A stretch of DNA of 45,390 nucleotides, taken from Gammaproteobacteria bacterium (GTDB taxonomy: Bacteria; Pseudomonadota; Gammaproteobacteria; Steroidobacterales; GCA-2729495). Within the stretch, counting starts at the first letter, position 1. Every line of letters begins with the position of its first letter. The translations under genes and the position numbers were made by a program. Below the pieces are notes generated by a model that was not told where the DNA came from, searched no databases, and was given only the letters and a program-made list of their open reading frames with translations. Location of the stretch: contig VGVH01000020.1 in the NCBI GenBank assembly GCA_016874095.1, positions 1-45,390 on the forward strand. The letters run 5' to 3'. Shown here one piece after another: positions 1 through 45,390 of this stretch.

Positions 1-2
1 AA

Positions 3-122
3 ATGCAGGCAGCGGGGCTCGAGTGGGTCGAAACGCGGGATTTCCTGCCGCAGCAGCACTTCATGGTGTTCGCGAAGCCGGATGTCGCAGCACCGCGAGC
101 GACGATCGAACCGGCCGATTGA
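3..122 (+). CDS. C-terminal tail of a probable SAM-dependent methyltransferase (5' truncated by window edge)
   Basis: The frame is open from the window edge and ends at TGA 120-122, leaving about 39 residues. The tail reads TRDFLPQQHFMVFAKPD, which resembles the last beta-strand of class I SAM-dependent methyltransferases, where a 'FLP-x-Q-(H/Y)-F-x-V-F' pattern is common. The SAM-binding part lies outside the window, so the substrate cannot be inferred. The in-frame ATG at 3 is probably internal. It precedes a sulfotransferase-like remnant by 17 nt. Confidence 0.45.
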   Translation: MQAAGLEWVETRDFLPQQHFMVFAKPDVAAPRATIEPAD

Positions 123-139
123 CGCCATACCGCGGCGTC

Positions 140-241
140 ATGCGCTTCGCCATCCTCGGCCTCTACAACCCGCGCTCGTCTGCACTCGCCGGCATGCTGC
201 ACCGACTAGGGGCCGATCTCCAGACACCGTTGATCGAATGA
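140..241 (+). pseudogene. N-terminal remnant of a sulfotransferase-like P-loop gene (33 codons)
   Basis: The frame encodes MRFAILGLYNPRSSALAGML and 13 more residues, then stops at TGA 239-241. A beta-strand followed by GLYNxxSSALAGMLHRLG looks like the start of sulfotransferase-like proteins, whose 5'-phosphosulfate loop is a G-x-x-N/P-x-(S/R)-G-(S/T) variant followed by a helix ending in H-x-L-G. Such proteins are usually over 200 residues long, so nearly all of it is missing. Its stop overlaps the start of the next gene (ATGA at 238-241). This could instead be a genuine small leader ORF coupled to the next gene. The resemblance is by eye only. Confidence 0.4.
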
Positions 242-1269
242 CGGTCGAGCCCCGCCGAGCGGCGCCCCGTGCCCTGAGACGCTGGCTGCGCCAGTCCGCG
301 CTGCTGCTGCAGCGCGCGCCTGCCTTCTGGATCGGGCTGTCCGTATTGCTCTGCATCGCGATGTTCATGAGTCAGCGGCTGCCCCTGGTGGGCGCGATGC
401 TGGCACTGATTGCCTATTTCTCCAGCGTGGTGCTGGCCGCGGCACTGGACAGGCCCGCCGTTCCAGGCATCGACGGGATGATCGGTGTACTGCGCGCGCA
501 CGGCCGCTCGGTGCTGGCGTTCAGCACGATCATCAGTCTCACCGGCGCGGTGGTGTGGATCCTGGTGCTGTCGCGGCCCGGAATTCCCTGGTGGGCAGTG
601 CTGTGGAGCGAACGCAATGTCGTCGAGTCGCTCTCGCCAGACGGCCTCGTGGCGCTACGGCAGGTGTTCGTGTACTCCGCCTACGCCCTCGGCCTGCTCT
701 ACTTCGGCCTGAACATCCCGGGGCTGACGTCGCTGCTCCAGTTCCCTTGTCGCACATTCTTCGACCTGCCGTTCCGTGAAGCCTACCGGCTGGCGGCCGC
801 GGGCCAGGTCTTGAACCTGGGCCCGATGCTCGGCATCGGACTCGCCTTCGTACTCGCACCGATGGCGACCGTTTTCCTGCTGCCGCCGCTGGTACCGGCG
901 CTGTACTGCCTGTTCGGCGCGCTGACGTACGTGTCGTTCCGCGAGATATTCCTCGGCGTGTCGGACAATCGCGCCGTCGCCGCGGAAGCCCCTGGGCCGG
1001 CGGCAGCTCGTCCAGCGGTTCGTGAACGTCGGCCCGCACCGGGCGGTCGAGGTCGAGTCCATGGCGCGCCGACTCGTCGCGAAAGAACTCCTCGATGTCC
1101 GCAAACCGGGAGTCATCGAGCGCCGCGATGTGACGCGCGGTCGCCGCCCGGCCGTCCGCATCGACAGGGAACACACCCACCCACAGCGGTTCACGCCAGC
1201 GCGTGGTGCGATACCAGTCGCCCCAGGTCACCCCGATTGCCGCCACGAGGGCCACGGAAAGAATCGTGA
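238..1269 (+). CDS. Polytopic membrane protein of unknown function, C-terminus running into the opposite-strand gene
   Basis: The ATG at 238 overlaps the preceding TGA. Residues 1-25 are basic. Hydrophobic segments follow at roughly residues 28-50, 52-70, 95-115, 142-162, 195-215 and 218-238, so about six membrane spans are likely. The last recognisable stretch is YVSFREIFLGVSDNRA, near position 970. After that the frame stays open to 1269 but reads as Arg/Pro/Gly-rich antisense of the gene on the other strand. The native end was therefore probably close to 990, with its stop codon lost. I cannot name the family. Confidence 0.55.
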   Translation: MTVEPRRAAPRALRRWLRQSALLLQRAPAFWIGLSVLLCIAMFMSQRLPLVGAMLALIAYFSSVVLAAALDRPAVPGIDGMIGVLRAHGRSVLAFSTIISLTGAVVWILVLSRPGIPWWAVLWSERNVVESLSPDGLVALRQVFVYSAYALGLLYFGLNIPGLTSLLQFPCRTFFDLPFREAYRLAAAGQVLNLGPMLGIGLAFVLAPMATVFLLPPLVPALYCLFGALTYVSFREIFLGVSDNRAVAAEAPGPAAARPAVRERRPAPGGRGRVHGAPTRRERTPRCPQTGSHRAPRCDARSPPGRPHRQGTHPPTAVHASAWCDTSRPRSPRLPPRGPRKES

Positions 1270-1288
1270 TGCGCAACGCACGCCACAT
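995..1288 (-). pseudogene. N-terminal fragment (~98 aa) of a membrane-anchored conserved hypothetical protein
   Basis: The start is ATG at 1288, 12 nt after the glutamate dehydrogenase stop, so it looks cotranscribed with that gene. Residues 7-22 form a single membrane anchor. A domain start follows with the motif EPLWVGVFPVDADG and later ADIEEFFRDESARHGLDLDRPV, a pattern I associate with anchored proteobacterial hypothetical proteins of roughly 250 residues. After residue ~98 (near 995) the sequence turns into low-complexity antisense of the facing gene, and the frame stays open to 539. The expected C-terminal two thirds are absent, consistent with a deletion that removed both convergent 3' ends. 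Confidence 0.5.
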
Positions 1289-1300
1289 GCTGGCGACCGC

Positions 1301-2635
1301 TCAGGCATACAGCCCGCGCATCTCCGACGCCTCGGTCACGCGCTGGATCGCGACCATGAAGGCGGCGACCCGCATCGACACCCTACGCTTCTTCATCGTG
1401 TCGTAGACCACGTCGAAGGCGTGGTCCATGTAGCGCTTCAGATCCTGGTTCACGCGCTCCTCGGTCCAGTAGTAGCCCATGCGGTTCTGCACCCACTCGA
1501 GGTAGGAGACGGTGACACCGCCAGCGTTGCAGAGGATGTCGGGGATCACGAAGGCGCCGCGCTTTGCGAGGATGCGGTCGGCATCGGGCGTGGTGGGGCC
1601 GTTGGCGCCCTCGGCGATGATCTGCGCGCGCACCCGCGCGGCGTTTCCGCCTGTTATCTGGTTCTCCAGCGCCGCCGGCACGAGAATGTCGACCGGCAGT
1701 TCGAGGAGCTTAGCGGCGCTGAGCATCCGGACGCCGCCGCGGAAACCACGCAGTGATCCGCGCCGGGCCACGTGGTTCATCGCGGCACGGATATCGATGC
1801 CGTCGTCGTTGCGCCAGGCCCCTTCGACGTCGCTGATCGCGACGACCCGGACGCCGTCCTGGGCCAGGAGCTGCGCGGCGTAGCTGCCCACATTGCCGAA
1901 GCCTTGCACGGTCGCCGTAGCGCCCTTCAGCTGCAGTCCCAGCCGCTGCGCGGCCTTGCGTACGCAGAACAGCACGCCGAGCGAGGTCGCGCTGCGCCGC
2001 CCCTCCGAGCCGCCGAGGCCGACGGGCTTGCCGGTGATCACGCCGGGCAGGAAGTCGTGCTTGTGCATGATGTAGGTGTCCATCATCCAGCTCATCACCT
2101 GCGGGCCGGTGTTGACGTCGGGTGCCGGCACATCCCGATCGGGGCCGAAGAGATCGATCATCTCCGCCATGTAGCGGCGCGACAGACGCTCGCGCTCGCC
2201 GGGGGAGAGCTTCCCTGGATCGACGACGACGCCGCCCTTGGCGCCGCCCATCGGGATGCCGACGACGGCGCACTTGTAGGTCATCCAGAAGGCGAGCGCC
2301 TTCACCTCGTCTACATTGACGTCCTGGTGGAAGCGGATACCGCCCTTTGCCGGCCCGCGCGCGATGTTGTGCTGCACGCGGAAGGCGCGAAAATTGCGGA
2401 TCGTGCCGTCGTCCATGCGCACCGGCAGGCGCACCTCGGTGATGCGCCTCGGCAGCTTGATCATCGCGATCTGGTTGTCGCGCAACTTCAGCCGCCGCGC
2501 CGCCTCATCGAACTGCTCGAGCGCGTGCTCGAACGCCGATGCGCGCCATTCCTCGAGTGTCCCGGCGATCTGCCGCTTGCGCGCCAGTCCATGTTGCTGG
2601 CGCTTCAGGTAGGACCGGCGGGTACTACGGCGCAT
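1301..2635 (-). CDS. Glu/Leu/Phe/Val family glutamate dehydrogenase
   Basis: This 444-residue enzyme should interconvert glutamate and 2-oxoglutarate plus ammonia, using NAD(P). The N-terminal substrate domain carries the PMGGAKGG signature (128-135) with catalytic Lys133, and PAPDVNT (170-176) follows. The Rossmann dinucleotide loop is GFGNVG (245-250). IAEGANGPTTPDAD and IPDILCNAGGVTVSYLEW in the C-terminal half are typical of the short hexameric GDH class. An AGGAG-like site lies 8 nt before the ATG, which supports this start. The basic first 25 residues form a slightly longer lead than usual. Cofactor choice cannot be read with certainty. A truncated membrane-protein gene follows 12 nt downstream. 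Confidence 0.93.
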   Translation of the reverse strand: MRRSTRRSYLKRQQHGLARKRQIAGTLEEWRASAFEHALEQFDEAARRLKLRDNQIAMIKLPRRITEVRLPVRMDDGTIRNFRAFRVQHNIARGPAKGGIRFHQDVNVDEVKALAFWMTYKCAVVGIPMGGAKGGVVVDPGKLSPGERERLSRRYMAEMIDLFGPDRDVPAPDVNTGPQVMSWMMDTYIMHKHDFLPGVITGKPVGLGGSEGRRSATSLGVLFCVRKAAQRLGLQLKGATATVQGFGNVGSYAAQLLAQDGVRVVAISDVEGAWRNDDGIDIRAAMNHVARRGSLRGFRGGVRMLSAAKLLELPVDILVPAALENQITGGNAARVRAQIIAEGANGPTTPDADRILAKRGAFVIPDILCNAGGVTVSYLEWVQNRMGYYWTEERVNQDLKRYMDHAFDVVYDTMKKRRVSMRVAAFMVAIQRVTEASEMRGLYA

Positions 2636-2691
2636 GCGCTTGCTCCTGCGGCATCTGGCCGGGCCAGTCTACTCCCGGCCGCATGCGCGGG

Positions 2692-3573
2692 TCAGCGCCG
2701 CAGGCGCCGGATCAGGCTGGAGGTGTCCCAGCGCCCACCGCCCTGCGCCTGGATCTCGGCGTAGTAGCGATCGACGAGTGCGGCTACCGGCAGATCGGCG
2801 CCATTGCGCGCCGCCTCGTCGAGACAGATGCCGAGGTCCTTGCGCATCCAGTCGACGGCGAATCCGAAATCGAAACGATCGGCGATCATGGTCGGCCCGC
2901 GGTTGTCCATCTGCCAGCTCTGCGCTGCGCCCTTGCCGATGACTTCGAGAACCCTGGTCATGTCGAGGCCGGCGCGACTGCCGAACGCAATGCCTTCCGC
3001 GAGCCCCTGCACGAGGCCCGCGATGCACAACTGGTTCACCATCTTCGCGAGCTGGCCGCTGCCAGGCGGCCCGATCAGCGTCACCGCACGGGCAAACGCC
3101 GCCGCGACCGGCGCGATGCGTTGGAAGTCGGCTGCCTCGCCACCGCACATGACCGTGAGCTGACCGCGCTCCGCGCCGGCCTGCCCCCCCGACACCGGCG
3201 CATCGACGAAACCGACTTCTCTGGCGCGCGCGAGCGCATGCAGTTCGCGCGCCACGGTGGCGGAAGTCGTGGTGCAATCGACGATCACCGCGCCCGCATC
3301 GAGCCCGACCAGCACCCCCTCCTCGCCGAGCACGACACTGCGCAGGTCGTCGTCATTCCCGACACAGCTGAAGACGACTGCGGCTCCCGCGGCAGCAGCC
3401 CGTGGCGTGCGCGCGCTCGCACCACCGAATTCGGCAACCCAGCGGGAACTGCGGGCGATCGTGCGGTTATGAACAGTGACACGGTGGCCGGCGCGGGCGA
3501 GGTGGCCCGCCATGGGATAGCCCATGGTGCCCAGGCCGATGAAAGCGACACCCTTGCCCGCGGTCGTGGACAT
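2692..3573 (-). CDS. NAD(P)-dependent oxidoreductase, 3-hydroxyisobutyrate dehydrogenase / beta-hydroxyacid dehydrogenase family
   Basis: This 293-residue cytoplasmic protein matches the usual family length. The Rossmann loop is GLGTMG (13-18). The substrate signature is FVDAPVSGGQAGAERGQL (122-139). The catalytic lysine region is GSGQLAKMVNQ, with Lys177 and Asn180. The family oxidises short beta-hydroxyacids, for example 3-hydroxyisobutyrate or tartronate semialdehyde; the exact substrate is not readable here. It lies 56 nt downstream of where the GDH gene starts, on the same strand, followed by no further gene of the same pathway. The zinc-ribbon gene upstream ends 17 nt before its start and may be cotranscribed. 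Confidence 0.88.
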   Translation of the reverse strand: MSTTAGKGVAFIGLGTMGYPMAGHLARAGHRVTVHNRTIARSSRWVAEFGGASARTPRAAAAGAAVVFSCVGNDDDLRSVVLGEEGVLVGLDAGAVIVDCTTTSATVARELHALARAREVGFVDAPVSGGQAGAERGQLTVMCGGEAADFQRIAPVAAAFARAVTLIGPPGSGQLAKMVNQLCIAGLVQGLAEGIAFGSRAGLDMTRVLEVIGKGAAQSWQMDNRGPTMIADRFDFGFAVDWMRKDLGICLDEAARNGADLPVAALVDRYYAEIQAQGGGRWDTSSLIRRLRR

Positions 3574-3590
3574 CGCGACGGAACCCGCCG

Positions 3591-3974
3591 CTACTTCTTC
3601 TTCGGCGTCGGGCGGAACACCTCGACCGCGAGATTGAAACTGCGCTGCTCCAGAGGCTGCAGGGCACCGACACCCACGACCTGGCGGCTGATTTCCTCGC
3701 CCTTCTCATTGCGCACCGTGAACACGACCGAGTACTCCCAGGGTTCGCCCGCGGCCGGGTGCTGGATCGTCGCAGCCACCTTGAGCGGCGATATGTCGGG
3801 CACGGGATGCATCTCCACGCCCGACTCGAAGCGCAGGTACTTGCGGCAGGCGGGGCAGATCGCCGCGCTGTCTAGGATGGTCGTCTTGCAATGCGGGCAG
3901 ACGCGGGTCTTGCCGGTGGACGACTTTGCGGCCACCGGCTTGCCGAAGAAGCCCGTGCGGGAACTCGTGCTCAT
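3591..3974 (-). CDS. Zinc-ribbon protein of unknown function
   Basis: The protein has 127 residues. CPHC (27-30) and CPAC (41-44) form a rubredoxin-like zinc ribbon. The remainder is predicted beta-rich, with VAATIQHP and WEYSVVFTVRNEKGEEI resembling a small immunoglobulin-like sandwich, then a lysine tail PTPKKK. No signal peptide or membrane span is seen. It sits 12 nt downstream of the bactofilin gene on the same strand, so the two are probably one transcript. The function is unknown; a scaffold or adaptor role with bactofilin is possible but is inference. Confidence 0.75.
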   Translation of the reverse strand: MSTSSRTGFFGKPVAAKSSTGKTRVCPHCKTTILDSAAICPACRKYLRFESGVEMHPVPDISPLKVAATIQHPAAGEPWEYSVVFTVRNEKGEEISRQVVGVGALQPLEQRSFNLAVEVFRPTPKKK

Positions 3975-3986
3975 GCGCGGGCAAGC

Positions 3987-4463
3987 TTACCCCGCGGCGA
4001 CGGACTTTATGCTCTTCTCTTCCCAGCCGCACTCGGTATGGCCGCGGATGCGCGAACCGCCGGCTACGATCAGGGTGCCGGCCTTCACGTCGCCGGCCAG
4101 CAGCCCCGACTCCAGCAGTTCGACACGCGCGGCGCCGTTGATGTTGCCGTGAAGCTCGCCCGAGATGATCACCGTCTTGGCATAGACCTGGCCGGTCAGG
4201 TGCGCGCCATGTTCCACGGTGAGGTTGCCGTCGACGTGCACGTCGCCCTTGAAGCGGCCGGCAATGCGCACGTGCCCGGCGCCTTCGATCTTGCCCTCGA
4301 TGGCGAGATCGGCAGCGATCACGGTCTCCTTCGGTGCCGGACGTTCGGCGCGACGCGCGCTGTCTGTTGCCGCCGCGATCGGCGCGACTTTCTCCGCGAC
4401 CGGCAGGGCGGCGGGAGGCGGTGCCTGGCTCGTACCGGGCGCGGGATCTCTCCACAGAGCCAT
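3987..4463 (-). CDS. Bactofilin family cytoskeletal protein
   Basis: The protein has 158 residues. A Pro/Ala-rich disordered N-terminus (~1-45) precedes a right-handed beta-helix core built of short repeats (VIAADLAIEGKIEG, GHVRIAGRFKGDVHVDG, GAHLTGQVYAKTVII). Bactofilins self-assemble into nucleotide-free filaments at the inner membrane and organise cell-wall and morphogenesis factors. Length and repeat spacing fit the family. An AGAGG-like site precedes the ATG. The adjacent zinc-ribbon gene is downstream in the same direction. A TTGACG element near 4518 on this strand could be a -35 box, but no good -10 is evident. Confidence 0.88.
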   Translation of the reverse strand: MALWRDPAPGTSQAPPPAALPVAEKVAPIAAATDSARRAERPAPKETVIAADLAIEGKIEGAGHVRIAGRFKGDVHVDGNLTVEHGAHLTGQVYAKTVIISGELHGNINGAARVELLESGLLAGDVKAGTLIVAGGSRIRGHTECGWEEKSIKSVAAG

Positions 4464-4547
4464 TTTTAAGGCCTCTTGTTTCTTGTTATCCGAAGAGCCT
4501 GTTTACACTGAGATTATGCCCGCGTCAAACGCCACCCGACCGGCCCT

Positions 4548-5336
4548 TCAACGGCGTGCCGCGAACGCCCGGTGCAGTGAGCGCGGGTCGCCGGGATCGC
4601 GGCCGGCGCGGGCCAGTTCCGCCGGCCGGTAGCCGCTCATGATCGACTCCACCTCTATGCGCTGCCCGCGCACGGCAAAGCGCACCCGCCAGTCGCGCAC
4701 GGCAAGCCGGAAGCCCTCCCCCTCGGCGCGGATCCGCCGGTAGGGATGGGGCTCGGGGCCGAGGCCGAGCACGGCCTCTATCCGCGGTCGCAGGTCGAGC
4801 ACGCCCCGGGACTCCAGCCAGGCCAGGTCCGCGGCCGCGGCCGGCGCGTAGTCGATCGCCCAGCCCGGCAGCGGGTCGCTGCCGAGCCAGCCCGATCCGG
4901 CCTGCGGCCGCGCATCGGTGTAGGCGACGTAGGGCTTGATGTCGAGCACCGGCGTTCCATCAAGCATGTCGGCATCGAGCACGTGCAGGCGCAGCCCCTC
5001 GACGCGGTCCAGGCGCAACGCAGAGAGACCCAACGGATTCGGCCGGTGCGGGGAGCGCGTGGAGAAGACGCCCTTGCGCCCGCTGCGGCTGCGCGGCGGC
5101 AGCACCTTCGGCCGCCAGCCCTCGTTCAGGTGAAACCAGTAGATCACCCAGATCATGTCCCAGGCGGAAAGATCGGTCAGCGCATGCTCGATGCCGGGTG
5201 CCGGATAGAGTTCTATTTCGGCACGGATGCCCTCGGCAGCGGCGCTCTGGCGTGCCGCCTCGGCCCGCGTCGCGGCGGCAGTGTGCACGACACCGATCGG
5301 ACGCAGCGTGAGCACGCTCCTCTCCCGGCTGTTCAT
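4548..5336 (-). CDS. trmO: tRNA (N6-threonylcarbamoyladenosine(37)-N6)-methyltransferase TrmO
   Basis: TrmO adds a methyl group from SAM to t6A37 of threonine tRNAs, yielding m6t6A. The 262-residue protein has the family core: LRPIGVVHTA at the N-terminus, WDMIWVIYWFHLNEGW, the SAM-site motif SPHRPNPLGLS and LDIKPYVAYTDA. The C-terminal half (AWLESRGVLDLRPRIEAVLG, HPYRRIRAEGEGFRLAVRDWRVRF split over the last 100 residues) matches the second domain. It is slightly longer than the E. coli protein. It is divergent from the broken DUF2141 gene, with a 48-nt gap between the two starts. Confidence 0.9.
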   Translation of the reverse strand: MNSRERSVLTLRPIGVVHTAAATRAEAARQSAAAEGIRAEIELYPAPGIEHALTDLSAWDMIWVIYWFHLNEGWRPKVLPPRSRSGRKGVFSTRSPHRPNPLGLSALRLDRVEGLRLHVLDADMLDGTPVLDIKPYVAYTDARPQAGSGWLGSDPLPGWAIDYAPAAAADLAWLESRGVLDLRPRIEAVLGLGPEPHPYRRIRAEGEGFRLAVRDWRVRFAVRGQRIEVESIMSGYRPAELARAGRDPGDPRSLHRAFAARR

Positions 5337-5384
5337 GCCACGACAGCATCGCTACCATCGGCAGCGTCGGACGGGGGCGTGCTC

Positions 5385-5685
5385 ATGATGCGAAACCTGA
5401 TCGTCATTGCCTCGCTGGCGCTAGCGGCAGAAACCGCTGGCGCGGCGGATGCCATTCTGACGGTGACCGCCACCAACCTGCAAAGCGACCAGGGCAGCCT
5501 GATCGTCTGGGTGTACGACAACCCCGACGCCTGGCTCGGCGACGGCTGGCGCAACCGCAAGGTGGCGAAGGTGGCCGGCCGGCCTGTCCAACAACCTGCG
5601 GCCGAAATTCGGCCCGCCGCGCTGGAAAAACGCCGTGTTCCAGCTGCCCGCAGGCGGCGCGGAACAGCGCATTGCACTCAACTGA
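5385..5685 (+). pseudogene. DUF2141-family secreted protein gene with internal deletion and frameshift
   Basis: From ATG 5385 (or 5388) the frame reads a Sec signal peptide (MMRNLIVIASLALAAETAGA) and the DUF2141 N-terminus LTVTATNLQSDQGSLIVWVY. That frame never reaches the family's C-terminus and stays open to 6185. In another frame, at 5581-5685, GLSNNLRPKFGPPRWKNAVF and LPAGGAEQRIALN-stop are the recognisable end of the same family. The central part, including the expected YHDxNxNGKLD stretch, is missing (roughly 40-50 codons). The break lies in GC-rich GGCCGG repeats near 5575-5585. An intact member would be a ~140-residue periplasmic beta-protein. Confidence 0.75.
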
Positions 5686-5696
5686 CCGGGCAGGCG

Positions 5697-6092
5697 CTAG
5701 AGGTTGTAGTCGCGCCAGATAGCGATCTTGCCGTTGCGCACGATGAACAGGCCCGCGATCCGCGGGTGATGATCGTGCTTGCTGTCCTGCGCGTAGAAGT
5801 GGTCGATGCGTTCGTTGATCACCATCGGGCCCATCGCGTGGGACCGCACGACGACCCAGTCGACCGCCTTCAGCTTCGTGAGGAACGGCGTCATCTGCTT
5901 CACGAAGGCTTCGTGCGAGGTGATCACGGGCCCGCCCTCGTACATCATGTACTCGAACTTCTCGGCGAAGTACCCGGCCAGCAGCTGTGCGTCACGTCGC
6001 GACCAGTCGCTGCAGAAGCGGTTGACGAGTGCTTCGTTGGCTTGCTCGGCGGCGTCGGCCATGGCGGATCTCGGGATGTCGGGAGACCGCAT
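5697..6092 (-). CDS. SnoaL-like / limonene-epoxide-hydrolase-like NTF2-fold protein
   Basis: This is a 131-residue cone-fold protein. The N-terminal helices read LVNRFCSDWSRRDAQLLAGY, the strands include VDWVVVRSHAMGPMVINERIDHF, and it closes with AGLFIVRNGKIAIWRDYNL, the standard end of this superfamily. Members include isomerases, hydrolases and non-catalytic binding proteins, so a reaction cannot be assigned. A second start, ATG at 6062 (MADAAEQANEALV), gives a more typical 121-residue protein. It converges with the broken DUF2141 gene, with 11 nt between the stops. Confidence 0.72.
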   Translation of the reverse strand: MRSPDIPRSAMADAAEQANEALVNRFCSDWSRRDAQLLAGYFAEKFEYMMYEGGPVITSHEAFVKQMTPFLTKLKAVDWVVVRSHAMGPMVINERIDHFYAQDSKHDHHPRIAGLFIVRNGKIAIWRDYNL

Positions 6093-6217
6093 GCTGCCCT
6101 AGCCGGGGCGGAAAGGACAGGCCAGGCGGAACCCAGCAGCAGTACAGCGGGCGCCTGCGACGGCTTATTTGAGGGGCACGGTTAGGGAAATCCCGTGGCG
6201 GCCCCGCCGACTGGTTC

Positions 6218-6232
6218 ACAACAGCCTGTTGT
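6218..6232. promoter_or_regulatory. Perfect 7-1-7 inverted repeat overlapping a putative -35 box
   Basis: ACAACAG-C-CTGTTGT is a perfect inverted repeat about 100 nt upstream of the exported NAD-binding protein gene. Its right half contains the first part of the proposed -35 hexamer. That placement suits a repressor operator, but the regulator is unknown. Confidence 0.4.
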
Positions 6233-6256
6233 CCACAGCCGCTTCCTTGCGATAAT
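6229..6256 (+). promoter_or_regulatory. Putative sigma-70 promoter for the gene at 6332
   Basis: TTGTCC (6229-6234) and GATAAT (6251-6256) are separated by 16 nt and lie 76 nt before the start codon. The rest of the 6093-6331 gap holds no recognisable gene. The call rests on consensus resemblance only. Confidence 0.4.
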
Positions 6257-6331
6257 CCTCGGCGGGAACGCAGTGCCGGGCGACACTACGACCCATCAAG
6301 CCCAGCCCGAACAACAACGGAGCCTCTGTTC

Positions 6332-7087
6332 ATGACGCCTTCGACCCTCATCCGCCTCCTCAGCGCCTGCCTTGCGCTGGCGACCTCCGCCTGCACGACG
6401 GCGCAGACCGTGCTCGTCGCGGGTGCCAGCGGCAAGACCGGCGTGCCGCTCGTGAAGAGCCTGCAGGCCGAGGGCTACAAGGTCCGCGCGATGGTGCGCG
6501 ACAAGGCCAAGGCCGGCGAATTCGCGCCGGGTGTCGAGATCGTCGAGGCCGACGTGACGAAGCCCGAGACGCTGACTGCCGCCGTCGCCGGTGCGCGCTA
6601 TGTGATCTCCGCGATCGGTGCGAGCGCGGCGAAGCCGCCCAACAACCCGGAAGCGGTCGACTATCGCGGGGTCGCCAACCTGGCCGATGCCGCGAAGGCC
6701 GCTGGCGTGAAGCACCTGGTCCTCATGTCGTCGATCGGCGCGGGCGACGACAACCCCTCGACGCCGCTGAACCGCATGTTCGGCATGGTGCTGTCGTGGA
6801 AAGGCAAGGGTGAGTCCCACCTGCGCTCGAGCGGCGTGCCCTACACGATCGTGCGCCCGGGCGGACTCGTGGACTGCGACGGCGGCAAGGAAGCGCTGCG
6901 GGTCGGCGCCGGCGACAGCAATCTCAGCGGTCGCGTGTGCCGCGCCGACGTGGCGCTGGTGATGATGGATGCGCTGCGCAACCCGGAAGCAGCGGGCAAG
7001 ACCGTGGCGCTGGTAGGCGACTCGAAAGCGCCGGCAAACGACTGGCGCGCGGACTGGAAGGCTGTCGCCCGGGACAGCGCGCCCTGA
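6332..7087 (+). CDS. Exported NAD(P)-binding protein, atypical SDR / NmrA-like
   Basis: The protein has 251 residues. The first ~21 (MTPSTLIRLLSACLALATSA, then Cys21) form a signal peptide. The residues before Cys21 are T-S-A rather than a clean lipobox, so it may be Sec-cleaved instead of lipidated. The mature part starts at once with a Rossmann strand and GASGKTG (31-37). AIGASAAKPPNNPEAVDYRG, HLVLMSSIGAG and YTIVRPGGLVD follow, typical of atypical SDRs (SDR_a5/NmrA group). The canonical YxxxK pair is not evident, so this may be a redox sensor or binding protein. Dinucleotide binding outside the cytoplasm is unexpected, which makes the export signal notable. Confidence 0.78.
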   Translation: MTPSTLIRLLSACLALATSACTTAQTVLVAGASGKTGVPLVKSLQAEGYKVRAMVRDKAKAGEFAPGVEIVEADVTKPETLTAAVAGARYVISAIGASAAKPPNNPEAVDYRGVANLADAAKAAGVKHLVLMSSIGAGDDNPSTPLNRMFGMVLSWKGKGESHLRSSGVPYTIVRPGGLVDCDGGKEALRVGAGDSNLSGRVCRADVALVMMDALRNPEAAGKTVALVGDSKAPANDWRADWKAVARDSAP

Positions 7088-7192
7088 TCGGCCTGGGACT
7101 GAGACTGGTCGCTGGCGTCGCCGCCTGGCTGGCCACCCCGAGTCACCCCGGGACGGTGATGCGATGCCCCGGCGGCGCCCCGTCTTTGCCGG

Positions 7193-8395
7193 TCAGTACA
7201 GCAGGAACGGTCTGCGCGCCTCGAGCCAGGCGCGCTCGTCGGCCCCGGCGAGCGCATCGAGATCCGCCGCTGTCGCCGCCGGATCGTCGACCCATTCGCG
7301 CAGCAGCGGACTGCCGTTGATGACATCGATGGCGAGGCGGCCGCGCTCGTACTCGTAGGGAAAGTCGCGCCACAGCGGGTAGTCCGGCGCTTCCGCCCTG
7401 AGCGCCTTGAACGCCAGCGCCTGCAGGCGCCACGGCCGGAACGCCGCGTGATCGTAGGCGCCGTCATCGACGTGGATCTGCAGTCCAGCGCAGAGCCGGC
7501 CCGCGTGCTTGTGGAACGTCGGCTCGAACCAGCAGGGCCGCAGCCGGCAACCGGCGAGCCAGCCGGGCGCGAGCGAGCGCATGCGCGCCAGCAGCGCGCT
7601 GATGTCGAGATCCGGCGCACCGAACAGCTCCAGCGGCCGCGTCGTGCCACGGCCTTCCGACCAGGTCGTGCCCTCGAGCATCACCGTGCCGGCATAAGCA
7701 CGCGCCATCGACAGGCTGGCGGCATTCGGGCTCGGATTCACCCAGCTGCGCTCGACTAGCGGCCAGCCATGGCCCGGCGAGCCGTCCGGCTGCCAGCCCT
7801 GCATCGGCACCACGCGGTACTCGAGCTCGAGGCCGAGCGTGCGAATGAACCAGGCGCCGAGCTCGCCCATCGTGAGGCCGTGGCGCATCGGCAGCGCGCC
7901 AGCGCCGACGAAGCTCTCCCAGCCAGGGCGCAGGCTGAGCCCCTCGACCGGACGGCCCACGGGATTCGGCCGGTCGAGCACCCACACGGCCTTGCCGGTG
8001 GCAGCGGCCGCCTCGAGCACGTAGCGCAGCGTGGTGATGAAGGTGTAGATGCGGCAGCCGAGATCCTGCAGGTCGACGAGCAGGAGGTCGCAGCTGTCCA
8101 GCATCACCGCCGTCGGCTTGCGCACCTCGCCGTACAGGCTGAAAACCGGAATGCCGAGCGCGGGATCGACGTAGTCAGCCGACTCGATCATGTTGTCCTG
8201 CTTGTCGCCGCGCAGGCCGTGCTGCGGACCGAACGCCGCCGTGAGCCGCAGGCCCGGCAGGGCCGCCAGCGCATCGAGGCTGTGGCGGAGATCCGGCAGC
8301 ACGGAGGCCGGATGCGCCAGCAGGCCGACGCGGCGCGTGCCGATCGCCTTGTGCAGCTCGCGGTCGCCGAGCAGCACGTCGATGCCGAACTTCAT
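7193..8395 (-). CDS. DUF1343 family protein, probable exo-beta-N-acetylmuramidase (NamZ-like)
   Basis: The 400-residue protein spans the full DUF1343 length. Hallmarks are FGIDVLL at the N-terminus, FGPQHGLRGDKQDNM (where the family usually has GPEHG-x-RG), SLYGEVRKPTAVML, LLLVDLQDLGCRIYTFI, WVLDRPNPVG and EGTTWSEGRGTTRPLELFGAP. Characterised members (NamZ) remove terminal N-acetylmuramic acid from peptidoglycan fragments. No signal peptide is visible, so it may act on imported muropeptides in the cytoplasm. The start overlaps the stop of the DOMON-like gene (ATGA, 8392-8395), which implies translational coupling. The symbol is withheld because specificity is not shown. Confidence 0.87.
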   Translation of the reverse strand: MKFGIDVLLGDRELHKAIGTRRVGLLAHPASVLPDLRHSLDALAALPGLRLTAAFGPQHGLRGDKQDNMIESADYVDPALGIPVFSLYGEVRKPTAVMLDSCDLLLVDLQDLGCRIYTFITTLRYVLEAAAATGKAVWVLDRPNPVGRPVEGLSLRPGWESFVGAGALPMRHGLTMGELGAWFIRTLGLELEYRVVPMQGWQPDGSPGHGWPLVERSWVNPSPNAASLSMARAYAGTVMLEGTTWSEGRGTTRPLELFGAPDLDISALLARMRSLAPGWLAGCRLRPCWFEPTFHKHAGRLCAGLQIHVDDGAYDHAAFRPWRLQALAFKALRAEAPDYPLWRDFPYEYERGRLAIDVINGSPLLREWVDDPAATAADLDALAGADERAWLEARRPFLLY

Positions 8396-8952
8396 GCAGC
8401 GGTCTCCATTGGCGGCAGCTCCACCACGAATGCCGAGGGGTGGTGGAAATCCGCGGCGCCCGACGCATGATGCAGCGCCCAGTGGCTGAGCGCGCCGTCG
8501 TCGCGCTCGACCACCGCCGCGATGGCGAGGGCCGAGCCGGGTGGCAGGTCGACCGGCAGTTCCACGTCCAGCGCCACCAAGCCCTCGCCGACTCGCCACA
8601 CGGCCGGCGGTACCTGATCGTCGTCGGACGGCTCCATGCCGGCACGATAGCCGGAAAATCCATAGGCCGCCCATGCGCCGGACGGCGAAAAATTGAATTC
8701 CAGGTAGCGCGGTCCCGCACCGATCCGCAGGAAGCACTCGAAGCAGCTGTGCTGCCAGAGCCCGTCGGCACGCCGCGGCTCGGCGGGAGGCGGGATACTC
8801 AGGCGCCGGGTGTCGCCCGCGAGCCGGTACGCGAGCCGCAGGCGACCGGAGGGCGCGCGCGCCACCGTCACGTCGATACCGACACGCGGCGGATCTACGC
8901 AGCCGGGATGTGGCGCGAGCTGCACGGTCCGAAGCGGGCGATCAAGCCGCAA
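8392..8952 (-). CDS. DOMON-like domain protein
   Basis: The 186-residue protein matches the small bacterial 'DOMON-like domain-containing' family. LRLAYRLAGDTRRLSIPPP, DGLWQHSCFECFLRIG, YLEFNFSPSGAWAAYGF and the C-terminal LSHWALHHASGAADFHHP are characteristic. No signal peptide is seen. The family has no established reaction, although the fold in other proteins binds haem or sugars. The start codon here is TTG at 8952; a GTG nine codons later is an alternative. It overlaps the GST gene upstream by 11 nt and the NamZ-like gene downstream by 4 nt, so the three form a tight operon. Confidence 0.82.
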   Translation of the reverse strand: MRLDRPLRTVQLAPHPGCVDPPRVGIDVTVARAPSGRLRLAYRLAGDTRRLSIPPPAEPRRADGLWQHSCFECFLRIGAGPRYLEFNFSPSGAWAAYGFSGYRAGMEPSDDDQVPPAVWRVGEGLVALDVELPVDLPPGSALAIAAVVERDDGALSHWALHHASGAADFHHPSAFVVELPPMETAA

Positions 8953-9526
8953 CGGGCGGCTGCTTCACCTGCGTCGCGACGAAGCCCTTGAGCGCCGCCG
9001 TGCGCGCGAGCCAGGCCGCCAGCGCGGGTGTCGCCGAATAATCGAGCTGCCGTCCGATCTTGGTCATGAGATACGACGCGATGGCGAAATCGGCGACGCC
9101 GAGCTCGCCGGTCACCCAGTCGCGGCCGGTGAGCTGGGCGTCGAGGATCGCGAGCAGGGGCGTGAGCTTGCTCGGGTCCTTCTCGTCCGCCATCTTGAGC
9201 GCCCCCATCACCGGCATCAGGTGGCAGCTCTGCCAGTGCAGCCAGCGGTCGACGTCCGCGCGACCGCGCGGATCCGTCGGCAGCGCGCGCGTCTGGGGGA
9301 ATTTAGTCGCGAGGTAGGTGAGGATCGCGTTGGACTCCCACAGCTTGAAGTCGCCGTCGGTGAGGGCCGGCACCCTGCCCATCGGGTTGATGGCCCGGAA
9401 TGCCGGCGACTCGGTCTCGCGGTCCTTGAAACTGACATGGTGGATCTCGACCGGCAGGTCGTAATGCAGGACAAACGCCTCGACCTTGCGGTTGTTGGGC
9501 GTGACCGTGAAAGAATACAGGCGCAT
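8942..9526 (-). CDS. Glutathione S-transferase family protein
   Basis: The protein has 194 residues. The thioredoxin-fold half reads LYSFTVTPNNRKVEAFVLHY, then INPMGRVPALTDGD (cis-Pro motif) and LWESNAILTYLA (the E-S pair that binds the gamma-glutamyl group). The all-helical C-terminal half includes DWVTGELGVADFAIASYL. The ATG at 9526 is chosen because it starts directly at the first strand and has a strong GGAGAGGG site upstream. A longer frame begins at 9559. Its start codon overlaps the greB start on the opposite strand within CATG. It leads an operon with the DOMON-like and NamZ-like genes. Confidence 0.88.
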   Translation of the reverse strand: MRLYSFTVTPNNRKVEAFVLHYDLPVEIHHVSFKDRETESPAFRAINPMGRVPALTDGDFKLWESNAILTYLATKFPQTRALPTDPRGRADVDRWLHWQSCHLMPVMGALKMADEKDPSKLTPLLAILDAQLTGRDWVTGELGVADFAIASYLMTKIGRQLDYSATPALAAWLARTAALKGFVATQVKQPPVAA

Positions 9527-10037
9527 GGGAAAGCCCTCTCCAGTGACCGGCAACCGCATTATCGCGAAGTCTTCGCCCTACATCACTGCCGCGGGGTACC
9601 AGCGGCTGGAAGCCGAACTGCGCGATCGGTGGGCGCGGCGGGCCGAGGTGGTCAAGGCGCTGGCCGCGGCAGCCGCCGAAGGCGACCGCTCGGAGAATGC
9701 CGAGTACATCTACAGAAAGAAAGAGCTGGCTGGCATCGACCGGCGCATCCGTTACCTGCAAAAGCGCCTGCCCTCGCTCACCGTGGTGCGGGAATCACCG
9801 GCCGGGGAACGCATCTTCTTCGGCGCGACGGTGACGCTGCGCCACGCCGATGGCCGCATCGACCAGCACCGCATCGTCGGCGCCGACGAAACGGACGCCG
9901 CGAAAAGCTGGATCAGCGTGGATTCGCCGCTCGCCCAGGCCCTGCTCAGGAAAACCGTCGGTGACACGGTCGAACTCGCACTCGAGCGTGGCACCGACCG
10001 GCTGACCGTAACCGCGGTGTACTACGAGGCTGCCTGA
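9525..10037 (+). CDS. greB: Transcription elongation factor GreB
   Basis: GreB rescues backtracked RNA polymerase by stimulating transcript cleavage through its coiled coil in the secondary channel. The 170-residue protein has the N-terminal coiled coil (residues ~24-88), with the catalytic acidic tip GDRSENAEY (Asp54, Glu57). RKKELAGIDRRIRYLQKRL is diagnostic of GreB. The C-terminal FKBP-like domain includes RIFFGATVTL and WISVDSPLAQALLRKTVGD. The N-terminus carries about 14 residues more than E. coli GreB. The ATG at 9525 lacks a good ribosome site, so a later start is possible. It shares CATG with the divergent GST start. Confidence 0.92.
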   Translation: MGKPSPVTGNRIIAKSSPYITAAGYQRLEAELRDRWARRAEVVKALAAAAAEGDRSENAEYIYRKKELAGIDRRIRYLQKRLPSLTVVRESPAGERIFFGATVTLRHADGRIDQHRIVGADETDAAKSWISVDSPLAQALLRKTVGDTVELALERGTDRLTVTAVYYEAA

Positions 10038-10069
10038 GGGCGCCGACGGCGTGCGCCTGACGAATCCGG

Positions 10070-13000
10070 TCAGCGCAGCGCTTCGGACGCCGGTGGCGGG
10101 CTCTCGCGGCGCAGTTTCTCGACCAGCTGGGTGATGTACTCCGGCGATGCCGTGCGGCTGGCGAGCAGCGTGTATACGGCGGGGATCAGGTACAGGGTCA
10201 GGAACACCGAGATCGTGACGCCGAAGAACACTTCCGCGCCCAGCGTACGCCGCGCCTCGGCGCCGGCTCCGGCGGCGATCATGAGCGGCACCGCGCCGAA
10301 GGCGGTGCAGAGGCTGGTCATCACGACGGGTCGCAGGCGCACGGCTGCGGCCGAGACGATGGCCTCATGGAAGGCGATGCCGCGGTCGCGCAACTGGTTG
10401 GCGAACTCGACGATGAGGATGCCGTTCTTGGCGGCCAGGCCGATCAGCATGATTGCGCCGATCTGGCTGTAGACGTTGATCGACGAGCCGAAGATCCACA
10501 AGCCCACCAGGCCGCCGGTGAGCGCCAGCGGCACCGTGAACATGATGATGAGCGGGTGGCGGAAGCTCTCGAACTGCGCTGCCAGCACCAGGAACACGAC
10601 GATCAGCGCCAGGGCGAAGGTGAGGTAGACAGCCGCGCCCGACTCGCGGAATTCGCGCGCCTCGCCATCGAAGTCGATACGGGCGTCCGGCGGCAGCACG
10701 CGCCCGACGAGGTCTTCCATGTACCGCACCGACTCGCCGAGCGAATAGCCGGGCGCCAGGCTGGCGGTGATCATGACCGAGCGGAGCTGGTTGTAGCGCT
10801 TCAGCTCCCGCGGACCGGCGACCTCCTCCAGCCGCACGAGGCTTGCGAGCGGCACCAGCTGGGCCGTTCGTTCCGAACGCACGTGGATGTTGTCGAGGTC
10901 GGATGGCGTGGCGCGGTCGCGCGCCACGCCCTGCAGCACCACGTTGTACTCCTCGCCACGGTCGAGATAGGTGGTCACGATGCGCGAGCCGAGCATGGTC
11001 TCGAGCGTCCGGCCGATCGCCTGCAGGGATACGCCCAGGTCAGCGGCGCGATTGCGGTCGATGTTGACCTTGATCTTGGGCTTGGTGGCGAAGAAGTCGG
11101 AGCGTACGCCCAGCAGCCGCGGATTCTCCTCCGCCATCTTCGCCATCAGCAGGTCCTGCCAGGCGATCAACTCCTCGTAGGTGTTGCCGCTCAGCACCAC
11201 CGCGAGGCCGGAGCCCGAAGTGCGGATGGCGAGGCTCGGCGGCAGGAAGATCGTGTTGAGCGAACCGGGCAGGTCGGACACGCGGCCGCGGATCTCCGCC
11301 GATATCTCCTGCGCCGAGCGCGGCCGCTCGCTGCGCGCCGGCAGCGGCATGTAGACGAATGCCGTGTTGACGTCGCCGCCGCCCCCCCACATGCCGGAAC
11401 GGGCAACGACACGGCGGATTTCGCCACGCTCCACGAAGTCCATCAGCGTGTTCTCGACGCCCTGCACCTGCCGGTCCATGTAGGCACCGGTCGCGCCCTC
11501 GGGTGCCCGCATCATCATGAGCATCATGTTGCGGTCTTCCGAGGGAGCGTATTCCCCCGGCAGGATCCGGAACAGCAGCCCGCCCAGCCCGGCGACCGCC
11601 ACGACGATGCCGACCGCGAGCGCCGGGCGCTGCACGAAGCGCTCGAGCGAGGACTGGTAGGCGACCGTCACGCGCTTGAAGAAGGCATCGAGCCGTGTGG
11701 CGAGCCTGCCGCGGTGGATGCCGCCGGCAAAGAGCTTCGAGGTCAGCATTGGCACCAGCGTGAGCGCCACGAGGCCCGAGAAGGCGATCGCCGCGGCGAG
11801 TGACAGGCCGAACTCGGTGAACAGGCGCCCGATGTTGCCCGGCATGAAGGAAATCGGCACGAAGACGGATACCAGCACGACGGTCGTGGCGATCACGGCA
11901 AAGCCGATCTCCCGGCTGCCCTCGATGGCTGCGAGCAGCGGCGGCCGGCCGAGCTCCATCTGCCGCACGATGTTCTCGAGCACGACGATGGCATCGTCGA
12001 CGACCAGCCCGATGGCCAGCACGAGCCCGAGCAGGGTCAGCTGGTTCACGGAGTAATCGAGCGCGGCCATCACCGGGAAGGCGGCGATGATCGCGACCGG
12101 GATGGTCAGCGCCGGGATGATCGTCGCGCGCACGGAGCCCACGAACGCGAAGATGACCACCAGCACCAGGAGCAGCGCTTCGAACAGGACGGTCACGACC
12201 TCGACCATCGATTCCTCGACGAACTTGGAGAAGTCGATGCTGATGTCGACCCGCACGTCCTTCGGCAGCGTGGGCTGGATCCGCTCGACCTCGGCGACGA
12301 CCGCGCGGTTCACCTCGAGGATATTGGCCTTCGACTGCGGCACGATGCCGAGGCTGATGCCGGAGACCCGGTTGGAACGGGAGAAGAAGCGGCCGTCCTG
12401 CGGCTCGATCGCGACCTCGGCGACTTCACCGAGCCGCACGAGGTACTCGGTCTGCGGCCCGCCGGTGCCGGGCGGCCGGCGCTGGGCGCGACCGATGACC
12501 AGCGCCTCGAAGTCGGCCGGTTTCTCCAGGCCGGCCTGGGTGCGCAGCGAGAACTCCCGCTGGCGCGACTCGATGCGGCCGGCCGGCAGTTCGACATTCT
12601 CGCGGCGGAGCGAGTCTTCGACGTCCTGCACGGTCAGGCCGCGCGCGGCGAGCGCATCGCGGTCGAGCCAGATGCGCATGGCCGGTACCTGCGCGCCGGT
12701 GAGCCGCACCGTCGCGACGCCGTCGATCACGGACAGCCGGTCGTTGATGTTGCGGATCGCGAAGTCGGTGAGGTCCATGAGCGAGAGCGTGTCGCTCTCG
12801 ATGCCGACGTACATGGTCGCGTCCATGCCCTGGTCCTGCTTCTGAACCTCGGGCGCGTCGGCCTCCTCCGGCAGCTGCTGCAGGATGCGCGACACGCGCT
12901 CGCGCACGTCGTTCGCCGCGCCGTCGGGGTCGCGGTCGAGATCGAACTCCAGCGTGATGGTGGAGCGCTCGTCCTGGCTGTTCGAGGTGATCTTGGTGAC

Positions 13001-13228
13001 GCCGGCGATGCCGGACACCTCGTCCTCGACGATCTTGGTGATGCGCCGCTCCATCACCTCGGCCGATGCGCCCCGGTAGGCCGTCGCGATGGAGACGATG
13101 GGCGGATCGATGGCCGGGAATTCGCGCACCGGCAGCCGCGACAGCGCCAGCACCCCGACGATGACTAGGATGAGGCTCAGCACGGCCGCGAAGACCGGGC
13201 GTCGCACGGAGAGATCGGCGATATACAT
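10070..13228 (-). CDS. RND-family multidrug efflux permease (AcrB/MexF-like, HAE1)
   Basis: This 1052-residue inner-membrane proton/drug antiporter is full length. The N-terminal span and PVREFPAIDPPIVSIATAY are typical of the family. The proton-relay aspartates are Asp411-Asp412 in GLVVDDAIVVLEN. Two large periplasmic loops and twelve membrane spans are evident, and the second repeat ends in FVFxGLAAKNGILIVEFAN-type sequence (GLAAKNGILIVEFANQ). It should assemble as a trimer with the adaptor encoded 14 nt upstream and a TolC-type channel. No outer-membrane factor gene is present in the window, so one must be supplied elsewhere. The substrate cannot be inferred. Confidence 0.95.
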   Translation of the reverse strand: MYIADLSVRRPVFAAVLSLILVIVGVLALSRLPVREFPAIDPPIVSIATAYRGASAEVMERRITKIVEDEVSGIAGVTKITSNSQDERSTITLEFDLDRDPDGAANDVRERVSRILQQLPEEADAPEVQKQDQGMDATMYVGIESDTLSLMDLTDFAIRNINDRLSVIDGVATVRLTGAQVPAMRIWLDRDALAARGLTVQDVEDSLRRENVELPAGRIESRQREFSLRTQAGLEKPADFEALVIGRAQRRPPGTGGPQTEYLVRLGEVAEVAIEPQDGRFFSRSNRVSGISLGIVPQSKANILEVNRAVVAEVERIQPTLPKDVRVDISIDFSKFVEESMVEVVTVLFEALLLVLVVIFAFVGSVRATIIPALTIPVAIIAAFPVMAALDYSVNQLTLLGLVLAIGLVVDDAIVVLENIVRQMELGRPPLLAAIEGSREIGFAVIATTVVLVSVFVPISFMPGNIGRLFTEFGLSLAAAIAFSGLVALTLVPMLTSKLFAGGIHRGRLATRLDAFFKRVTVAYQSSLERFVQRPALAVGIVVAVAGLGGLLFRILPGEYAPSEDRNMMLMMMRAPEGATGAYMDRQVQGVENTLMDFVERGEIRRVVARSGMWGGGGDVNTAFVYMPLPARSERPRSAQEISAEIRGRVSDLPGSLNTIFLPPSLAIRTSGSGLAVVLSGNTYEELIAWQDLLMAKMAEENPRLLGVRSDFFATKPKIKVNIDRNRAADLGVSLQAIGRTLETMLGSRIVTTYLDRGEEYNVVLQGVARDRATPSDLDNIHVRSERTAQLVPLASLVRLEEVAGPRELKRYNQLRSVMITASLAPGYSLGESVRYMEDLVGRVLPPDARIDFDGEAREFRESGAAVYLTFALALIVVFLVLAAQFESFRHPLIIMFTVPLALTGGLVGLWIFGSSINVYSQIGAIMLIGLAAKNGILIVEFANQLRDRGIAFHEAIVSAAAVRLRPVVMTSLCTAFGAVPLMIAAGAGAEARRTLGAEVFFGVTISVFLTLYLIPAVYTLLASRTASPEYITQLVEKLRRESPPPASEALR

Positions 13229-13242
13229 GGTTCGAGCCCCCG

Positions 13243-14364
13243 TCAGCCGGGCGGACCGGCCTGCACCGTGGCGCCGTCGCGGACGCGTTGCGTACCTTCG
13301 GTGATGACGATGTCACCGGCCGTGACGCCGGAGACGGCTTCGGCGTAGCCCGGCGCCCGCCCGCCCAGCGTCACTTCGCGCTCGACGGCCTTGCCCTCGA
13401 GCACGAGGTAGACGAACTGCCGGCCCTCGCGCGGCACCAGCGCCTCCTCCGGAACGAGCAGCACGTTGTCGCGCTTCTTCTCGAGCACGGTGGACAGGAA
13501 CATGCCGGGCTTCAGTGCGCCGTCGGCATTGGCGACCGTCGCGATCACGGTGATCGAGCGCGTCACCGGGTCGACGCGCGGGTCGATGGAACGCACCGTG
13601 CCGCGGAAACGGCGACCGGGCCAGACGGCGCCCTCGGCGTCTATCGCCATGCCCGCGGCAAGATCGGCGAGCCATGCCTCGGGGATGGCGAATTCGAGCT
13701 TCATGGTTGCCGTGTCGTCGAGCGTGGTGATCACCGTGTTCGGATCGACGAGGTCGCCGGGGCTCACCCTGCGCAGGCCCACCGTGCCGGCGAACGGCGC
13801 GCGCACGACCAGCGTGTCGAGCTTGGCCTGGGCGCCGCGCAGCTGGGCGCGGGCCACGGCCAGGTTCGCCTCGAGCTGGTCGAGATCGGCGGCCGACACG
13901 GCCATGGTCGCCGCCAGCGCCTTGCTGCGTTCGTACTGGCTCTCGGCCTGCTTGACCTGGGCCTCGGCAAGGCTGACTGCCGCGCTCTCCTGGCGGGTGT
14001 CGAGCTCGACCAGCACCTCGCCCTGGCGCACCCGCTGGCCTTCGGTGAAGCGGATCGCCGTGACGATGCTGGCGGCCCGGGCGGTGACGTCGATCGATTC
14101 GTTCGAGCGCGCCGTACCGAGCGCCGTGAAGCGGTCGGTGAAGGCCTGTGGCGTAACGGCGCGGGTAATGACGGTGACGGGCATGGCGGCGCCGGGCTTG
14201 CCCTGCCCGGCCCGCACCCAGGGCGGTGGCCCGCCGCCGCCCTGCCCCGCGCCCGGCGGCTTGCCGCCGCAGGCGGCAAGCCCGGCCAGGGCCAGCAAAC
14301 CGATGGCCACGGCCTGCCCGCCGCGGGCGATAGGAGGGCCTGACCTGCGGATCCAGCTGAACAA
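13243..14364 (-). CDS. RND efflux periplasmic adaptor (membrane fusion protein), probable lipoprotein
   Basis: The protein joins the RND permease to an outer-membrane channel. A signal peptide ends in the lipobox LAAC, 32 residues from a TTG start at 14364. A Gly/Pro-rich linker follows, then a lipoyl half-motif, the alpha-hairpin (SLAEAQVKQAESQYERSKAL and NLAVARAQLRGAQAKLDTL) and the second lipoyl half VVRAPFAGTVGLRRVSPGD. The beta-barrel and membrane-proximal domains complete it. The frame extends to a GTG at 14418, but those extra residues (SVKVVSCICSED) would make an odd leader, so TTG is preferred; this start is uncertain. It is 14 nt upstream of the permease gene in one operon. Confidence 0.88.
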   Translation of the reverse strand: MFSWIRRSGPPIARGGQAVAIGLLALAGLAACGGKPPGAGQGGGGPPPWVRAGQGKPGAAMPVTVITRAVTPQAFTDRFTALGTARSNESIDVTARAASIVTAIRFTEGQRVRQGEVLVELDTRQESAAVSLAEAQVKQAESQYERSKALAATMAVSAADLDQLEANLAVARAQLRGAQAKLDTLVVRAPFAGTVGLRRVSPGDLVDPNTVITTLDDTATMKLEFAIPEAWLADLAAGMAIDAEGAVWPGRRFRGTVRSIDPRVDPVTRSITVIATVANADGALKPGMFLSTVLEKKRDNVLLVPEEALVPREGRQFVYLVLEGKAVEREVTLGGRAPGYAEAVSGVTAGDIVITEGTQRVRDGATVQAGPPG

Positions 14365-14511
14365 GGTAGATTTCCCGGAATCTTCGCTGCAAATGCAGCT
14401 CACCACTTTAACAGACACCGCCGTGAGTTCGCCTGCGGCGGACTGCCGCCTCCATGATGCGGTCGGCGCCGTCCTGCGTTAACGTCCGCTGCCGGCGACC
14501 CGGAGGGCCCG

Positions 14512-15252
14512 ATGATCGAACTCGCGAACCGACGCATCCTCGTGACCGGTGCCGGCACCGGCATCGGCCGGGCCGTGCTCGACGGGGCGCTCGCCGGCGG
14601 CGCCAGCTGCGCGGCGCTCGTACGCGACGCGACCGAGGCTGCGACCCTGCGCGGGATACTGCCGTCCGCGAACGTGATCGCGATCGATCTCGCCCGGACG
14701 GCCGATATCGCGGATGCCGCCGGGCGGGCCCTCGCGAGCCTCGGCAACGTGGACGGGCTGGTCTGCGCCGCCGGCGTGTTCGAACACCGCGCGGCGCTCG
14801 AGACCACGGACGAGGTCTGGCGCAGCGTGCTGGACGTGAACCTGACCGCAGCGTTCATCGTGGCAAGGAGCTGCGCGGAGCGCATGCGCGACAGCAGGCG
14901 CGGCTCGATGGTGATGATCTCGAGCCAGATCGGCGGCATCGGCCATCCGCGCGCCGCTGCTTACGCGGCGTCCAAGGCCGGCCTGAACGGGCTGGTCCGC
15001 TCGCTGGCACTCGAACTCGCACCGTATGGCGTGCGGGTAAATGCCGTGGCACCCGGCCCGACCGCGACACCGATGACGGCCGCGGCCCGCGCCGATCCGG
15101 CACGCGATGCGGCGCTGCTCGCCGGCATCCCGCTCGGGCGCTACGGCGAGCCCGCGGAAATCGCGAATGCCGTCCTGTACCTGCTCTCGGACCACTCGGC
15201 GTTCGTCACCGGCCAGGTACTGGCGGTGGATGGGGGCGTTACAGCGACATGA
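14512..15252 (+). CDS. Short-chain dehydrogenase/reductase (FabG-like)
   Basis: This 246-residue classical SDR has the cofactor motif TGAGTGIG (12-19), the AAG strand near residue 86 and the catalytic set Ser138, Tyr151 and Lys155 in YAASKAGL. The C-terminus (RYGEPAEIANAVLYLLSD, VTGQVLAVDGG) is typical of 3-oxoacyl-ACP reductase-like SDRs. A GGAGG site precedes the ATG. It is divergent from the efflux adaptor, and its stop overlaps the next start (ATGA at 15249-15252). Coupling to a racemase/decarboxylase-like gene suggests a small catabolic pair rather than fatty acid synthesis. Confidence 0.88.
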   Translation: MIELANRRILVTGAGTGIGRAVLDGALAGGASCAALVRDATEAATLRGILPSANVIAIDLARTADIADAAGRALASLGNVDGLVCAAGVFEHRAALETTDEVWRSVLDVNLTAAFIVARSCAERMRDSRRGSMVMISSQIGGIGHPRAAAYAASKAGLNGLVRSLALELAPYGVRVNAVAPGPTATPMTAAARADPARDAALLAGIPLGRYGEPAEIANAVLYLLSDHSAFVTGQVLAVDGGVTAT

Positions 15253-15974
15253 GAACCCGCGACTACGGATCGCGCGCCCGCATCGGCGTTGCCGTGCCGT
15301 TTTCCAATCCCACCGTCGAACCCGAACTGCGCGCGTTGCTGCCCGCGGACATCGGTGTCTACGCCACCCGCCTGGTGCACCCGGCCGACCGCGTCGAGGA
15401 ACGGCTGCACCACTACATGCACCACATGCCTGATGCCATCGCGACCTTCGGCGTGATGCGGCTCGCGGCCTTCGGCTTCGGCTGCACCGGGTCGTCGTAC
15501 CTCGCCACCGTCGCCACGGAAGATCGGCTCGCGTCCGAGGCCACGGCAGCAACGGGCATACCGGTCGTGACCGCGGCGCAGGCGATCCGCCGCGCGCTCA
15601 CGCTGTTCGGTGCACGGCGCATCGCGCTCGTCTCGCCCTACCCCGTCAGCCTGGCCGAGGCGGGCTACCGCTACTGGGAGGCCGCGGGGTTCAGCGTGAC
15701 CGCCCGGCTGCGCGTGGACCAGGATCTCGCCGACACGCACGACATCTATGAGCTCACGAGCGACGAAGCCCTCGCGGCGATTCGCACGGTGGATCGCAGC
15801 GGGGCCGACTGCCTGGTCGTGAGCGGCACGGGCATGCCGACGCTGCGTGCGCTGCGCGCGGTCGTGACCGAACTGCCGGTGCCCGTCATCTCCTCGAATC
15901 TCTGCCTGGCCTGGGCACTGCTCGCCGCGGCCGATCCCGACAATGCGCCGGAACGGCCGGCGCAGCTCCTCTAA
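15249..15974 (+). CDS. Asp/Glu racemase superfamily protein (maleate isomerase / arylmalonate decarboxylase-like)
   Basis: The protein has 241 residues. RIGVAVPFSNPTVEPELRAL and YATRLVHP at the N-terminus match the maleate isomerase and arylmalonate decarboxylase group, which isomerises or decarboxylates small diacids. The first catalytic cysteine is present as Cys79 in FGFGCTGSSY. At the equivalent site of the second half the sequence reads VSGTGMPTL (191-199), with no cysteine, so a two-cysteine racemisation mechanism is unlikely at that position. Cys188 and Cys219 lie elsewhere. It is coupled to the SDR by ATGA. Confidence 0.8.
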   Translation: MRTRDYGSRARIGVAVPFSNPTVEPELRALLPADIGVYATRLVHPADRVEERLHHYMHHMPDAIATFGVMRLAAFGFGCTGSSYLATVATEDRLASEATAATGIPVVTAAQAIRRALTLFGARRIALVSPYPVSLAEAGYRYWEAAGFSVTARLRVDQDLADTHDIYELTSDEALAAIRTVDRSGADCLVVSGTGMPTLRALRAVVTELPVPVISSNLCLAWALLAAADPDNAPERPAQLL

Positions 15975-15987
15975 TGGAATAGACCCG

Positions 15988-16278
15988 ATGCGCAGCTTCG
16001 CCGAGTTCTATCCCTACTACCTGGGCGAGCACGCCAACCGCACGAACCGGCGGCTGCACTTCATCGGCACCACCCTGGTCATCGCGGTGTCAGCGCTCGC
16101 CGTGGCGACCGGCCGCTGGCGGCTGCTCGCCCTGCTGCCGGTTCTGGGCTACGGATTCGCCTGGGTCGGGCATTTTTTCTTCGAACACAACCGGCCCGCC
16201 ACCTTCACCCATCCGCTGTGGAGCCTGATCGGTGACTTCCGGATGTGGTGGGAAATGCTCACCGGAAAATTGCGCTAG
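15988..16278 (+). CDS. DUF962 / Mpo1-like small membrane protein
   Basis: The 96-residue protein matches the short bacterial DUF962 form: FAEFYPYYLGEHANRTNRRLHFIGTT, then two membrane spans (ILVIAVSALAVAT region and LLALLPVLGYGFAWVGHFFF) and the signature FFEHNRPATFTHPLWSLIGDFRMW. The yeast relative Mpo1 is an iron-dependent dioxygenase in 2-hydroxy fatty acid alpha-oxidation. The conserved His residues (His15, His24, the GHFFFEHN pair) could bind iron. It starts 13 nt after the racemase-like gene and may be cotranscribed. Function in this organism is not known. Confidence 0.85.
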   Translation: MRSFAEFYPYYLGEHANRTNRRLHFIGTTLVIAVSALAVATGRWRLLALLPVLGYGFAWVGHFFFEHNRPATFTHPLWSLIGDFRMWWEMLTGKLR

Positions 16279-16572
16279 CCCGATTGCCCGGCGGGTGGTA
16301 TCGAACCTCCTGTCTTTGACCCGCTGCCGCTCATCGCCTGAGGCGAGGACCAGCGGTTTTCGTGAACTGCGGCACGCGGGGCTTGCCAGAATCCAACGTC
16401 GCCTGCGGCCCACAGTCGCGATCAAGTCCCTGAAGGGCACGGCGCAACGGCGCGCAGCGCAGCACGCGTTTTTACATTCGACCTCGTCCCGGCGCCCGCG
16501 GGAGCGCGTCGCGCCGGCTGCGCGCACCCGCATCACGTTGACCGCAGCGCCCTTCTCCTAAGGTGTGCGCCG
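16279..16572. other. 294-nt gap without a recognisable gene
   Basis: No convincing coding frame or family match was seen on either strand between the DUF962 gene and the broken pseudopilin gene. It contains small inverted repeats, such as TCGCC-TGA-GGCGA near 16335. It may contain the former promoter of the pseudopilin gene. Confidence 0.5.
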
Positions 16573-17205
16573 ATGAAGGCCATCCCCAGACGGAGACTCC
16601 AGGCCATGCGAGGCAAGACACAGCGCGGCTTCACGCTCGGCGAGCTGATGGCGAGCCTGACGGTCGCCGACGTCACGCTCGCGCTGGCGGTGCCCAGTTT
16701 CGAGCAGATCACGCGAAACAACCGCCAGGTCACGTCGGCGAACTAGCTGATCGCGGCCATGCACCTCGCGCGCAGCGAGGCCATCACCCGCAACATGCAG
16801 GTGGTGCTCTGCTCCAGCAACGACGGCTCGACCTGCTCCGGCGACTGCGGCGACGGCTGGGTTCTTTTTCCCGATCGCGATCGGGATCGCTCCCGCGATG
16901 CCCCCGCTGAAGTGGTGCTGGGCAATGGCCGGGCGGCAACGGACCTGGACATTGCCAGCGGCGAGTTCGCCGACTTCATCGTATTCCGACCGAACGGCCG
17001 CGCCATGGCCGCTGAGATCGACGACAACGCCGAAGACCTCACCTACGTGATCACGCAGGTCGGCGGCGGCGACACCAGCTGCATCTTCAACGCCGTACCG
17101 CAGAACGTGCAGGCGGACCGCGACACCGATTGCGGCACCATGGGCATTACCAGCACCGGCGACCGCACCCACTCGGGCGACGGCGCCACGGGCGGCTGCT
17201 GGTAG
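16573..17205 (+). pseudogene. FimT/GspH-type type IV pseudopilin gene interrupted by an in-frame amber codon
   Basis: From ATG 16573 (or 16606) the frame gives a basic leader, the prepilin cleavage motif G/FTLGE with Glu at +5, and the hydrophobic helix. It reads on to RNNRQVTSAN and stops at TAG 16744-16746. The same frame continues after the stop with LIAAMHLARSEAITRNMQVV and a cysteine-containing C-terminal domain to 17205. In this family the stop position is normally Glu (ANELIA-type), so a single GAG to TAG change explains it. Everything else, about 210 codons, is preserved, suggesting recent inactivation or amber readthrough. No other pilus genes are nearby. Confidence 0.8.
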
Positions 17206-17277
17206 CCAGACCCAGACCGCGGGCAGTCCGAATTCGCTGGCGCAGGGGCAAGCAGTTTTTCATACTGCCGCCCTGAG

Positions 17278-17916
17278 ATGCTCGACCTGCCCGGACAACC
17301 AGTACTCGACAAGCAGTCCCTGATCGGCGGCTGCCTGCGCCTGCCGCTCGCGGTCGATGCTGCGCGGCTCGCAGCGGAGATCGACGCGCTCGATCCGGAT
17401 GTCTGGGGCAGCGGCGGCCGCGTCGGCGTGCAACGGCCGGCGGAGTCGCTGTTCCTGCGCGGCTACGCACCGGCCGAGGGCGAGAAGCCGATCGAGGATC
17501 GCCCGCCGCTCGCCGCCCTGCCCTACACGCGCGAGGTGCTCGCGCTGCCCGGCGCAGCACCGCAACGCTGCCTGCTCGCGCGCCTGCCTGCGCAGCGCAT
17601 CGTCGCCCTGCACATCGACGAACTGGCGCCCTATTTCCACCAGACCATCCGCATCCATGTGCCGGTCCGCACGCACGAGAACGCGTGGATGGTGTCGGCC
17701 GGCCGCTGCTACCGGATGCAGGCGGGCGAAGTCTGGGCGCTCAACAACTGCGCCGAGCACGGGGTCTGGAACGCCGACGCGAGCCGCTCACGCACGCACC
17801 TCATCTGCGACTTCCTGCCGAGTCCCCGCCTGCTCGAACTCCTGGCGCGCGGTGAGCGCGACCTGGGCCGCTACGCTCCCGAGATCGAGCGGCAGGTGCG
17901 GCCGCAACGCGCCTGA
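17278..17916 (+). CDS. Aspartyl/asparaginyl beta-hydroxylase family 2OG-Fe(II) oxygenase
   Basis: The 212-residue cytoplasmic enzyme has the AspH-type double-stranded beta-helix. The probable iron ligands are His112 and Asp114 in LHIDELAPYFHQTIRIHVPV, and His161 in WALNNCAEHGVWN. Arg172 in RSRTHLICDF would bind 2-oxoglutarate. The family hydroxylates the beta-carbon of Asp or Asn in peptides and proteins, although some members act on small molecules or lipids. It is followed without a gap by a sulfotransferase gene (TGA 17914-17916, ATG 17917). This mirrors the domain order of the fused protein at 18613-20394. No signal peptide is present. Confidence 0.86.
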   Translation: MLDLPGQPVLDKQSLIGGCLRLPLAVDAARLAAEIDALDPDVWGSGGRVGVQRPAESLFLRGYAPAEGEKPIEDRPPLAALPYTREVLALPGAAPQRCLLARLPAQRIVALHIDELAPYFHQTIRIHVPVRTHENAWMVSAGRCYRMQAGEVWALNNCAEHGVWNADASRSRTHLICDFLPSPRLLELLARGERDLGRYAPEIERQVRPQRA

Positions 17917-18612
17917 ATGATCGCCACCGACCGCTTCGTCTTCCTGCACCTGCACAAGTCCGGCGGCAGCTACGTCATCGACTGCCTGCAGCGCTTCCTC
18001 ACCGGCGTGCGGGAGATCGGCTACCACCTGCCGGCCAGCCTGATCCCGCCGGCACTGGCCGGGAAACCCGTGCTGGGCCTCGTGCGCAACCCCTGGAGCT
18101 ATTACGTCTCCTGGTACAGCTTCCAGCGCCAGCGGCCGCAGCCGAACCAGCTCTTCCAGGTGCTGAGCGACGGCGGCACGCTCGACTTCCGCGCGACGGT
18201 GAACAACATGCTGGATCTTGCCGAGGGCGGCGCGCTGCTCGACACGCTCGTCGCCCGCCTGCCCGCCAACTACGGCGGCCGCGGCCTGAACCTGCCGGGC
18301 CCGGTGCTCGCCACCATCCGCGGCAGCGGGCGCGGCTTCTACGGCTTCCTGTACGAGCATATGTACGGCGCCCTGCAGGCCAACTTGCATATCGACCGCA
18401 TGGAAGCGCTGCCCGGTTCGCTGCTCGATCTGTTCGCCGCCGTCGGCCAGCCGGTCGACGAGCCCCTGCGCGCCCACCTCGCGAGCGCGCCGCCGCGCAA
18501 TCCCTCCCAGCACGGGCAGTACACGAGCTACTACGACGAGGCGCTGCGCGAGCGCGTCGCGCGGATGGATGCCGCCGTGATCGCTCGACACGGCTACCGC
18601 TACGGCGACTGA
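17917..18612 (+). CDS. Sulfotransferase family protein
   Basis: The 231-residue cytoplasmic protein should transfer sulfate from PAPS to a hydroxyl group. The 5'-phosphosulfate-binding loop is LHLHKSGGSYV (10-20). The 3'-phosphate-binding segment is LVRNPWSYYVSWY (55-67), with the expected Arg and Ser. An acidic/His catalytic residue cannot be fixed by eye. The length suits the small 'sulfotransferase family 2' group. It directly abuts the AspH-type hydroxylase gene upstream, so the two are surely one transcript. Its TGA meets the stop of the fused hydroxylase-sulfotransferase gene tail to tail inside TGATCA (18610-18615). Confidence 0.85.
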   Translation: MIATDRFVFLHLHKSGGSYVIDCLQRFLTGVREIGYHLPASLIPPALAGKPVLGLVRNPWSYYVSWYSFQRQRPQPNQLFQVLSDGGTLDFRATVNNMLDLAEGGALLDTLVARLPANYGGRGLNLPGPVLATIRGSGRGFYGFLYEHMYGALQANLHIDRMEALPGSLLDLFAAVGQPVDEPLRAHLASAPPRNPSQHGQYTSYYDEALRERVARMDAAVIARHGYRYGD

Positions 18613-20394
18613 TCAGGCGAGCGCCCGGAGGCGCCGGCGCGTCGGCTCCAGCGCCGGCAGCAGCGGTGCGAGCGCGGCCTCGTGGCGGCGCCACTTGTCC
18701 GGCGCAGGGGGCGACTGCGTGTAGCGCGACAGCGGCAAGGGCAGCGCGAGTCGCGCGGCCAGGGCAGCATCGTCAGGCAGGCCAAGGAACGCCACGAGGC
18801 GCGCGACGGTCGCCGCCGGGTCGCGCACGAGATCGTGATAGGCGACGGCGGTCCAGTCCGAAGCCGGCAACTCCGCGAGATCGTCGCAGACGATGCGGTT
18901 GGTGCTGTCCCATTGCCAGGCGGCGATCGCTTCGGGTGACTGGCCGCGCTGCAACTGCCACTGCGGCGGCAGGAGCAGCGACCAGGGCCCGTCCCAGCCC
19001 GGCAGTTCCGGGTAGGTGACCCAGCCGCCATCGCGCCAGGCCTCAATGATGCTCGCGATGTTTTCCGCAGGTTCGCGCCAGAGGAACAGGAAGCGGGCGC
19101 GCGGAAAGACGCGACGGAAGAACGGGATGCGCAGCGCGTTCTTCGGCGTCTTCTCGAGCACGAGCAGCGGCTGGCGGCTGCCGAGCGGCTGGCCCAGCGC
19201 ATCGACCAGGCGCTCCGCGAGGCGCGTGCGGATCGCGGCGGCGATCTGCGGCGTGACCGCGGCCGCGCTCAGGCGGTTGGAGTCGATCCCCGGCGCACCG
19301 GGTCGCAACTCCGGCAGGCTCTCGACCAGCCAGTGGGCTTCACCGCCGGGCGTGGCCACGCCGCCGTGGGCTGCGAGCGTCTCGAAGAGCAGCGTGCTGC
19401 CCGAGCGCGGTGCCGCGACGATGAAGACCGGCGAGTCGAGCGGATCGCGTGTTGCCGGCTGCGACACCAGATGGCGCAGCACCCGCCCCTCCAGGACGCG
19501 GTGAGCCTCGACCCGGTTGGTGCGCATCACGAGCCCCGCAGCCAGCTCGCGCGAGCGGCTGCGCAGGGCGTCGATGATCCGCTCGTAGGCTGCGCCTGCC
19601 GATGCAGCCACGCCATGCAGGGCAACGAGCTGGCGCCAGTCCTGACAGAACTCCTCCAGCAGCTGGCGGTAGCGCGCGATGGCCTGTTCACCGCCTGCGC
19701 CTTCGTCGACAGCGATCAGTTCACGCGCGAGATCGCCGAGCAGCCACTCCGCCTCGGCCGGCGCCATGACCGGCGGCGGCACGTTGTCTTCGGTCAGCGG
19801 ACGCGCCTCGCGCGCGGGATCCCAGCGGTGCTCGCGCCAGGCGGAAGCCGGCAGGCCGGACTGCGCGACGAAACGCCAGAACGCCGAGCTGCCGGAAGTA
19901 TCCGCGACCAGGTGGATGCGCTCTTCCGCCCCGCCATTCTCGACATGGTGCGGGCGCCAGTTGTCGAAGACCCAGGCTTCGCCCGCCGCCATGTGCACTG
20001 TCTCGGCGCCGCAATGGAATTTTACCGCCGGGTTAGTCACGACCGGGATGTGGATGCGGGCCCGCGTGAACCAGTGGTAATTGATGTCGGCATGCAGGGG
20101 CACGGTCGCGCCCGCCGCGAGCCGCATCAGCCGCGAGCGGCTCCAGACCACGCCGAAGCTTTCCAGCACCTGGCGGATATAGGGCGAGGCCACCAGGTGC
20201 GGCGTGGCACTCATGCGCCCGGTGACGCCGTCGTTCTCGCCACCATCGACGCTGATCAGCCGCAGCGAGCTGTTGCCGGCGATCCCGTTCGGGTGCGCGG
20301 CCCAGGCGTCGGCCGGCAACGCGCCGACCTCGGCGCGCAGGCGCCCGACGTCGAAGCGCACGGGCAGCTGGTAGAACGGGCGCGGCAGTCGCAT
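18613..20394 (-). CDS. Fusion protein: Asp/Asn beta-hydroxylase domain + sulfotransferase domain
   Basis: The protein has 593 residues. Residues ~1-180 form an AspH-like oxygenase with iron ligands His101 and Asp103 (VPLHADINYHWFTRARIHIP) and His149 or His150 in WRPHHVENGG. R159 or the following IHLVAD strand would complete the 2OG site. A helical linker (~215-310) follows. Residues ~320-593 form a sulfotransferase, with PAPS loop VAAPRSGSTLLFETL (326-340) and 3'-phosphate segment FLFLWREPAENIASIIEAW. The C-terminal DKWRRHEAALAPLLPAL is typical of the family. One chain could therefore hydroxylate a residue and sulfate it. Its start is 3 nt after the TPR-hydroxylase stop, so the two are cotranscribed. 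No frameshift or internal stop is seen at the junction. Confidence 0.87.
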   Translation of the reverse strand: MRLPRPFYQLPVRFDVGRLRAEVGALPADAWAAHPNGIAGNSSLRLISVDGGENDGVTGRMSATPHLVASPYIRQVLESFGVVWSRSRLMRLAAGATVPLHADINYHWFTRARIHIPVVTNPAVKFHCGAETVHMAAGEAWVFDNWRPHHVENGGAEERIHLVADTSGSSAFWRFVAQSGLPASAWREHRWDPAREARPLTEDNVPPPVMAPAEAEWLLGDLARELIAVDEGAGGEQAIARYRQLLEEFCQDWRQLVALHGVAASAGAAYERIIDALRSRSRELAAGLVMRTNRVEAHRVLEGRVLRHLVSQPATRDPLDSPVFIVAAPRSGSTLLFETLAAHGGVATPGGEAHWLVESLPELRPGAPGIDSNRLSAAAVTPQIAAAIRTRLAERLVDALGQPLGSRQPLLVLEKTPKNALRIPFFRRVFPRARFLFLWREPAENIASIIEAWRDGGWVTYPELPGWDGPWSLLLPPQWQLQRGQSPEAIAAWQWDSTNRIVCDDLAELPASDWTAVAYHDLVRDPAATVARLVAFLGLPDDAALAARLALPLPLSRYTQSPPAPDKWRRHEAALAPLLPALEPTRRRLRALA

Positions 20395-20397
20395 GGC

Positions 20398-21675
20398 TCA
20401 GGCCTGCTCCATCTCGACGCGGAAATCGCCGATCGCGACGATCAGCTCGGCGACGGCGAGGCGCTCCGCCTCCGTGAGATACGGGTTCCACAAGTCGAAA
20501 ATGAGGACGACGCGCACGCGCTCGCTGCGGTTCCAGGCCTCGTGCTCGTAGGTGTCGTCGAACACGACGACGCGGCCTTCCTGCCAGACGTGCTCCTCGC
20601 CACCGACCCGCAGCGCACAGTCGGCCGGCACCACCAGCGGCAGGTGCCCGACCACCCGGGTATTAGTGACGCCCCGGTGCGGCAGCAGATGGGTGCCGGG
20701 CGTGAACACCGAGAACAGCACCTCCGGCCCGTGACGGGCCACCCGCGACAGTGGCAGCGCATCCAGCGCCGCCGCGCTGACCGGACTCGCGGCGCAGTTG
20801 TCGGCCCGCCGCTCGCCATGACGATACAGATAGTGGCCGGTCCAGGTCGGCGCGCCACGATAACCGCGCAGGTTCTCGGTCTCGAGCTCGTCGGAGCCGA
20901 ACACCCGCTCGCCAGAACCGCTGGTCCCCAGCAGCACCGCCAGTTCGCGGCGGATGGCGTCCGTTTGCGCCTCGAGCGCCTCCATCCAGGGGAAAAGTTC
21001 GCGCCCGAAATACGGCACCGCCGGCACGTCCGGCATGTAGAGGAAGCTCGGGCGCTGGCGCGGATCCGGGTATTCGATGGCCTCGTCCTGCAGGTACATC
21101 CGTAGCATGCGCGCGACCCGCCGCAGCTCGTCGGCGCCAAAGCGTTTCGCCAGCGGCTCGAGCAGCCTTGCGTACAGGGCGCGACTGCCCTCGCGCACGA
21201 CCTGCGCTGCGCGCGCGACCAGCGGGCGCAACGCCGGCGGCGTGGTCGCCAGGTCGAGCCACTTGCCGGCACGCTGCGTGTCCTGCAGCACGCGCGCGTA
21301 CTGCACCAGCGCCGCGTGATGCTCGCCCTGCGATTCCAGCAGCGCGCCGAGATGCAGCCGCGCCGCGGGCAGGTCGCTCCGCAGGCGTATCGCCCGCCGG
21401 TACGACTCCTGCGCCGTCCCGGCATCGCCGAGCTGCTCGGCGGCGCGGCCCAGATGGTGGTGACTTTGGCCGTGGTCCGGATGCGCATGCACGGCCCGCT
21501 CCAGCAGTTCCCGCGCGTGGTGCGGTTGGCCCATGCGCATGGCAGCCAATGCCACGATGTTCAGGGCCTGGACGTCGAACGGGTCCTCGGTCAGCACGCG
21601 GCGATAGGCCTGCTCGGCCTCCTCGATGCGCCCGGAGCGCAGCAGCCACTGCGCTTCCTCCGATGCCTTCACCAC
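20398..21675 (-). CDS. TPR-repeat aspartyl/asparaginyl beta-hydroxylase
   Basis: The protein has 425 residues. TPR repeats occupy ~1-135 (for example EEAEQAYRRVLTEDPFDVQAL and LGDAGTAQESYRRAIRLRSD). A helical connector follows, then an AspH oxygenase domain from ~205. The iron site reads LLPHRGVTNTRVVGHLPLVV (His333, with Gly at the usual Asp position) and VFDDTYEHEAWN (His378). This two-histidine arrangement and the TPR-oxygenase order parallel mammalian AspH, which modifies EGF-like domains. Arg388 in RVRVVLIFDLWNP should bind 2OG. The start codon is GTG at 21675. It leads a two-gene operon with the hydroxylase-sulfotransferase fusion and is divergent from the 2OG oxygenase at 21717. Confidence 0.87.
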   Translation of the reverse strand: MVKASEEAQWLLRSGRIEEAEQAYRRVLTEDPFDVQALNIVALAAMRMGQPHHARELLERAVHAHPDHGQSHHHLGRAAEQLGDAGTAQESYRRAIRLRSDLPAARLHLGALLESQGEHHAALVQYARVLQDTQRAGKWLDLATTPPALRPLVARAAQVVREGSRALYARLLEPLAKRFGADELRRVARMLRMYLQDEAIEYPDPRQRPSFLYMPDVPAVPYFGRELFPWMEALEAQTDAIRRELAVLLGTSGSGERVFGSDELETENLRGYRGAPTWTGHYLYRHGERRADNCAASPVSAAALDALPLSRVARHGPEVLFSVFTPGTHLLPHRGVTNTRVVGHLPLVVPADCALRVGGEEHVWQEGRVVVFDDTYEHEAWNRSERVRVVLIFDLWNPYLTEAERLAVAELIVAIGDFRVEMEQA

Positions 21676-21716
21676 GGTCTGTTTCCACCCGATAATCAGC
21701 GGCTTACTATATCAGC

Positions 21717-22277
21717 GTGGATCTGCGGCACTACATCCGGACCTACGATGCCGATCTCGAGCCAGCGCTCTGCCAGCGGATGATCGAGTCGTTCCAGGGC
21801 CTCGGTCGTTTCCATCAGCCGAACGGCCGCGTCGCCCGCGCCGGCCTGGAGGACTCGGCCTGGACGGAGGTGAACGTCACGCGATTCTCGGATGCGGCGC
21901 TACAGGGCTACTTTCGCCAGCGCGTCGACCGGGCGCTTGCCCGCTACAACGCCGACACCGGCGTGGGCCCGGTCCCGATCCCGAATTCGCCGCGCATCGC
22001 GGACCTGATCCTGAAGCGCTACCGCGCCGGTGCCGATGAGCGCTTCCAGCCGCATTTCGATGCCGTGCTGGAACACGCCGACCGTTACCTGGTGTTCCTC
22101 TGGTACCTGAACGATGTGCAGGACGGCGGCGAGACCGAGTTCGTGCAACTCGACACGAAGGTGGGCGCGCGCACCGGGCGACTCCTCATGTTCCCGCCCT
22201 ACTGGATGTACCAGCACGCGGGTCTCGCGCCGCGCTCGGGCGACAAGTACATCCTCTCGACCTACCTGCTGTTCTGA
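21717..22277 (+). CDS. 2OG-Fe(II) oxygenase, prolyl-4-hydroxylase-like
   Basis: The protein has 186 residues with a GTG start. The iron triad is His113-x-Asp115 (FQPHFDAV) and His167 (MYQHAGLAP). Lys177 in GDKYILSTYLLF is the likely 2-oxoglutarate-binding residue, as in prolyl 4-hydroxylases. LVFLWYLNDVQDGGETEF is the typical central strand pair. Length suits a minimal catalytic domain without accessory parts. The substrate is unknown; a peptide or protein side chain is plausible given its neighbours. It is divergent from the TPR-hydroxylase, with 41 nt between the starts, and converges with the TPR-sulfotransferase with 1 nt between the stops. Confidence 0.85.
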   Translation: MDLRHYIRTYDADLEPALCQRMIESFQGLGRFHQPNGRVARAGLEDSAWTEVNVTRFSDAALQGYFRQRVDRALARYNADTGVGPVPIPNSPRIADLILKRYRAGADERFQPHFDAVLEHADRYLVFLWYLNDVQDGGETEFVQLDTKVGARTGRLLMFPPYWMYQHAGLAPRSGDKYILSTYLLF

Positions 22278-22278
22278 C

Positions 22279-24117
22279 TCAGGCGTCGTAGCCCCAACGC
22301 CCGAGCTGGGATCCCAGCGCGGGCAGCGCCTCGGCGAACGCCGCCTCGTAGCGGCGCCAGCGGCCCACTGAACGGCCGTGCACGGGCTCGATGACCTGGC
22401 TGTAGCTCGGCGTGCTGATGTAGCCGCGCTCGCGCGCATGCCGCGCCGGCTCGAGCAGGGCGTCGTGCCACGGCACCTCCAGGAAGTCCGCGATGGCCCG
22501 CGCACCGCCCTCGAAGGCCGCGACGAGGGCCTCGTAGCGCACTTCGAGCACCGCGGGCTCGAGGATGGCCGCCTGCTCGAACCAGAAGTCGAAGGCGCGC
22601 GCGTAGCTGCGGGCGAGCGTCGGCAAGTCGCGGCAGATCAGCGCGAATTCCGGCGCGCGGAAATGCTGCTGGTAGCAGCTCAGCACCACGTCGCAGGGAT
22701 GGCGCACGGCGAGCAGTATCCTCGCATTCGGAAAGAGTCGCTGGATGGCCGGCAGCCGCAGCAGGTTGAGCGGATTCTTGTCGATGAGGCGCTGGCCCGG
22801 CGCAAGCGTCACCTTGCGCCGGGTGAGTTCCCAGTATCGTTCCCGCACCAGCGCGAGCTGCTCGCGCGACAGCGCTGCGAGACCCGAGGGATAGCGGACA
22901 GCGAAGTCCCCGATACGATCGATCGCCTGCTGCAGGTACGGCTGCTCGTCCATGGTGACGAGGCCGGGGTGCGCATCGAGCATCTGCTCGAGCAGCGTCG
23001 TGCCGGAGCGCGGAAACGCCACGATGAAGATCGGGCTGTCGGCGGCGGCCGGCGCATCGGTCTCGTCCCAGGCGGCGACGTCGCGCGGATCGCAGCCGTG
23101 GCGCGTGATGGCGAGCGGCGGCTCGCGCTGCTCGGCCACGCCCGGGTTGGTGCGCCGGACGTGCAGCATCTGCGCGGCATGCGCCTCGCGCAGCGCGGCC
23201 AGCGCCTCGTCATACCGGCCGGCCGCATCCAGGGCCTTGGCGAGCGGGAACAGATGCAGATGGCGACGATGCGGCTCGCGACAACCCGCCGCGAGCCGCG
23301 CGAATGACGCCACTGCCTCCGGCAGGCGGCCGTTGCGCTGTGCGAGCTGGGCCTCCAGCAATTCCAGATCTTCGCCGAGCGCAGCAGCCTCCGGGATCGA
23401 CCTGAGTCGCGCCAGAGCCGCTTCGGCCCCGGCGACGTCATTGCTGCGCTCGTGGAACTGGGCGATGCGCAGCAATGCCTGGGCACCGGGTTGCGGATCG
23501 GCCTCGGCCCTGGCGAGGGCAGCCCGGGCAGCCGCCTGTTCGCCGAGCGTCAGGTACAGGAGCGCGATCGACGCGCAGTGACCGGCATCGAGGCCCTCCA
23601 GCAGTTCCCAGCCATGGAGCGCCCGCACCGCCTCCTCCACCCTCATGGAGTCGTGGCAGCACTGCGCGTATTCGATGCGGACCGGGGCGTCGCGGGGCGC
23701 CGCCGCACTGGCGTCAGCCAGCACCTGCCGCGCTGAATCGTAGTCGCCCCGATCGATATGCAGCAGGCCGACGTTGTAGAAAAAGCTGCCCGAGCGCTCG
23801 CCCAGTGCCGCGGCGCGGGCATAGTCCGCCAGCGCCTCGTCGTACTGCCCGAGCTGGCGGCGGAAGGTGCCGAGGTTGATCCACCAGGCCGCCACATCGG
23901 GCTGCAGCCGCACCAGTTCTTCGAACGCCGCCACCGCCTCGCGTGGCCGTCCCTGCGCCGACAGCGCCAGCCCCAGCGTGGCACGGGCATCCAGGCGATC
24001 CGGCGACCGTGCCAGCATCGCGCGGCTCAGCCGCTCCGCCCCGGCCGCATCCCCCCGCTGCAGCTGCAGCAGCGCCTGGCGCGCGTCTTCCTGGTTTTCA
24101 GACCGGCTGTCAGCCAT
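22279..24117 (-). CDS. TPR-repeat sulfotransferase
   Basis: The protein has 612 residues. TPR repeats fill roughly 1-330 (units such as AAWWINLGTFRRQLGQYDEA and SFFYNVGLLHIDRGDYDSA). The sulfotransferase domain starts at ~360, with PAPS loop VAFPRSGTTLLEQMLDAHPG (366-385) and a following acidic MDEQPYL. RLIDKNPLN and the 3'-phosphate segment ILLAVRHPCDVVLSCYQQHF come next. The end reads SVGRWRRYEAAFAEALPALG. TPR-linked members of this family are thought to bind protein or peptide substrates and include relatives of tyrosylprotein sulfotransferases. It lies downstream of the TonB-dependent receptor gene on the same strand, separated by an intrinsic terminator. Confidence 0.9.
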   Translation of the reverse strand: MADSRSENQEDARQALLQLQRGDAAGAERLSRAMLARSPDRLDARATLGLALSAQGRPREAVAAFEELVRLQPDVAAWWINLGTFRRQLGQYDEALADYARAAALGERSGSFFYNVGLLHIDRGDYDSARQVLADASAAAPRDAPVRIEYAQCCHDSMRVEEAVRALHGWELLEGLDAGHCASIALLYLTLGEQAAARAALARAEADPQPGAQALLRIAQFHERSNDVAGAEAALARLRSIPEAAALGEDLELLEAQLAQRNGRLPEAVASFARLAAGCREPHRRHLHLFPLAKALDAAGRYDEALAALREAHAAQMLHVRRTNPGVAEQREPPLAITRHGCDPRDVAAWDETDAPAAADSPIFIVAFPRSGTTLLEQMLDAHPGLVTMDEQPYLQQAIDRIGDFAVRYPSGLAALSREQLALVRERYWELTRRKVTLAPGQRLIDKNPLNLLRLPAIQRLFPNARILLAVRHPCDVVLSCYQQHFRAPEFALICRDLPTLARSYARAFDFWFEQAAILEPAVLEVRYEALVAAFEGGARAIADFLEVPWHDALLEPARHARERGYISTPSYSQVIEPVHGRSVGRWRRYEAAFAEALPALGSQLGRWGYDA

Positions 24118-24139
24118 TTCCGGATCAGTGCAGGGGCCG

Positions 24140-24176
24140 CAAAAGAAAAGGCCGCGCGACTTGCGTCGCGCGGCCC
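24140..24176 (-). terminator. Intrinsic terminator of the TonB-dependent receptor gene
   Basis: An 11-bp perfect stem (24150-24160 with 24165-24175) with a 4-nt loop is followed, on the minus strand, by TTTTCTTTT (24142-24149). It lies 26 nt after the receptor stop and 23 nt before the start of the TPR-sulfotransferase. Readthrough could still feed the downstream gene at a lower level. Confidence 0.85.
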
Positions 24177-24201
24177 TTACTTTATCGAAGCGATCCCGGG
24201 A

Positions 24202-27129
24202 TCAGAACTGCTTGACGACGGAACCGAAGAAGTAGCGACCGACGGTGTCGTAGGTCGAAACGTCCGTGTTCGCGTTCAGCACGTTGTTCTGGAAGAGGAT
24301 CGGCGGCTGGTTGTCACCCAGGTTGTTGACGCCGACCTGGATCTTGGTGTCCCAGGACTCGATCGTGTACCCGGCCGTCATGTCGATGTACGTCTGGGAC
24401 GCGATGTTGAGATCCGGCTGGATGCCCGGGGCGCCATCAGGGTCGGACACCTTCACGCCATCGTTGTAGCGCGTGATGACCTGTGCCTCGAAGTCGGCGT
24501 ACTCCCAGCCCACGAGGAACTGACCGCGCCATTCAGCGATGTTGCCGTACTGGCGATCGTAGTAGCCAGCCACCTCGGTCAACGCACCCGTTGCAGCAAC
24601 GCGGCTCTCGTACTTGTCGTTGTACGTCGCCTCGAGACCGAACCGCAGGGTGCCGATCGGCAGATCCTCGAGCCGGTAGGCCGCGCTGAAATCAATACCG
24701 CTCAGGTCGCGGGTGTTGAAGTTCACCGTCGGCAGGACGATCTGGAAGATCGTGCCATCGGAGAAGCGGTTGATCAGCCCGCAGAAGAACTCATTGCCCG
24801 TGGCCACGCACTGGTCGGCGACATAGGTGGGATCGGGTTGGGTGATGTCGTTATCCAGCGAGTAATCCCAGTAGTCGACAGCCAGCGACAGCCCGTCGAT
24901 GAAGCTCGGCTCCCACACCAGACCGATGGTGAAGGCTTCGCCTTCTTCCGGCTGCAGGTTGCCTCCGGCGAAGGCGCTACCCACGAGCAGGGCATCGACC
25001 TGCGAGTTCGGCTGGTCGAAAGTGCCGTCCGGGTCGACATTCTCGCAAGCAAGCTCGAAGAATGTGCTCGGGTCGTCCAGGTCAGCCTGCTCGAGACCGA
25101 CGCAGGGATCCGTGAAGGTCTCGGCGCTGGCCGACGGGGCCTGGAACTTGTCGATCAGGGTCGGGGCCCGGAAGATTTCCGAGAACGTGGCGCGCGCCAG
25201 CAGTTCATCGGTGATCTTCCAGTCGATCTTGAACGAGAAGTTCGTGGTGTCGAAGCTCTCGTCGTCCGAGTACCCGTAGTCGGAGTAACGGACACCGGCC
25301 GTGAGGTTCAGCGACTGGATTCCCGGCATGTCCTTCGCGATGGGGAACAGGGCTTCCAGGTAAGCCTCCTTCACGTCCACCGTACCGAACTGGTCGCCGC
25401 TGCAGGTCTCACCCTGGAGCAGGCAGTCCTTGAACTCCGGTGGCGAGGCCTGGGTCAGGAAGTCAGTGTCGAAGTCGTGGGTTGAATCGCGGTACTCCGC
25501 GCCGATGGCCACCGACACCTTGCCGGCCGGCAGCTCGAACACATCGCCCGTGACACCCGCATTCACCGACTTGGTGCTGTACTTGTAGCTCTGGTTGTAG
25601 GAGGCCGAGATCGTGTTCAGCGCCGCCAGCTGCGTGGGATCGGTGAGGTTGAAGATGTTCACCGGGATGCAGCCGGAGATGACCGTGCTCGGCCCACCCC
25701 CGCCACCGTCGACGCCGCAGACGGGGTTGCCCCCGTCGTCGATGTAGGACGGTCCCAGGGCGTTGATCAGCGCGTTCTTGAAGAGATAGCCGCTGGTGTT
25801 GATGTTCTGGTCGATGCGGGCATAGCCGGCATTGACGTCGAAGTCCCAGCCGGTGTCGAACAACGCGCCGCGAATACCGCCGGTGATCTGGCCCTGCCAG
25901 CTCTCGACTTCGTTGCGGCGATTGCCGAGCGCCACCATGCGGAACGTGGCGTTCGAGTTCAGCGGGTCGGTGACACCGCCGAGGTCGATGCCGAACGGGT
26001 TGTAAAGGCTGTCGGCCGAGATCACGACGTTGTCCGAACGGGAGTCGAACGGCAGCGGTGCGATCTGGAAGCCTGATTTGGTGCGGTTGTACAGGAACTC
26101 CGTGTAGGCCTCGACGTCGTCCGACAGGTTCCAGCTCGCGAGCGTGAAGACGCTGGCGCGCTCCTGCGGCGTCATGATGAGGTTGAACGGCTGGTAGTTG
26201 AACGAGTCGTTGACCGGACCCGAACCGACATAGCAGCGGAAGTCATCCAGGCTGTCGCCCGTGGTCCCGGCGATCCGGGTCACGCTGTTGCAGCCGTAAA
26301 GCGCGTTGAGACCGGCGGCGATGGCTGCAGCGGAATCGAGAAAGATGCGGCCGGTCGGCACGCGGCTCGAGCCGCCAGCGAACACCGAGCCGTAGAAATA
26401 CAGCGCGTTGCGCGAGAACTCGCGGTCGCCCGCGGAAATCGCGTCCTGCTGGTTGTAGTTCAGGCCCATCAACAGGCTGCCGCGCTCGTTGTCGGTGCCC
26501 CAGCTGAGCGAGACTTCCCTGCGGTCGCCGTCGCTTTCGCTGGAGGAACCGGCACCGATGCTGACGGTTGCGCCGTCCGCCTTCTTGCGGGTGATGAAGT
26601 TGACGACGCCACCGATAGCGTCGGATCCGTAGATCGCGCCGGCGCCCTGCTTCAGGACCTCGACGCGCTCGATCATGTTGACCGGGATGGAGTTGATGTC
26701 GACTGCGCTGGACCCGTTGCCGAGGGCGCCGTAGCGGCGGCCGTTCAGCAGCACCAGCGTGCGCTCGGCGCCGAGGCCGCGCAGTTCGACGTTGCTCGCG
26801 CCGTCGCCGCCGCCGTTGTTCACGGCTGGGTTGGTGGCTCCGCCGCCGATGGCCGGCAGCTTCTGGATCAGTTCACCGATAGTGGTCACGCCGGTCTCGG
26901 CGATCTGCTCCGCGTCGATGATCTGGATGGGTACCGCCGTCTCGGCGTCGACGCGGCGGATGCGGGAACCCGTCACCACGATCTCGTCGATATTGCTCGC
27001 CGTGGTCTGCTGCTCCTGCGCGACCGCGGCCTGCTGTCCGCCGGCGACGGCTGCGCCGGTGAACATGGCGTACTTCGCTGCCTTGTGGGCAACGGACGCC
27101 GTTGAATCCATATCCAGTTTCTTCGTCAT
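24202..27129 (-). CDS. TonB-dependent outer-membrane receptor
   Basis: The protein has 975 residues. The N-terminus (1-37) is an unusually long leader whose hydrophobic part is YAMFTGAAVAGG and which ends near AVA/Q. The TonB box DEIVVTG (48-54) and the plug domain follow, with LRGLGAERTLVLLNGRR and RVEVLKQGAGAIYGSDAIGGVVNFI. A 22-strand barrel completes it and ends in Phe (FFGSVVKQF), as expected for BAM-assembled proteins. The ligand cannot be read. The family includes transporters for siderophores, glycans, peptides and aromatic compounds. Adjacency to TPR-sulfotransferase and hydroxylase genes hints at a peptide link, but this is inference. A promoter and a terminator flank the gene. Confidence 0.94.
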   Translation of the reverse strand: MTKKLDMDSTASVAHKAAKYAMFTGAAVAGGQQAAVAQEQQTTASNIDEIVVTGSRIRRVDAETAVPIQIIDAEQIAETGVTTIGELIQKLPAIGGGATNPAVNNGGGDGASNVELRGLGAERTLVLLNGRRYGALGNGSSAVDINSIPVNMIERVEVLKQGAGAIYGSDAIGGVVNFITRKKADGATVSIGAGSSSESDGDRREVSLSWGTDNERGSLLMGLNYNQQDAISAGDREFSRNALYFYGSVFAGGSSRVPTGRIFLDSAAAIAAGLNALYGCNSVTRIAGTTGDSLDDFRCYVGSGPVNDSFNYQPFNLIMTPQERASVFTLASWNLSDDVEAYTEFLYNRTKSGFQIAPLPFDSRSDNVVISADSLYNPFGIDLGGVTDPLNSNATFRMVALGNRRNEVESWQGQITGGIRGALFDTGWDFDVNAGYARIDQNINTSGYLFKNALINALGPSYIDDGGNPVCGVDGGGGGPSTVISGCIPVNIFNLTDPTQLAALNTISASYNQSYKYSTKSVNAGVTGDVFELPAGKVSVAIGAEYRDSTHDFDTDFLTQASPPEFKDCLLQGETCSGDQFGTVDVKEAYLEALFPIAKDMPGIQSLNLTAGVRYSDYGYSDDESFDTTNFSFKIDWKITDELLARATFSEIFRAPTLIDKFQAPSASAETFTDPCVGLEQADLDDPSTFFELACENVDPDGTFDQPNSQVDALLVGSAFAGGNLQPEEGEAFTIGLVWEPSFIDGLSLAVDYWDYSLDNDITQPDPTYVADQCVATGNEFFCGLINRFSDGTIFQIVLPTVNFNTRDLSGIDFSAAYRLEDLPIGTLRFGLEATYNDKYESRVAATGALTEVAGYYDRQYGNIAEWRGQFLVGWEYADFEAQVITRYNDGVKVSDPDGAPGIQPDLNIASQTYIDMTAGYTIESWDTKIQVGVNNLGDNQPPILFQNNVLNANTDVSTYDTVGRYFFGSVVKQF

Positions 27130-27233
27130 TGGATTGCCACCCCTGAGATATGCGTGTTGTGAAGACTAGCGCCAACGCTGCGCTAACCTGGAAACGCTGT
27201 ACCACCCCAACCCGACCGTTTCCGTTGGGGGCG

Positions 27234-27262
27234 ATCATAGCCACAAAACTGACAAACGGAAA
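27234..27262 (-). promoter_or_regulatory. Putative sigma-70 promoter of the TonB-dependent receptor
   Basis: On the minus strand TATGAT (27234-27239) forms a good -10 box. TTTCCG (27257-27262) is a weak -35 at 17-nt spacing. It lies about 105 nt upstream of the start codon and just downstream of the terminator of the preceding operon. Confidence 0.5.
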
Positions 27263-27273
27263 TGCAATGACGG

Positions 27274-27294
27274 AAAATAAAGCCTCATGAAGGC
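27274..27294 (-). terminator. Short intrinsic terminator after the DUF885 / small-ORF operon
   Basis: On the minus strand GCCTT-CAT-GAGGC (27282-27294, one G-T pair) is followed by TTTATTTT (27274-27281). It starts 14 nt after the stop of the 45-aa gene. The stem is short, so termination may be partial. Confidence 0.5.
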
Positions 27295-27307
27295 CAGTTG
27301 CTTGTTG

Positions 27308-27445
27308 CTAGTGCGCAACAACGGACTTGATATGTTCCAGCGAGAGGCCGAGCCCGTACCAGGTGGCGAGCAACGCGACGGCGAGCAGCGGCAGGAACAC
27401 GCGCAGGGTGAGATGCGACTCGATCCACCCGGCGATACGCTTCAT
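27308..27445 (-). CDS. 45-residue single-span membrane peptide, translationally coupled to DUF885 gene
   Basis: ATG at 27445 overlaps the TGA of the DUF885 gene (ATGA at 27442-27445), and the frame ends at TAG 27308. The peptide begins MKRIAGWIESHLTLRV, continues with the hydrophobic span FLPLLAVALLATWYGLGLSL (about residues 17-36) and ends EHIKSVVAH. Positive charges at the N-terminus suggest N-in topology. A terminator follows closely. Coupling, a clean membrane segment and position make a real small gene plausible; no family is recognised. Confidence 0.55.
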   Translation of the reverse strand: MKRIAGWIESHLTLRVFLPLLAVALLATWYGLGLSLEHIKSVVAH

Positions 27446-29259
27446 GGAGCCGGCGCCACGCGAGCAGCAATCCAGTCGTCGACCACGAGTTCCAGCACGG
27501 CGAGCGGCATCTCGCCGTTCCTGAGCACCACGTCATGGAACTCGCGCAGGTCGAACTCCTCGCCCAGCGTGGCTTGCGCCCGCTCGCGCAACTCGAGGAA
27601 CTTGATCATCCCCACCTTGTAAGCGAGCGCCTGCCCCGGCCACACCAGGTAGCGCTCGATCTCCGTCTCGACCACGGAAGGCGGCCAGCCGGTCTCGGCG
27701 ATCATGTAGTCGATGGCCCGTTCGCGGGTCCAGCGCTTCTCGTGCAGGCCGGTGTCGACCACCAGCCGCGCCGCGCGCAGCATCTCGTCGCGCAGCCGCC
27801 CGAGATTGTCCAGCGGGTTTCTCTGGTAGCCGAGCTCCCAGGCCAGACGCTCGGCGTACAGGGCCCAGCCTTCGGCGTAGGCCGTGAAGCTGAGCACGTT
27901 GCGGAACAGCGGCAGGCCGGTCAGCTCGGCCGCGATAGCGGACTGCAGGTGATGGCCCGGATTCGCCTCGTGGTAGGCCAGCGTGCGCATCGAGAAGCGC
28001 GGCGTCTCGCGCGTGTCGCGCAGGTTGACGTAGAAGACCCCCGGCCGCGAGCCATCGAGGGCCGGTGGCCGATACGAGGCACTGGCCTCGCCGTTCTCGC
28101 TGAACGCGGGCACCCGCTGGAGCACGACCTTCGCCTGCGGCAGCGTCGCGAAGGCCTCGCCGAGGTTCAGCGTGATCTCGTCGATGATCGCCTTATAGTC
28201 GCGCAGGATCGCCGCGCGGCCGCTGTCGTCCGCCGGATATTGCTGTGCAGGCGACGACGTCAGGGCGGCGAGCTGCTCCGCGCGCGTGCCCGTGGTGTAG
28301 CCGGCGGCCGTGAGGAGGGCGTCCATCGCGGTGCCGATGCGCGCGACCTCGGCCAGGCCGAGCCGGTGGATCTCGTCGGCCGTCATCGTGGTCGTCGTGT
28401 GGCGCTCGATCGCGTACTGGTAGTAGGCGGCGCCGTCGGGCAGCGCCCACACGCCGTCGTTGCGCGTCACCCGCCCGGCAAGGGAGCGGGCGTAGTCGAG
28501 TATGCGTCGATAAGCCGGCACGACGGCGGTCGCGATGATGCGCTGCGCATCGGCCCGCAACTCACGTCGCTGGCTCTCGTCCGACAGTCCGGAAATCTTC
28601 TCGGTGAAGTCCTCGAGCAGCAGGTCGCCGGCCAGGAACTCCTCGATCTGCGCCACGCTCTTGTCGACCGCGAACTTCGGCGGGCGGATGCCGCGCGCCT
28701 CGCGCTGGCGCAGGCCCTCGATGAACTGGTCGGCGAATGCCGGGATGGCGGCGAGCCGCGCGAGGTAGTGCCCGGCATCCGTCGTGTCGCGGATGTCGTG
28801 CACCTGCATGATGAACGTCGGCAGCTCGGTATGATCGCCTTGCATCTGCTCGAGCTGGTAATCGTGGTACAGCCAGCGCCCGCCTGCGGCTTGCTGCCGC
28901 CAGTGGTAGCGGGCGATTTCGTAGTTCACCCGCGCCTGCCCGCCGGCGCGGGTTATTGCACCCCGGGCGTCGTAGCTCTCCAGCGTTTCGAGCGATTGCG
29001 CAGCGCGCGCAGCCGCCTGTTCGTCGTGGGCGATGGAGCGGTCGGTGAGGCGCGCGTTGTGGCCACGGATGCCCCAGGGCTCGAGGATACGCAGGTGTGT
29101 CAGGTACTCGGGTTGGTCCAGCCACTGCTGCAGGAACGCGCGCGCGTAGAACCAGTCGATCGACAGCGGCTTCCCGTACCAGGTGTGCAGCGCGAGCGCG
29201 ACTGCTGCGCCGATGAGCGCGAGCAGTGTGAAACCGGCGATTCGTGCAATGGACCGCAC
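27442..29259 (-). CDS. DUF885 family protein, membrane-anchored putative metal-dependent peptidase
   Basis: The protein has 605 residues, the standard DUF885 length. Residues 7-24 form an N-terminal membrane anchor or uncleaved signal. The C-terminal half contains HEANPGHHLQ (430-439), a zinc-site-like His-Glu-x4-His motif, and YAEGWALYAERL (461-472), which supplies a further Glu. These are the invariant motifs of the family and recall gluzincin-type and carboxypeptidase-like hydrolases, but a proven activity is lacking. It is probably periplasmic. It is coupled to a 45-residue membrane peptide downstream, and the pair may form a complex. Confidence 0.88.
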   Translation of the reverse strand: MRSIARIAGFTLLALIGAAVALALHTWYGKPLSIDWFYARAFLQQWLDQPEYLTHLRILEPWGIRGHNARLTDRSIAHDEQAAARAAQSLETLESYDARGAITRAGGQARVNYEIARYHWRQQAAGGRWLYHDYQLEQMQGDHTELPTFIMQVHDIRDTTDAGHYLARLAAIPAFADQFIEGLRQREARGIRPPKFAVDKSVAQIEEFLAGDLLLEDFTEKISGLSDESQRRELRADAQRIIATAVVPAYRRILDYARSLAGRVTRNDGVWALPDGAAYYQYAIERHTTTTMTADEIHRLGLAEVARIGTAMDALLTAAGYTTGTRAEQLAALTSSPAQQYPADDSGRAAILRDYKAIIDEITLNLGEAFATLPQAKVVLQRVPAFSENGEASASYRPPALDGSRPGVFYVNLRDTRETPRFSMRTLAYHEANPGHHLQSAIAAELTGLPLFRNVLSFTAYAEGWALYAERLAWELGYQRNPLDNLGRLRDEMLRAARLVVDTGLHEKRWTRERAIDYMIAETGWPPSVVETEIERYLVWPGQALAYKVGMIKFLELRERAQATLGEEFDLREFHDVVLRNGEMPLAVLELVVDDWIAARVAPAP

Positions 29260-29335
29260 GAACCCATTCTAAGAGGAAAACGGGCTTCGCGACCGGTGAC
29301 GCCAGTCACCGCTCAAGCCGGAATCGGGGATGGGC

Positions 29336-30325
29336 TCAGTCGGCGCGATCGAGCAGCTTCGTCTCGAGCGGCGGCACGCTGCGCAGGTAATCCCAGATCG
29401 CGCCGAGGTCCGCGTCGCTGATGCCGGAGAACTCCACCCAGTTCATCTCGGAGTTGCGTTCCTCCACCACCGGGAAGGGCTCGGTGTGCAGGCGGAAGCG
29501 CCCGATGAACATCTCCCGCGTCCAGCCGCCGAGGCCGGTCGGGTGCGGCGTCAGGTTCTTCGAGTAGTGCATCTCCTTGCCCATGAAGAACGGCACGCCA
29601 CCCGACAACAGCCGCCCCGGCAGCGGCTCAAGCCGGCCGCGCACCCGCGCGGTATGGCAGAACTCGCAGCGGGCGATCTTCGTCAGGTACTTGCCATAGG
29701 CAACGGTGTCTTCGGGCGGGACGGGCGGAACCGGACCGTCGAGCGGCCGCGGGTAGAAGCGGAAGATCACGTTCAGCGGGAAGTCGAGCTCGCGCGCGGG
29801 CCGGAAGGATTTCACGGGCGGTTGCGCGCGCAGGTAGGCGATCACGGCGGCGACGTCTTCATCCGACATGCCGGTGTACATGAACCACGGCATGATCGGG
29901 AACAGCGCTTCGCCATCGCGGCTCACGCCCTCGCGGATCGCGCGCGCGACTTCGCCGTCGGTCCAGCCGCCGATGCCGGTCTCGACATCAGGCGTGATGT
30001 TGCGGATGCAGAGCTTGCCGGGGAAACCGCCCATGCCGAAGTTGATGCCGACGGGCTTGGTGTCCTTGTCCATGCACGGGCGGCCGGCTCCGAGCGGTGG
30101 TATGGCCGGCCCGCTGTACTTCGTCCAGTCGCGCTCGGAGTGACAGTCGAAGCAGAGCAGCACCTCGTTGACGAGGTACTCGCCGCGCGCGATCACCTCG
30201 GGCGTGGAAAGAACCTGCAGATCCGCCGCCGGGCGTACGCGGGGGAAAAGTCCCCAGATCACGGCAACGCCCGCGATCGCCACGACCAGAACGAAAGTCC
30301 CGAGTGCCTTGAGTATCCGCATCAT
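29336..30325 (-). CDS. Dihaem cytochrome c, membrane-anchored
   Basis: The protein has 329 residues. An N-terminal hydrophobic segment (residues 8-26) anchors it or directs export. Two haem c sites are present: CFDCH (58-62) and CEFCH (220-224), each in its own domain, with ARGEYLV and AYGKYLTKIA before them as in many class I cytochromes. PWFMYTGMSDEDVAAVIAYL contains candidate methionine axial ligands and matches the cytochrome subunits of periplasmic dehydrogenases. It probably passes electrons from a periplasmic dehydrogenase to the respiratory chain; no catalytic partner is adjacent. Its start is 38 nt from the divergent isochorismatase-like gene, with a perfect palindrome between. Confidence 0.9.
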   Translation of the reverse strand: MMRILKALGTFVLVVAIAGVAVIWGLFPRVRPAADLQVLSTPEVIARGEYLVNEVLLCFDCHSERDWTKYSGPAIPPLGAGRPCMDKDTKPVGINFGMGGFPGKLCIRNITPDVETGIGGWTDGEVARAIREGVSRDGEALFPIMPWFMYTGMSDEDVAAVIAYLRAQPPVKSFRPARELDFPLNVIFRFYPRPLDGPVPPVPPEDTVAYGKYLTKIARCEFCHTARVRGRLEPLPGRLLSGGVPFFMGKEMHYSKNLTPHPTGLGGWTREMFIGRFRLHTEPFPVVEERNSEMNWVEFSGISDADLGAIWDYLRSVPPLETKLLDRAD

Positions 30326-30330
30326 CGGGC

Positions 30331-30358
30331 GATCTTACCGCAGGCCTGCGGTAAGATC
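30331..30358. promoter_or_regulatory. 28-bp perfect palindrome filling a divergent intergenic region
   Basis: GATCTTACCGCAGG is followed immediately by its exact reverse complement. The palindrome occupies 28 of the 38 nt between two divergent start codons (30325 minus, 30364 plus). Each gene is thus preceded by the same leader, GCGGTAAGATC, which contains its only SD-like sequence (GGTAAG). It could be a dimeric operator, or an RNA hairpin that hides the ribosome site when transcripts start further upstream. Confidence 0.6.
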
Positions 30359-30363
30359 GGCCC

Positions 30364-31026
30364 GTGCAGCCCGGCTACATCGACGAATTCACCCGGTCCG
30401 TCCGGCTCGGCGTCGCCACCACGGCGCTCCTCGTCGTCGACATGCAGAACGCCAGCGGCAGCCGCCGGCACGGCCTTGGCAAGATGCTCGCAGCCCAGGG
30501 CCGCCTCGCCGATGCGGAATACCGCTTCGCCCGCATCGAGCAGCTGATCGTGCCGAACATTGCGCGCCTCGCCCGCGTCTTCCGCGACCGCCACGCGCGC
30601 GTGATCTACGTGACCTACGGCTCGAACCAGCCGGACCATGCCGACGCGCCCGTGCACCTGAAGTCCTGGCTCGTCGCGACGAACAACTGCGCCGGCACCG
30701 AGGAACACGAGATCGTGCCCGCGCTGCGGCCCGAGCCCGGCGAACTCGTCCTCAATAAGACGACGATGGGCGCCTTCGGCTCCACCGGCATCGACGCGCA
30801 CCTGAAGAGCATGGGCATCGACACGCTGGTCGTGACCGGCGTCTCGACCAACAACTGCGTCGCCATGACCGCGATGGAAGCCGCCGACCGCCAGTACGGC
30901 GTCGCGCTCGTCAGCGACGCCACCGGCACCTGCAGCGACGAGATGCAGCTCGCCTACGAGAAGACCTTCCGCCGGCTGTGGGGGCGGGTGGTGACGACGG
31001 ACGAGGTGATCAGCGAGCTGCGCTGA
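30364..31026 (+). CDS. Isochorismatase-family cysteine hydrolase
   Basis: The 220-residue protein has the catalytic triad of the family: Asp26 (LLVVDMQNA), Lys132 (LNKTTMGAF) and Cys165 (VSTNNCVAM). The cis-peptide region GVSTNNC and the closing SDATGTCSDEMQ are typical. Members hydrolyse isochorismate, nicotinamide, N-carbamoyl compounds, biuret and related amides; the substrate here is not evident. The start is GTG at 30364 and no other start fits the N-terminal strand. It is divergent from the cytochrome c gene across a palindrome. Confidence 0.88.
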   Translation: MQPGYIDEFTRSVRLGVATTALLVVDMQNASGSRRHGLGKMLAAQGRLADAEYRFARIEQLIVPNIARLARVFRDRHARVIYVTYGSNQPDHADAPVHLKSWLVATNNCAGTEEHEIVPALRPEPGELVLNKTTMGAFGSTGIDAHLKSMGIDTLVVTGVSTNNCVAMTAMEAADRQYGVALVSDATGTCSDEMQLAYEKTFRRLWGRVVTTDEVISELR

Positions 31027-31052
31027 ACGCGGCAAGCCCTGCCGCAGCCACT

Positions 31053-31315
31053 TCAGCGGGCTTCAGCCGTAGTCGCCGCTGCGAGCCAGCGCTCCTCGGC
31101 TGCGGCGAGCTCGCGCTGCAGGGACTTCTGTTCCTTCTGCAGCCGGATGAGTTCGGCGCGGCGCGCGGCGTAGCCGTCGATGCTGTAGAGCCGCTCGTGC
31201 AGCCGCGCGAGCGCCCCACCACGCCCACGCGCCAGCCCGCGTAGGCCGCGAAACCGACGCCGGTGAGCAACGTGCGCGGGCCACGCGACAGCGTGACATC
31301 GGAGAAACTGAGCAT
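31053..31315 (-). pseudogene. ABC-F type ATPase gene reduced to its two ends
   Basis: From ATG 31315 the frame reads MLSFSDVTLSRGPRTLLTGV and continues to WRVGVVGR, the standard start of ABC-F proteins up to the first residues of Walker A. It then breaks. In another frame, LARLHERLYSIDGYAARRAE leads to QKEQKSLQRELAAAEERWL and a stop at 31053, which matches the C-terminal coiled end of the same family. Nearly all of both ATPase domains, around 500 codons, is missing. The junction lies near 31210-31215 in a GCGC-rich stretch. A 23-bp palindrome sits 36 nt upstream of the start. Confidence 0.7.
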
Positions 31316-31350
31316 GGGCGCGCAGTGTAGCGGCTGTTCACGCGCGCCGG

Positions 31351-31373
31351 GGTGGTCGCAATTTGCGACCACC
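31351..31373. repeat. 23-bp perfect palindrome (11-1-11)
   Basis: GGTGGTCGCAA-T-TTGCGACCACC lies between the stop of the molybdenum hydroxylase large subunit (31406, minus) and the start of the ABC-F remnant (31315, minus). No U-tract follows, so it is not a standard terminator. Its shape would suit a TetR-like operator or a transcript-end hairpin. Confidence 0.5.
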
Positions 31374-31405
31374 TTCGCCGCGTGACCACGCATGACGCGC
31401 GGGTG

Positions 31406-33649
31406 TCAGCCCGGCATCCTGTCCAGCACTGCGCGGACACGCCACGGCGTCATCGGGATCTCCTCCACCATGCCGACGCCGAGCGCATTGGCCACCGCGC
31501 TCGCGATGGCAGCCATGGTGACCACGATCGGGCCCTCGCCCACTTCCTTGGCGCCGAAGGGGCCGTAGGGATCGATCGTCTCGACGAGGATGTACTCGAC
31601 GGCGGGCAGCTCCCAGGTGCGCGGCAGCTTGTACTCGAGCCGCGAGGGATTCAGCACCTGGCCGTCGTCGGTCTTGCACTCCTCGTAGAGCACCTGGCTC
31701 ATGCCCGAGAAAACCTGGCCATCGAGCTGGCCTTCGACGCCGAGCGGATTGAGCGCCCGACCGATGTCGTGCGCGGCAGTGACCTTCAGGACTTTCACCG
31801 CGCCGGTCGCCGGGTCCACCTCGACTTCCGCCACCTGCGCGCCGAACGAACAGGCCAGCGGCCCGAACGCCCTGGGCGAGTTGAAGAAACCGCGGCCCAT
31901 CACGTAGCGGCCCTCGGGGCTGTTGAAGGTCTTGCCGACCAGCTGGGCAAAGGACAACGCCTTCTGCGGCGACGAAGCCGGAAAGACCCGGCGCGCGCCG
32001 AATCGCAATTCGGACTCCGGCACGCCGAACAGCTGCGCAGCCACCGCGGCAAGCTGTTTTCTGGCGTCCTCGGCCGCGTTCTTGACGGCGTTGCCGGTCA
32101 TGAACGTTCCGCGCTGCGAAAAGGCGCCCCAGTCGAAGGGCACGACGTCGGAGTCGCCGGCGACGATGCGCACGTCGGCGGGCTCGATGCCAAGCACCTC
32201 GGCGGCGATCATGCTCATCACCGTGTGCGAACCCTGGCCCATGTCCGGGATGCCGGTGAAGAGCGTGACGAGGCCATCGCCATCCACCTTCACCATTGCC
32301 GCGGAAGTGTCGTTCGCGGCGCCCTTCGAACCGGAGGCCTGAGCGCCGATCCCGATGCCGATGCCACGGTACCTCGGCAGTTTTCCGTATTTCTGCTTCC
32401 AGCCGGAGCGCTCGACGACCGCGCGGATGCATTCCTTCAGCCCGCAGCTGGCGAAGTGCGTGCCATCGAGTCCAGTGTCGCCGGGATCCATCGCGTTGAG
32501 GAGATGGAATTCGGCGGGGTCCATGCCGATCGCTTCGGCAACGCGCGTCATGTGCTGCATCCAGCCGGCGGAGATGCGCCCGAAGATGCCGCCGTGGTGC
32601 GAGCCCTTCGGCACGGAATTCGTGAGGATGAAGCGGCCCCGATAACGCGAGCCTTTCGCGTGATAGAGCCAGTTCATCACCGCCGCCGGGAGCCAGAGAA
32701 TCATCACCCACTCGGCATGCCCGCCCGAGTCAAAGGTGATGTCCATCTCGATAGCCTTGATGCGGCCATCGCGCGTGACGCCGGTACGGAAGCGGTACTG
32801 CGTTTCGCCGGAGCCACGGAACATGATGAATTCTTCGTCGCCCGCCGCGCGGATCTTCACCGGCCGGCCGGTGCGACGCGACAGCAGCGCCGCGATGAAA
32901 TGATGCGGTTTGGGCCGACCGCGGCCGGTGAATGCACCGCCGATGTTGTTGTAGACGATGCGCACCTGGCTTTCGGTGAGCCCGAGCCCTTTTGCGAGAT
33001 TCTGCTGGTACATGGGCGCGGACTGCGTCGGCGTCCAGACGGTCAGCTTTTCCGGCTTCGACCAGTCGGCCAGCGCCACGTGGAACTCGGTCAGGGTGTT
33101 GTGCTGCATCGGGGTACGGAACTGGTCTTCGACGACAAGATCGCTCTCGGCGAAGCCGAGGTCCGGGTCGCCGTAGTCCTTCTCATGCGTCGGCCCGACG
33201 TTCCCCGGTGCCCAGTCATGGATCCGCGGCGCCCCGTTTCGCAGCGCCTCGCGCAGCGTGGTGGCGGCTGGCAATGGCTCCCAGGTCACGTCGATCAGAT
33301 GCAGCGCCTCTTCGGCGGTAATCGCGTCCACCGCCGCCACGGCCGCCACTTCCTCGCCGATGTAGTTCGCGGTGTCCCGCGCGAACAACGGCTGGCGTTC
33401 GCTGAAGAGCACGTCGGGAAAGTCGCGGCTGGAAATGACGGCTTTTACCCCGGGCAGTGCCAGGGCACGGCTCGCGTCGATCGACACGATCCGCGCGCGC
33501 GGGTGCGGCGAGCGCAGTATCCGCCCATGCAGCATGCCGGGCAGGACGATGTCGTCGGTGTAGACCGCGCGGCCAGAGACCTTCTCGAAGCCGTCGAGGC
33601 GCGGCTGGCGCCGGCCGATGACGGTGAACTCCCCGGGCTTCGCGCTCAT
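31406..33649 (-). CDS. Molybdenum hydroxylase large subunit (xanthine dehydrogenase family, HcrA-like)
   Basis: The 747-residue catalytic subunit should bind molybdopterin cytosine dinucleotide. The N-terminal FEKVSGRAVYTDDIVLPGML and RILRSPHPRARI are typical, and GIPDMGQGSHTVMSMIAAEV and AHDIGRALNPLGVEGQLDGQ are cofactor-binding segments. The catalytic glutamate is Glu705 in GAKEVGEGP. It starts at ATG 33649, overlapping the 2Fe-2S subunit stop by ATGA. The FAD subunit of the same operon carries the extra four-cysteine insert known from 4-hydroxybenzoyl-CoA reductase, so this is the likely closest functional relative. The exact substrate is not proven. No cofactor-insertion chaperone (XdhC/PaoD-like) is adjacent. 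Confidence 0.9.
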   Translation of the reverse strand: MSAKPGEFTVIGRRQPRLDGFEKVSGRAVYTDDIVLPGMLHGRILRSPHPRARIVSIDASRALALPGVKAVISSRDFPDVLFSERQPLFARDTANYIGEEVAAVAAVDAITAEEALHLIDVTWEPLPAATTLREALRNGAPRIHDWAPGNVGPTHEKDYGDPDLGFAESDLVVEDQFRTPMQHNTLTEFHVALADWSKPEKLTVWTPTQSAPMYQQNLAKGLGLTESQVRIVYNNIGGAFTGRGRPKPHHFIAALLSRRTGRPVKIRAAGDEEFIMFRGSGETQYRFRTGVTRDGRIKAIEMDITFDSGGHAEWVMILWLPAAVMNWLYHAKGSRYRGRFILTNSVPKGSHHGGIFGRISAGWMQHMTRVAEAIGMDPAEFHLLNAMDPGDTGLDGTHFASCGLKECIRAVVERSGWKQKYGKLPRYRGIGIGIGAQASGSKGAANDTSAAMVKVDGDGLVTLFTGIPDMGQGSHTVMSMIAAEVLGIEPADVRIVAGDSDVVPFDWGAFSQRGTFMTGNAVKNAAEDARKQLAAVAAQLFGVPESELRFGARRVFPASSPQKALSFAQLVGKTFNSPEGRYVMGRGFFNSPRAFGPLACSFGAQVAEVEVDPATGAVKVLKVTAAHDIGRALNPLGVEGQLDGQVFSGMSQVLYEECKTDDGQVLNPSRLEYKLPRTWELPAVEYILVETIDPYGPFGAKEVGEGPIVVTMAAIASAVANALGVGMVEEIPMTPWRVRAVLDRMPG

Positions 33650-34140
33650 GGCTTCGCAGCGGGGTCCGCGGCGAACGCGTGCGCCTCGCGGATCGCCTCC
33701 TTCACCTTGATGTGGCCGGTGCAGCGGCAGATGACACCGGCCATCCCGTCGTTGATCTGCTCGTCGGTCGGTCGCGGATGACGATTGAGCACAGCCTTCG
33801 CCGACATGATCACGCCGGGCGTGCAGAAGCCGCACTGCACGGCGTGGTAGTGGACGAAGGACTTCTGGATCGCATCGAGATCGCCCAGGCGCTCCAGCCC
33901 CTCGATGGTCGTGATCGACTGCCCGTCCCACTCTAGCGCCGGGGTCAGGCAGGAGAGGATCGCCTCGCCGCGGGCGTTGTTGATCGTGCAGACGCCGCAG
34001 GAGCCGGTCGTGCAGCCTTCCTTCGTTCCCATGAGGCCGACCTGGTCGCGGATCACGTCGAGCAGCGTCTGCTGCGGCGAGACCAGCAACTCGAGCGCAT
34101 CGCCATTGACCGTGAGGCGCAGCAGCGGCTTCGGGCTCAT
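33646..34140 (-). CDS. Molybdenum hydroxylase 2Fe-2S subunit (HcrC-like)
   Basis: The 164-residue protein carries two [2Fe-2S] clusters. The plant-ferredoxin-like N-domain has Cys43, Cys48, Cys51 and Cys64 (EGCTTGSCGVCT and SC). The helical C-domain has Cys103, Cys106, Cys138 and Cys140 (QCGFCTPG and CRCTGH). It passes electrons between the molybdenum centre and FAD. The length matches the family. Both ends overlap neighbours by ATGA (34137-34140 and 33646-33649), so the three subunits are translated from one coupled message. Confidence 0.94.
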   Translation of the reverse strand: MSPKPLLRLTVNGDALELLVSPQQTLLDVIRDQVGLMGTKEGCTTGSCGVCTINNARGEAILSCLTPALEWDGQSITTIEGLERLGDLDAIQKSFVHYHAVQCGFCTPGVIMSAKAVLNRHPRPTDEQINDGMAGVICRCTGHIKVKEAIREAHAFAADPAAKP

Positions 34141-35105
34141 GGCATGTCCCTCAAGGCCGTCAGCGCCCGGCGCACCAGCTCCCGCGCCAGGTCACGCTTG
34201 TAGGCCGCCGGCGTATAGAGGTTGCTGACCACGCCGAGGTCTTCGCGGGCGGCTTCCGCGGCTTCTTCTATATGCGTGTCGGCGAGCCCGCGCTGCGTAG
34301 CGATGACTGCGGCACGCCTCAGCACGACCGGCGCCGGCCCGAGCGAGCCGAGCACGAGGCGTGTCCGGCCGTCGGCCGCGCGGCGCGCGGCGATCGTGCC
34401 GTAGGCGAAGTCGATGCCGAGCCTGGCCGTGTCCTTGATGAACACGAGCCGGTCGGGCGTCGGCGGCACGATCACTTCGGTGAGCACCTCGTCAGTTCGG
34501 CGCACGGTGTGCGTGACGCCGTCGGCCCGGTAGTAATCCGCCAGCCGCAGCGTGCGGCGACCGCCGGCGCTCGCGAGGGTGATCGTGGCATCGAGCGCGA
34601 TCAGCGCGGGTGGTGTATCCGCGTTGTTAATGGCAACGCAGGTCTTGACGGAGGCGACGACATGGCAGGCGTCCACCCCCGTCTTCAGGCAACCGCCTTT
34701 CGCGGCGCGCCACTCCTGCGTCTGGTTGGCGTACCAGCAGCGCGTGTCGAGATTCAGGTTGCCACCGAGCGTGGCCATGTTGCGGACATGGCTCGACGCG
34801 ACCGCCTTGAACGCTGCCGCCAGAGCGGGATGCCGCGAGTTGACCGCTTGGTGAGCAGCCAGGTCGGCGAGGCGGCAGGCAGCGCCAATGCGGAGACTGC
34901 CATCCGGCCACTCCTCGACGCCGAGCAGCTCCGGCAGCTCGCGGATGCTGAGCAGGACCGCCGGCTGCATCAGGCGGTTGCGCATATTGAAGGTGACATC
35001 CGTGCCGCCGCCGAGCAGCCGCACCGCGGCGCCGGATCGTGACAGGACACCCAGGCCTTCCTCCAGCGTCCGCGGCTTCACGTAGTCGTGGGCAGGCAGC
35101 AGCAT
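34137..35105 (-). CDS. Molybdenum hydroxylase FAD subunit with extra four-cysteine insert (HcrB-like)
   Basis: The 322-residue protein has the FAD-binding signature LLGGGTDVTFNMRN (31-44) and the second motif ATLGGNLNLDTRC. After it come Cys123, Cys139, Cys147 and Cys156 in an insert (RCWYANQTQEW, GGCL, DACHV, KTCV). That insert is characteristic of the beta subunit of 4-hydroxybenzoyl-CoA reductase, where it holds an additional [4Fe-4S] cluster, and is absent from ordinary xanthine dehydrogenase FAD subunits. This is the first gene of the operon. The remaining sequence (LRLADYYRADGVTHTVRRTDE, DLGVVSNLYTPAAYKRDLA) is standard. Confidence 0.92.
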   Translation of the reverse strand: MLLPAHDYVKPRTLEEGLGVLSRSGAAVRLLGGGTDVTFNMRNRLMQPAVLLSIRELPELLGVEEWPDGSLRIGAACRLADLAAHQAVNSRHPALAAAFKAVASSHVRNMATLGGNLNLDTRCWYANQTQEWRAAKGGCLKTGVDACHVVASVKTCVAINNADTPPALIALDATITLASAGGRRTLRLADYYRADGVTHTVRRTDEVLTEVIVPPTPDRLVFIKDTARLGIDFAYGTIAARRAADGRTRLVLGSLGPAPVVLRRAAVIATQRGLADTHIEEAAEAAREDLGVVSNLYTPAAYKRDLARELVRRALTALRDMP

Positions 35106-35137
35106 GACCCCAGTCTAGCCCGGTTGGGCGTGGCCGA

Positions 35138-35467
35138 TTGGCATCGGTTGACGATTTCCAAGCTGCCAAGGAGCAGAGCCGCAACCCGGCCGGTGAGGTC
35201 GTGTACATGATCTCCCACGGGCCCGCGGAAGCGGGCGACAAAGAGCGTGAACTGGCCAACCTGATGCGCGAGTCGGTCGCGGCGGCGACGGTTTCGTGCA
35301 AACGGGTGATCGTGGTACCGGTCGTCGTCGTGAGCCGCAGCGGCGTTTCCGGCCGCATCGAGAGGGACCTGGCGGGCCTCGACTACACCAGCACCCATAA
35401 GGGCATTGCCGAGAGCCCGCTGTTCAGCCTCTGGGTACAGGAAACGCTCGCCAGCGCCTTGCCCTGA
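35138..35467 (+). pseudogene. CbiX-like (sirohydrochlorin chelatase family) fragment
   Basis: The open frame of 109 codons begins only at a TTG. VVYMISHGPAEAGDKERELA resembles the 'HGPN-x-x-DN' strand of CbiX-like chelatase proteins. KRVIVVPVVVVSRSGVSGRI, LAGLDYTSTHKGIAESPLFS and LWVQETL match the C-terminal end of that family. The stretch between looks too short (LMRESVAAATVSCK), and the N-terminal domain is missing. I read this as a remnant, or a one-domain short form; function is unlikely to be metal insertion as it stands. There is no clear ribosome site. Confidence 0.4.
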
Positions 35468-35786
35468 GCGTGGCTGCGGGTGGCAGTTGTCGGTTTTTTT
35501 GCCACAGGATCAAGGGCCAATGAATCTGTCCGGGATGGTGCGCAGCCGCTTTGGGGCGTACACTGCGTAATGGGAGGGTGTTACAACCACCTGTTGGGGT
35601 CTACGCGACGATAATCATTATTCCGCCTGGCAGCCGCCAGGTGCATGGTTTGCGTTTGTGTAAATTCCTTCGACCGGCACGAGACAGAGCGACACAGCAG
35701 ATTCGGCTCCTCGAGAACTGACTCACGCCTGCCACTCCGTCGATTACGAGCCACCAGACCAAGAAGATCAGAGATCAGGAGCAGAG
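35468..35786 (+). promoter_or_regulatory. 319-nt gap, probable promoter and long 5' leader of the RRM protein gene
   Basis: No coding frame of note was seen. The region is less GC-rich than its surroundings. It contains stem-loops (CCTGGC-AGCC-GCCAGG at 35626-35641; GTGGCA/TGCCAC around a T-run near 35477-35503) and ends with GATCAGGAGCAGAG before the ATG, a strong ribosome site. Bacterial glycine-rich RRM genes often have long structured leaders that respond to cold; whether this one does is inference. Confidence 0.4.
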
Positions 35787-36155
35787 ATGGAATCGAAGTT
35801 GTACGTTGGGAATCTGTCGTATTCGACGACGGAAGACGACCTGCGCGGCCTGTTTTCCCAGGCCGGAAACGTCAAGTCAGTATCGGTCATCAAGGACCGC
35901 GACACGGGCCGCTCGAAGGGCTTCGCCTTTGTCGAGATGGGCAGCGACGACGACGCGCAGAAAGCAATCAGCCAGTTCAATGGCCAGTCCTTCCAGGACC
36001 GGTCGCTGAAGGTCAACGTGGCCCGGCCGCGCGAAGACCGTCCTCGCGGGGGCGGCGGCTTCGGTGGTCCGCGTGGCGGCGGTGGCGGTGGCGGTGGTTA
36101 CGGCGGCCCGCGTGGCGGTGGTCGTGATGGCGGCGGCCGCGGGCGCTCCTGGTAA
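35787..36155 (+). CDS. Glycine-rich RNA-binding protein with one RRM domain
   Basis: The 122-residue protein has a complete RRM at ~3-80, with RNP2 LYVGNL (5-10) and RNP1 KGFAFVEM (44-51), whose aromatic residues stack on RNA. The C-terminus (87-120) is an RGG-type tail of repeated GG and PRGG units. This architecture is shared with cyanobacterial Rbp and plant glycine-rich proteins and occurs in many gammaproteobacteria, where it is often cold-induced. It probably acts as an RNA chaperone in the cytoplasm. It has a strong AGGAG site, a long leader and its own terminator, so it is a single-gene unit. Confidence 0.93.
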   Translation: MESKLYVGNLSYSTTEDDLRGLFSQAGNVKSVSVIKDRDTGRSKGFAFVEMGSDDDAQKAISQFNGQSFQDRSLKVNVARPREDRPRGGGGFGGPRGGGGGGGGYGGPRGGGRDGGGRGRSW

Positions 36156-36160
36156 GCATT

Positions 36161-36235
36161 GATTCCGGCTCCGGCCGGAATCGCTGAATACCGAAGGCCC
36201 GGCATCCCGTGCAAGCGGGGTGTCGGGCCTTTTTG
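36161..36235 (+). terminator. Terminator region of the RRM protein gene
   Basis: A first hairpin GATTCCGG/CCGGAATC lies at 36161-36182, directly after the stop. The main terminator is at 36194-36235: a 16-bp stem (36194-36209 with 36216-36231, two G-T pairs) with a 6-nt loop, followed by TTTTT. Confidence 0.85.
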
Positions 36236-36245
36236 TCTGAATCAA

Positions 36246-36326
36246 GGGGACGCGAACCTTCGTTCGCGGCGTATTTCACGTCCACGGATGACGTGAATGC
36301 CGTCCCGAACTAAGGTTAGCGTCCCC
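36246..36326. repeat. REP/MITE-like imperfect inverted repeat
   Basis: An 81-nt element begins GGGGACGC and ends GCGTCCCC. Its inner parts also pair (AACCTT with AAGGTT, TTCACGTC with GACGTGAA), leaving a small central loop near 36283-36288. Termini of the type 'GGGGACG...CGTCCCC' are common in intergenic REP-like repeats of gammaproteobacteria, often linked to RAYT-type transposases. No such gene is in the window. Confidence 0.6.
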
Positions 36327-36342
36327 CTCACCCCCTCACTCC

Positions 36343-36702
36343 TCAATTCGGCGACACGTCTTCGTAGAACTCGTGACTGTGTTCAGGGAGGATGTGCTGG
36401 TAGAGCTCCTTGCCGCGCGCTGCCGACGCGCTTTTCGAGAACGTCAGCCGCTGCTCGATCGAGTCCCACTCCTCCACCATCACGAAATGCGTACCCTTCG
36501 GCCCGTGATCGCCGTGGTCGGGCTCGGTTGCCGTCCTGAGCCTGCGCACCGCGGCGGCCATGCTCCCGGCCCGTGCGCGCAGGATCTTGCGACTGCGGAA
36601 TCCAGGCGCCGCACGCATCAGCGGCTCGAGGTCGCGATAAAAGGTGGAAACGGCTTCTTCCGAGCCGGGCTTGGCCCAGACGGTTGCAACATAAATCACC
36701 AT
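36343..36702 (-). CDS. Antibiotic biosynthesis monooxygenase (ABM)-like dimeric alpha/beta-barrel protein
   Basis: The 119-residue protein starts at ATG 36702 with a GGGAGA site 7 nt upstream; a longer open frame reaches 36903 but looks non-coding. MVIYVATVWAKPGSEEAVST and FYRDLEPLMRAAPGFRSRKI are the first strand-helix unit of the ABM fold. THFVMVEEWDSIEQRLTFSK is the second. The tail QHILPEHSHEFYEDVSPN is longer than the core. Family members include quinol monooxygenases, haem-degrading enzymes and non-catalytic proteins, so the activity is open. Confidence 0.75.
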   Translation of the reverse strand: MVIYVATVWAKPGSEEAVSTFYRDLEPLMRAAPGFRSRKILRARAGSMAAAVRRLRTATEPDHGDHGPKGTHFVMVEEWDSIEQRLTFSKSASAARGKELYQHILPEHSHEFYEDVSPN

Positions 36703-36799
36703 GCGAATTCTCCCGAACGCAAGGCGGATGATGAGGCCGCAAGTATAGATTTGCCGCGCGCTGACGATACAAGAATAATTTTCCCGCTTCCCTCCAGCA

Positions 36800-37012
36800 C
36801 CTGAGGTCGCCCGCGCGCGGAAAACCGTGATCGACAACGAGCAGGGCGCGAAATTCTCGATCACGCTGTCGCCCGGCATTGCCACGCTGACGGCAGCCGG
36901 CAATTTCCCGTCGTCAAAGGAACTGCTCGCCGCAGCGGACGCCGCGCTCTACCACTCCAAGCGCAACGGCCGCAACCAGCACACGAGTTACGACAGCATC
37001 CAGGCGGCGTAG
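36800..37012 (+). pseudogene. C-terminal fragment of a GGDEF diguanylate cyclase
   Basis: The frame encodes ARKTVIDNEQGAKFSITLSP, then GIATLTAAGNFPSSKELLAA, then ADAALYHSKRNGRNQHTSYD and a stop at 37010-37012. This is the last third of a GGDEF domain (the 'SIGVA...A-D-x-A-L-Y-x-A-K-x-x-G-R-N' region). The GGDEF catalytic loop, the rest of the domain and any sensor part are absent. An in-frame stop lies just upstream at 36776-36778. Only a GTG at 36827 could start it, with no ribosome site. It converges with the sigma-54 activator gene. Confidence 0.65.
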
Positions 37013-37013
37013 C

Positions 37014-38135
<1,122 letters not shown>

Positions 38136-38258
38136 GCGCACCCCCAGGACTTGCCGGGCACTTCCGCCAGGGAGTCACCCGCAATTCGCTGACGAAACAA
38201 ACAACCCGGCTGCTATCATCGATGACGCCCGAGAACGTGTCAAACGATTGACGCCTTG

Positions 38259-39449
38259 ATGAAGCCATCGGCAACCCGCGAACCACTCCCGGCGTCGATC
38301 GCCCCGCCCGCCACCAGCAAGCTGCCAGGCGTCGGCACGACCATCTTCACCGTCATGTCGCAGCTCGCCCGGGAATGCGGCGCGATCAACCTCGGCCAGG
38401 GCTTTCCGGATTTCGCAACGCCTGCCGGACTGCTGGACCGGGTCGTGCACCACCTGCGCGACGGCGCCAACCAGTACGCGCCGATGGCGGGAATGCCGGA
38501 GCTGCGCGAGGCGATCGCCGCCAAGGTGCTCGCGCTCTACGGGCGGCAGGTGGACCCGGTCAGCGACGTGACGGTCACCTCAGGCGCGACCGAAGCGATT
38601 TTCAGCGCCATCCAGGCCGTCGTGCATCCCGGCGACGAAGCGATCGTCTTCGATCCGGCCTACGACTCCTACGAGCCCGCCGTCACGCTCGCCGGGGGCC
38701 GCACGGTGCACGTGCCGCTCACGGCCCCGCGCTACGGCGTCGACTGGCAGCGCGTCGCCGCCGCGATCACGCCGCGCACCCGGCTGGTCATCGTCAATTC
38801 GCCGCACAACCCGACGGGCGCGGTGCTCGATGCTGCCGACCTGGAGGCGCTGGCGGACCTGACGCGCGACCGGCCGATCACGGTGCTGGGCGACGAGGTC
38901 TACGAGCACATCGTCTTCGACGGTGCGCGTCACGAAAGCTTGAACCGCCACGCGGAACTGCGGGAGAAGAGCCTCGTCGTGTCGTCCTTCGGCAAGACCT
39001 ACCACGCCACCGGGTGGAAGATCGGCTACTGCGTCGCGCCGCCCGCGCTCAGCGAGGAATTCCGCAAGGTGCACCAGTTCGCGCAGTTCTGCGTCGTCAC
39101 GCCGATGCAGAAAGCGCTGGCGGAGTACCTGACGACCACGCCGGAACACCACCTGGGACTCGGCGGGTTCTACCAGGACAAGCGTGACCGCTTCCTCCAC
39201 CTGCTGCGCGAGTCGCGGTTCCGGCTGCTGCCCTCGGCGGGCACGTATTTCCAGCTCGCCGACTATTCCGCGATCACCGACCAGGGCGACGTCGACTTCG
39301 CCCTGCGGCTGACGCGCGAGTCGGGCGTCGCCGCAATCCCGGTGTCCGTGTTCTACGAGAAGCCGCCCGCCGCGCGCGTGCTGCGGTTCTGCTTCGCCAA
39401 GGACATCGCCACCCTCGAGCGTGCCGCGCAGATCCTGTGCAGGATCTGA
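38259..39449 (+). CDS. PLP-dependent class I/II aminotransferase (methionine/glutamine transaminase, YbdL-like)
   Basis: The 396-residue protein has INLGQGFPDFATP near the N-terminus, SPHNPTG (181-187) and the PLP lysine Lys246 in SFGKTYHATGWKIGY. GDEVYEHIVFDGARHESL is typical of the kynurenine/glutamine transaminase K and YbdL subgroup, which uses methionine, glutamine or aromatic amino acids with 2-oxoacids. The next gene overlaps it by 13 nt and encodes an omega-amidase-like enzyme. That partner hydrolyses the 2-oxoglutaramate or 2-oxosuccinamate formed by such transaminases and pulls the reaction forward, which strongly supports this assignment. Confidence 0.9.
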   Translation: MKPSATREPLPASIAPPATSKLPGVGTTIFTVMSQLARECGAINLGQGFPDFATPAGLLDRVVHHLRDGANQYAPMAGMPELREAIAAKVLALYGRQVDPVSDVTVTSGATEAIFSAIQAVVHPGDEAIVFDPAYDSYEPAVTLAGGRTVHVPLTAPRYGVDWQRVAAAITPRTRLVIVNSPHNPTGAVLDAADLEALADLTRDRPITVLGDEVYEHIVFDGARHESLNRHAELREKSLVVSSFGKTYHATGWKIGYCVAPPALSEEFRKVHQFAQFCVVTPMQKALAEYLTTTPEHHLGLGGFYQDKRDRFLHLLRESRFRLLPSAGTYFQLADYSAITDQGDVDFALRLTRESGVAAIPVSVFYEKPPAARVLRFCFAKDIATLERAAQILCRI

Positions 39450-40213
39450 CCGTCACCCTGGTCCAGTCCCCGCTCGCCTGGCTGGATGCCGCGGCGAACC
39501 GCGAACACTTTGCCGGCGTCATCGCGGGCGAGGCAGGCCGGGGCAACCTCGTCGTGCTGCCGGAGATGTTCACGACGGGCTTCACGATGGCGCCCGAAGC
39601 GGTCGCAGAGACGATGGATGGTCCGTCGGTCGCATGGATGGCCGACACCGCCCGCCGCCACGGCATCACGCTCTGCGGCAGCCTCGTCATCCGCGACGCT
39701 GACAGCTACCGCAACCGCCTCGTGTGGATGCCGCCCGACGGCAGGCCCGGCTGGTACGACAAGCGCCACCTGTTCCGCATGGCCGACGAGCACCGCCACT
39801 ACGTCGGCGGCAGGGAGCGTGCCGTGTTCGAGATCGGCGGCTGGCGGGTCTGCCCGCTGATCTGCTACGACCTGCGCTTCCCGGTGTGGAGCCGCGGCGC
39901 GAACGCCTTCGACCTGCAGCTCTACGTGGCCAACTGGCCCGCCGCCCGGCGCAGCGCCTGGCGCGCCCTGCTGCCGGCGCGCGCGGTCGAGAACCAGTGC
40001 TATGTCGCCGGCGTGAACCGCATCGGCCTGGATGGCAACGGCATCCGCTACAGCGGCGACACGCTCGCCGCCGACCCGTTCGGCAACCTGATCGCCGATG
40101 CCGGCGACCGCGCGGGGGCGGTCAGCGTGAGGCTGGATGGGAGATCGCTGCTCGCCTACCGCGAGAAGTTTCCGGCCTGGCGCGACGCGGATGACTTCCG
40201 GCTGGTGGAGTAA
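39437..40213 (+). CDS. Carbon-nitrogen hydrolase, omega-amidase (YafV-like)
   Basis: The 258-residue nitrilase-superfamily protein has the triad Glu43 (LPEMFTTGF), Lys109 (YDKRHLF) and Cys143 (LICYDLRFP). Omega-amidases deaminate 2-oxoglutaramate and 2-oxosuccinamate. QLYVANWPAARRSAWRALLP and RAVENQCYVAGVNRIG are characteristic of the YafV/NIT2 group. The start is GTG at 39437, overlapping the aminotransferase end. The stop at 40211-40213 is followed after one base by a 36-bp perfect inverted repeat. Confidence 0.9.
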   Translation: MQDLTVTLVQSPLAWLDAAANREHFAGVIAGEAGRGNLVVLPEMFTTGFTMAPEAVAETMDGPSVAWMADTARRHGITLCGSLVIRDADSYRNRLVWMPPDGRPGWYDKRHLFRMADEHRHYVGGRERAVFEIGGWRVCPLICYDLRFPVWSRGANAFDLQLYVANWPAARRSAWRALLPARAVENQCYVAGVNRIGLDGNGIRYSGDTLAADPFGNLIADAGDRAGAVSVRLDGRSLLAYREKFPAWRDADDFRLVE

Positions 40214-40214
40214 G

Positions 40215-40303
40215 GCGCAGTCATTCGAGCAGAAGGGAGCCCGTCCGGGCTCGGGGAAGTCTTACTCGCCCGGACGGGCTCCCTTCTGCTCGAATGACTG
40301 CGC
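40215..40303. repeat. Giant hairpin 1: 36-bp perfect inverted repeat with 17-nt loop
   Basis: The left arm (40215-40250) and right arm (40268-40303) are exact reverse complements over 36 bp. The loop (40251-40267) is TCGGGGAAGTCTTACTC. It begins one base after the omega-amidase stop. It has no U-tract and is much longer than a usual terminator stem. Its loop reappears, inverted, in hairpin 2. Confidence 0.9.
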
Positions 40304-40321
40304 GTCGAGCTCGCCGCATCC

Positions 40322-40430
40322 GGATATCCAGTCAAACGCGTCTCTCAGTCCGGGGTGCCGCCCGAGCGAGTAAGAGTTCCCCGAGCGAGGGCGGTGCCCC
40401 GGACTGAGAGACGTGTTTGACTGGATATCC
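40322..40430. repeat. Giant hairpin 2: ~42-bp near-perfect inverted repeat sharing the loop of hairpin 1
   Basis: The left arm (40322-40363) and right arm (40389-40430) pair over 42 nt with about three mismatches. The arm sequence is unrelated to that of hairpin 1. In the 25-nt loop (40364-40388), positions 40368-40384 are the reverse complement of the hairpin 1 loop with one mismatch (16 of 17). It ends 12 nt before the copZ stop. The two hairpins fill the convergent intergenic region. Confidence 0.88.
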
Positions 40431-40442
40431 GTTACGCCAGGC

Positions 40443-40652
40443 TTACGCGGCGACCTTGAAGCCCGCCTCGGTGATCGCCTTCTCGATGGCAGGGCGCTCG
40501 ATCTGCGCCGGGTCGAACTCCACCGTCACCAGGCCTGCCGTGCGATCCGCTTTCGCGGCAGTCACGCCGGCGCGACTCGTCAGCGCGTTCTGCACGCTGC
40601 GCTCGCAGCCGCCGCAGGTCATGCCCGATACCTTGATGCTTACCTTGTCCAC
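40443..40652 (-). CDS. copZ: Heavy-metal-associated (HMA) domain copper chaperone
   Basis: The 69-residue protein is a single ferredoxin-like HMA domain with the copper-binding GMTCGGC motif (10-16). VTVEFDPAQIERPAIEKAIT and EAGFKVAA complete the fold. It should shuttle Cu(I) to the CopA-type ATPase encoded 26 nt upstream in the same direction. The symbol rests on this context; HMA proteins of this size are also called metallochaperones without a fixed metal. Confidence 0.88.
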   Translation of the reverse strand: MDKVSIKVSGMTCGGCERSVQNALTSRAGVTAAKADRTAGLVTVEFDPAQIERPAIEKAITEAGFKVAA

Positions 40653-40678
40653 GTCGTGCTCCTCTCGAGTGCCTGAAT

Positions 40679-43120
40679 TCAGCCGCCGGTGAGATCGGGC
40701 TTCCAGCGCCGCAGCAACAGGGAGTTGCTCACCACGCTGACGCTCGACATCGCCATGGCGGCGCCCGCCAGCGCCGGGCTGAGCAGCCCGAATGCCGCGA
40801 GCGGAATGCCGATGACATTGTAGATAAACGCCCAGAACAGGTTCTGGCGGATCTTGCGAAAGGTCACGCGGCTCGCCGCCACGGCACCTGCGACCAGGCG
40901 CGGATCCGGCCGCATCAGCGTGATGCCGGCGGTCTCCATCGCGACATCGGTGCCCGTCCCCATGGCGATGCCGACATCCGCCGCCGCAAGCGCCGGCGCA
41001 TCGTTGATGCCGTCGCCGACCATGGCAACGACGCGACCCGCGCGATTCAGCGCCGCGACGAGTTCCGCCTTGCCGTCGGGCCGCACGCCGCCGCGGACCT
41101 CGTCCAGGCCCGCCTCGCGGCCGATGGCATCCGCGACGCGCTGGGTGTCGCCCGAGACCATGAGGCTGCGCACACCCATGGCCTTCAGGCCACGGATGGC
41201 TGCGGCTGTCTCGGCGCGCACGGGGTCTGCGATCGCCAGCAAACCGGCGAGCCGTTTGCCTTCGCCGACCCAGACGACGGTGCGTGCTTCGTCCTGCCAG
41301 GCCTGCGCCTGCGCCTCGCCGGCGCCGATGTCGACGCCGCGCTGGCCGAGGAAGGCGGCATTGCCGATGACGATTTCGCGGCCGTCGACCGTGCCACTGA
41401 CGCCGAGGCCGGTGGTGCTGCGGAAGTCGCTCACGGGACGCAGGGCGAGCCGGGAAGCGGCGGCACGCTCGCGGATGGCGGCACCGAGCGGGTGCTCGCT
41501 GCCCTGCTGCACGGATGCGGCAAGCGCGAGCAGCGCCGACTCGTCACCGCCCGGCGCACTGAGGCCGACGACCGTGGGCCGGCCCTCAGTCAGCGTGCCG
41601 GTCTTGTCGAAGATCACCGTGTCAATGCGGTGGGCGCGCTCGAGCGACGCGACGTCCTTGATGAGGATGCCGGCGCGCGCGGCGGCGCCGGTGCCGGTCA
41701 TGATCGCGGTCGGCGTGGCGAGTCCCAGGGCGCAGGGACAGGCGATCACCAGGACGGACACGGCCGCAATCAGCGCGTGCTCGAAATTGCCGTCGAAGAG
41801 CATCCAGCCGACGAAGGCAACCAGCGAGATGGCGATGACCACCGGCACGAAGATGGCGCTGATCTGGTCGACCAGCCGCTGCACGGGCGCCTTGCCGCCC
41901 TGGGCGTTCTCGACCATGCGGATGATGCGCGCGAGCGTGGAGTCCTCCCCCACCGCCGTCGCCCGCACCTCGAGCAGGCCCGTGCCGTTGATCGCACCGC
42001 CGGTGACGGTGTCGCCAGCCGCCTTCGGCACCGGCAGGCTCTCGCCGGTGATCAGCGCTTCGTCGATCTCGCTCGCGCCGGAGACGACCTGGCCGTCGAC
42101 GGGAACGCGCTCGCCCGGCCGGATGACGACGGTGTCGCCCGCCAGCACATCGCCGACGGCGATCTCCTCCTCGCGACCGTCGGCGCGGCGCACGCGCGCG
42201 GTCTGCGGGCGCAGGTCCATCAGCTGGCGGATGGCGGCAGTGGTGCCGCGCTTGGCGCGCACTTCCAGGTACTTGCCGAGCATGACGAGCGTGATCACGA
42301 CCGCCGAGCCCTCGAAGTACAGCCGGCCCATGGACATGTCGCCGAGCGTGAGGAGCAGGTAGACGCTGTACGCGTAGGCGGCCGTGGTGCCGAGGGCGAC
42401 CAGCACGTCCATGTTGCCGGAACGGGCGCGCAACGCCTTCCACGCGCCGCGGTAGAACCGAGCGCCGAAGAAGAACTGCACCGGCGTCGCCACTGCCAGC
42501 TCGAGCCAGGGCGAGAGCTGCCAGTGGATGCCGGACATCATCGCGCCCATCTGCACGAGCAGCGGCAGCGTGCAGAGCGCGGCGCCGACCAGCATCAGCA
42601 GTTCATGCCGCAGCGCGCGCTCGTCCGCCGCCCGCTGGGCTTCATCGGCTGCAGCCCGCGTGGCGGCTGCCGAGCGGATGCGCGGCTCGTAGCCGGCCCG
42701 TGTCACGGCAGCGGCGAGTGCCTCCACGGTCACCACGCCTGCAGTGGCCCGCACGTCGGCGCGTTCCAGCGCGAGATTCACGTTGGCCTCGACGACTCCG
42801 GGAACGGCGCGCAGCGCGTTCTCGATGCGGCCCGAGCAGGCGCTGCAGGTCATGCCGCCGATGCCGAATGAAAAGGCCTGGGCCGGAACCGCGAATCCGG
42901 CGCGGGTCACGGCCTCGGCCACGCCGGCGGCGCTGGTGGCTGCGGGATCAAAGGTGACGTCGGCCCGCTCCAGGGCGAAATTCACCGTGGCCTGGCGGAT
43001 GCCGGGCACCTGGCCCAGCGCGCCTTCCAGCCGCACCGCGCAGGCGCCGCAGGTCATGCCCTGGATGGGCAGGTCGATGCGGCGGCTGTCGGGCGTTGTG
43101 TCGATGGCGGCGGCGCTCAA
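40679..43120 (-). CDS. copA: Copper-translocating P1B-type ATPase CopA
   Basis: The 813-residue inner-membrane pump exports Cu(I). Two N-terminal HMA domains carry GMTCGAC (21-27) and GMTCSAC (89-95). Eight membrane spans are expected, with the transport motif CPC (461-463) in [12 protein letters not shown]. The actuator TGES is at 358-361 and the phosphorylation site is Asp505 in [29 protein letters not shown] forms the hinge. NxxY and [16 protein letters not shown] near the end place it in the Cu(I) subgroup P1B-1. copZ follows 26 nt downstream. A hairpin (CCCGG/CCGGG) lies in the upstream region, but no clear CueR site was found. Confidence 0.93.
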
Positions 43121-43238
43121 GGCAGGTTGCCGGAAATCATCGCGGGAAATGGTAGACCCCGCCCGGTCCGCCGGGCAATGGTTAGGTTCCGAAACTATCG
43201 ACCCGGAACCCTTTCCATGGGGCCTTGGCGGCGGGTTT

Positions 43239-44564
43239 TCAATGCCCGAGCGCGATGCCGGCGCCGCGGTCGGACAGCGGGCCCGGCGCCCGGCGCCGCA
43301 CGATCACGGCTGCAGCGACCAGCAGCAGGCTCAGCCCGCCGACGAGATTGAACGGCGCATGCGGCCCGACGTTGTCGAACAGCAAACCGCCGACAGCCGT
43401 CGAGATCAGGATGCCGACCGCGCCGAACACGTTGAACATGCCGACGACCGATCCGCGCGTCTCGTTGGTGGCTTCCTTCGCGATCAGCGTCTGAGCGCCG
43501 GCGAAAGCGCTGATCTGGCCCATGCCGAGCAGTATCAGCAGCGGTATGGCCTCGCGCGACAGCACGTCGTCGATGAAGATCGTGCCGAGGTAGCCCGCGG
43601 TCGCGATCGACATGGCGATGATGACGCCCGTGACGCGATTCAGCCGATCGATGATGATGCCCATGACGGGCAGCCATAGCAGCGCCGCGGTGCTGGCGAT
43701 GGCGAAGACCTTGCGGCCTTCGGCGAGCGCCTCGGCCGCCGGCAGGCCCTGCGCCGCCGCGGTTGTAGTGCCCCACAGCACGCTGTAGGTGCCCAGCAGC
43801 ACGAGGTCGCTGCGGGCGATGAAGGCGCAGGCATAGGACAGCGCGATGCGCGGATTGGCGAGCGCCTCGGCGTAGCCGCTGCGCATCAGGTCGCGCACGG
43901 GCAGGCGCTCGGTCTTCGCCACCGGAGTGCCGCTCTTCAGTCCCGCGGCCATCCAGAAGGCAAAGAAGGCGCACAGGCCCGCGACGATCAGGTGGGCATA
44001 GTGGCCGGCCTGCTCCTGGGTGGCGCCACCCTCGACGAACATCTGCGGCAGCTGCCCTAGGCCCACCGCGACGAAGATCACGCCGATACCGTTCAGCACG
44101 CCCATGGTCGCCACGCCGATGCCGCGCGAACGCGGCTCGGTGTAGTCGGCGATGATCGTGCCGAGCATGCCGGTGGCCGCCACGATGCCGACGGCGTAGA
44201 TGAAGCGGTAGGCGAACAGTTCCGGCAGGCTGTCCGCATAGCTGTACAGCCCGTAGCCCGCCGCCATGCACAACAGGCCGCCCACGTAGACCGCCCGGCG
44301 ACCGATACGGTCGGCCAGCACGCCGATCGGACCGAACAGCGCGATGGCGATCACTTCCTGGTAGACGTGCAACCAGCCGCTGACCGTGCCCTGCTGGCCT
44401 TGCGGGATCTGCAGGTACTGGGTCAGCACGAAGGGCGTGCTGAGCGCGATGAAGGTGAGCAGGCCGATCGTGGAGAACGCGCCGCCGAACAGCGTGAGCA
44501 TGTGCCCGGAGGTGACCCCGGGCTGCAACCAGAAGGGCCCGAAGCGATTGGCGATGGTGTTCAA
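43239..44564 (-). CDS. Major facilitator superfamily transporter
   Basis: This 441-residue protein has about twelve membrane spans. The loop 2-3 signature is [19 protein letters not shown], the canonical MFS motif A. A second, weaker copy lies in the C-terminal half ([19 protein letters not shown]). The central cytoplasmic loop contains [20 protein letters not shown]. The substrate cannot be predicted. An aldehyde dehydrogenase gene ends 26 nt upstream on the same strand and may be cotranscribed, suggesting uptake or export linked to aldehyde or acid metabolism. Confidence 0.9.
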
Positions 44565-44590
44565 GATCCGGGCCTTTCAGGTCCGTGGCG

Positions 44591-45390
44591 TTACACGAAG
44601 ACGTGCACCGCCTTGTTGTGGGTGTAGCTCAGGAGTTCCGCGAGACACTCTTCCAGCCCGATGCCGCTGTTCTTCCAGCCGCCGAAGGGCATGCCTACGA
44701 AATGCCGCGCGGTCGTGTTCACCCAGACGAAGCCGGACTGCAGCTTCCGGGCAAAGGTCATTGCGGTCCTGAGATCCTTCGTCCACACGCCGGAGGCAAG
44801 GCCGTACTCCGTGCCGTTGGCGATGGCGATGGCCTCTTCTTCGGTACGCCACTTCAGGATCGACAGGATGGGCCCGAAGATCTCCTCGCGGGCAACCCGC
44901 ATCGACGGCGTGACGTTGGCATACACGGTCGGCTCGAGCCAGTACCCGCGACGAAATGCCTCACCGGCCGGCCGCTTGCCGCCCGTGAGCAGTTTCGCTC
45001 CGTCCGCGCGGGCGGATTCGACGAAGCCGAGCACCCGCTGGTAGTGGCCCGCTGAATTCACCGGGCCCATCTGCGACGCCGGGTCGAGCGGATCGCCGAG
45101 CCTGATCGCGCTGACCTGCGCGACGATGCGTTCGACAACGGCGTCGTGCAGCGATTCGTGCAGCAGGAGCCGGCTGTTGGAACCGCAGCTCTGCCCTGCC
45201 CAGGCGAAATTCATGCCGCCCACTGCGGCCTTCGCGACCTGGTCCGGGTCCGCGTCGGGGCAGACGATCATCGGGTTCTTGCCGCCCAGCTCGAGCGAGA
45301 TGTGCTTGACCGCCACCTCGGCGGCCGAGCGCTGGATCGCCATGCCGGTTTGCACCGAACCGGTGAAGCCGATGCGCCAGATGCGCGGGT
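44591..45390 (-). CDS. Aldehyde dehydrogenase family protein (5' end beyond window)
   Basis: About 266 codons are visible; the frame is open through the window end. It enters with RIGFTGSVQTGMAI, the NAD-binding 'FTGS' motif. The general-base segment is LELGGKNPMIV and the catalytic cysteine lies in FAWAGQSCGSNSRLLLHE. EEIFGPILSIL and MPFGGWKNSGIGLE complete the C-terminal half. The catalytic and oligomerisation domains are intact, while the N-terminal cofactor domain is cut off. The enzyme oxidises an aldehyde to an acid with NAD(P); the substrate is not evident. The MFS transporter gene follows 26 nt downstream. Confidence 0.92.
   Translation of the reverse strand, partial: PRIWRIGFTGSVQTGMAIQRSAAEVAVKHISLELGGKNPMIVCPDADPDQVAKAAVGGMNFAWAGQSCGSNSRLLLHESLHDAVVERIVAQVSAIRLGDPLDPASQMGPVNSAGHYQRVLGFVESARADGAKLLTGGKRPAGEAFRRGYWLEPTVYANVTPSMRVAREEIFGPILSILKWRTEEEAIAIANGTEYGLASGVWTKDLRTAMTFARKLQSGFVWVNTTARHFVGMPFGGWKNSGIGLEECLAELLSYTHNKAVHVFV

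Follow-up and report, generated by a model that had tools for sequence, protein, structure and literature searches.

A conserved set of hydroxylases and sulfotransferases beside a TonB-dependent receptor suggests decoration of a surface protein before export

The locus spans positions 17278-27129 of a 45,390-nucleotide window, the whole stretch of DNA that was analysed. It comprises seven genes separated by gaps of 0 to 84 bases, six of which encode enzymes of the kinds that add hydroxyl or sulfate groups, and the seventh a TonB-dependent receptor (TBDR):

17278..17916, + strand: AspHa, an AspH-family (PF05118) 2OG oxygenase of 212 aa with an H-x-D ... H ... R motif (Asp_Arg_Hydrox, 42.4 bits, Pfam)
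17917..18612, + strand: STx, a small sulfotransferase of 231 aa with an HKSGG motif (Sulfotransfer_1, 15.8 bits, below the cut-off; predicted fold)
18613..20394, - strand: AspH-ST, an N-terminal AspH-family oxygenase fused to a C-terminal Sulfotransfer_3 domain, 593 aa (Asp_Arg_Hydrox, 52.1 bits; Sulfotransfer_3, 89.3 bits)
20398..21675, - strand: TPR-AspH, a TPR array and an AspH domain, 425 aa, with an H-x-G metal site as in human ASPH (Asp_Arg_Hydrox, 140.4 bits)
21717..22277, + strand: a P4H-like 2OG oxygenase of 186 aa, encoded between TPR-AspH and TPR-ST and antiparallel to both (2OG-FeII_Oxy_3, 39.0 bits)
22279..24117, - strand: TPR-ST, a TPR array and a Sulfotransfer_3 domain, 612 aa (Sulfotransfer_3, 121.6 bits)
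24202..27129, - strand: the TBDR, 975 aa, a likely partner and candidate substrate (Plug, 88.4 bits; barrel, 113.9 bits)

The locus thus holds three AspH-type domains, one P4H-like oxygenase, three sulfotransferase domains, two TPR arrays and one TBDR, the inventory given in the initial annotation. Pfam bears this out with scores above the curated cut-offs for all genes except STx, whose sulfotransferase domain is recognised by fold. No known RNA scores above its gathering score in the window or in the related loci L112, L117 and L120; at a further related locus, L177, a single sRNA match lies more than 7 kb from the cluster.

These seven genes are a real unit. Six other genomes of the order (G094, G091, G240, G210, G182 and G294) keep the complete set on one contig, with gene order and relative orientation unchanged, and in three further genomes it is cut or split by contig ends. 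Of 296 genomes searched in the order, the same 11, representing eight genera and two families, carry both the receptor clade and the P4H-like gene, and the others carry neither. For the receptor clade, 10 of the 11 score at least 784 bits and G158 has a fragment at a contig edge (best score elsewhere, 410); for the P4H family (P4H-A), all 11 score about 317 bits or higher (next score, 137). Nine same-genus genomes, those listed, have neither the fusion nor the receptor clade. Kept gene order and joint presence rule out a chance assembly of abundant domains, and the earlier proposal that the genes form one system holds: independent variation of the genes, looked for across the 296 genomes, was not found. 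Of the genome's four PF05118 matches, three are at the locus; the remaining one, on contig C1, has a TBDR on one side and a TPR-sulfotransferase on the other.

The sulfotransferases differ in how readily they are recognised. STx scores 15.8 bits against Sulfotransfer_1, where the cut-off is 22, and a profile of its family matches no solved structure with an E-value below 0.14. Its predicted model has a mean pLDDT of 92.9, and all 20 Foldseek matches in the PDB at E<=0.001 belong to the PAPS sulfotransferase fold family (best E 1.8e-4, TM 0.52). On this predicted fold we take STx to be a genuine sulfotransferase fold, and a false call is ruled out. In TPR-ST, a PRSGTT motif that we take to be the PAPS loop is invariant among eight aligned rows, and the closest solved sulfotransferase is protein-tyrosine sulfotransferase 1 (TPST1), which aligns across the entire domain (92.1 bits). 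Judged by its sequence, TPR-ST appears to combine a sulfotransferase domain, a conserved loop and closest kinship to the TPSTs. To our knowledge, TPST1 and TPST2 carry no TPR array and have no coupled hydroxylase. They are described as Golgi enzymes (PMC9372746, in the part available).

Among the oxygenases, TPR-AspH falls clearly within PF05118, far above the curated cut-off of 22.6 bits. H333, G335, H378 and R388 are invariant across nine aligned rows; we take H333 and H378 to be a two-His (H-x-G) metal site and R388 to be the 2OG-binding arginine. The H-x-G ... H ... R site aligns with that of human ASPH, which has the same layout of a TPR part and a PF05118 oxygenase and is matched at 150 bits by profile and 106.8 bits by single sequence. 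Human ASPH modifies disulfide-rich EGF-like domains within the ER, whereas TPR-AspH is a presumed cytosolic bacterial enzyme encoded in an operon with sulfotransferases and a TBDR. In AspHa, H112, D114, H161 and R172 are invariant (nine rows), and the closest solved relative is L-proline cis-4-hydroxylase (40.9 bits). The closest solved relatives of AspH-ST are the CurM sulfotransferase (47.8 bits), L-proline cis-4-hydroxylase (40.1 bits) and TPST1 (36.0 bits), so that L-proline cis-4-hydroxylase, which presumably acts on free proline, is the closest solved match for two of the three AspH-type domains. The P4H-like enzyme keeps H113, D115, H167 and K177 invariant across nine rows and is closest to a bacterial prolyl 4-hydroxylase (44.6 bits).

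To place the locus among its relatives, we used 80 related loci from named genomes, the anchors retained by one scan, of which 53 have full flanks. AspH and sulfotransferase domains share a single protein in 49 of the 80, an arrangement that fits a possible coupling of hydroxylation to sulfation. Of the 53 full-flank loci, 42 have a TBDR no more than 5.5 kb away, and these receptors come from more than one branch. All System I families are present at L153, L115 and L113, the loci of the cultured strains Steroidobacter agaridevorans SA29-B, Peristeroidobacter soli JW-3 and P. agariperforans KA5-B, respectively. At six loci with no TBDR match (L163, L154, L151, L145, L292 and L288), an enzyme relative sits within 2 kb of an apparently secreted beta-helix and/or Calx-beta protein; the enzymes at L288 are a sulfotransferase and a DUF4915 protein, with no AspH match. 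A beta-helix/Calx-beta search with four seed proteins matched the seeds themselves, found L154 and L292, and hit none of the other 2,048 called genes. Wider searches for enzyme relatives with beta-helix neighbours gave few additional cases: 4 of 297 genomes in the phylum of G459 (two already known), 5 of 274 in the class of G462, and 1 of 189 in the class of G461, namely G461 itself. Nine orphan full-flank loci, from Brevundimonas and other Caulobacterales or alphaproteobacterial records, carry the fused gene with no adjoining TBDR or beta-helix match; in these genomes a TPR-sulfotransferase relative sits elsewhere, with no TBDR match in five of the six mapped (of nine). Loci L043, L045 and L294 likewise have no recognisable exported partner. 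AspH-type and sulfotransferase genes also occur in tryptophan-halogenase loci, together with a TBDR at L058. These loci contain AspH-TPR proteins with an STx-like region, a further hint that the two chemistries may be coupled, and differ from the locus described here in that flavin halogenases replace the P4H and TPR-AspH. For the halogenase BrvH, the natural substrate is left open, and TonB goes unmentioned in the part of the article available (PMC5945002).

A conserved enzyme set beside a receptor, with relatives often beside exported surface proteins, suggests that a surface protein is decorated before export. We tentatively propose, giving it a little under an even chance, that the exported surface protein encoded alongside, here presumably the receptor, receives hydroxyl and sulfate groups on its side chains from cytosolic enzymes. 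The six enzymes probably work in the cytoplasm, because their N-termini, read by eye, have no signal peptide and because PAPS and 2-oxoglutarate are cytosolic. The TPR arrays of two of them would hold the unfolded receptor chain while particular side chains (Asp/Asn, Pro or similar) are hydroxylated by the AspH-type and P4H-type oxygenases, and the sulfotransferases would sulfate the resulting hydroxyls, tyrosines or both. Once exported, the receptor would bear added negative charges on its surface or plug, which might serve ligand binding, protection from phage or bacteriocins, or adhesion. In relatives, like enzymes may serve other exported surface proteins, such as the beta-helix/Calx-beta proteins of Acidobacteriota.

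A protein substrate is favoured because three of the six enzymes have their closest solved relatives among enzymes that act on protein residues (human ASPH, TPST1/2 and bacterial prolyl 4-hydroxylase). Several observations count against decoration of an adjoining surface protein: the nine orphan loci, the three loci with no exported partner, the kinship of two AspH-type domains to a free-proline enzyme, and the rapid export of outer-membrane proteins in an unfolded state, which leaves little time for modification. So does the comparison of receptors from the two main systems, System I and System II, which share no clear system-specific motif; their 59 jointly conserved columns include nine that are rare in the outgroup, and these are scattered. 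The initial annotation had read the locus as installing hydroxyls and then sulfating them. The single module, the fused AspH and sulfotransferase and the protein-acting relatives strengthen that reading, and the orphan fused genes with no linked receptor weaken it. The closeness of TPR-ST to tyrosine-protein sulfotransferases, for which no earlier hydroxylation step is needed, and of two AspH-type domains to L-proline cis-4-hydroxylase qualifies the sulfated hydroxy-Asp/Asn product envisaged there.

An alternative, which we consider unlikely, is that the enzymes make a hydroxylated, sulfated peptide or secreted ligand, a methanobactin-like metallophore or signal, which the TBDR re-imports. The frequent TBDR within 5.5 kb would suit such a product, and some methanobactin operon families do pair a sulfotransferase (MbnS) with a TonB-dependent transporter (MbnT), according to the part of PMC3621798 available. 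Unlike those operons, the seven genes include no MbnA-like, MbnB or MATE gene, and their oxygenases are of other families. Pfam also finds no exporter, peptidase or DUF692-like gene among them, and the genome's sole match to PF05114 (MbnB) lies on another contig (C1, not C20). The initial annotation saw no precursor peptide and looked to small ORFs in homologous loci, where no conserved precursor emerged: 24 small ORFs in the gaps between genes gave no conserved pair, and 749 small ORFs from 18 System I loci gave no family in more than five loci. In these comparisons no local precursor peptide appears as a conserved feature, though one may be encoded elsewhere. Judged by eye, the System I families shown look like shadow frames of the genes that flank them; small-ORF families from 25 System II loci reach up to 17 of these loci and, again by eye only, resemble shadow frames. 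The beta-helix neighbours of TBDR-less loci, moreover, are not importers. A peptide-sulfating system has a different layout: the RaxX cluster, whose sulfotransferase is RaxST, encodes a 60-residue precursor, whereas in the present locus no small precursor gene of the RaxX-RaxSTAB kind was found beside its three sulfotransferases, four oxygenase domains and TBDR. The product of that Xanthomonas cluster is described as a tyrosine-sulfated peptide (PMC6637879, in the part available).

Still less probable is an account in which the receptor is co-regulated with the oxygenases and sulfotransferases without being their substrate, and their targets are other exported or surface proteins with genes elsewhere. 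The orphan fused genes point this way, as does another family in which P4H and TPR-ST relatives cluster with a secreted-type FG-GAP/ASPIC-UnbV protein; the pairing of System I with a single receptor clade, seen in the same 11 genomes among the 296, argues against it. We regard as the most doubtful of these accounts a lipid or small-molecule tailoring route, in which an acyl chain or metabolite is hydroxylated and then sulfated. TPR-AspH does match the OlsC (99.1 bits) and LpxO (63.6 bits) profiles, but far under their curated cut-offs of 450 and 500, and a tree groups it with human ASPH, apart from LpxO and OlsC (support 100/97), with the caveat that this grouping brings long branches together, the human row being one of them. 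The best solved relative of AspH-ST, CurM, belongs to polyketide synthesis, yet tailoring of this kind gives no reason for the TPR arrays or for the pairing with receptors and beta-helix proteins.

Returning to decoration of a surface protein, the receptor itself, one of the options raised in the initial annotation, is the better candidate substrate, since some TBDR-less loci adjoin another apparently exported protein. Clade-specific residues occupy 37 of 183 invariant columns of the receptor, in which acceptor sites and ligand specificity look alike; they include Tyr244, Tyr246, Tyr448, Tyr756, Asp362, Asp366, Asp660, Asp766, Asn100, Asn494 and Pro564, numbered as in the TBDR of the window. 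The receptor's predicted model (mean pLDDT 66.6) is too weak for placing loops. A literature search with thin coverage of subscription papers and none of bioRxiv preprints returned no paper on a hydroxylase-sulfotransferase-TBDR locus, a weak negative.

More broadly, and with somewhat greater reserve, we suggest that many Gram-negative bacteria may use dedicated cytosolic hydroxylase-sulfotransferase sets to decorate one co-encoded outer-surface protein before export, a TBDR or, in Acidobacteriota, a beta-helix/Calx-beta protein. This would be a bacterial counterpart of the sulfation and AspH hydroxylation of the eukaryotic secretory pathway. If so, outer-membrane receptors would be a new class of bacterial protein that is hydroxylated and sulfated by enzymes, and the fused hydroxylase-sulfotransferases could serve as tools. 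There would also be a function for a gene neighbourhood that recurs, so far unexplained, in Steroidobacter, Caulobacter, Sphingomonas and related genera.

The contig carrying the window, C20, is part of a 2.8-Mb genome. Positions 17278-27129 hold seven genes, with 0 to 84 bases between neighbours, in the following order from low to high coordinate:

AspHa, + strand: AspH-type (PF05118) oxygenase
STx, 17917-18612, + strand: small sulfotransferase
AspH-ST, - strand: AspH oxygenase fused to a sulfotransferase (parts AspHb and STb)
TPR-AspH, - strand: TPR protein with an AspH oxygenase
P4H, + strand: P4H-like 2OG oxygenase
TPR-ST, - strand: TPR protein with a sulfotransferase
TBDR, - strand: TonB-dependent receptor

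Pfam bears out the domains named in the initial annotation except that of STx, which scores 15.8 bits against a cut-off of 22. The STx family profile found no relative by sequence among solved structures (best E 0.14); when its predicted model (mean pLDDT 92.9) was compared with the PDB, 20 of 20 matches at E<=0.001 were sulfotransferase-family structures. In alignments of 8 to 10 rows per protein, a few of them contig-cut, H-x-D ... H ... R is invariant in AspHa and AspH-ST, H-x-G ... H ... R in TPR-AspH (as in human ASPH), and H-x-D ... H ... K in P4H. The sulfotransferase loops, of PRSG or HKSGG type, are likewise invariant apart from that of AspH-ST, where one row is contig-cut. These H, D, G, R, K and loop residues are the ones expected for catalysis. 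The initial annotation had seen no precursor peptide, and a check for small open reading frames likewise found none locally; five sources searched gave no known RNA near the cluster. Outside the module, a GspH/FimT-like pseudopilin gene at 16573-17205 (+; 47.8 bits over 16759-17202) has a TAG at 16744-16746 downstream of the in-frame ATG at 16573, and from its reading frame looks like a broken gene.

The seven-gene module is real and widespread. We searched 296 genomes of the order with AspH-ST, TBDR and P4H, scoring a few first-look candidates per genome. AspH-ST has some match at E<=1e-10 in 59 genomes, and in eight, the window's own included, the match is nearly full length at 695 bits or more and 55-100% identity; that in G246 is two pieces within one open frame, and that in G242 is interrupted by a contig end. 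Six further genomes (G094, G091, G240, G210, G182 and G294) keep the whole set of seven on one contig, with gene order and relative orientation unchanged; the neighbourhoods in G246 and G242 are cut and the set in G097 is split across two contigs. Receptors are common (some TBDR match at E<=1e-60 in 133 of 296 genomes), and scores of at least 784 bits, at 44-100% identity, occur in 10. G158 adds a contig-edge fragment (275 bits, 43%), and the best score outside those 11 genomes is 410 bits (35%). The P4H profile reaches about 317 bits or more in 11 genomes, the next score being 137 bits. The two sets of 11, covering 8 genera and 2 families, are identical. No AspH-ST was found in G158, where the contig bearing TBDR, TPR-ST, P4H and TPR-AspH stops after 4.8 kb. 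The fusion and the receptor clade are absent from all nine same-genus genomes listed, and the unit is therefore patchy, by transfer or loss. A second cluster adjoins the module in G210 (L195:7056-18001) and G091 (L196:5796-15274). It carries a further TBDR, a TPR-ST relative, TPR-AspH genes and a 2OG-FeII_Oxy_3 protein, the last Pfam-tested in L195.

Within the window's own genome, PF05118 has four matches, three of them the module domains. The fourth (C1:50852-51274) lies between a TBDR gene and a TPR-sulfotransferase gene (L072:8356-13343, C1 about 48.4-53.3 kb), so that every AspH-family match found in the genome adjoins a receptor and a sulfotransferase. This receptor (barrel 116.5, Plug 50.5 bits) is of a different clade, and the TPR-sulfotransferase scores 173 bits for Sulfotransfer_3; the stretch is a possible second modification locus. 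Elsewhere on C1 (222783-223559, locus L230) is an MbnB/TglH/ChrH-family (PF05114) gene at 343.9 bits.

We then scanned named genomes with the AspH-ST alignment and kept the best 80 of 129 relatives, which are best-scoring loci only and mutually non-independent. AspHb and STb form one protein in 49 of 80 anchors, and a fusion of this kind occurs in 51 loci. Of the 80 loci, 54 have a TBDR match no further than 5.5 kb away; among the 53 whose flanks extend 5.5 kb or more on each side, 42 do, chance expectation being about 15% by a rough estimate from this genome's 27 first-look receptor candidates. Within 5.5 kb, these 42 loci also contain another sulfotransferase gene (41 of 42) and another oxygenase gene of the modelled kinds (31 of 42). 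Counted by gene family, the window's complete gene set (System I) is present in 13 of the 80, with carriers including Steroidobacter agaridevorans, Peristeroidobacter soli and P. agariperforans; variants occur in Hydrocarboniphaga, Ideonella and Rubrivivax. System II (25 of 80), found in Caulobacter, Asticcacaulis, Phenylobacterium, Novosphingobium, Sphingomonas, Sphingobium and some Brevundimonas, comprises, mostly on the same strand, a TBDR of another branch, a Sulfotransfer_2 protein, a small AspH, TPR-ST and AspHb. A phospholipase-C-type gene lies within 9 kb in 14 of these 25, and one locus (L177) additionally has an FAD oxidoreductase and an HD-domain gene, neighbours that perhaps relate to phosphorus scavenging. 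The order also has a third locus type, in which a small AspH and a sulfotransferase accompany a TBDR and a pair of tryptophan halogenases (445 and 429 bits in L058). Such halogenases stand alongside AspH and sulfotransferase-like genes in L058 and L061 (by Pfam) and in L060 and L069 (by N-terminal motif); the AspH-TPR protein of L060 and L061 additionally contains an STx-like region, and the fetched stretches of L058 and L060 have a TBDR match. The literature searched gave no description of a hydroxylase-sulfotransferase-TBDR locus.

Eleven full-flank loci have no TBDR match. Nine come from Brevundimonas or other Caulobacterales/alphaproteobacterial records in which the fused gene sits amid mostly ordinary genes (Pfam on one, L131), and these orphan fusions are the main evidence against decoration of an exported surface protein encoded alongside. 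Their genomes encode a TPR-ST relative elsewhere (34-38% identity), which in five of six mapped cases has no adjoining TBDR match and in one has. A lipoprotein-like small gene of about 190-240 aa adjoins the orphan fusion in most of L130-L137, L143 and L144 and is absent in L136 and L175; the one tested had no Pfam match. In the remaining two loci (L145 and L163) the neighbour is a right-handed beta-helix protein, large and apparently secreted, as also at L292 (a close relative of L145) and at the contig-cut loci L151 (NosD-type match) and L154 (1.9 kb away). The neighbour in L288 has Calx-beta domains, and its enzyme is Sulfotransfer_3 with DUF4915 and no AspH match. The call of secretion comes from visual inspection of N-termini (L163, L145, L151 and L288). 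When four of the beta-helix/Calx-beta neighbours served as seeds, matches came from 7 of 2,055 called genes (L145 and L296 being one place and some contigs read twice), all within beta-helix/Calx-beta loci: the seeds themselves, with L154 and L292 additional. Three AspH-ST loci (L043, L045 and L294) have neither a TBDR nor a beta-helix/Calx-beta partner; L295 lies outside the gene-called set. The 6-kb contig that bears L151 comes from an actinobacterial MAG and may be mis-binned; among 189 genomes of that class there was no further match. DUF4915 is fused to AspH-ST or ST in L163, L288, L290 and, solely by similarity to L163, L154; a literature search by its names gave no paper. L289 has a DUF4915 gene alone adjoining an FG-GAP protein, and one cluster (L204) holds P4H and TPR-ST relatives with an FG-GAP/ASPIC-UnbV protein.

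Export to the cell surface unites the receptors with the beta-helix proteins, and ligand uptake does not. This makes the exported neighbour a likelier substrate than a lipid or a product that is taken up. A protein substrate also fits TPR-AspH, TPR-ST and P4H, since their nearest solved relatives are human ASPH (150 bits; 106.8 by single sequence), TPST1/2 (92.1 bits) and bacterial prolyl 4-hydroxylase (44.6 bits). It fits AspHa and both AspH-ST domains more poorly, as the nearest are L-proline cis-4-hydroxylase for AspHa (40.9 bits) and the AspH domain (40.1 bits), and CurM for the ST domain (47.8 bits). In a 44-row tree TPR-AspH joins human ASPH (100/97), away from LpxO/OlsC, a join that may be false given the long human row. 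The receptors of Systems I and II have no clear shared motif, and the predicted model of the TBDR is weak (mean pLDDT 66.6). Among the receptor residues specific to the clade are Tyr244, Tyr246, Tyr448, Tyr756, Asp362, Asp366, Asp660 and Asp766, which are no more than leads for mass spectrometry.

The domains, the AspH-ST fusion and the gene linkage are direct observations. By inference, the enzymes would act in the cytosol, hydroxylation coming first and sulfation after, and the receptor would be their substrate; any role of the modification is likewise inferred. The hydroxylation-sulfation chemistry proposed in the initial annotation is plausible; narrowed to the decoration of an exported surface protein encoded alongside the enzymes, it is a serious possibility that stops a little short of probable.
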